A stretch of 20,894 nt of DNA, from positions 1 through 20,894 of the IMG/VR virus record IMGVR_UViG_3300026097_000128; one strand, written 5' to 3'. The notes beneath the pieces are model-generated. The model saw only the letters and a program-made list of their open reading frames with translations. It was not told the origin of the DNA and did not search any database. This stretch comes from a virus. How positions within the stretch are numbered: the first letter of the stretch is position 1; each line of letters starts with the position of its first letter. Below, one piece after another: positions 1-20,894 of this stretch. The position numbers and the translations under genes were made by a program.

Positions 1-165
1 CAGACCTGCGGTGAGACCAGTTTTCAAGCCCTCCTCGAGATCGCCGCTTTGGATGGCGCTGCCAATGCCTGCGCCAAGAGAGCCCGCGAGCAACGGGCTC
101 AGACCGACCGCGCTTGCCCCAGCAAGGCCGGAACCAAGCAAGCTGAAAAGAAGAGGAAGGGCCAT
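1..165 (-). CDS. Hydrophobic Gly/Ala/Leu-rich virion protein, N-terminal fragment
   Basis: The reading frame opens with ATG at 165-163 and stays open to the left edge, so only about 55 N-terminal residues are visible. They start MALPLLFSLLGSGLAGA and are rich in Leu, Gly and Ala, followed by a more polar piece (IQSGDLEEGLKTGL). A GGAG ribosome-binding site lies 6 bases before the ATG. Proteins with this kind of beginning occur late in the structural operon of marine podoviruses and are often long internal or ejection proteins. That role is inference from position and composition. A membrane-active or DNA-ejection role would fit the hydrophobic start. It is the last gene of the minus-strand run visible here and follows the fibre gene after a 71-base gap. 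Confidence 0.6.
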   Translation of the reverse strand, partial: MALPLLFSLLGSGLAGASAVGLSPLLAGSLGAGIGSAIQSGDLEEGLKTGLTAGL

Positions 166-166
166 G

Positions 167-180
167 ACATCTCCGGATGT
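167..180 (-). promoter_or_regulatory. Small hairpin over the ribosome-binding site of the last gene
   Basis: In the minus-strand RNA, ACAUC pairs with GAUGU around a CGGA loop, which puts part of the GGAG ribosome-binding site in the loop just before the start codon at 165. The stem is only 5 base pairs, so an effect on translation is a guess. Confidence 0.25.
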
Positions 181-236
181 GTCTGTGATGTTGCGTGCAG
201 TTTAGCACATGGTTTTGGATATGTAATCCCCTTGGA

Positions 237-1337
237 TCACAGCTGTATCTGAGTGACTCCGACAAGAACGGAAGGTGCATCTGGGGCAAACGCCAGCCCC
301 GTCACGGGACCCAAGGACACGGCAGTGCTGTCGGCCGCCCAGTACAGCTCGACATAATCAGACGCAGCCAAGGACACGTCGTAGTTCAAAGATATGGGCA
401 CATAGCCGTTGTTGATGTTGCTGGTCACAGCCCGTACCGTGTCAGCCACATCTGAGCCGTTCTTTCGCAGCCAGAAATATACGTTCTTGGCCGAGCTGCT
501 GGTGGATGTGAGCTGCAGAGAGGCCGTCACCTTGTAATACCCGGGGTCTGCGGCAACCAAGCGCGACGCGGGTGTTCCGATTGTCACACCGTTGCTGGAC
601 AGCGTTGTGCCGTATGTGATCGACGTGGCCGTGTTTGTCGCGGACAGGGTCTGGCTTGCCGTCGAGTCGAACGTCCCATAGCTCAAGCCCATCGGGATGG
701 TGGGGCGCACAAGTATCTCGCCGTCAGTCGCGTCGACAGTTAGGATAGCCGCAACCGGAATCACCACGTTTGGCGCAGTGGGGCGCACCTTCGTGAAGTC
801 CCCGGCCGTGGTCGGGGAGGCATACAGAACATCACCCTGAGACCAAGTTTCGCTGACCGTAGAACCTGTGGTGTTCAGGCCCCGCACCTTGCCATAGAGT
901 GTGACCGGGCCAATTGCGTCGTCGGCCATATCGAACGTCGTCACACCGATGAAATACAGCTCGTTGGCGAGGCTGTTGGCCGTGTATACGCTGATCTCGA
1001 TGTCGTCACCGACACCCGCAAAACCGACGACCGTCCCGTTCGGGATGGTGCTGCCGCTGGTGTTCTTCACACGCATGTAGGTCTCAAACCCGATCTGCTG
1101 CACCACACCATTCAAGTGGGTCAGATTGAGCGTGTCCTCGGTCGAGTTGTAGCTGAGCTTCCCGGTGGGCGTCCTGCCGGCAGATGCGGTGATCTGTATC
1201 TCAGAGGTTTGAAGCGGTCCCGGGTTGCGCACCTGCTGCGCGAAGATCGAGAAAGCCCGCACCAGCTGGGTCATGTATTTCTGGTCGTACTGCTGTGGAG
1301 CCTCCGGAAAATACGGGAAGTTGAGGTTCGTCCCCAT
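237..1337 (-). CDS. Fibre or spike protein with C-terminal jelly-roll-like domain
   Basis: A 366-residue protein. The N-terminus (MGTNLNFPYFPEAPQQYD) and an Ala/Gln-rich stretch to about residue 60 look like a virion-attachment region. The middle (about 80-215) is beta-rich, with motifs such as MRVKNTSGSTIPNGTVV and GDVLYASPTTAG that recur in phage fibres. From about 218 on (YGTFDSTASQTLSATNTATS, PGYYKVTASLQL, WLRKNGSDVADT, DYVELYWAADS) the pattern resembles C1q/TNF-like jelly-roll domains that trimerise and bind ligands. The start codon overlaps the stop of the upstream gp10-like gene (TGATG), so the two are translationally coupled. A receptor-binding or neck-fibre role is inferred from domain type and position. 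The exact family was not determined. Confidence 0.7.
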   Translation of the reverse strand: MGTNLNFPYFPEAPQQYDQKYMTQLVRAFSIFAQQVRNPGPLQTSEIQITASAGRTPTGKLSYNSTEDTLNLTHLNGVVQQIGFETYMRVKNTSGSTIPNGTVVGFAGVGDDIEISVYTANSLANELYFIGVTTFDMADDAIGPVTLYGKVRGLNTTGSTVSETWSQGDVLYASPTTAGDFTKVRPTAPNVVIPVAAILTVDATDGEILVRPTIPMGLSYGTFDSTASQTLSATNTATSITYGTTLSSNGVTIGTPASRLVAADPGYYKVTASLQLTSTSSSAKNVYFWLRKNGSDVADTVRAVTSNINNGYVPISLNYDVSLAASDYVELYWAADSTAVSLGPVTGLAFAPDAPSVLVGVTQIQL

Positions 1338-3196
1338 CAGCGCCTCCCGTCAGGGCGCAGCTCGAGCCGGGTCGCGCCTAGCTTCCAAGCCGTGTTGTAT
1401 TGGCTCCCCTCGATCTTGAAGCGCACGGACCGCGCGCGGAGACGCACGAATTTCTGCTTGGTATACCGCTCGATAGGCACGACCGCGGTGCGCGTGACCG
1501 CGCCGCCCTCGTCATTACCAAGCCCTCCGCCGGGGAAGTTCTTGCCGGTGAGCGTCATAGTGACGGTCGGGCTACCCTCGGAGCCCAAGAACGTGACATC
1601 GGGAATGATCCGCTTGATGAACATGAACTGATAGCCGTCGCCCAGATCGAAATCGCTCGACTCGATATAGGAGTGGAACCCCACCGGCGGGTTCTGGCTG
1701 CCGTCGTTGACGCCATCCTCGTGGTAATACAGGTAGTTGTCCGTTCCGGCAGCGATCGGCTTGCGAAAAACACCTCTCGGCTCCCACGCGGTGCGGGGAA
1801 GCGTGCCGAAATACCACGTGCTGTCCGCGTAATTATAGATCACGTAGCGTGAGCACTCGTCACCCTGATCGCACGGGTAGAACCACCAGACCTCGGAAAA
1901 GTCAGGCTGGTGGCCGGCGAAAACCTTGTCACCCTGCGCGAAGTTGAAAGCCTGAAAAACCCGCTCAGACACAGGACAGTTCAGCGGCTTCACTGAGCCG
2001 TCGAACACGTAGAAGTCTTCCTCGCCCATCCAGAAAACAGCATCGTTCGCGGCAACGGCTGCGTTCTGGCCGATGATGCTCACGCCCGGGGAGACCTCGG
2101 TGATCCCGAATGTGAACGGAGCGCCGGTGTACTGCACCGTGTGCAGGGACACGTCCGTGAACACCAGAATTTGCTGCTTGGTTTCAACCGCGGTCACAAT
2201 CTCGCTGCCAGAGCCGATGCGTAAATCGCCCGCCGTGTTGTCCTCGCGCGTCTCCCAGTCGATCAAGCTCTCCTGACTCGAGAAGCGGATCAGAAGCGGG
2301 TCTTGCGTACCAATGTCGTTTTCCGGGTCGCACCCGAACGCCAGAATATGGCGATCGACATCCGAGACAATGATCTTCTTGGCAATGGTCGGCGTCAGAT
2401 TGGCCCCCGAAAGAGACGATAGCTCCACCATGCGACCACCCAGACCAAGGGAGGCATCAAAGTAATATATACCCCCGTCGTGCACATTCGCGAGAAGGTC
2501 TTCTCCGAAGTTGTCCTGTGACCATATCCGTAGCTGAGCTGACGCAATTGCCGTGGTGCCCGGAGAGCCCCAGCCACCGTCACCCCAAGGGTCAACACCC
2601 CAGCCCGTGCCAAACGCCACGGTATCGAGGCCCACGTTGATCTGATATTCGCCGACGACCGACGCGCCGCCGTTGCCCGTGTCGGAGGCGTTCGCAGCGT
2701 CTGTAACTTCGATCTCGTATGTGTTTGCGTCAACGATCTGCGTGACCTGATGCTCCGCATTGAGCACATCTGCGGTAACCGTCCCGCCTAGCGACACAGC
2801 ACCGGAGAACGTCACGAAATCGTTCAGGACCGCGCCATGTGAGACATCAGAAACCGTGATCGTCGTTGACCCGGTCGTGGCGCTGAATGTGACGTCGCCG
2901 GCCGCCGTCGTGTTTCTGATCGGCGTTGCATCTATAAAGTCTTGACCGCGAGAGATGTAGAACTTCAGGTGCGTGCCAATGCCAAGCAGGCGCTCGCCGG
3001 TCAGCGTCACCCAAGGATGCAGGCTTCTGCAGGTGCCAAGAAACGTGGAATTGGACAGCCGCGTCCATCCGCCGATCGACTCAGGGTATCCCTCCTTGAA
3101 GCGGACCTTGTTGCAATCGAACCAGCCGCCCTCATTCGCATAGGACGTTGTATCGCTGACGATACCCGGGCGAAACTGAAGCTTCAGAAACTGCAT
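1337..3196 (-). CDS. Large tail/stabilisation protein, P22 gp10-like
   Basis: A 619-residue protein. The open frame extends 12 codons further upstream, but the start at 3196 is preferred: it has GAGG upstream, lies just after the o-spanin stop (TAA at 3198-3200), and gives the expected beginning MQFLKLQFRPGIVSDTTSY. The pattern YANEGGWFDCNKVRFKEG, then IGGW and repeated GTHLKFY- or WWFY-like beta blade elements, recurs in marine podoviruses and resembles the P22 packaged-DNA stabilisation protein gp10 (tail hub). Near residues 100-190 a Thr/Val-rich insert (FSATTGSTTITVSDVSHG) looks like an added beta domain. Its place beside fibre and lysis genes fits a tail-hub role. The assignment is by recognition of pattern; a T7 gp12-like tubular protein is the main alternative. 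Confidence 0.65.
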   Translation of the reverse strand: MQFLKLQFRPGIVSDTTSYANEGGWFDCNKVRFKEGYPESIGGWTRLSNSTFLGTCRSLHPWVTLTGERLLGIGTHLKFYISRGQDFIDATPIRNTTAAGDVTFSATTGSTTITVSDVSHGAVLNDFVTFSGAVSLGGTVTADVLNAEHQVTQIVDANTYEIEVTDAANASDTGNGGASVVGEYQINVGLDTVAFGTGWGVDPWGDGGWGSPGTTAIASAQLRIWSQDNFGEDLLANVHDGGIYYFDASLGLGGRMVELSSLSGANLTPTIAKKIIVSDVDRHILAFGCDPENDIGTQDPLLIRFSSQESLIDWETREDNTAGDLRIGSGSEIVTAVETKQQILVFTDVSLHTVQYTGAPFTFGITEVSPGVSIIGQNAAVAANDAVFWMGEEDFYVFDGSVKPLNCPVSERVFQAFNFAQGDKVFAGHQPDFSEVWWFYPCDQGDECSRYVIYNYADSTWYFGTLPRTAWEPRGVFRKPIAAGTDNYLYYHEDGVNDGSQNPPVGFHSYIESSDFDLGDGYQFMFIKRIIPDVTFLGSEGSPTVTMTLTGKNFPGGGLGNDEGGAVTRTAVVPIERYTKQKFVRLRARSVRFKIEGSQYNTAWKLGATRLELRPDGRR

Positions 3197-3197
3197 C

Positions 3198-3425
3198 TTA
3201 CTTGTCCTCGCACTCCTCACGCTCCCACGCAAGGTTTGTGCGGAAGTCGCGGCTCAGATTCCACGGAGCGTTCGCTGCCCGCCAATCAATCTCTTCTTGG
3301 GTGAACTCGCGCTTCTCTTCGACGTCGCAGAAAAACGCCTCAGTCACCACCGGCTCCGGTTCCGGTTGGGAGCATCCAATCGGAAGGAACATCGAAAAGA
3401 CTGGGATCGTCAACAGTCGCATCAT
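3198..3425 (-). CDS. o-spanin, outer-membrane lipoprotein (Rz1-like)
   Basis: A 75-residue protein starting MMRLLTIPVFSMFLPIGCSQ. A short hydrophobic signal is followed by Cys18, which would be the lipidated residue. The lipobox is imperfect (P-I-G-C instead of L-x-G/A-C), so lipidation is probable rather than certain. A Pro/Glu stretch (PEPEP) follows, then a motif (FTQEEIDWRAANAPWNLSRD) that I recognise from o-spanins of Gram-negative marine phages. GGAGG lies 9 bases before the ATGATG pair and decides the start at 3425 (or 3422). The gene begins inside the i-spanin gene in another frame (86-base overlap), the classic Rz/Rz1 arrangement. The pair bridges inner and outer membranes and fuses them in the last step of lysis. 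Confidence 0.8.
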   Translation of the reverse strand: MMRLLTIPVFSMFLPIGCSQPEPEPVVTEAFFCDVEEKREFTQEEIDWRAANAPWNLSRDFRTNLAWEREECEDK

Positions 3426-3597
3426 CTTGGGCATCCTCCAGTATGTTCTGAACGCGGGCCGAACAGTTGGCCAGTCTGTTCTCGAGGGACTTGATAGTTG
3501 CCTCTTGGCGATCCAGTTTCCGATCGGCATACCACGCATATCCGCCCGCCAAAACAGTCGTGATCGCAAGCGCGGATATGAGGTACTTGGTTATCAT
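3340..3597 (-). CDS. i-spanin, inner-membrane subunit (Rz-like)
   Basis: An 85-residue protein with one N-terminal membrane helix (about residues 4-23, YLISALAITTVLAGGYAWYA), then a periplasmic coiled coil (DRKLDRQEATIKSLENRLAN) and an acidic tail. This is the layout of an i-spanin. The coiled coil is short for Rz but usual for compact marine phages. It starts in an ATGA overlap with the endolysin stop (3594-3597), and the o-spanin starts within its 3' part in another frame. The call rests on topology plus the overlapping lipoprotein gene, not on sequence motif. Confidence 0.78.
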   Translation of the reverse strand: MITKYLISALAITTVLAGGYAWYADRKLDRQEATIKSLENRLANCSARVQNILEDAQDDATVDDPSLFDVPSDWMLPTGTGAGGD

Positions 3598-4211
3598 CTG
3601 TCCCCGTCAGCCCACTTTTTGATGCGTTCGCGCATGATCCACAGAGCCAAAAGACCAACCGCTCCGGCAACCCCGAGGGCCGCGAGCTGGGCGTTTCCAT
3701 CAAGAGTCGCGAGAGCCCCAATGCCGCCACCGGCGGCGGTCGCCAGCTGAGCAGCTGAGGCCTGCACGGTCTTGGATTGTGCCACCGATGTGCGCGGCGC
3801 GGGCGCGGGCTGGCCGGTCGTCCAGTCGCTCTCGGGATAGACATCCCGCTTCAGCTCGAAATGCGGTCCGTCGCGGAACTTGGACCAGCGTCCACCCCAC
3901 GTAATCGCCACGCCTTCTGCCTTGGCGGCAGCCTCAACAGCAGGACCCAGCTTGTGATACAGGGGCCATGCGAACTCAGCCCCGTTCGGCCCAATCGGAA
4001 GAAGATCGACTGCATGGCCGGTCAGGTGTCGGCTGTTCATGGTCTGGGATGCTCCGGAGGCCACAAGCTGGCGCTGACGCGCCTCGCTGCGCACGCCTTC
4101 GATGACGATGAAATCCAGAGGACTTTCTTGCAGCGCCCGGTCGATGACACGGCGAAGGTCAGGGTGAATACCCGCCAAGTTCTTCTTGCTTCGGCTGCTA
4201 TATTTCCGCAT
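3594..4211 (-). CDS. Endolysin, M15 family peptidase, with C-terminal membrane helix
   Basis: A 205-residue protein. The N-terminal 125 residues carry the zinc peptidase signature of the M15 (VanY / L-alanyl-D-glutamate endopeptidase) family: SRHLTGHAVDL gives ligands His62 and Asp69, and DGPHFEL gives catalytic Asp114 and ligand His117. It would cut the peptide stems of peptidoglycan. A Pro/Ala linker (about 133-160) leads to a hydrophobic helix (about 176-193, LAALGVAGAVGLLALWIM) followed by basic residues (RERIKKW). No N-terminal signal is visible, so the C-terminal helix may anchor the enzyme at the inner membrane or act in export. The start at 4211 has GAGG 7 bases upstream. It is followed directly by the spanin pair, completing a lysis cassette. 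No separate classical holin gene sits beside it. Confidence 0.88.
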   Translation of the reverse strand: MRKYSSRSKKNLAGIHPDLRRVIDRALQESPLDFIVIEGVRSEARQRQLVASGASQTMNSRHLTGHAVDLLPIGPNGAEFAWPLYHKLGPAVEAAAKAEGVAITWGGRWSKFRDGPHFELKRDVYPESDWTTGQPAPAPRTSVAQSKTVQASAAQLATAAGGGIGALATLDGNAQLAALGVAGAVGLLALWIMRERIKKWADGDR

Positions 4212-4220
4212 CGGTCATCC

Positions 4221-5264
4221 TCACAGCTTCATGATGTAGGCCAGCGCGTAGTAGGGCGGCCTGTTCTCGTGGGCGCCTCCGCCCCCGGTGTTGTTGCTGA
4301 AACCCTGCACGTTGTGCGCGTGGTTGCCGGCGGCCCCCGTAAGCACAGTGGTAAAACCTTTGTTTGCAGAGTCGGTGGCAAACGTATTGACCCCAATGTT
4401 ATTGATGCCGGTCTGGTTGTAAGTGTGCTGGTGGTTGCCGGCCACATTGGTGTTCAAGTTCACATAGTGGGCGTGAGTCGGAATTTGAGATTCCGCCAGT
4501 GTGACTGTATTAGCGCCGCCGGTGTCGTCCGGAGCGTATGTGCCACCGGTGTCTGCATCGGCATGGACCACAAAACGCCCGGTTAGGTTCGGTGTGCCGT
4601 TGGCGCCGTCACAGATCGCCCAGCCCGTTGGGATATCTGCGACGCTGCCCGACCACATGATGATGCCACCTTGCGGGACATATCCGAAGCCAGTTCCCGC
4701 CGTGTCCACGCCATCTAGCGTGTTGAGCTCGTCTGTGCTGGCCGTGATGCCGTCCAGCGTGTTCAGCTCATCGGCTGTGGCGGTAAGGCCGAGGTTTTCC
4801 AGCGCTACGGCAACATCGTCGACGTCCGACAGATTGTTCTCGCCACGCAAATACGTGCTGGTGATGTCCACAACCTCGGCTGTCGATCCCGCGCCGTCGC
4901 AATACACGATAGCCTGCGAGCCGTTGGCGATGGTCACGTTGCCGCCCGAACCCTGCGTCATGACCACAGACTCCCCGGAGGAGTTCTGCACGATGTAGAC
5001 ACGCTGCGCGTCGTTCGGCGAAATGGTTACCGTGTTCGTGCCGCTCGGCGATCCACCGAACACCAACGCGGCGTAGTGGCCCTCAGATAGAATACCGTCT
5101 GACAGGCTCAGCGTGTGCGTTGTTCCAACCAAGGAGATCGTGCCGGCCTCAGAGGTGAGCCGGTTGATGATCTGCATGTTGATGTTTGTGGTCTGTCCCC
5201 ACGTCCCCGACTGTTCGCCGTCAGCGGGCAGCTCCAGTCCGGTGGTAGAATATGAGCTAGGCAT
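4221..5264 (-). CDS. Tail fibre with tail-collar domain and His-X-His tip
   Basis: A 347-residue protein. The N-terminus (MPSSYSTTGLELPADGEQ, then TWGQTTNINMQIIN) is the virion-attachment type common in phage fibres. A duplicated segment DELNTLDGITAST / DELNTLDGVDTAG lies at about 165-189. The collar domain follows (about 199-232: QGGIIMWSGSVADIPTGWAICDG ending PNLTGRF), typical of phage tail-collar proteins (PF07484). The C-terminal tip has His-X-His at 264-266, 278-280 and 315-317, and closes with HENRPPYYALAYIMKL, a widespread fibre ending. Similar His-X-His sites bind metal in the T4 long-fibre tip, so metal-stabilised trimer packing is a fair inference. Receptor binding is the probable role. 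AAGGA lies before the ATG at 5264. Confidence 0.85.
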   Translation of the reverse strand: MPSSYSTTGLELPADGEQSGTWGQTTNINMQIINRLTSEAGTISLVGTTHTLSLSDGILSEGHYAALVFGGSPSGTNTVTISPNDAQRVYIVQNSSGESVVMTQGSGGNVTIANGSQAIVYCDGAGSTAEVVDITSTYLRGENNLSDVDDVAVALENLGLTATADELNTLDGITASTDELNTLDGVDTAGTGFGYVPQGGIIMWSGSVADIPTGWAICDGANGTPNLTGRFVVHADADTGGTYAPDDTGGANTVTLAESQIPTHAHYVNLNTNVAGNHQHTYNQTGINNIGVNTFATDSANKGFTTVLTGAAGNHAHNVQGFSNNTGGGGAHENRPPYYALAYIMKL

Positions 5265-5273
5265 TGGCTATCC

Positions 5274-6038
5274 TTACGCAGCGACCTCAGTCCATTCGTC
5301 CGATGTATCCGGATCAATCTCAGTCCAGCCATCGGCCGTCCCGGGATCAACCAAGACCCAACCCCCAGCAGTCCCAGTGTCGATAGAAGACCAAGCGTTG
5401 GCCGCACCGGGGTCAACAGGAGTATAACTTGTACCGGGCGTTGGCACAATACGGCCCCACACCCGGACGCCGCCAACCTGCCCAGTGGCAAAAACACCGG
5501 TCAGCTGGACCGTGGCCCCACCCGTGACGGTGACTGATCCGACAGCGGCTGAGGCAGAAACGCCCGTGAGCGGCACGTTTGCATCTGCCGTGACGGCAAC
5601 GCTACCAACCTCTCCAACGGCTTCGACGCCCGTGACAGGGACCTCAATGACAAGGTCAACCGTGACAACGCCCACCTCGCCAGTGGCCTCGACGCCCGTG
5701 ACAGGTGCATCCGCTCCGGCCCGACCAATGGCTGTCCCAACCTCGCCGGTGGCCTCAACTCCAGTGAGGGGCACGTTGGCCCCGCCAGTGACATCTACGC
5801 TGTTTGTGGCGCCGGTTGCCTCAACCCCCGTGACCGGGACGTTCGCTCCAGCCGTTACAGCAACAGAACCGGCGGTTCCGGCGGCTTCGACCCCTGTTAC
5901 CGGGACATTTGCGTCGGCAGACACAGTGAGAGTGCCGACCGTCCCCGTCGCAGAAACGCCCGTTAGTAGAACAACAACATTTGCAGAGCCGGTGTCATCG
6001 GCCAGCGTTGTTGAAGCTAAGGGCGAAAAGCCGAGCAT
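5274..6038 (-). CDS. Fibre-like protein made of eight 22-residue repeats plus 11-residue Trp repeats
   Basis: A 254-residue protein. After a short head (MLGFSPLASTTLADD) it has eight tandem repeats of exactly 22 residues, each with a core like ANVPVTGVEATGEVG. The TGV triplet falls at residues 26, 48, 70, 92, 114, 136, 158 and 180 with no slip. From about 205 on, a second repeat of 11 residues places Trp at 216, 227, 238 and 249 (for example GWTEIDPDTSDE). The residue pattern predicts regular beta structure, for example a beta-solenoid or stacked trimeric shaft. No enzyme motif is present. It sits between the collar fibre and two tail-assembly-like genes, so a fibre shaft or virion decoration is the likely role. 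The family is not one I can name. Confidence 0.7.
   Translation of the reverse strand: MLGFSPLASTTLADDTGSANVVVLLTGVSATGTVGTLTVSADANVPVTGVEAAGTAGSVAVTAGANVPVTGVEATGATNSVDVTGGANVPLTGVEATGEVGTAIGRAGADAPVTGVEATGEVGVVTVDLVIEVPVTGVEAVGEVGSVAVTADANVPLTGVSASAAVGSVTVTGGATVQLTGVFATGQVGGVRVWGRIVPTPGTSYTPVDPGAANAWSSIDTGTAGGWVLVDPGTADGWTEIDPDTSDEWTEVAA
5451..5978 (-). repeat. Eight tandem 66-base coding repeats
   Basis: The 22-residue protein repeats of the gene at 5274-6038 are encoded by tandem 66-base units with diverged copies. On the plus strand, variants of a short GCCTCGACGCCCGTGACAGG core recur at 66-base steps. Repeat number could change by recombination or slippage. Confidence 0.8.
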
Positions 6039-6048
6039 GGCCTAGCTC

Positions 6049-6402
6049 TTAGCCCAGCAGCGCGTCGAGCGTCAGCGCCTTGAGCTCATCAGGTGTGGAA
6101 GCCGCGTCGATGCGGGGATCGTCTGTGACACCTCTCAGCGCCTGCTTGGCAGCTGAAACGCCAGCTTGCGCGTCTGCGTCGCCGGTCTCGGCAGCACGGA
6201 ACCAGTCGGCGTCCAATTTGGCGAATCTGGGTTCACGTTCGGAACGCAACTTGTCGCGGTGAATCTCTCGGGCTTTCACCATGTCGACTTCGACCACGTC
6301 GCCGTCGAACTGCCAAGCGCCACGGAACGTGCGGTCCTGCGGCACAGTGACGGACGATGCGTCGCGCACATCGCCATTGATGTTGATATACGTCTGAGCC
6401 AT
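6049..6402 (-). CDS. Tail-fibre assembly/chaperone-like protein
   Basis: A 117-residue protein. The start at 6402 (MAQTYININGDVRDA) shares bases with the stop of the upstream gene (TGATG) and is preferred over an ATG 27 bases earlier that lies inside that gene. The core VPQDRTFRGAWQFDGDVVEVDM, followed by a charged helix (KAREIHRDKLRSEREPRFAK) and an ending PDELKALTLDALLG, is a pattern I associate with small phage tail-assembly proteins that help fibres fold or mount. The upstream protein ends with a related DRSLRNAW motif. Its place just before the fibre genes supports the role. The family name is not certain and no experimental function is implied. Confidence 0.55.
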   Translation of the reverse strand: MAQTYININGDVRDASSVTVPQDRTFRGAWQFDGDVVEVDMVKAREIHRDKLRSEREPRFAKLDADWFRAAETGDADAQAGVSAAKQALRGVTDDPRIDAASTPDELKALTLDALLG

Positions 6403-6860
6403 CACGCGGCCTCCTGCTTGATCTTCCATGCGTTCCGAAGGGACCGGTCCGTCGGGACCAATTCTACAGGAACAATCCTCAAAATGCTACGGTTTCCCCG
6501 GTAGTCGCGCCACACCCGCGGCGGCAGGTCTTTCATGACCAGATATTCCATCGCCTCTTCCTCGGTCATGGCCGGGACGGGCGGCGTCTCGTGCAGCAGG
6601 TGACCGCGCGTGTGTCGCACGAAACCATCGCGCTCTTCGTCCTCGCGCAGCGCCCAGTAGACCTCGACCGGGGGCAAGATACCGCCATGCATCGCCATCG
6701 CCAGCCATGTCGGGCTGGGGCGTGTAACCTTGGCGGGCTCGTCCGGGGCAGCAGGGTCTTCCCACAGGATAGCGTAGTTACCTTGGGGTAAGTCCGTGTG
6801 CTGATCCTTGAAGATCATCTCGCGTTCCCAGAGTTTGTATTGGGTGTAGTCTATGGTCAT
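6402..6860 (-). CDS. Conserved phage protein, possible tail-assembly partner
   Basis: A 152-residue protein, MTIDYTQYKLWEREMIF, with no membrane segment or enzyme motif. It starts in an ATGA overlap at the first of the shared array junctions, so it is translated from the ribosome-binding site written in the end of the preceding fibre gene. Its C-terminus (VPTDRSLRNAWKI, then KQEAA) matches the DR(T/S)xRxAW motif near residue 26 of the next protein, so the two probably share a domain or ancestry. Function is not recognised. Between the fibre array and the repeat fibre, a fibre-assembly role is plausible. Confidence 0.55.
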   Translation of the reverse strand: MTIDYTQYKLWEREMIFKDQHTDLPQGNYAILWEDPAAPDEPAKVTRPSPTWLAMAMHGGILPPVEVYWALREDEERDGFVRHTRGHLLHETPPVPAMTEEEAMEYLVMKDLPPRVWRDYRGNRSILRIVPVELVPTDRSLRNAWKIKQEAA

Positions 6861-7237
6861 GCGGGGTCTCCGAAGGCAGCTATGGAGATCAAAACGGGGT
6901 CTGCAACTACGCTGGCCTGAAAGTGGTTTATCTTACACTTTGATGCGGTTTTACTTCCGGTGTCTTCCTGCGTCAAAAACGCCCCGTTTCCAACGGCCGT
7001 AAATTGAGACCCCAGAACAACTGCGTAGCTTGTTCCCGAAAAAGCGTTGGTAAAGTTTGGCTCTTGAGTGCCAACGCCGAGATCAGTGATACTCGAAACA
7101 TTAAAACTTGCGGTATTGGCTGGAACACCTGCTGCGTAAATCGAGTAAGACCACGCCTTCGCGGTCCCCTCAAGCACCGCCGAGGCCGGGACGCTATCTA
7201 TGCCGTCGCCGAAGTTCTGTGCGTTGATCGTACTCAT
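6857..7237 (-). CDS. Small fibre-like protein, array member 7 (last)
   Basis: A 126-residue protein. A variable head (MSTINAQNFGDGIDSVPASA) is followed by the shared array domain: GTAKAW, then SFNVSSITDLGVG, then a TNAFSGTSYAVV segment. It ends GDPA, where the other members end GDLA. The start overlaps the previous stop (ATGA at 7234-7237). The AKAW ... SSITD.G.G pattern is frequent at the tips or shafts of fibres of marine phages, where it is usually part of a longer protein; here it stands alone. Role as an exchangeable fibre tip or virion decoration is inference. Confidence 0.6.
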   Translation of the reverse strand: MSTINAQNFGDGIDSVPASAVLEGTAKAWSYSIYAAGVPANTASFNVSSITDLGVGTQEPNFTNAFSGTSYAVVLGSQFTAVGNGAFLTQEDTGSKTASKCKINHFQASVVADPVLISIAAFGDPA

Positions 7238-7590
7238 GCTAGGTCTCCCATATTCAGAAGCGAAACCGGATCAGCGTCAGCCGTACCCGAGCTAGTGGTA
7301 TGCAGGGAGTTGTAAGTAGTGGTCGCATACTGTGAAACGCGCTGATCGGATGTAACAGCGGGAATTTGATGCGCCCCGGCAACAGAATACGTTGTGTCAG
7401 CCATGAGATTTGTCAGGTTGACGTTGTAATTGCCTGTGCTGTTGTCTGCCAAACTGGACACGTTAACGCTTCCGTCAATGGTCGATCCGCCACCGGAAAA
7501 CTTTACCCGCGACTTCGGCACCCCATCGGTCAACGAGTAACTCGTGCCACCTGCGGCGGGCCGTGCGTTATCTACTGCTATTGTACTCAT
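7234..7590 (-). CDS. Small fibre-like protein, array member 6
   Basis: A 118-residue protein beginning MSTIAVDNARPAAGGTSY. The AKAW box is replaced by KSRVKFSGGGS, a diverged version, but the following SVNVSSLADNSTGNYNVN and LTNLMADTTYSVAG blocks show membership of the array family. The end is GDLA. Both ends are coupled through the shared GGAGACCT...ATGA junction (7587-7601 upstream, 7234-7248 downstream). No catalytic motif. A fibre-tip or decoration role is inferred from its relatives and place. Confidence 0.6.
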   Translation of the reverse strand: MSTIAVDNARPAAGGTSYSLTDGVPKSRVKFSGGGSTIDGSVNVSSLADNSTGNYNVNLTNLMADTTYSVAGAHQIPAVTSDQRVSQYATTTYNSLHTTSSGTADADPVSLLNMGDLA

Positions 7591-7934
7591 GCTAGGTCTC
7601 CATGTGCCGCACCCGTTACGTTTACGTCTATCAGCGCTCCCCCAGAACCCCTAGTCAAGCAGCGGACAACAGAAAGAGAAAGAGTATTCACCGCAACAAA
7701 AACGTTGTCGTCTCTGGAATTACCTATCGGCGCAAAACTTGCTGAAAAAGCATCCGTAAAGCTCAAGTCTTGAATGCCTGTACCTATATCAGAAAGGGAG
7801 GACACATTGTAACTCACTGCTAACGCAGGTGTGTTTGTGTAATTCCACCAAGCCTTCGCAGCACTCTGCCCCGTCAGCGTAACAGGGCCAGTCCCGGCGG
7901 CATCGCTCAGCGTGTTTACATGAAGTTCAGACAA
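7587..7934 (-). CDS. Small fibre-like protein, array member 5, low GC
   Basis: A 115-residue protein, MSELHVNTLSDAAGTGPVTL (the VNTLSD..GTGPVTLTG head is common in marine phage fibres), then AAKAWWNYTN, SYNVSSLSDIGTGIQ, and an end GAAHGDLA. It overlaps the previous gene by 8 bases at 7927-7934. Its base composition is lower than that of the neighbours: hand counts give 26 G+C of 60 in 7681-7740 and again in 7741-7800, against 38 of 60 in the capsid gene at 15601-15660. This supports separate origin of the cassette. Function as for the other members is inferred only. Confidence 0.6.
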   Translation of the reverse strand: MSELHVNTLSDAAGTGPVTLTGQSAAKAWWNYTNTPALAVSYNVSSLSDIGTGIQDLSFTDAFSASFAPIGNSRDDNVFVAVNTLSLSVVRCLTRGSGGALIDVNVTGAAHGDLA

Positions 7935-8388
7935 TGGTCAGTGTCCCCCCGCTGGTGACCGTTAGCGTCACGCCGCTGGCCACGGTCAACGGACCCGTCG
8001 CCGAAGCATTCTCGGTGGCGCCAATGGTCACGTCGGTGTTGAGCGTCTGCTCGTTCACCCGGAAGATGTCTCCCGCCCCTGTAGCTGGCCCCACAGTCCC
8101 ACGGTCGCCCTTGAAATAGCCCGCCGTGGCCGCCCCTGTTTCAAACGTAGTGTACGCCACAATCTCGACGGAGTCACCCGCAGTCGCCCCGCTGCTCAGA
8201 ACCACGTCAGAGCCGTTGCTGGCAGTATAATCGGTGCCGTTCACCAGATGCACACCGTTGAGGTACACATCGAGGAACCCCGGCGTGTATCCACTTGTGG
8301 CGAAACTCGTCTGACTGGCCGTCGCGGTGAACGTGTCACGGGTCTGAGACGCCTGCGGTGTCGGGACGTTGCCTATGTATCCGCTCAT
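7927..8388 (-). CDS. Fibre-like protein with N-terminal adaptor domain, array member 4
   Basis: A 153-residue protein. The start MSGYIGNVPTPQASQ at 8388 is chosen over one 18 bases upstream because it shares MSGYIG with the previous gene and has the array ribosome-binding site (GGAG, 7-base spacing). Residues about 25-90 (YTPGFLDVYLNGVHLVNGTD, then SGATAGDSVEIVAYTTF) form an adaptor-like beta domain that is also present in the previous gene. Then come a collagen-like GDRGTVGP piece and a C-terminal GPLTVASGVTLTVTSGGTL block. It lacks the AKAW domain and the GDLA end, so it is a head-only cassette. It probably belongs to a fibre shaft or adaptor. Confidence 0.65.
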   Translation of the reverse strand: MSGYIGNVPTPQASQTRDTFTATASQTSFATSGYTPGFLDVYLNGVHLVNGTDYTASNGSDVVLSSGATAGDSVEIVAYTTFETGAATAGYFKGDRGTVGPATGAGDIFRVNEQTLNTDVTIGATENASATGPLTVASGVTLTVTSGGTLTIV

Positions 8389-9074
8389 GCGAGGTCTCCA
8401 AAACAAGACGTTGAGAGTGTGTCAATATCCCTAAGAGACCCGCTCCAAAGCACGTTGTCAAACTTGTACGCCGACGCGCTTGTGGCACCTGCACAAACTA
8501 TGTCACCCCCTCCAGCCCCGGCTGGGTTAGAAAAATACCCGCTCGCGGCAATGGCGAAGTTGATAGTCCCGAACGCGCTTGTAACGGAATTTGCGTACGT
8601 GCCCGTCCCGTTGTCCGTCATCGAGGTGATATTGTAGCTGTCGCGAATTGCCACAGTCCCGCCCCCGGTGCACAAGGCCCAAGCCTTCGCGGTCCCGTTG
8701 GTCACAACATCGGAGTCGATCGTTATCGTTCCGTCTGAGAAGGTCGCAGACTGCAACTTGCCTGACGTTGTCAGGTCTCCGGTCATCGTATCGCCGCCCT
8801 TGCTGACTGCATCAGCCGGGCTAAACGTGGCTCGGGTCGTGACAACGATCTGGTCGCCGCTCTCAGCTGAGCTGGTCAGCGAGATCGAGCTGCCGTTGGT
8901 AGCCGTGAAATCCGTGTCTTGGGTCAAGCGCACGCCGTTGTGGAACACATCGACGAACCCGGGGGTGTACGCCACCCCGGAAATCGTGCTCGTCGTGGAC
9001 GTCACGTTGACGATCTGCTTGCGCTCAGCACCCGAGGAGACGACCGATGCGCGTGATCCTATATATCCGCTCAT
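8385..9074 (-). CDS. Two-domain fibre-like protein, array member 3
   Basis: A 229-residue protein, the longest of the array. The N-terminal half (MSGYIGSRASVVSSGAERKQ, then YTPGFVDVFHNGVRLTQDTD) is a paralogue of the head domain of the next gene. A linker with GGDTMTGDLTTSG, a motif of many tail fibres, joins it to a C-terminal copy of the array domain: NGTAKAWALCTGGGT, SYNITSMTDNGTGTY, ending CFGDLA. It thus combines in one chain the two modules that other members carry separately, which points to fusion or splitting of cassettes. Start and stop use the shared junction (9071-9085 and 8385-8399). Confidence 0.68.
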   Translation of the reverse strand: MSGYIGSRASVVSSGAERKQIVNVTSTTSTISGVAYTPGFVDVFHNGVRLTQDTDFTATNGSSISLTSSAESGDQIVVTTRATFSPADAVSKGGDTMTGDLTTSGKLQSATFSDGTITIDSDVVTNGTAKAWALCTGGGTVAIRDSYNITSMTDNGTGTYANSVTSAFGTINFAIAASGYFSNPAGAGGGDIVCAGATSASAYKFDNVLWSGSLRDIDTLSTSCFGDLA

Positions 9075-9436
9075 GCGAGGTCTCCATTCAAGGTCATACT
9101 AAACCTAGCCACATCGGCTCTACCCTCCGTACTGACGCGGGCCACACCAATACTCAAACGGGTCGTCGTGCGACCTTCATCAACCGTGCTTGGAAAGCCG
9201 ACGTTGGCCGAAGTTGAGCCAAATACGCTATTGAAACTTGAGTTTAAAAACGAATTGGTGAACCCCACGTCATAGATTCCCACACCATTGTCCGTCACAG
9301 AAGACATGTTGTAACTGCCCAGATGTTGCGCAGTCCCGCTTCCTTGCAGGGTGGTCCAAGCCTTCGCGGTCCCCTCGACCACAACGGCTCCGGCAACGCC
9401 CTGAGAAATGTCGATCAGCTCTGTTGCGCGGCTCAT
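9071..9436 (-). CDS. Small fibre-like protein, array member 2
   Basis: A 121-residue protein, MSRATELIDISQGVAGAV, then EGTAKAWTTLQGSGT, SYNMSSVTDNGVGIYDVGF, TNSFLNSSFNSVFGS, ending TLNGDLA. The order AKAW box, SYN-SS-TD box, TN box is the array pattern. The DNA for the AKAW box (plus strand 9356-9373) is identical over 18 bases to that at 8679-8696, which shows recent exchange or strong conservation. It is coupled to both neighbours by ATGA overlaps. Confidence 0.62.
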   Translation of the reverse strand: MSRATELIDISQGVAGAVVVEGTAKAWTTLQGSGTAQHLGSYNMSSVTDNGVGIYDVGFTNSFLNSSFNSVFGSTSANVGFPSTVDEGRTTTRLSIGVARVSTEGRADVARFSMTLNGDLA

Positions 9437-9762
9437 GCGAGGTCTCCACTCACAGCGACACCAATGTTAGCCACATCTGCGAAAATGCCGCTTGCGTACG
9501 CCAGCAGGCTCATAGAAGACGTTGAGTAATCGGCGGTGTAATACCCGGCATCTGCGAAAGCATTAACTTGTCCACCAGTAAACCGTGGGTAATCCACAAC
9601 TGACATATTGTTTGTTAGGTTTGCTGTAGTAACGCCTGTGCCACCGTCCGTAATGCTGGTTATATTGTAGCTTGTCAGTGCGGTTGCTGTACCCGTCTGG
9701 TCTACATTCACCCAAGCCTTAGCCAATCCATCCCGATCAGCAATTTCACGAGTATTGCTCAT
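9433..9762 (-). CDS. Small fibre-like protein, array member 1 (first)
   Basis: A 109-residue protein, MSNTREIADRDGLAKAW, then SYNITSITDGGTGV, LTNNMSVVDYPRF, ending AVSGDLA. The head is short, so the AKAW box starts at residue 14. Its start shares bases with the stop of the upstream gene (TGATG at 9762), and the upstream sequence GGAGCAGACCTGATG is a variant of the array junction. No catalytic motif is present. A role as fibre tip or decoration protein is inferred from the family pattern. Confidence 0.62.
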   Translation of the reverse strand: MSNTREIADRDGLAKAWVNVDQTGTATALTSYNITSITDGGTGVTTANLTNNMSVVDYPRFTGGQVNAFADAGYYTADYSTSSMSLLAYASGIFADVANIGVAVSGDLA

Positions 9763-10070
9763 CAGGTCTGCTCCATCACGCTCAAGATGACATCCGCCGA
9801 AGCTGCGGTGTCGCTGGTCACGACCACCGTGTCACCTGTCTCCAGAATGATCTTGCCGTCAAGAACAGACAGCGCGGAGTTTGCCGGAATCGGAGCGCCC
9901 TTGACGACGTAGACTCCTGCGCCCTGCACATCCACAGCGATCTGGGAAGTCTCGACATTGGCGACGCTGAGACCAAGCGCAATCGCTGTCGTGCTTGCAG
10001 GGACCGTGTAGACGGTCGTCGCGCCTGTTCCAACCCCGCTCGAGGTGTAATTCTTAAACGTGTTGGCCAT
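9762..10070 (-). CDS. Small conserved virion protein
   Basis: A 102-residue protein, MANTFKNYTSSGVGTGATTV, with VYTVPASTTAIALGLSVAN and PIPANSALSVLDGKI. I recognise this as a family frequent in uncultured marine phages, beta-rich, with the look of a small capsid- or tail-bound protein. It has no membrane helix or catalytic motif. A GGGGTGA ribosome-binding site lies before the ATG. It heads the fibre array and is coupled to it by a TGATG overlap. Its exact place in the virion is not known to me. Confidence 0.6.
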   Translation of the reverse strand: MANTFKNYTSSGVGTGATTVYTVPASTTAIALGLSVANVETSQIAVDVQGAGVYVVKGAPIPANSALSVLDGKIILETGDTVVVTSDTAASADVILSVMEQT

Positions 10071-10073
10071 GTG

Positions 10074-10412
10074 TCACCCCAATGCGATTGCGAGCGCAAT
10101 AACGTCCGCTTCCTGAACGATTTCCTCTGCGGCCGCCGTTAGAAACACCTTGGCTGAACCCGATAGGTTGATGGCGGAATCGGCGTTGTTAGACTCAGAC
10201 ACAGTCCGCGTAAGCGTGGTGCCAGATGCCGTGTAAGTGCCAGTACCTATCTCCCAGTTCGATCCATCCTCAATGACGTAGCGAACCACGTCGCCGTCTG
10301 TCACACCCGCGTCAGCGAACGTCTGGTAGCTGTCTTCCGCTGTACCAAGCGTAATTGTCCCCGTGCCGGTCGTGGCCGTGGACATCTTGGCGCGGTTTAC
10401 GAGCGTGACCAT
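10074..10412 (-). CDS. Small fibre/appendage-domain protein
   Basis: A 112-residue protein, [20 protein letters not shown], with [20 protein letters not shown] and [18 protein letters not shown]. This beta-rich domain occurs alone or at the N-terminus of fibres in marine and lambdoid-like phages. Here it stands alone. Position between small virion proteins and the fibre array suggests an attachment or fibre adaptor piece. The function is inferred from the domain's usual company. Confidence 0.62.
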
Positions 10413-10415
10413 GTA

Positions 10416-10862
10416 TCATGCGATCCTGATGATGGCGTTGCTTGCATCTGCTGTCGGGAACTGCACGGTGAACGTACCCGATGTTGACGTCTTGTCCGAG
10501 CCAAAATCCAAAACAGCCACAGCCGGGTTGGTGTAGGTGTGAGTCGGCGTCGTGTTGTAAATCAGCGCCCCGCGAGCCGTGATGGTCGCCGTGGTGAACG
10601 ACAGGTCAGCGAAGTCCGTGAACGCCGTCGTGCCACTGGTGGTCGGGTTAATCCGGGTCAGCGTGCCGCCGCCCGCAGAATACGAACCGGAGTCGCCCAC
10701 TTCGTTGGTCGCGGTGTAAGCCGTAGTGGCTGCCGTGAACGATGCGCTGTTGGTGTACAGCGCCAGATTGAACGTATCGCCCCCGGTGAGGCGGAAATCG
10801 TGAACGCCCTCAAGCACCTGCTGCTTGAAACTCGTCGTCATGTAGTTGCCAGTGAACGCCAT
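10416..10862 (-). CDS. Conserved beta-rich virion protein
   Basis: A 148-residue protein, MAFTGNYMTTSFKQQVLEGV, then HDFRLTGGDTFNLALYTNSA, and an Ala/Thr-rich beta region. The F-x-L-A-L-Y-T start and the T-x-G-T-L-T-R element belong to a family I know only as a conserved structural protein of marine phages. No membrane or catalytic motif. A ribosome-binding site AAGGGA lies upstream, and the previous gene ends 1 base before its start codon. It is probably a tail or neck component. Confidence 0.6.
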   Translation of the reverse strand: MAFTGNYMTTSFKQQVLEGVHDFRLTGGDTFNLALYTNSASFTAATTAYTATNEVGDSGSYSAGGGTLTRINPTTSGTTAFTDFADLSFTTATITARGALIYNTTPTHTYTNPAVAVLDFGSDKTSTSGTFTVQFPTADASNAIIRIA

Positions 10863-10863
10863 G

Positions 10864-11136
10864 TCACATGTCCCTTATGTGGCGAGCAACGTCGGACATG
10901 CCGGCCTGCTCAAGTTTGTCCGCAACCGTTGCACGGTCTTCCTGTATCGCCACCTTAACATAGTGCCTGATGACCTCCAACATCTGTTGACGGTAGGCGC
11001 GAGCCTGCTCTGCGATCTCCGGTGGCGCGCTGTCCGACACACGAATGAGCCGGTTCACGCACATCTCTGCGACGGTGTCGGGCGAATGCCCGCCGTTGCT
11101 CGACGTGTGAACGCTGACTGAAAACGGCACGGTCAT
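10864..11136 (-). CDS. Small conserved helical phage protein
   Basis: A 90-residue protein, MTVPFSVSVHTSSNGGHSPD, then helices rich in Arg, Glu and Ala (EIAEQARAYRQQMLEVIRHY, VKVAIQEDRATVADKLEQAG). It is a compact all-helical type that accompanies the connector gene in marine podoviruses. It starts in an ATGA overlap with the connector-like gene (11133-11136). Function unknown; a neck or assembly factor is a guess from the neighbourhood. Confidence 0.55.
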   Translation of the reverse strand: MTVPFSVSVHTSSNGGHSPDTVAEMCVNRLIRVSDSAPPEIAEQARAYRQQMLEVIRHYVKVAIQEDRATVADKLEQAGMSDVARHIRDM

Positions 11137-11777
11137 GCGCGCACAAACCTCCCGTCACGATAGTTGTCTCGCATGCTGCGGATGCCGATGCCCCCCAGCT
11201 GCTGAAGGGCCTCCTGATACCGTTGTTCATATTGATTGAGGATATCCTCCTCGCCCTTCATGAACGTGTAGGCTTCGATCAGGGCGCCGTAGAGAAGCAC
11301 CGCCTCGGCGTTGTCGCCAAGCCAAGATGTTGACGTGTCGACGATCGACGGCGGATCGTAATAGTAATGCAGCTCGACACTATAGGCGGCATCTGGGGTC
11401 GGCCCGAGGATGAAGTTGCCTGCATCCGAGCCGCTGTCACCGTCGAACTGGGCATAGTATTTCGGCAACGCCTGCGTGCTCGCAGACGGATAAGCCTCTC
11501 GGATGAAGTTCACATCCTTGTCGAGCAGGTAGGTGTAGTTGCCGTCCCCGTCGACGACCGCCAGCGAAAACACCGACAGGAAATCCGCGGGGCGGGCCAG
11601 ATACTGATTGCCCGCCACCGCGCTGGAGGTTGCGTTCTTGCGGAGCTCAGGGATCATCACCGTGCGGTAGATGCGCTCCTCCGCTTGGCGCACGAAGTTG
11701 GGAATCTGAGCAAGAAACTCAGTCTCCTCGTTCTCCGTGTATTGCTGGATCGCTGTAGACAGCTCCGAATAGTTCAT
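11133..11777 (-). CDS. Head-tail connector / adaptor-like structural protein
   Basis: A 214-residue protein, MNYSELSTAIQQYTENEETE, followed by FLAQIPNFVRQAEERIYRTV, then LARPADFLSVFSLAVV and YDPPSIVDTSTSWLGDNAEA, and a helical C-terminus (YEQRYQEALQQLGG). This is a well-conserved pattern in marine podoviruses, with the helical bundle of connector-ring (gp6/gp4-type) adaptors. With the gp4-like protein at 12369-13034 it probably forms the passage between portal and tail. The start at 11777 has only a weak GGGGTAAG upstream. Family recall without alignment. Confidence 0.65.
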   Translation of the reverse strand: MNYSELSTAIQQYTENEETEFLAQIPNFVRQAEERIYRTVMIPELRKNATSSAVAGNQYLARPADFLSVFSLAVVDGDGNYTYLLDKDVNFIREAYPSASTQALPKYYAQFDGDSGSDAGNFILGPTPDAAYSVELHYYYDPPSIVDTSTSWLGDNAEAVLLYGALIEAYTFMKGEEDILNQYEQRYQEALQQLGGIGIRSMRDNYRDGRFVRA

Positions 11778-11780
11778 GGC

Positions 11781-12050
11781 TTACCCCGAACGTCCGTATT
11801 TGCCGCCCTTTGTGGCGGCCCCCATGCCCCGGCAGCTGCCGCCGCCGGCCATCTTCTTCATAGGCTTCTTGTCCATCTTGCCGCCCGACATCTTCTTCAT
11901 GGGCTTCTTGGCTTTCTCCTCCATCGCAGCCTGCTTGGCGCGGCGCTTGGCGTCGTTGTTACCCCGCTTCACGGCTTGACCGTCCATGTAGTCTTGGGCC
12001 TTTTTCGGATCGCGAGCCTTGGGGCGCTTGGATTTCGTAGGTGCTGCCAT
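11781..12050 (-). CDS. Small Lys-rich repeat protein, KKPMKKM type
   Basis: An 89-residue very basic protein, MAAPTKSKRPKARDPKKAQD. Residues about 48-73 hold a 13-residue repeat, KKPMKKMSGGKMD / KKPMKKMAGGGSC, and the end is RGMGAATKGGKYGRSG, an ending I have seen on short proteins of uncultured marine phages. GGAG lies 6 bases before the ATG. The KKM...GG theme also makes up the 46-residue protein at 13283-13423. The charge suggests binding to DNA or to the acidic inner capsid surface. No function is known to me. Confidence 0.62.
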   Translation of the reverse strand: MAAPTKSKRPKARDPKKAQDYMDGQAVKRGNNDAKRRAKQAAMEEKAKKPMKKMSGGKMDKKPMKKMAGGGSCRGMGAATKGGKYGRSG

Positions 12051-12051
12051 G

Positions 12052-12369
12052 TCAATCTCCTGTGCTGACAGTTACGGCCCCGACGGAGCCTTCAAGGTAG
12101 ACCAGAGGGTTACCCACAGGTCTCCAGCCGAACAGCGCCCGGCTCTCGTCGATCGAGTTGTCAGGACGCGGGTTGCGGAGCGACTGCGGATCAACGACTC
12201 GCACGCGCCCCAGAAAGTTCTGAGGGTGGTCCGGATCGACCACGTCCTTGCCAACACGGAACCCCGTGCGGTGCCCGTCCTTGTATTCCCACACAAGGTC
12301 TTTGAGTGGGTAGCGAAACCCAGTCTTGTCGCAGTATCCGTAGGCGTGCTTTCCGGGGGCGTAAGCCAT
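12052..12369 (-). CDS. Conserved small structural protein
   Basis: A 105-residue protein, MAYAPGKHAYGYCDKTGFRY, then PLKDLVWEYKDGHRTGFRV and DVVDPDHPQNFLGRVRV. The YGYCDKTGFRYPLKDL start with a lone Cys and a basic turn is typical of a small family next to the gp4-like adaptor in marine podoviruses. There are not enough Cys residues for a zinc finger. Its start shares bases with the stop of the adaptor gene (TGATG at 12369). It is likely a connector or tail component; the role is inferred from position. Confidence 0.58.
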   Translation of the reverse strand: MAYAPGKHAYGYCDKTGFRYPLKDLVWEYKDGHRTGFRVGKDVVDPDHPQNFLGRVRVVDPQSLRNPRPDNSIDESRALFGWRPVGNPLVYLEGSVGAVTVSTGD

Positions 12370-13034
12370 CAGTAGCGCCTCCCGGGTGTCAGATGCAGCG
12401 AGGCGCGCTCGCGATCCTCCGCGGCGGCCAGATCGAACTGCTGCTCGTATTCCTGCTTGAGAGCGACGGCGCGATCGGCCGACTCTGGCTTTTTCATGGC
12501 AATCTGAAACGCCAGACCCGCCACGAGGGCGGGGACGAAGCGGGGCGGTATAGACGCGCTACCCGAGATGCCCGATGTCATCCCGTCGATGCCCTTGAGG
12601 CGGTAGTAGAAAAGCGTGTAGTCGCCGGAGTCAGGCACCGGCCAAAGCGTGGCTGTCACATCGCTCACACCCCGGTTGATGTAAATCTGAGTCGGGCGGC
12701 CCCGGGAGTTCTTGTTCGTCTGCTGAGCGTATGTCGAGACGCTGACCCGCATCAGCGCGGTGTCTATCTGGTTTGTCCCAGTCCCTGTTCGCAGCTGGTG
12801 CTCGATCAGGTCGATCGTATCCGACGGCATGGTGTATCCGGCAGTGCCTTCCACCAGAGGCACGGTTCCGGCCTCAATGGTGAACAAGTTCAAGCCGCGG
12901 TTCTGCCACTCCAACGTCAGGAAATTCAGACTGCGTCGCACCGTGCGCAGGTCGTAGCCCGTGCGCATCTCGAGCCCTGCCCGCTCGAAGGCCTCCTCGA
13001 AGAGCTCTGAAAGATCAGGGGTCACGACTGCCAT
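12369..13034 (-). CDS. Head-tail adaptor, P22 gp4-like
   Basis: A 221-residue protein. The N-terminal helices (LSELFEEAFERAGLEMRTGY, then LRTVRRSLNFLTLEWQNRGL, with NLFTIE) match the layout of P22-type tail accessory factor gp4, which binds under the portal ring and closes the packaged head. A beta segment (GTAGYTMPSDTIDLIE) and a C-terminal helix pair (RFVPALVAGLAFQIAMKKPE) follow. AGGAAG precedes the ATG at 13034. Gene order (portal, scaffold, coat, gp4-like) is as in P22, apart from inserted small genes. Confidence 0.7.
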   Translation of the reverse strand: MAVVTPDLSELFEEAFERAGLEMRTGYDLRTVRRSLNFLTLEWQNRGLNLFTIEAGTVPLVEGTAGYTMPSDTIDLIEHQLRTGTGTNQIDTALMRVSVSTYAQQTNKNSRGRPTQIYINRGVSDVTATLWPVPDSGDYTLFYYRLKGIDGMTSGISGSASIPPRFVPALVAGLAFQIAMKKPESADRAVALKQEYEQQFDLAAAEDRERASLHLTPGRRY

Positions 13035-13037
13035 GGT

Positions 13038-13286
13038 TTACTTCCTGCTTTTCGCCGTCTTCTTGGCGATCTTCTTGGGTTGTGCCACATGTTGCTTGCC
13101 CTTGCGAGTCCCTTTGCGTTTGGCTCGAGTTGTGGCAGCGTATTCAGAGTCGCTCAGAGACTTGATCGTCTTTTCCGGGAGATATCGTTCCCCGGTGGCC
13201 GTGGGACCTTGAGTGGACGGCTTGCCGCTTTTTGTGCGCCATTTCTGGGCCGTCCACTTCTTTAGGCTCTTCTGAGGCTTCTTCAC
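13038..13286 (-). CDS. Small basic protein, KWRTKSGKPS ... GERYLPEK family
   Basis: An 82-residue, very basic protein, MKKPQKSLKKWTAQKWRTKS, then GERYLPEKTIKSLSDSEYAA, and a Lys/Arg-rich end (KGTRKGKQHVAQPKKIAKKT). I recognise this pattern from short proteins of marine phages and of large eukaryotic algal viruses; I believe the family is DUF5872, but the name is from memory. It starts in an ATGA overlap with the 46-residue repeat protein. Nucleic-acid binding or virion packing is possible from charge; no function is established that I know of. Confidence 0.68.
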   Translation of the reverse strand: MKKPQKSLKKWTAQKWRTKSGKPSTQGPTATGERYLPEKTIKSLSDSEYAATTRAKRKGTRKGKQHVAQPKKIAKKTAKSRK

Positions 13287-13423
13287 TTCTTCGCCTTGGT
13301 TTTTCCGCCACGCATCATCTTCTTTGGGTTGCCACCGCGCATCATCTTCTTGGCGTCACCGCCGCGCATCATCTTCTTCGCGGTGCCCTTTTTTGCCGTC
13401 ATCTTACGGGGTTTCATAGCCAT
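13283..13423 (-). CDS. 46-residue KKMMRGG repeat protein
   Basis: A very small gene with ATG at 13423-13421 and TGA at 13285-13283. It encodes a 46-residue protein with three tandem 9-residue units, AKKMMRGGD / AKKMMRGGN / PKKMMRGGK, between a basic head (MAMKPRKMTAKKGT) and tail (KTKAKK). It overlaps the end of the previous gene by 20 bases and the next start by 4 (ATGA). That tight coupling and the shared KKM..GG theme with the protein at 11781-12050 make it a real gene rather than chance. Almost only Lys, Met, Gly, Arg and Ala are used. Function unknown; a DNA- or capsid-binding peptide is a guess. Confidence 0.65.
   Translation of the reverse strand: MAMKPRKMTAKKGTAKKMMRGGDAKKMMRGGNPKKMMRGGKTKAKK
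13306..13386 (-). repeat. Three tandem 27-base coding repeats
   Basis: The plus strand shows three copies of a unit with core CGCATCATCTTCTT followed by a GCCACCGC-like or TCACCGCC-like piece. They encode the KKMMRGG units of the small gene at 13283-13423. Coordinates are approximate. Confidence 0.75.
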
Positions 13424-13931
13424 CTGTCAGTCTCCGTTTGCGGTTTGCGACGAGAGCTTCATACTCGTCATGGGGGTAGACGTCATAATAGCCCAAAGGA
13501 TGCAACTTGTCACTCGCGGCCACAACTTGGTCTAACGATTGCACAAACAGCATCGCGTAGTCGCCGTCGACCTCGCTCTCCCAGTTATTGTCTGTCAGAA
13601 AATCAAGGCCAGCGTCGTCCGCGCCGTAGTCTGGGTGAAAGGTCATGCAATGGAGCGCAGGGAACCGTTTGTTGAGCTCTTCAGACAACTCATGTAAATC
13701 CTCGGGCTCGGGGAGATCGAAGGTGGCAATAATGACGAGCTCCTTGCCGAGCTGCTCAAAATCCTCGCAGTGTTTGACGGAATCGGCGAAGATATCTGGC
13801 GTTTCGACCACGAGCACTACGTTGTCACGCCACGCCCTTGCCGCGTATGGACAAGGCGGTAGACCTTTGAGGTGTTCGCTGGGAACCTCAAGAACCTCAC
13901 GTGACCAGCTGCGCAGATCACGCTCGATCAT
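13404..13931 (-). CDS. Cytoplasmic enzyme-like protein with CPYA motif
   Basis: A 175-residue protein. The start at 13931 (MIERDLRSWSREVLEVPSEH) is chosen because its ATGA overlaps the stop of the previous gene. The motif GLPPCPYAARAW (Cys27) followed by alternating beta strands and helices (VVLVVETPDIF, LVIIATFDLPEPEDLHELSE, MTFHPDYG, YAMLFVQSLDQVV) gives an alpha/beta fold unlike a virion protein. The CPYA box recalls the NLCPFA box of DUF1415-type proteins, a distant similarity by eye. It is acidic, against strongly basic neighbours. The family is recurrent in marine phages but I know no function. It may act in the infected cell rather than in the virion. Confidence 0.6.
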   Translation of the reverse strand: MIERDLRSWSREVLEVPSEHLKGLPPCPYAARAWRDNVVLVVETPDIFADSVKHCEDFEQLGKELVIIATFDLPEPEDLHELSEELNKRFPALHCMTFHPDYGADDAGLDFLTDNNWESEVDGDYAMLFVQSLDQVVAASDKLHPLGYYDVYPHDEYEALVANRKRRLTDGYETP

Positions 13932-14116
13932 GACTTGTACCCTCCGCCCTTGGCCTTGTACTGCTTGGCCAACATCTGCGCCTTGCGTGCGCTCCATTGG
14001 CCCGGCTTCCCACCCTTGCCGCCAGCCTTGATGCTGTTGAACAGGGATTTGCGCATGCTGGGCTTGGTGTAGTTTCCCGACTCATTGACGCGTGACTTGG
14101 TCGGTTTTTTGGCCAT
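13928..14116 (-). CDS. Small basic protein, KPGQWSARKAQ family
   Basis: A 62-residue basic protein, MAKKPTKSRVNESGNYTKPS, then MRKSLFNSIKAGGKGGKPGQ and WSARKAQMLAKQYKAKGGGY. The GGKPGQWSARKAQ(L/M)xxKxYKxxGGGY pattern recurs in many cyanophages and marine phages. It is coupled at both ends (TGATG at 14116-14118, ATGA at 13928-13931). Function unknown to me; high charge suggests nucleic acid or capsid contact. Confidence 0.68.
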   Translation of the reverse strand: MAKKPTKSRVNESGNYTKPSMRKSLFNSIKAGGKGGKPGQWSARKAQMLAKQYKAKGGGYKS

Positions 14117-14403
14117 CAGGTCACCTTCCCCTTCGTGCGCCCTTTCATGCAGATGCCGTCGCCACGACCCATGCGGCCGCCGGCCGCCGCCCGCTTGACA
14201 GATTTCTGCCCGCTGCAGCCCCATGCCTTGCGGCGAGCTTTGACCTTCGGAGTGCGCTTCTGACTCACTGTGCGGGCACAATAGGCGTCCCCGCGAGGCG
14301 TACCGGGCGATGAGACCCGGCGATGCTTCTTGCCCTTGCTGTCCTTGTAAGTGGTGCCGTCAGCGTACTTCTCGTCGGCCGGCCGATCGTCTTTTTTGGC
14401 CAT
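14116..14403 (-). CDS. Small basic Cys-containing phage protein
   Basis: A 95-residue, very basic protein, MAKKDDRPADEKYADGTTYK, then SSPGTPRGDAYCARTVSQ, RRKAWGCSGQKSVKR and GRMGRGDGICMKGRTKGKV. Three Cys residues lie within short conserved boxes (DAYCAR, WGCSG, DGICMKG). The GDxYCARS...KAWGC pair is a motif of a small phage family, DUF6321 if I recall rightly. Three Cys could bind metal with another ligand or oligomer; this is speculation. It starts 2 bases after the membrane protein's stop. Confidence 0.62.
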   Translation of the reverse strand: MAKKDDRPADEKYADGTTYKDSKGKKHRRVSSPGTPRGDAYCARTVSQKRTPKVKARRKAWGCSGQKSVKRAAAGGRMGRGDGICMKGRTKGKVT

Positions 14404-14404
14404 G

Positions 14405-14686
14405 TCACTCCATCCTCCGCTCCATCAGGTTCAGCAGCCGGTTTATATCCGACCTCATCCCCCGGACATTCTCGTCTATGCGACCAAGCTGGACCGCCTG
14501 TGCGCTGGCGTTTCTCTCCAGCATCTCAACGCGTCCGTTGACAGCACCTATGGAAACCCGGTTGTTCTCGATGTCCTTGAACACGACCCCTGCGGCCCAG
14601 CCCAAGAACGCGACCTGTCCGACAGCTGTCAGGATCAGAGCAATCGGTATCCGCCGGTCTAGGTGCCAACTTTGAGCTTCAGACAT
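14405..14686 (-). CDS. Small membrane protein with coiled coil, holin candidate
   Basis: A 93-residue protein. The open frame runs farther upstream, but MSEAQSWHLDRRIP at 14686 is the likely start, with TGAGG upstream overlapping the previous stop. One membrane helix lies at about residues 14-36 (PIALILTAVGQVAFLGWAAG), followed by a coiled coil (about 38-93: NNRVSIGAVNGRVEMLERNA, then NVRGMRSDINRLLNLMERRM). Membrane-plus-coiled-coil proteins of this size include single-helix holins and inner-membrane accessory proteins. No holin is seen next to the endolysin, so this one, 10 kb away, is a candidate, though unproven. Confidence 0.6.
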   Translation of the reverse strand: MSEAQSWHLDRRIPIALILTAVGQVAFLGWAAGVVFKDIENNRVSIGAVNGRVEMLERNASAQAVQLGRIDENVRGMRSDINRLLNLMERRME

Positions 14687-14693
14687 GAAAACC

Positions 14694-14972
14694 TCAGCTA
14701 TAGAAGATCGTGAGCGCCGTAAGGTTTGTCGCGGCAGTGACCAACACATCGCTTTGAGCCCTGATTCCGTTGTCTGGAATGTTGACCGAATGAGAGTCGC
14801 TGACCGCAAAGTCGATGTCGAGTAGCGTCTCACCGCCCGACCCGTCCGTGATGGTCAGCCGACCGGCACCGCCCGCTCCAACAAGCACTTGGACTTGACG
14901 GATTCGAGCAGGTCCAACGGCCAGAGAAGCGGCCGTTGTGAGCCGTTTTGCTTTGATGTCTGACAAGGCCAT
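14694..14972 (-). CDS. Small beta-rich virion protein
   Basis: A 92-residue protein, MALSDIKAKRLTTAASLAVG, then RIRQVQVLVGAGGAGRLTIT and an ending SDVLVTAATNLTALTIFYS. The pattern is beta-sandwich-like, with no membrane helix or enzyme motif. It follows the 34-residue gene after 3 bases and precedes the membrane protein. The likely role is virion decoration, by place and composition only. Confidence 0.58.
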   Translation of the reverse strand: MALSDIKAKRLTTAASLAVGPARIRQVQVLVGAGGAGRLTITDGSGGETLLDIDFAVSDSHSVNIPDNGIRAQSDVLVTAATNLTALTIFYS

Positions 14973-14975
14973 GGC

Positions 14976-15080
14976 TCATTTCCCTTTTTTGGCAGGTTTC
15001 GGCTTTGGGGCCGGCTTGGGAGCTGCAGGCTTACGCCGCGCCAGCTCCTCCTCGCTCGCGGGTGTCCACTTTATGCTCAT
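14976..15080 (-). CDS. 34-residue Pro/Lys/Ala peptide
   Basis: A very small gene with ATG at 15080-15078 and TGA at 14978-14976. It encodes MSIKWTPASEEELARRKPAA followed by PKPAPKPKPAKKGK: a short acidic helix and an extended Pro-Ala-Lys tail. It fits closely between neighbours, 8 bases after one stop and 3 before the next start. There is only a weak GTGAG ribosome-binding site. The tight packing and the non-random tail support a real gene. Function is unknown; peptides of this type could bind nucleic acid or a capsid surface. Confidence 0.45.
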   Translation of the reverse strand: MSIKWTPASEEELARRKPAAPKPAPKPKPAKKGK

Positions 15081-15088
15081 GGCTCAAC

Positions 15089-15325
15089 TCACGACGCTGC
15101 AATAGTTGCACCGGTGTCCGAACGCTTCCAGTCCGTGCCATCGGAGAACGCGAGAATCGCGCTGCCAGCAGCGCCATCGCTTACATAAACGATCGTACCA
15201 GCGCCAGCATCCGAAGCGGAGGGAGCGGTAGAAACAGTGTAGGTGGGAACTTGAGCGGCACCTGTGAGGTCGCCGGTGAAGCCATTGGTCGATACGACCG
15301 GGCCGGAAAACGTGGTCTGAGCCAT
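15089..15325 (-). CDS. Small virion protein of the YVSDGAAGSAILAFSDG type
   Basis: A 78-residue protein, MAQTTFSGPVVSTNGFTGDL, then TYTVSTAPSASDAGAGTIVY and FSDGTDWKRSDTGATIAAS. The AGTIVYVSDGAAG...FSDGTDWKRSDTG pattern occurs as a separate small gene or within fibres of marine phages, and is beta-rich. It is the first gene after the capsid terminator and the 160-base spacer, so it may start a new transcript or depend on read-through. The likely role is capsid- or fibre-associated. Confidence 0.6.
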   Translation of the reverse strand: MAQTTFSGPVVSTNGFTGDLTGAAQVPTYTVSTAPSASDAGAGTIVYVSDGAAGSAILAFSDGTDWKRSDTGATIAAS

Positions 15326-15362
15326 TTTTGTACCTCATGCACAAGGGTTTGCCGCGCAGTCT

Positions 15363-15393
15363 GTGCATCGTCAGGTAGGCGACCTGTCTGCAC
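15363..15393 (-). promoter_or_regulatory. Inverted repeat between the capsid terminator and the next gene
   Basis: An outer stem GTGCA/TGCAC (15363-15367, 15389-15393) and an inner stem CAGGT/ACCTG (15372-15376, 15382-15386) around a 5-base loop can form a hairpin. It lies in the 160-base spacer and has no following U tract, so it is not a terminator. It may be an operator, processing site or leader structure. No clear sigma70 promoter was found around it. Confidence 0.35.
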
Positions 15394-15434
15394 GGCTTGG
15401 ATGTTGCCTGCCCAAACCATACATCACCACAGAA

Positions 15435-15466
15435 CAAAAAGAAAGGGCGGCCCGAAGACCGCCCTC
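15435..15466 (-). terminator. Rho-independent terminator after the major capsid gene
   Basis: In the minus-strand RNA a 9-pair stem (AGGGCGGUC with GGCCGCCCU, one G-U pair, 15444-15465) closes a UUCG tetraloop and is followed by a U-rich tract (UUCUUUUUG, 15435-15443). This is 20 bases after the capsid stop. It likely ends or attenuates the head-gene transcript and may stabilise its 3' end. Confidence 0.9.
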
Positions 15467-15485
15467 CTGAATCACTGTCCCGTGA

Positions 15486-16391
15486 TTATGCGCCCGGCGA
15501 GCCGAACATGGCCAGCGGATCGGACACCCCGAACGAATAACGCTCGCGTGCCTTGTAGCGCACGTTACCAGTGTCGAAGTCGCCGTCCATCGAGGTCGAC
15601 ATCGGCGTACGCACGAAGTGCTTGTAGCCGTTCGGCACGTCGGTGGTCAGGAACCACGCGTCGGTGTCGGTCAGGTAGTGGTTGACACGATACCCTTCAG
15701 GGATCGAGCCGTTGCTGCGCAGCGCGTTCAGGTCGTTGTCCGCGGTGCCAACACGCAGCTCGGTCTGCAGGAGACGCGTAGCGACGAACATCAGCGACGG
15801 GGGAACGATCAGCTTGCGGGGCTGAGCTGCGATCAGGAGGCCCCGCTCATCGACGTAGGCGGCGATATCAATCACAGCCTGCTCGAGCGAGGTCTCGTTG
15901 AGGTCCGAGTCAACCGCCGGACGGTTCCGGTTCGTCACACCTTCCACAGTGGGATGCGATGCGTTGAACAGGGTCACACCATCACCGCCGGTGAACGTGT
16001 CAAAGCCGGTGTTCAGCAGCGAGGCTGCCTTGACCTGCTTCGTGTAGGCCATGGCGCGAGCCAGTGCCTTGGTGTAACGGGCCGACAGAGAGTCGTACAG
16101 GTTATCTTCCATCGCCTCTTCGGTGATGGAGAAGCCCATAGCGACGGTCTCGTGGTTGTAGCGAGCCGTGAACGCCTCTTGTGCGTTGTCGTACGAGATC
16201 GACGAACCCTCGGCCTTGACCGGTGCAGCACCGAAGCCCGACAGTTTGACTTCCTCTTCGAAGGAGCGCTCCGAAGTTTCAGTCTCGTAGATTTCCGCAT
16301 GCTCGTTCTCGTACTTGTCGTACTCGAGGCCGAACAGAGCGTTAAGGCCCGGAAGCAGCTCTTTGAGAAGCTGGGAGCGTGAAATAGCCAT
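15486..16391 (-). CDS. Major capsid protein, Mu gpT-like (HK97 fold)
   Basis: A 301-residue protein, MAISRSQLLKELLPGLNALF, with an acidic N-arm (YDKYENEHAEIYETETSERS) followed by the E-loop region (SYDNAQEAFTARYNHETVAM, GFSITEEAMEDNLYDSL). The P-domain and A-domain part contains LFNASHPTVEG, LIVPPSLMFVATRLLQTELR and YFVRTPM-like strands, and the end is YSFGVSDPLAMFGSPGA. The FSITEEAMEDN...LFNASHP...LIVPP pattern is that of the Mu gpT-like major head subunit family, an HK97-fold coat. It assembles the procapsid on the scaffold. AAGGGAG is a strong ribosome-binding site before 16391, and a UUCG-loop terminator follows the stop, as expected for the most expressed gene. Combination with a P22-like portal is notable. 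Confidence 0.88.
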   Translation of the reverse strand: MAISRSQLLKELLPGLNALFGLEYDKYENEHAEIYETETSERSFEEEVKLSGFGAAPVKAEGSSISYDNAQEAFTARYNHETVAMGFSITEEAMEDNLYDSLSARYTKALARAMAYTKQVKAASLLNTGFDTFTGGDGVTLFNASHPTVEGVTNRNRPAVDSDLNETSLEQAVIDIAAYVDERGLLIAAQPRKLIVPPSLMFVATRLLQTELRVGTADNDLNALRSNGSIPEGYRVNHYLTDTDAWFLTTDVPNGYKHFVRTPMSTSMDGDFDTGNVRYKARERYSFGVSDPLAMFGSPGA

Positions 16392-16404
16392 GATTCAGTC
16401 TCCC

Positions 16405-17025
16405 TTACAGGCCAACGGCGTTAGTCAGGCTGTGGTAGCCCGGGTTGAACTTGACCAGAACGTCAGGATAGGCGTCGCTGATCGGCGAAACCGGGGCCAC
16501 GATGCGGAAAGCCGCAGTTGTGGTCACGGTGGTGGCATCCAGCGCAGAAGTCGAGTTGCCTGTCGTGGTGTTGCCAGTCGAGGTGCTCTGTGCTGCGGCG
16601 AAGAAGGTATTAGCGCCGATGTCCGACTGGTCAATCGCGCCGTCAAGCTGGGCTTGGAACAGCACGTTTGGGTCGTCCACGACATACGCCTTGATCGCGG
16701 TGCCGGTGGGAGCAGCATAACCCGACGGGTAATACTGCGAGTGCAGAAGTTGCCCCTGTGCGTTGACGTATTCACAGCCAACAAAGACACCCATCGAGCC
16801 GGTCAAGGTCGTGCCGGTCGGAAGTGCGTTGGTCGTGCCGTCTGCGCCAGTGGCAGTCGAAAGCGCGATGTAACCATCCGCGCCAATGTGAACGACTTGA
16901 CCGTAGAAGAGGTTGGTTGCCTCTCCTGCGGGGTCGATCAGGTACTCGGACGTCGCTCCGGCGTAAGGCATGCCATCAGCACGCTTGACCGGGCGGAGCC
17001 CATAAGGAGTAGCTGTCGTAGCCAT
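16405..17025 (-). CDS. Conserved head protein, decoration-protein candidate
   Basis: A 206-residue protein, MATTATPYGLRPVKRADGMP, then YAGATSEYLIDPAGEATNLF, a beta-rich middle with HIGADGYIAL, and an ending VLVKFNPGYHSLTN. It lies directly upstream of the capsid gene with a 13-base gap. This ATPYGLRPVKR.DG.PYAGA start is common in marine phages and in this slot decoration (head-stabilising) proteins are usual. Insert STSTGNTTTGNSTSAL is low complexity. GGAG precedes its ATG. The role is inferred from position and the beta-rich pattern. Confidence 0.68.
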   Translation of the reverse strand: MATTATPYGLRPVKRADGMPYAGATSEYLIDPAGEATNLFYGQVVHIGADGYIALSTATGADGTTNALPTGTTLTGSMGVFVGCEYVNAQGQLLHSQYYPSGYAAPTGTAIKAYVVDDPNVLFQAQLDGAIDQSDIGANTFFAAAQSTSTGNTTTGNSTSALDATTVTTTAAFRIVAPVSPISDAYPDVLVKFNPGYHSLTNAVGL

Positions 17026-17061
17026 CTTATATCTCCAAAGTGATAGGGTTCACGATAAGGG

Positions 17062-17508
17062 TCAGCCCTTACCAAACGAAGTGCGTGTTTGACGCTCCGG
17101 CCGAAGGACCGGCATGCGAGGATCAGATTGCCGCAGATAGTTGTTGTCCACGGCCTCCATCTGCTGTCTGGCCTGATTGAGCTGGTGCTCAACACGGTCT
17201 TCAGCAATCTCCTCTGGAACGGCGCACAAGAGTAGACCGCCAACTTCAATGTTGTCTTTGAAGCGGGAGTCCATGTCGGAGAGGAGTTTCATCTCCGGGT
17301 GATCGGCTGCCTTGACCGGGACATACCCTTCGCGGAATCGCGTAGAGACGTTCGGATTGTCAGATTGCCCAAGCATGGAGGTGCGAACCCAACGGAATTT
17401 GTATCCGTCACGAGGTTCGGGAGTGGGCAAAGCAGACGGCCGAGTCCACGAGCGCTTACGCTCCGACTGTTCGCGGGTCTTGTGCTCTCGGGGTGTTCGG
17501 TCAGCCAT
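17062..17508 (-). CDS. Conserved protein between scaffold and capsid genes
   Basis: A 148-residue, hydrophilic protein, MADRTPREHKTREQSERKRS, then YKFRWVRTSMLGQSDNPN, REGYVPVKAADHPE, and a coiled-coil end (HQLNQARQQMEAVDNNYL, then FGKG). It begins 8 bases inside the scaffold candidate's end, with AAGGA upstream. I recognise the YKFRWVR...NVSTR..EGYVPVKA.DHPE pattern from marine phages, but no function. A procapsid assembly role is the natural reading of its place. Confidence 0.62.
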   Translation of the reverse strand: MADRTPREHKTREQSERKRSWTRPSALPTPEPRDGYKFRWVRTSMLGQSDNPNVSTRFREGYVPVKAADHPEMKLLSDMDSRFKDNIEVGGLLLCAVPEEIAEDRVEHQLNQARQQMEAVDNNYLRQSDPRMPVLRPERQTRTSFGKG

Positions 17509-18475
17509 TTCTTGCGTCCTTCATTAACTGCGCCACGTACTGTTCGTTCGTGAGCCCAAGCCGTTTGGCGATAGCGGCCTGAGTAGAGGTTATCTTGTGA
17601 GTGCGCGGTTTTTTACCACTGCGTGCTGCAGGGGCCACCACGTTGGCCGCCTTTTGTTGCCGGGGAGTAACCTCTTCTTCCGCGGCGTCGGCAAACTTGT
17701 GCGGGAACACCTTACGGAGTTCCTTGTCGATCTCAGTGTAATATTTTTCACTGTTGGGATCAACTCCATTCAGAACAAGCTCTTCATGCACACCCAGAGC
17801 GTAGGATGTCATGCGTCGATCGTTCATGTACCACGGGTTGTCCTGCATCCACTTTTCCTGCCGCGGATTGAGCTTGGGCTTTTCGGGCTGCTGCTCCTGA
17901 CGCGGCTGCGGCTGAGCCTGTGGTTGCGGTTGGGCTTGCGGCTGAGGGCGATAATTCTGCAGGCGGTACATGTCGTTCTGCAGTGCCGTCAGCTTCTCCT
18001 GTGCCTCAAGGAGCGCGTCGGAGTCGCCGGTCTCATAGGCCGCACGATATGCCGTCTTGGCGCTCGACAGCTCGGACTGAACCCGAGCCTTGGCCTGCTC
18101 GACGAGGCTGCCCTCGCTCTTCTGCATGCGTTGGCGGAGAGTTTCGTTCTCCTGCTGCACCTGCTTGGCGTAGTTGATCGCCTCTTCGCGAAGGCGGGCC
18201 GCCTCCTGCTTTTGGCGCTCGGCCTCGTGATATTCGAACTTCAGCTTCTTGATGCGCTTCTGCACTGACTCGCTGTAGTTCTCCAGATCGTCGTCATTCG
18301 GCAGATCGGGGGCTTCGTCCTCGGCGCGGCGCGGCCGCTGATCCTCGGGAACGTCATCAACGACTTCGACCTCGAAATCGCCGTCATCGTCCTCATCTTC
18401 GTCCTCGGACGCGGCAGAGATCAGATCGTCGTCGCCGTCCACGTCGTCGTGAATATCCTGTGCTCGTTTATTCAT
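17501..18475 (-). CDS. Capsid scaffolding protein candidate
   Basis: A 324-residue protein. The start at 18475 (MNKRAQDIHDDVDGDDDLIS) is chosen because GGAGG lies 8 bases upstream and the Acb2/Tad1-like gene stops 2 bases before. The N-terminal 60 residues are extremely acidic (EDEDEDDDGDFEVEVVDDV). A long coiled coil (about 70-175, KRIKKLKFEYHEAERQKQEA and beyond) is followed by a Gln/Pro stretch (RPQPQAQPQPQAQPQPRQEQ), then a short globular part and a basic C-terminus (ARSGKKPRTHKITSTQAAIA). Acidic helical coiled coil with basic C-terminus, just upstream of the capsid gene, is the usual layout of scaffolds, which nucleate the procapsid and leave. The call is by layout, not by sequence match. 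Confidence 0.75.
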   Translation of the reverse strand: MNKRAQDIHDDVDGDDDLISAASEDEDEDDDGDFEVEVVDDVPEDQRPRRAEDEAPDLPNDDDLENYSESVQKRIKKLKFEYHEAERQKQEAARLREEAINYAKQVQQENETLRQRMQKSEGSLVEQAKARVQSELSSAKTAYRAAYETGDSDALLEAQEKLTALQNDMYRLQNYRPQPQAQPQPQAQPQPRQEQQPEKPKLNPRQEKWMQDNPWYMNDRRMTSYALGVHEELVLNGVDPNSEKYYTEIDKELRKVFPHKFADAAEEEVTPRQQKAANVVAPAARSGKKPRTHKITSTQAAIAKRLGLTNEQYVAQLMKDARNG

Positions 18476-18477
18476 AG

Positions 18478-18732
18478 TCAGCCCTCCGGACTCGGTTTCG
18501 TTGCGGCCTTGACGGCCCACATGGCGGCGTCCTCGACATGGGTTTGGGCCAGAGCCTTGAGCCGACGAACCTCATCTTGGCGCGCAAGCTCGGCGTCAGT
18601 CTCGGTGCCCAAGTTGGACGGGATCGTGTCGATCAGGTCGATCAAATCGGCCGCGGCACGCTTGATCTTTCCAACGGAGTCAGCCGCCGACGGATTGAAG
18701 TTGATACCTACGCGGTATTCACCCTTGGTCAT
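18478..18732 (-). CDS. Acb2/Tad1-like anti-CBASS/anti-Thoeris signal sponge
   Basis: An 84-residue protein, MTKGEYRVGINFNPSAADSV, then helix 1 (GKIKRAAADLIDLIDTI) and helix 2 (LKALAQTHVEDAAMWAVKAA). A short N-terminal strand with F-x-P, an IK/IR..A..L..LI helix and a C-terminal ...LA.T..E.A.MWA..A helix form the pattern of the Acb2/Tad1 helical-hairpin family (DUF7681-type). Acb2 and Tad1 are phage proteins that bind cyclic di- and trinucleotides and gcADPR, so CBASS or Thoeris effectors are not activated. It starts 14 bases inside the Tad2 gene, with AGGTGA upstream. The assignment is by recalled motif alignment; the Tyr in the FTYH box of the phage PaMx33 protein, as I recall it, is Asn here, so ligand choice could differ. 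Confidence 0.68.
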   Translation of the reverse strand: MTKGEYRVGINFNPSAADSVGKIKRAAADLIDLIDTIPSNLGTETDAELARQDEVRRLKALAQTHVEDAAMWAVKAATKPSPEG

Positions 18733-18946
18733 GGATCACCTCCCAATCCTCGGCCAGAATGTCCGTCTGGCTTGCTACCCACGGAACCAAATCGCCACTT
18801 GCCGTGCACATGAAAATGTACGGCAAAGACATCTTGCTGTTCGCGTCGGGAAGCTGCAGCTGAATCCACATATTCTTGCCGTTCCAGCCCATGCGGTAGA
18901 CGGCGTTTCCATGGCGAAGCGCCTGAAGCGCGCTCGAAAAATCCAT
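18719..18946 (-). CDS. tad2: Tad2-like anti-Thoeris protein (DUF2829)
   Basis: A 75-residue protein, MDFSSALQALRHGNAVYRMG, then WNGKNMWIQLQLPDANSKMS, LPYIFMCTASGDLVPW and VASQTDILAEDWEVI. This is a complete DUF2829 domain with its fixed landmarks: GWNGK (20-24), DLVPW (52-56), SQTDILAEDW (59-68). Members of this family include Tad2, which as a tetramer binds the Thoeris signal 1''-3' gcADPR (and, in some, cyclic nucleotides) and starves the ThsA effector. It starts 2 bases after the GroES stop (GAGGG upstream) and runs 14 bases into the Acb2/Tad1-like gene. Family membership is firm; that this one blocks Thoeris is an inference from the family. Confidence 0.85.
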   Translation of the reverse strand: MDFSSALQALRHGNAVYRMGWNGKNMWIQLQLPDANSKMSLPYIFMCTASGDLVPWVASQTDILAEDWEVIHDQG

Positions 18947-18948
18947 TC

Positions 18949-19314
18949 TTATGCCCTCTTAAAGCCACGCGGGTCGTCGACAACGGCTTCCACCGTGTCG
19001 TCGTTGATGAGCCGGAACTCTTTGTCCATGATCTTGAACCGTGTGCCCGAATAGGCACGGAAGATCACAAAATCCCCCTCCTTGCACCACGGTCCGGACG
19101 GGAACCGGTCAGGATCGCTGTATGCCTGCGGGCCTGCCTTCAGCACAAATCCGAGGATTGACGCAACCTCTTCCGCTGATTTCAGGGAGTCAGGCATGTA
19201 GACGCCGCCATCGGTCTTCTCGCTGACGTCCGGAAGGGCGATCAGCAGGCGGTATCCAGCGGGTTGTGGGAGTTTCAGTTTGATGCTCTCGTCGAGCTCA
19301 GACGCTTCGTACAT
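18949..19314 (-). CDS. GroES-like co-chaperonin
   Basis: A 121-residue Cpn10 protein. After a short extension it has YRLLIALPDVSEKTDGGVYM: the first strand and the mobile loop, whose hydrophobic tripeptide is Val-Tyr-Met (38-40) in place of Ile-Val-Leu of E. coli GroES. Then come GFVLKAGPQAYSD, a strand CKEGDFVIFRAYSGTRFK (with the usual KxGDxVIF pattern) and a closing INDDTVEAVVDD. Phage co-chaperonins such as T4 gp31 replace host GroES to let GroEL fold a large coat protein. Its place ahead of scaffold and capsid genes suits that. GAGGTGG precedes the ATG. The roof loop is about the normal size. The gene lies after an 83-base spacer. Confidence 0.85.
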   Translation of the reverse strand: MYEASELDESIKLKLPQPAGYRLLIALPDVSEKTDGGVYMPDSLKSAEEVASILGFVLKAGPQAYSDPDRFPSGPWCKEGDFVIFRAYSGTRFKIMDKEFRLINDDTVEAVVDDPRGFKRA

Positions 19315-19397
19315 TTGCCACCTCTGTTGCAGCGATTAAAGGCTCGCAGACGCCTCTGCTGGACTACCCAGCGTGTTGCACACTAGTTAAGCGTTAT
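19315..19397 (-). other. Spacer before the co-chaperonin gene, with a small hairpin
   Basis: This 83-base non-coding stretch has GCAGA-GGCG-UCUGC (5-pair stem) followed 5 bases later by a short UUUAAU. It may be a weak terminator or a structure in the leader of the GroES-like gene. I see no convincing promoter. Confidence 0.3.
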
Positions 19398-19583
19398 TCA
19401 CTCATCAAGGTACTTCTTCTCGATTTCTGAGATATCAGAAAGAACGTACTCGAGCGCTTCGACCTTGCCGACCGTACGGCAATAGTCCTCGTGCGAACGG
19501 GCGCCCCCAGCCATCAGGTGGCTGGAGATCGTCTCTTTATACCCGTCAATTCTCTTCTTTATCTCCCGAAGCGGGTCCACCAT
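19398..19583 (-). CDS. Small conserved coiled-coil protein after the portal
   Basis: A 61-residue, hydrophilic, helical protein, MVDPLREIKKRIDGYKETIS, then CRTVGKVEALEYVLSDISEI. The start ATG at 19583 lies inside the portal gene's end (38-base overlap in another frame). Short proteins of this kind (SHL..GGA..HEDYCRTVGK..AL) follow portal genes in many marine podoviruses and Rhodobacter-type phages. Function unknown. It could interact with the portal or regulate assembly; no motif decides. Confidence 0.65.
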   Translation of the reverse strand: MVDPLREIKKRIDGYKETISSHLMAGGARSHEDYCRTVGKVEALEYVLSDISEIEKKYLDE

Positions 19584-20894
19584 TGTTGCTGTCCTTTCCC
19601 TCTTTGATCATGTCTTCGGCCACCTTCAGGCCGAGTTTTGCGCCTTCTCGACGGTCCTTGCCCTGCTCGGCGCTGAGCTGTGTGGCAAGGCGTGCTCCGA
19701 TCTGCGCGCCGGAGCGACGGTCTTCCGACTGCAGGCGCTCTTCCTGCAGCGTGAGGTTGCCGGTCTTGATGCGCTCTTCGAGCCTAAGCTTCTCGAGGTC
19801 CATGACGGCGTCGTGCTTGGCCTCGGCCTCCTTGAGCGCAACCTCGCGCTCCTTGAGCTCCAGCTCTTTCTTCTGGATGATGTTGAGCGGGTCCTGAGCC
19901 TCCTGCTGCGCCTGCTGCTGGGCCGCCTCGGTCTGGTTCTTCTGCAGCAGTTTACCTGCGGCGGCTGCCGCGAGTCGCGACACTTCGCGCTCCATATCCT
20001 CGGGCAGCGGCTCCTCCGGATCAGGCATGGGCACGCCGAGCTGTTGCTGAATCTCCACACGATACTGCATGGCGACATGCTCGGTGATGTGCGCGGCCAG
20101 CGCGCTCTGGATAGCCCCGGCGAAGGGCGACTGGCCCACCATCTGCTGGATTTTCGGGTCTTGGGCGGCCGCCATGTGCACGGCGATGTGCGCCTCGTGA
20201 TCCTGATATGCGAACACCTTGATCGGCTCTTGCTTGAGGATCGCCATGTTCTCGGTGACCGGGTCTTTCGGCTTGATGTCCTCGGGCAGCTTGATGATGT
20301 CGTCGGCGTCTTGGATACCCAGCACCTCCAACATTTGCCGGTGGAGCTTGCCGAGGTCATAGAGCTGGGGCGCCTGCTGCGCGAGCTGCAGAGCCGCCTG
20401 ATACTGCACGACGCGCTGCGCCATTGTGGCGGCGTTCGGGTCCGACACGGGGATCACGTCCACCCGCTTGTCGAAGTCCGCCTGCCTGTCGTTCTCGTTC
20501 TCGTCGTCGTAGGCGTATGTCCCGTCCATGTAGTCGCGGATCACCGCCGCGATCAGGCGTAGCTCCTTGTGCATGGCTGCATGCAGGCGAGCCTGCACAC
20601 CGCTCATGACCTTCATGGAGCGCTCCATCAGCGCCAGTGTGGTGCCCACCGGTGCCTCGGGGTTTGTGCTGCCAATGTCGATGTCGGCGATAGAGCCCAC
20701 CCGGCGTCCCTCGTCCACCACGTTGCCCAGCAGCTGATACAGGACTGTCGACGGCTCCTTGTATGGGAGCGGGAACAGCGACTCGCGCAGCGTGCCTCCC
20801 GAGACATCCGCGTCCCGCCACTCGCCCGGCGCGATCGGCGTGTCATCGCCCTTGATGCGCATGCCCCGTGTCTTCAGGCCGCCCGGCAGGTTCG
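19546..20894 (-). CDS. Portal protein, P22-like, C-terminal part (5' end outside the window)
   Basis: The frame is open to the right edge; 448 residues are visible. The ATG at 20862 is internal: upstream codons continue as NLPGGLKTRG, and together with MRIKGDDTPIAPGEWRDADV and FPLPYKEPSTVLYQLLGNVV they match the mid-part of P22-type portals (full family about 700 residues). A stem/crown part follows (AAVIRDYMDGTYAYDDENEN, then VQYQAALQLAQQAPQLYDLG). The C-terminus, from about residue 320, is a long Gln/Glu/Lys coiled coil (IQKKELELKEREVALKEAEA) ending in a polar tail (GPASGDKEEN). The portal ring forms the DNA entry vertex and nucleates the procapsid. It is the first gene of the visible head operon. 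Confidence 0.88.
   Translation of the reverse strand, partial: NLPGGLKTRGMRIKGDDTPIAPGEWRDADVSGGTLRESLFPLPYKEPSTVLYQLLGNVVDEGRRVGSIADIDIGSTNPEAPVGTTLALMERSMKVMSGVQARLHAAMHKELRLIAAVIRDYMDGTYAYDDENENDRQADFDKRVDVIPVSDPNAATMAQRVVQYQAALQLAQQAPQLYDLGKLHRQMLEVLGIQDADDIIKLPEDIKPKDPVTENMAILKQEPIKVFAYQDHEAHIAVHMAAAQDPKIQQMVGQSPFAGAIQSALAAHITEHVAMQYRVEIQQQLGVPMPDPEEPLPEDMEREVSRLAAAAAGKLLQKNQTEAAQQQAQQEAQDPLNIIQKKELELKEREVALKEAEAKHDAVMDLEKLRLEERIKTGNLTLQEERLQSEDRRSGAQIGARLATQLSAEQGKDRREGAKLGLKVAEDMIKEGKDSNNGGPASGDKEEN

Follow-up and report, generated by a model that had tools for sequence, protein, structure and literature searches.

The window analysed here, a 20,894-base IMG/VR virus record containing mostly minus-strand genes for phage structural proteins, includes a row of short fibre genes in which one protein after another ends in the same tetrapeptide, Gly-Asp-Leu-Ala (GDLA), and in which the ribosome-binding site of the next gene is written within that end. 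This raises the question of whether the tetrapeptide is kept for the protein or for the RNA, and whether so uniform a joint serves as a border at which cassettes can be exchanged.

Anatomy of the array

Seven short fibre genes lie on the minus strand from 9762 to 6857, and the products of six match the HMM of PHROG 11355 (‘tail fiber protein’) with E-values between 8e-10 and 1e-8. Five are KAW-domain tail-fibre genes: gene 1 (9433-9762, 109 aa, E 9.7e-9), gene 2 (9071-9436, 121 aa, E 1.5e-9), gene 5 (7587-7934, 115 aa, with a TTG start, E 8e-10), gene 6 (7234-7590, 118 aa, E 3.3e-9) and gene 7 (6857-7237, 126 aa, E 2.6e-9), the last ending in GDPA and the others in GDLA. Gene 3 (8385-9074, 229 aa), which also ends in GDLA, combines an MSGYIG fibre N-terminal domain with a KAW head and matches PHROG 18345 in addition to PHROG 11355. 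Gene 4 (7927-8388, 153 aa) carries no KAW head and ends in LTIV, and here the series of joints is broken for the only time, its neighbour (gene 5) beginning at the overlapping TTG. Beyond the last joint, on the same strand, follow a conserved array gene of 152 aa (6402-6860), 46% identical to its counterpart in Puniceispirillum phage HMO-2011 (alignment A2) and possibly encoding a fibre chaperone or assembly protein, and a second one (MAQTYININGDV..., 6049-6402), which by synteny with HMO-2011 and the IMG/VR arrays takes the place of the HMO-2011 gene MAQTYIVDKDG and may encode a tail-fibre assembly protein. A Pfam search assigned no family, and a single-protein search found no relatives of gene 2.

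At six junctions the minus strand reads GGAGACC(T/C)NGCATGA, a stretch that contains the end of one protein (GDLA, once GDPA), its stop codon, a Shine-Dalgarno sequence (SD) and the ATG of the next gene. GGAG stands 7 bases before the ATG and the stop overlaps the start as ATGA in every case, so that the layout described in the initial annotation was confirmed throughout. Its statement that the same 15 bases recur at all six junctions is exact for three of them, joints 1 to 3 (9433-9447, 9071-9085 and 8385-8399, all GGAGACCTCGCATGA), whereas the others each differ by one base: joints 4 (7587-7601) and 5 (7234-7248) read GGAGACCTAGCATGA, with A in place of C at the Leu wobble base, and joint 6 (6857-6871) reads GGAGACCCCGCATGA, in which CCC encodes Pro. 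Thirteen of the 15 bases are invariant in the window, and no shuffled window reached seven matches at up to three mismatches (mean 0.95). Compared with the first protein of the array, the others show about 31-33% identity, but among their last four residues G, D and A are invariant and L is present in five of six, indicating that the conservation of the joint exceeds leftover paralogy.

The joint in other phages

An exact scan of IMG/VR viral contigs for GGAGACCTNGCATGAG returned at least 120 loci, and among the matches listed nearly all lay in frame at the end of a KAW-domain protein, with a further fibre gene behind it; a handful occurred by chance. Nearly all of the listed loci are KAW arrays. 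The matches listed comprised 355 KAW ORFs, 344 of them with a GDLA end, and the typical KAW-domain tail-fibre gene in the listed arrays encodes a 120-aa product. Because such a scan selects the motif itself, a second sample was drawn via the conserved neighbour gene (6402-6860 in the window; alignment A2), independently of the motif. The window's capsid relatives (80 loci), unlike HMO-2011, have no KAW array and were therefore unusable as an unbiased sample; a scan of genome contigs with the neighbour gene yielded no relatives. The second sample contained 209 further KAW ORFs in 61 loci, of which 178 end in GDLA; the next gene starts at an overlapping ATG in 199 and at an overlapping GTG in one more (L264). 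Two types of joint were observed, ATGA and TAATG, the latter with a spacing of 10 bases.

The cultured SAR116 phage HMO-2011 (GU557055) resembles the window in having KAW heads and the two conserved neighbour genes in the same order, and carries five GDLA joints in one array; its deposited annotation does not mention the joint. Microcystis phage Mel-JY33 has two joints, and a GSLA variant is present in Nostoc phage Nsp-JY18. The degenerate motif GGAGAYYTNGCATRA occurred 37 times across ten whole records, on a single strand in each record, and its backward reading was absent.

RNA signal and peptide

The initial annotation had proposed that GDLA may exist for the RNA signal and not for the protein, and codon usage in the second sample supports the first half of this proposal. 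The Gly codon is GGA in 187 of 199 joints (94%) compared to 34% within the rest of these genes, while the Asp codon is GAC in 116 of 180 joints against 27% elsewhere (an enrichment of about twofold) and the Leu codon is CTC in 33 of 195 against 3% (about sixfold); the binomial values for these biases are extreme, for sequences that are not independent of each other (60 loci). In the same sample the Asp of the joint can be replaced by E, A, T, V or G, and GGAG is usually retained. KAW proteins without an overlapping next gene end in VLG, IFG, IFR, VITR or SIIR, and GDLA is almost always missing. Most telling is locus L220, in which the downstream gene is 91% identical to that of the window, yet the preceding fused fibre ends in VITR, with a separate SD. 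Furthermore, where outgroup phages have an overlap, GGAGG or GGGGG is encoded within different peptides (GGNS, GGR, GGL, GGQQ), and in the MPYIGK gene of HMO-2011 GGAG occurs at the same spacing but in another frame (YWSIV). A constraint on the RNA thus accounts for the finding of GDLA almost only at overlaps.

The second half of the proposal did not hold, as Leu and Ala are kept as residues. Leu codons beginning with T have a purine in third position in 126 cases against 1, which shows that Leu itself is conserved; for those beginning with C the ratio is 26:44. At TAATG joints Ala is conserved although its third base is free and varies. DLA is retained in L260/L263, where the SD has moved behind the stop, and GDLA is retained in one lineage, L255/L259, in which the next ATG lies beyond the reach of the SD. 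The joint is almost always followed by a start. Given that GDLA is also kept as a peptide, RNA alone is insufficient as an explanation: both constraints act on the GDLA joint.

Exchange of heads between fibre genes

Within the arrays, position-specific stalks follow each other in a fixed order. Genes in the same position are 0.86-1.0 identical at the start of the stalk, identity falls toward the head, where it is about 0.3, and rises to 0.82-0.97 at the joint, i.e. a hypervariable segment lies between conserved ones, as in adhesins of the T-even gp38 type. Some heads are nearly identical across different positions and genomes. Among 62 head pairs (at least 75% identity over at least 200 nt, both flanks readable), 39 had unrelated DNA on both sides of the head, representing 27 independent clusters and 47 contigs. 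On the 5' side the shared head begins at the KAW codons or slightly upstream of them, a border whose DNA also shows partial conservation, and on the 3' side the break is located between -1 and +8 from the stop in 18 of 20 cases. Swapping at the joint, as anticipated in the initial annotation, is therefore borne out, except that what moves is not the whole gene but the head alone (KAW motif through GDLA). Our comparisons indicate that tips are swapped between genes and between viruses with translation apparently intact. Differences between the joints of head pairs were also considered as proof of crossover inside GGAGACCT and dropped, since a count of 9 in 20 is close to that expected from 5% divergence.

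The stop codon (TGA or TAA) matches the class of the downstream gene in 458 of 461 joints, and the Leu codon tracks the downstream class beyond locus effects, a level reached by none of 2000 within-locus permutations. Since stop and Leu codons follow the downstream gene, the joint behaves like a leader belonging to the gene that follows it, and the mobile part is the head.

AlphaFold2 predicts the product of gene 2 to be a beta-sandwich with confidence (pLDDT 86.9). The viral structural matches of this head model are tail fibres and uncharacterised phage proteins, and its best solved matches include the tailspike tips of Pam1 (VIA Z 8.0) and phiAB6 (7.5), as well as the R1 pyocin fibre (foot) and an H-type lectin (VIA Z 5.4 each), all middling scores. 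Foldseek against the PDB gave no match below E 0.1 and a profile search for PDB chains gave no match. The head is thus a putative lectin-like, carbohydrate-binding tip.

Based on the observed anatomy and conservation of the joint, the codon bias, the positions of the breaks and the near-absence of GDLA outside overlaps, we consider it highly probable that the window carries several fibre genes in an array, that their lectin-like tips are exchangeable, and that each tip is bordered at its 3' end by the ribosome-binding site of the gene that follows. Each fibre gene consists of a position-specific N-terminal stalk and a C-terminal head of about 100 aa, which is variable and putatively lectin-like. 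The last four codons of the head (GDLA) are written within the ribosome-binding site of the next gene: GGA for Gly and the G of the Asp codon provide GGAG, the remainder forms the spacer, and the stop overlaps the next ATG as ATGA or TAATG. SD, spacer and stop behave as belonging to the downstream gene, leaving the head as the exchangeable part, and heads would have been replaced through recombination at a pair of short conserved borders, with the KAW motif on one side and the GGAGACCT joint on the other. As the second of these borders is the start signal of the following gene, any head ending at the joint would keep the array translated and coupled, and the tetrapeptide is by now kept at the protein level too (Leu, Ala). 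Such a system would involve receptor binding by the heads, translational coupling, crossover driven by homology and recombination enzymes. With regard to coupling, stop and next start do overlap (ATGA or TAATG), with the SD inside the upstream gene; with regard to enzymes, models of the phage recombinases RecT and Erf matched nothing in the records searched, and a RecA-family match was found in one of ten records. It is possible, though we hold this view only tentatively, that the array is an evolved head-exchange system, in which a universal joint, acting as ribosome-binding site, as stop/start overlap and as a border for recombination, is kept by selection along with the KAW border, so that heads pass from one fibre position to another and among unrelated marine phages, and each virion carries several interchangeable adhesins.

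Other explanations deserve consideration. GDLA might be purely a feature of the protein, such as a trimer or chaperone contact at the end of the last strand, with SD and overlap reflecting ordinary tight packing of genes. The synonymous variation of the Leu, Asp and Ala codons with the residues kept would fit this, as would GDLA in L255/L259 and DLA in L260/L263, both without an RNA role, but it would leave unexplained why Gly is GGA in 94% of joints when any GGN would do, why CTC and GAC are about sixfold and twofold enriched, why KAW proteins lack GDLA outside overlaps and why outgroups retain the RNA signal with different peptides, which makes it improbable. The likeness of the joints could also stem from recent tandem duplication only, without any selection or exchange at the joint; the genes are indeed paralogous and have the PHROG 11355 domain in common, yet 13 of 15 joint bases are invariant between window heads that are about 30% identical, and the same pattern is found in hundreds of divergent cassettes and genomes. 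We regard this explanation as very improbable.

A more serious alternative, although in our opinion an unlikely one, is that the joint is more than a passive border and is kept as DNA for the sake of recombination, its bases being maintained to seed crossovers between heads. CTC and GAC are used beyond the needs of peptide and SD, the Leu codon tracks the downstream gene, breaks concentrate at the joint and the KAW border is partly conserved in DNA, all of which favour this view. However, a length of 12-15 bases is small for recombination of the RecA type, rare illegitimate events filtered by selection would give identical borders, and AT-rich genomes freely use GATTTA. Finally, head variability might be produced by a diversity-generating retroelement or by site-specific inversion with the joint as border, and the variable C-terminal domain of the fibres would fit this; but reverse transcriptase (PF00078) was found in none of ten records, which include the complete HMO-2011 genome and not the window record, itself a fragment, heads differ along their whole length (about 30% identity), unlike the outcome of adenine-directed mutagenesis, and they move between positions. 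The retroelement was rejected for lack of a reverse transcriptase in the ten records, and we give this explanation practically no chance.

The exchangeable-tip array resembles the distal tail-fibre adhesin gp38 of T-even phages, in which recombination at conserved motifs swaps adhesin specificity. In both systems, short conserved motifs flank variable receptor-binding segments, and the tip is changed by exchange at these motifs; the motif anatomy of gp38 has been described (PMC6851490). Unlike in gp38, an array here can hold as many as about eight distinct fibre genes, heads move as a whole from one stalk and gene to another, the predicted fold is a beta-sandwich rather than a polyglycine sandwich (glycine-rich repeats of the gp38 kind were not seen in the window proteins), and the 3' motif doubles as SD, spacer and stop/start of the next gene. 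Boundary (linker) sequences, short conserved module borders, are thought to guide mosaic exchange in phages; the joint differs from these in lying inside an overlapping gene pair and in having a defined translational role. To our knowledge, the upstream residues carrying the SD are not normally conserved in NTGA overlaps, whereas those at the joint make up one fixed tetrapeptide across hundreds of paralogues. In its ATGA (-4) overlap, and in the SD within the upstream gene, the joint resembles known NTGA overlaps. Such start/stop overlaps and translational coupling are common, NTGA being the commonest spacing motif in prokaryotes (PMC12548453).

In the literature searched, no account was found of fibre arrays, joints or tandem fibre paralogues in HMO-2011, and searches within two papers on HMO-2011-type phages (PMC9038755, PMC6918029) did not bring up the array or the joint either. 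Hypervariable host-recognition genes are known in marine phages (PMC3909814), and HMO-2011-type phages reportedly rank among the most abundant phages of the ocean (PMC9038755, PMC4981710). The novelty lies in the combination: in large arrays of abundant ocean phages, fibre tips are exchanged at a border that also serves as the ribosome-binding site for the next gene. The joint is also a clear example of a conserved protein end that can largely be explained by the RNA signal of the gene behind it, and so a warning against assuming a protein function for a conserved C-terminus. If our reading of the array is true, host recognition in these phages could be readable from short modules, which could be tracked in metagenomes via a 15-base tag.

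Start signals at gene ends

At two of the loci compared with the window, L104 (position 833) and L238 (position 2720), the exchangeable C-terminal domain of the fibre proteins, the KAW head, ends in GDLGET or GELGET and a second GGAG follows two codons after the first. It seems that this second GGAG took over from the first as the Shine-Dalgarno sequence (SD) of the next gene. Ahead of the first array gene (window 9433-9762, minus strand) there is likewise an SD that sits within its upstream neighbour (GGAGCAGACCTGATGAG, junction at window 9757-9775); here the residues that encode it are not GDLA but MEQT. In the SAR116 phage HMO-2011, the MPYIGK gene (4389-4850) has the C-terminal end YWSIV, and the GGAG, 7-base spacing and ATGA found there are encoded in another reading frame.

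Distribution of heads within arrays

Two adjoining window genes (7927-9074) have the MSGYIG fibre N-terminal domain in common, one with a KAW head (8385-9074) and the other without (7927-8388), a difference that suggests the loss or gain of a head. The array of another locus, L247, contains one head twice (846 and 4696), 76% identical and on different stalks, the only case we saw of a head recurring within an array.

The array and other window proteins

The protein at window 5274-6038 is built of repeats of about 27 residues (V.VTGVEATGEVGTV...) and had no family match. A tandem repeat (window 13311-13382; 27-base unit, 2.7 copies) lies within a small Lys/Met/Gly-rich protein with KKMMRGG repeats. 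Judged by eye only, the sequence of the predicted protein at window 3594-4211 (IHPDLRRVIDRAL...) looks like an M15-type endolysin.

The window array (6049-10070) is flanked by a MAFTGNYM-like gene and then by MLGFSPL- and MPSSYS-like genes. In L158, a capsid relative, these flanking genes directly adjoin (15455-18404), which gives the window's fibre array the look of an island that was inserted between them.

Follow-up and report, generated by a model that had tools for sequence, protein, structure and literature searches.

A small polycationic peptide gene paired almost one-to-one with the gene of an acidic protein of a putative enzyme superfamily in marine phages

In marine phages, the gene of a small polycationic peptide occurs almost one-to-one with the gene directly upstream of it, which encodes an acidic protein, here called U175, that is probably an enzyme or a binding protein of the DUF1415/DUF6875 superfamily, judging by its remote profile similarity. 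The peptide gene was studied in the window, whose 20,894 bases make up a complete virus record, and in relatives, where its ORF is a genuine gene under amino-acid-level selection. The pairing suggests that marine phages have a hitherto undescribed unit of two proteins, the novelty of which would lie in a polycationic viral peptide that is apparently tied genetically to a single partner from a putative enzyme superfamily. In the main reading, to which a probability of about 0.45 is given, the peptide would be a dedicated, translationally coupled polycationic partner that tethers U175 to nucleic acid.

The peptide gene and its neighbours

The peptide ORF occupies positions 13283-13423 on the minus strand, a strand that the earlier note, written from the letters of the window, had not named. 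Its translation, MAMKPRKMTAKKGTAKKMMRGGDAKKMMRGGNPKKMMRGGKTKAKK*, bears out the description given there of a 46-residue gene with three 9-residue units (TAKKMMRGG, DAKKMMRGG and NPKKMMRGG, or xxKKMMRGG), which stand between the head MAMKPRKM and the tail KTKAKK. The few amino acids mentioned in the same place amount, on counting, to nine kinds (K14 M9 G7 A5 R4 T3 P2 D1 N1), with a net charge of +17, and the combined fraction of K, M, R and G (0.74) is the highest among the 192 ORFs of at least 40 residues in the window, the runner-up reaching 0.55. With three RGG tripeptides, the 46-mer has the repeated motif of RGG-box nucleic-acid-binding peptides. At the DNA level, the ORF contains a repeat with a period of 27, 2.7 copies and 86% matches, whose units differ at synonymous sites (Arg as CGC/CGC/CGT; Gly-Gly as GGC GGT / GGT GGC / GGC GGA), indicating that the repeat is kept at the protein level. 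Neither Pfam nor PHROGs offered a family for the peptide at E <=1, and the strings KKMMRGG, MKPRAMKK and KKMRGGG were not found in the literature searched.

Both of the overlaps announced for this gene were measured in the sequence, namely 20 bases shared with U175 (13404-13423) and 4 bases between the peptide stop and the downstream GTG start (13283-13286, GTGA). By sequence reading, a Shine-Dalgarno-like GGAG (13421-13436, minus strand, spacing of 8 bases) precedes the peptide ATG in the neighbourhood of the U175 3' end. The U175 gene itself (13404-13931, minus strand, 175 residues) matches phrog_28122, a family of unknown function, at E 1.6e-27; its start was set at the ATG at 13931, from which the relatives align, while the mechanical ORF reaches 13997. 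Directly downstream of the peptide lies KWT (13038-13286, minus strand; phrog_14910, E 2e-34), an 82-residue basic gene with a GTG start that served as a control gene. It is extremely conserved (mean column identity of 82% in 48 sequences) and common (at least 599 stretches in the scan), and its structural model (pLDDT 90.5) found no PDB match in a fold search. The second control gene, an SU10-type adaptor (12369-13034, minus strand; PF24175, E 1.2e-15), follows downstream and places the cluster beside virion-structure genes.

According to the ORF list and the sequence, a second K/M/GG-rich protein, of 89 residues, is encoded outside the U175 pair at 11781-12050 on the minus strand. This protein and the one encoded at 14116-14403 (minus strand) are basic and carry K/M/GG-rich or RG.G.-type ends (CRGMGAATKGG..., RGDGICMKGRTKG...), and in the fetched loci, proteins that otherwise differ bear very similar C-terminal ends, as though these formed a common tail. 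A strong terminator-like stem of 11 pairs followed by a T-rich stretch is present at 15442-15467 (minus strand), just after the ORF ending at 15486 and upstream of the cluster of small basic genes. The promoter scan returned two weak matches against 1.1 expected and was not used.

Selection on the peptide sequence

IMG/VR supplied the relatives of U175, KWT and the adaptor. Once duplicates had been removed, the U175 set comprised 82 rows, 75 of them with the peptide, which was represented by 58 distinct sequences. Across 16 independent gapless peptide pairs, the substitutions at codon positions 1, 2 and 3 numbered 25, 16 and 129, and 110 of the 141 codon changes were synonymous against 31 non-synonymous ones, while a synonymous share of 19-22% would be expected without selection; this excess indicates purifying selection on the amino-acid sequence. 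The full set of 45 gapless pairs, which are mutually dependent, gave 164, 121 and 527 substitutions at the three positions, with 396 synonymous and 185 non-synonymous changes. The shortness and repetitiveness of the ORF might recommend the idea of a chance frame in low-complexity DNA, but the strong synonymous excess and the conservation of both the head and the position speak against it; barring wrong alignments, this idea is refuted by the selection test and its probability is practically negligible.

Pairing with U175

The pairing rule asked for a peptide start within -130 to +60 of the end of an anchor gene; the peptide pattern was written after the peptides had been seen, and the identical rule was applied to the control genes. 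From 107 U175 loci, 16 that were duplicates or had less than 250 nt downstream were set aside (among them L219, a contig ending at U175). The peptide was found at the U175 end in 85 of the remaining 91 unique loci, compared with 2 of 181 KWT loci and 0 of 116 adaptor loci. Stop codons or loss of frame in relatives, named in the earlier note as evidence that would count against a gene, were looked for in this set and none was seen, the ORF being intact in all 85 loci. A scan of DNA for the head alone yielded at least 80 loci, and 79 of the 80 among the matches listed had U175 within 700 nt upstream, the remaining one having only 2 nt of contig before the peptide; these loci lie partly on the same contigs as those found through U175, so the two pairing tests are not fully independent.

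The earlier note had also expected the same slot to be kept in relatives. An open frame is indeed kept, but the peptide belongs to the upstream U175 rather than to the slot, and the hypothesis that it is tied to the downstream KWT was dropped on the counts given above. KWT is thus not specifically linked to the peptide: no AMKPR ORF was found in the 1200 nt before KWT in any of the 96 unique KWT loci that lack U175, where, among the matches listed, this place is often held by a 65-residue gene of the phrog_17747 type. In the cultured phages HMO-2011 and CRP-345, KWT lies 1.6-4 kb off and the peptide is still beside U175.

Six U175 loci have no peptide that fits the rule (L197, L210, L214, L246, L095 and L004), the gene being lacking, replaced or relocated. 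An acidic ORF of 59-61 residues follows U175 in L197, L210 and L214 in place of such a peptide, a K/M/GG protein precedes U175 in L095, and one is found 837 nt further on in L246. At the place of the peptide, phage CRP-810 has an unannotated arginine-rich basic ORF of 69 codons. Contigs of uncultured marine phages commonly contain the pair, the U175 scan having returned at least 600 stretches, at least 598 of which encode relatives. One contig filed under a Bacteroidetes MAG (L254, 2992-3643) encodes a U175 relative (41%) together with a 56-residue K/M/R-GG peptide, and it is therefore probably a phage contig. In the Synechococcus phage S-SCSM2R (L283, 1325-2155), a U175 homologue (27%) lies next to baseplate wedge genes and is not accompanied by a K/M/GG peptide.

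Variation of the peptide among relatives

The usual peptide opens with the head MAMKPR(A/S/K)M, continues with K..M.RGG units that vary in number and closes with a lysine tail, with the MAMKPR start present in 70 of the 75 peptide rows and a lysine run at the C-terminal end of most peptides. The variable unit number that had been anticipated for relatives was observed, as the number of GG runs per peptide extends from 0 to 7 over the 75 rows (0 in 6 rows, 2 in 3, 3 in 48, 4 in 16, 5 in 1 and 7 in 1) and the length ranges from 20 to 221 residues; at six loci, a peptide of 20 residues bears the head without any GG unit. The middle of the peptide tolerates inserts, such as a helix-turn-helix-like one in L240 (HTH_3, E 3.7e-4, 20.9 bits, below the cut-off of 23) and one of about 130 residues in L015, while the peptides of L234 and L236 end in long tails rich in K/A/P/R, which by eye resemble histone H1. 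Pfam named no family in the L015 or L236 peptide. Judged from sequence, the L240 insert and the L234 and L236 tails would favour a nucleic-acid theme.

Family and predicted structure of U175

Judged by U175, the nearest cultured relatives of the window are HMO-2011, CRP-345 and CRP-810. An alignment of 50 sequences has 23 invariant columns, including C27, P28, W34, H99, P100 and Y125; Cys27 lies within PCPYA and His99-Pro100 within FHPDY. The motif CP[YF]A, with its invariant cysteine, is present in all 104 U175 homologues of at least 140 residues (duplicates included), 3 of the 107 being too short.

Profile comparison with hhalign points to U175 as a remote relative of DUF1415 (PF07209; 95.7%, E 9e-9, 131 columns), with the CPFA and FHP motifs aligned, and more weakly of DUF6875 (PF21780; 81.7%, E 1.1e-5, 98 columns, a profile of only 5 sequences), whose family cysteine is aligned with Cys27. 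The similarity to YqcI/YcgG (PF08892) was not significant (3.2%), and the unrelated KWT and adaptor profiles gave 0.3% and 0.1%, respectively. In single-sequence searches, 24 of 50 U175 members matched DUF1415 at E <=1, the best of them (L095, 21.6 bits, E 2.1e-4) lying under the curated cut-off of 26 bits, and 10 of 50 matched DUF6875 at E <=1 (best E 0.0011), under the curated cut-off of 24.5 bits. The U175 of the window itself matched no Pfam family at E <=5, and in NCBIfam and PADLOC only 1-2 of 50 members gave matches, which were weak and scattered. A search of PDB sequences, a set that includes the AglA entries, returned an unconvincing best E of 0.17 for U175 and nothing at E 1 for one DUF6875 protein. 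The AlphaFold2 model of U175 (pLDDT 87.6, pTM 0.83) has a four-stranded sheet with helices; in the fold search no PDB entry matched it at E <=0.001 or at Z >=5, AglA did not appear among the matches listed, and four viral models, none of them functionally named, matched at E <=0.001.

A possible heme and an oxidative role

The available text of PMC13307353 reports DUF6875 proteins as heme-binding oxidases, and that of PMC12866846 describes the YqcI/YcgG enzyme AglA, which has a four-stranded sheet, holds its heme by Cys44 and hydroxylates a guanidine nitrogen. The conserved cysteine of U175 could ligate heme. Two cyanobacterial genomes contain a U175 homologue (25-27% identity) clustered with a PhyH-type dioxygenase and a protein of the YqcI/YcgG type; family tests were made in Dolichospermum (PF08892, E 8.6e-34, plus the PhyH dioxygenase), and the second genome was assigned by ORF resemblance. 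These regions (L255, 1261-5459, Pfam-tested, and the like region of L256) are probably biosynthetic clusters, and that of L255 also appears by eye to encode a Rieske-like oxygenase. In the three genomes linked to L255, L256 and L257, neither DUF6875 nor the controls of that search gave a match. An annotated 2OG-Fe(II) oxygenase lies directly upstream of U175 in CRP-810 and two genes upstream of the U175 homologue in the cyanophage S-SCSM2R. Taken together, the two papers, the cyanobacterial clusters and the neighbouring 2OG-Fe(II) oxygenases make an oxidative role of U175 a fair hypothesis, no more.

Function of the pair and competing interpretations

The mean net charge of U175 is -16.9 (82 rows, range -28 to -8) and that of the peptide is +18.2 (75 rows), with +20.1 for KWT and -4.4 for the adaptor. 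These opposite charges are compatible with docking; since loci lacking the peptide have an equally acidic U175 (-20 to -26) and KWT is no less basic than the peptide, opposite charge alone proves no contact. For the partner reading, we infer that U175 and the peptide would be translated in stoichiometry from one message, with re-initiation at the overlap keeping their proportion, that the peptide would dock on the acidic U175 at least partly via charge, and that late in infection its free K/M/R-GG tail would tether U175 to a polyanion, for which DNA or RNA is the likeliest candidate. The loci with U175 and no peptide (L197, L210 and L214) and the six loci with the GG-less peptide of 20 residues are points against this reading.

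The same one-to-one pairing and conserved head, together with the repeated units in variable number, would also be expected if U175 were an oxygenase and the peptide its dedicated polypeptide substrate, with MAMKPRAMKK as the recognition part and the Arg, Lys or Met of the units oxidised or hydroxylated. The oxidases reported among the DUF6875 relatives, the more remote AglA with its cysteine-ligated heme, the Dolichospermum cluster and the 2OG-Fe(II) oxygenases near U175 in CRP-810 and S-SCSM2R lend themselves to such a role, but the heme on U175 is putative, the DUF6875 homology is remote and that to YqcI/YcgG is not significant; GG units are absent from some peptides, and the S-SCSM2R homologue has no such peptide, so that a substrate role is considered unlikely. 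Quite unlikely is its more specific form, a phage peptide-modification system in which U175 would be a small cysteine-heme oxygenase acting on a multi-core K..M.RGG precursor, recognising the MAMKPRAMKK head and modifying Arg, Lys or Met to give an oxidised polycation for use late in infection.

The peptide might instead belong to a group of several basic late proteins with which DNA is coated or neutralised, its adjacency to U175 reflecting shared regulation only. Other small basic proteins adjoin it, KWT among them, the second K/M/GG protein lies within the window, and basic DNA-associated proteins are described for chlorella virus virions in PMC3281028. The available part of that paper, however, sees no evidence for a large contribution of basic proteins to the neutralisation of phage DNA, which counts against the tethering partner as well, and near-obligate pairing with U175 and with none of the neighbours is hard to reconcile with plain condensation, which is therefore held to be improbable. 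The literature searched, including the available part of PMC8528129, yielded no virion proteome for a phage of the HMO-2011 type. Phage disruptins are envelope-active cationic lysis peptides, and a short, strongly cationic peptide invites comparison with them; every unit is, however, broken by a glycine pair, the partner is an acidic soluble protein and no lysis gene adjoins, the lysis-like ORFs recognised by eye lying at 3.2-4.2 kb, which makes an envelope-active peptide of this kind very unlikely.

If U175 does bind heme, a phage protein would be added to a new group of non-P450 heme enzymes, and if the peptide is a substrate or a tether of U175, the role of many tiny basic phage proteins would become testable with one enzyme-partner pair.

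Comparison with known systems

The pair is present in cultured phages, where its peptide half is easily missed by annotation. The earlier suspicion that the gene is likely missed in related genomes proved right for at least one of them, since in HMO-2011 (GU557055) a peptide ORF of 50 residues fills the gap between gp66 and gp65 with no annotation; in CRP-345, the peptide is annotated in shortened form as gp77, of 40 residues, within a full ORF of 47 codons, the annotated start lying 7 codons inside the ORF so that the conserved head is missing. Both represent the same gene as that of the window, namely a K/M/R-GG peptide gene that shares bases with the end of the U175 homologue, and differ from it in that the HMO-2011 copy has another head (MKGKTKMASKK) and is unannotated, and that gp77 is called from an internal start.

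The basic virion proteins of chlorella viruses described in the available text of PMC3281028 resemble the peptide in being strongly basic, viral and proposed to bind DNA, whereas the peptide comes from an unrelated virus and protein, is tied to one partner gene and is known here from genes alone. With the DUF1415 and DUF6875 families, U175 appears to share remote profile homology and an aligned conserved cysteine, and unlike them it lies below the Pfam cut-offs, is phage-encoded and is paired with a polycation. AglA, as far as described in the available text of PMC12866846, is like the predicted model of U175 in its four-stranded sheet flanked by helices and in its N-terminal cysteine; it differs in showing no significant profile similarity and in that its heme and activity are known, whereas those of U175 are putative.
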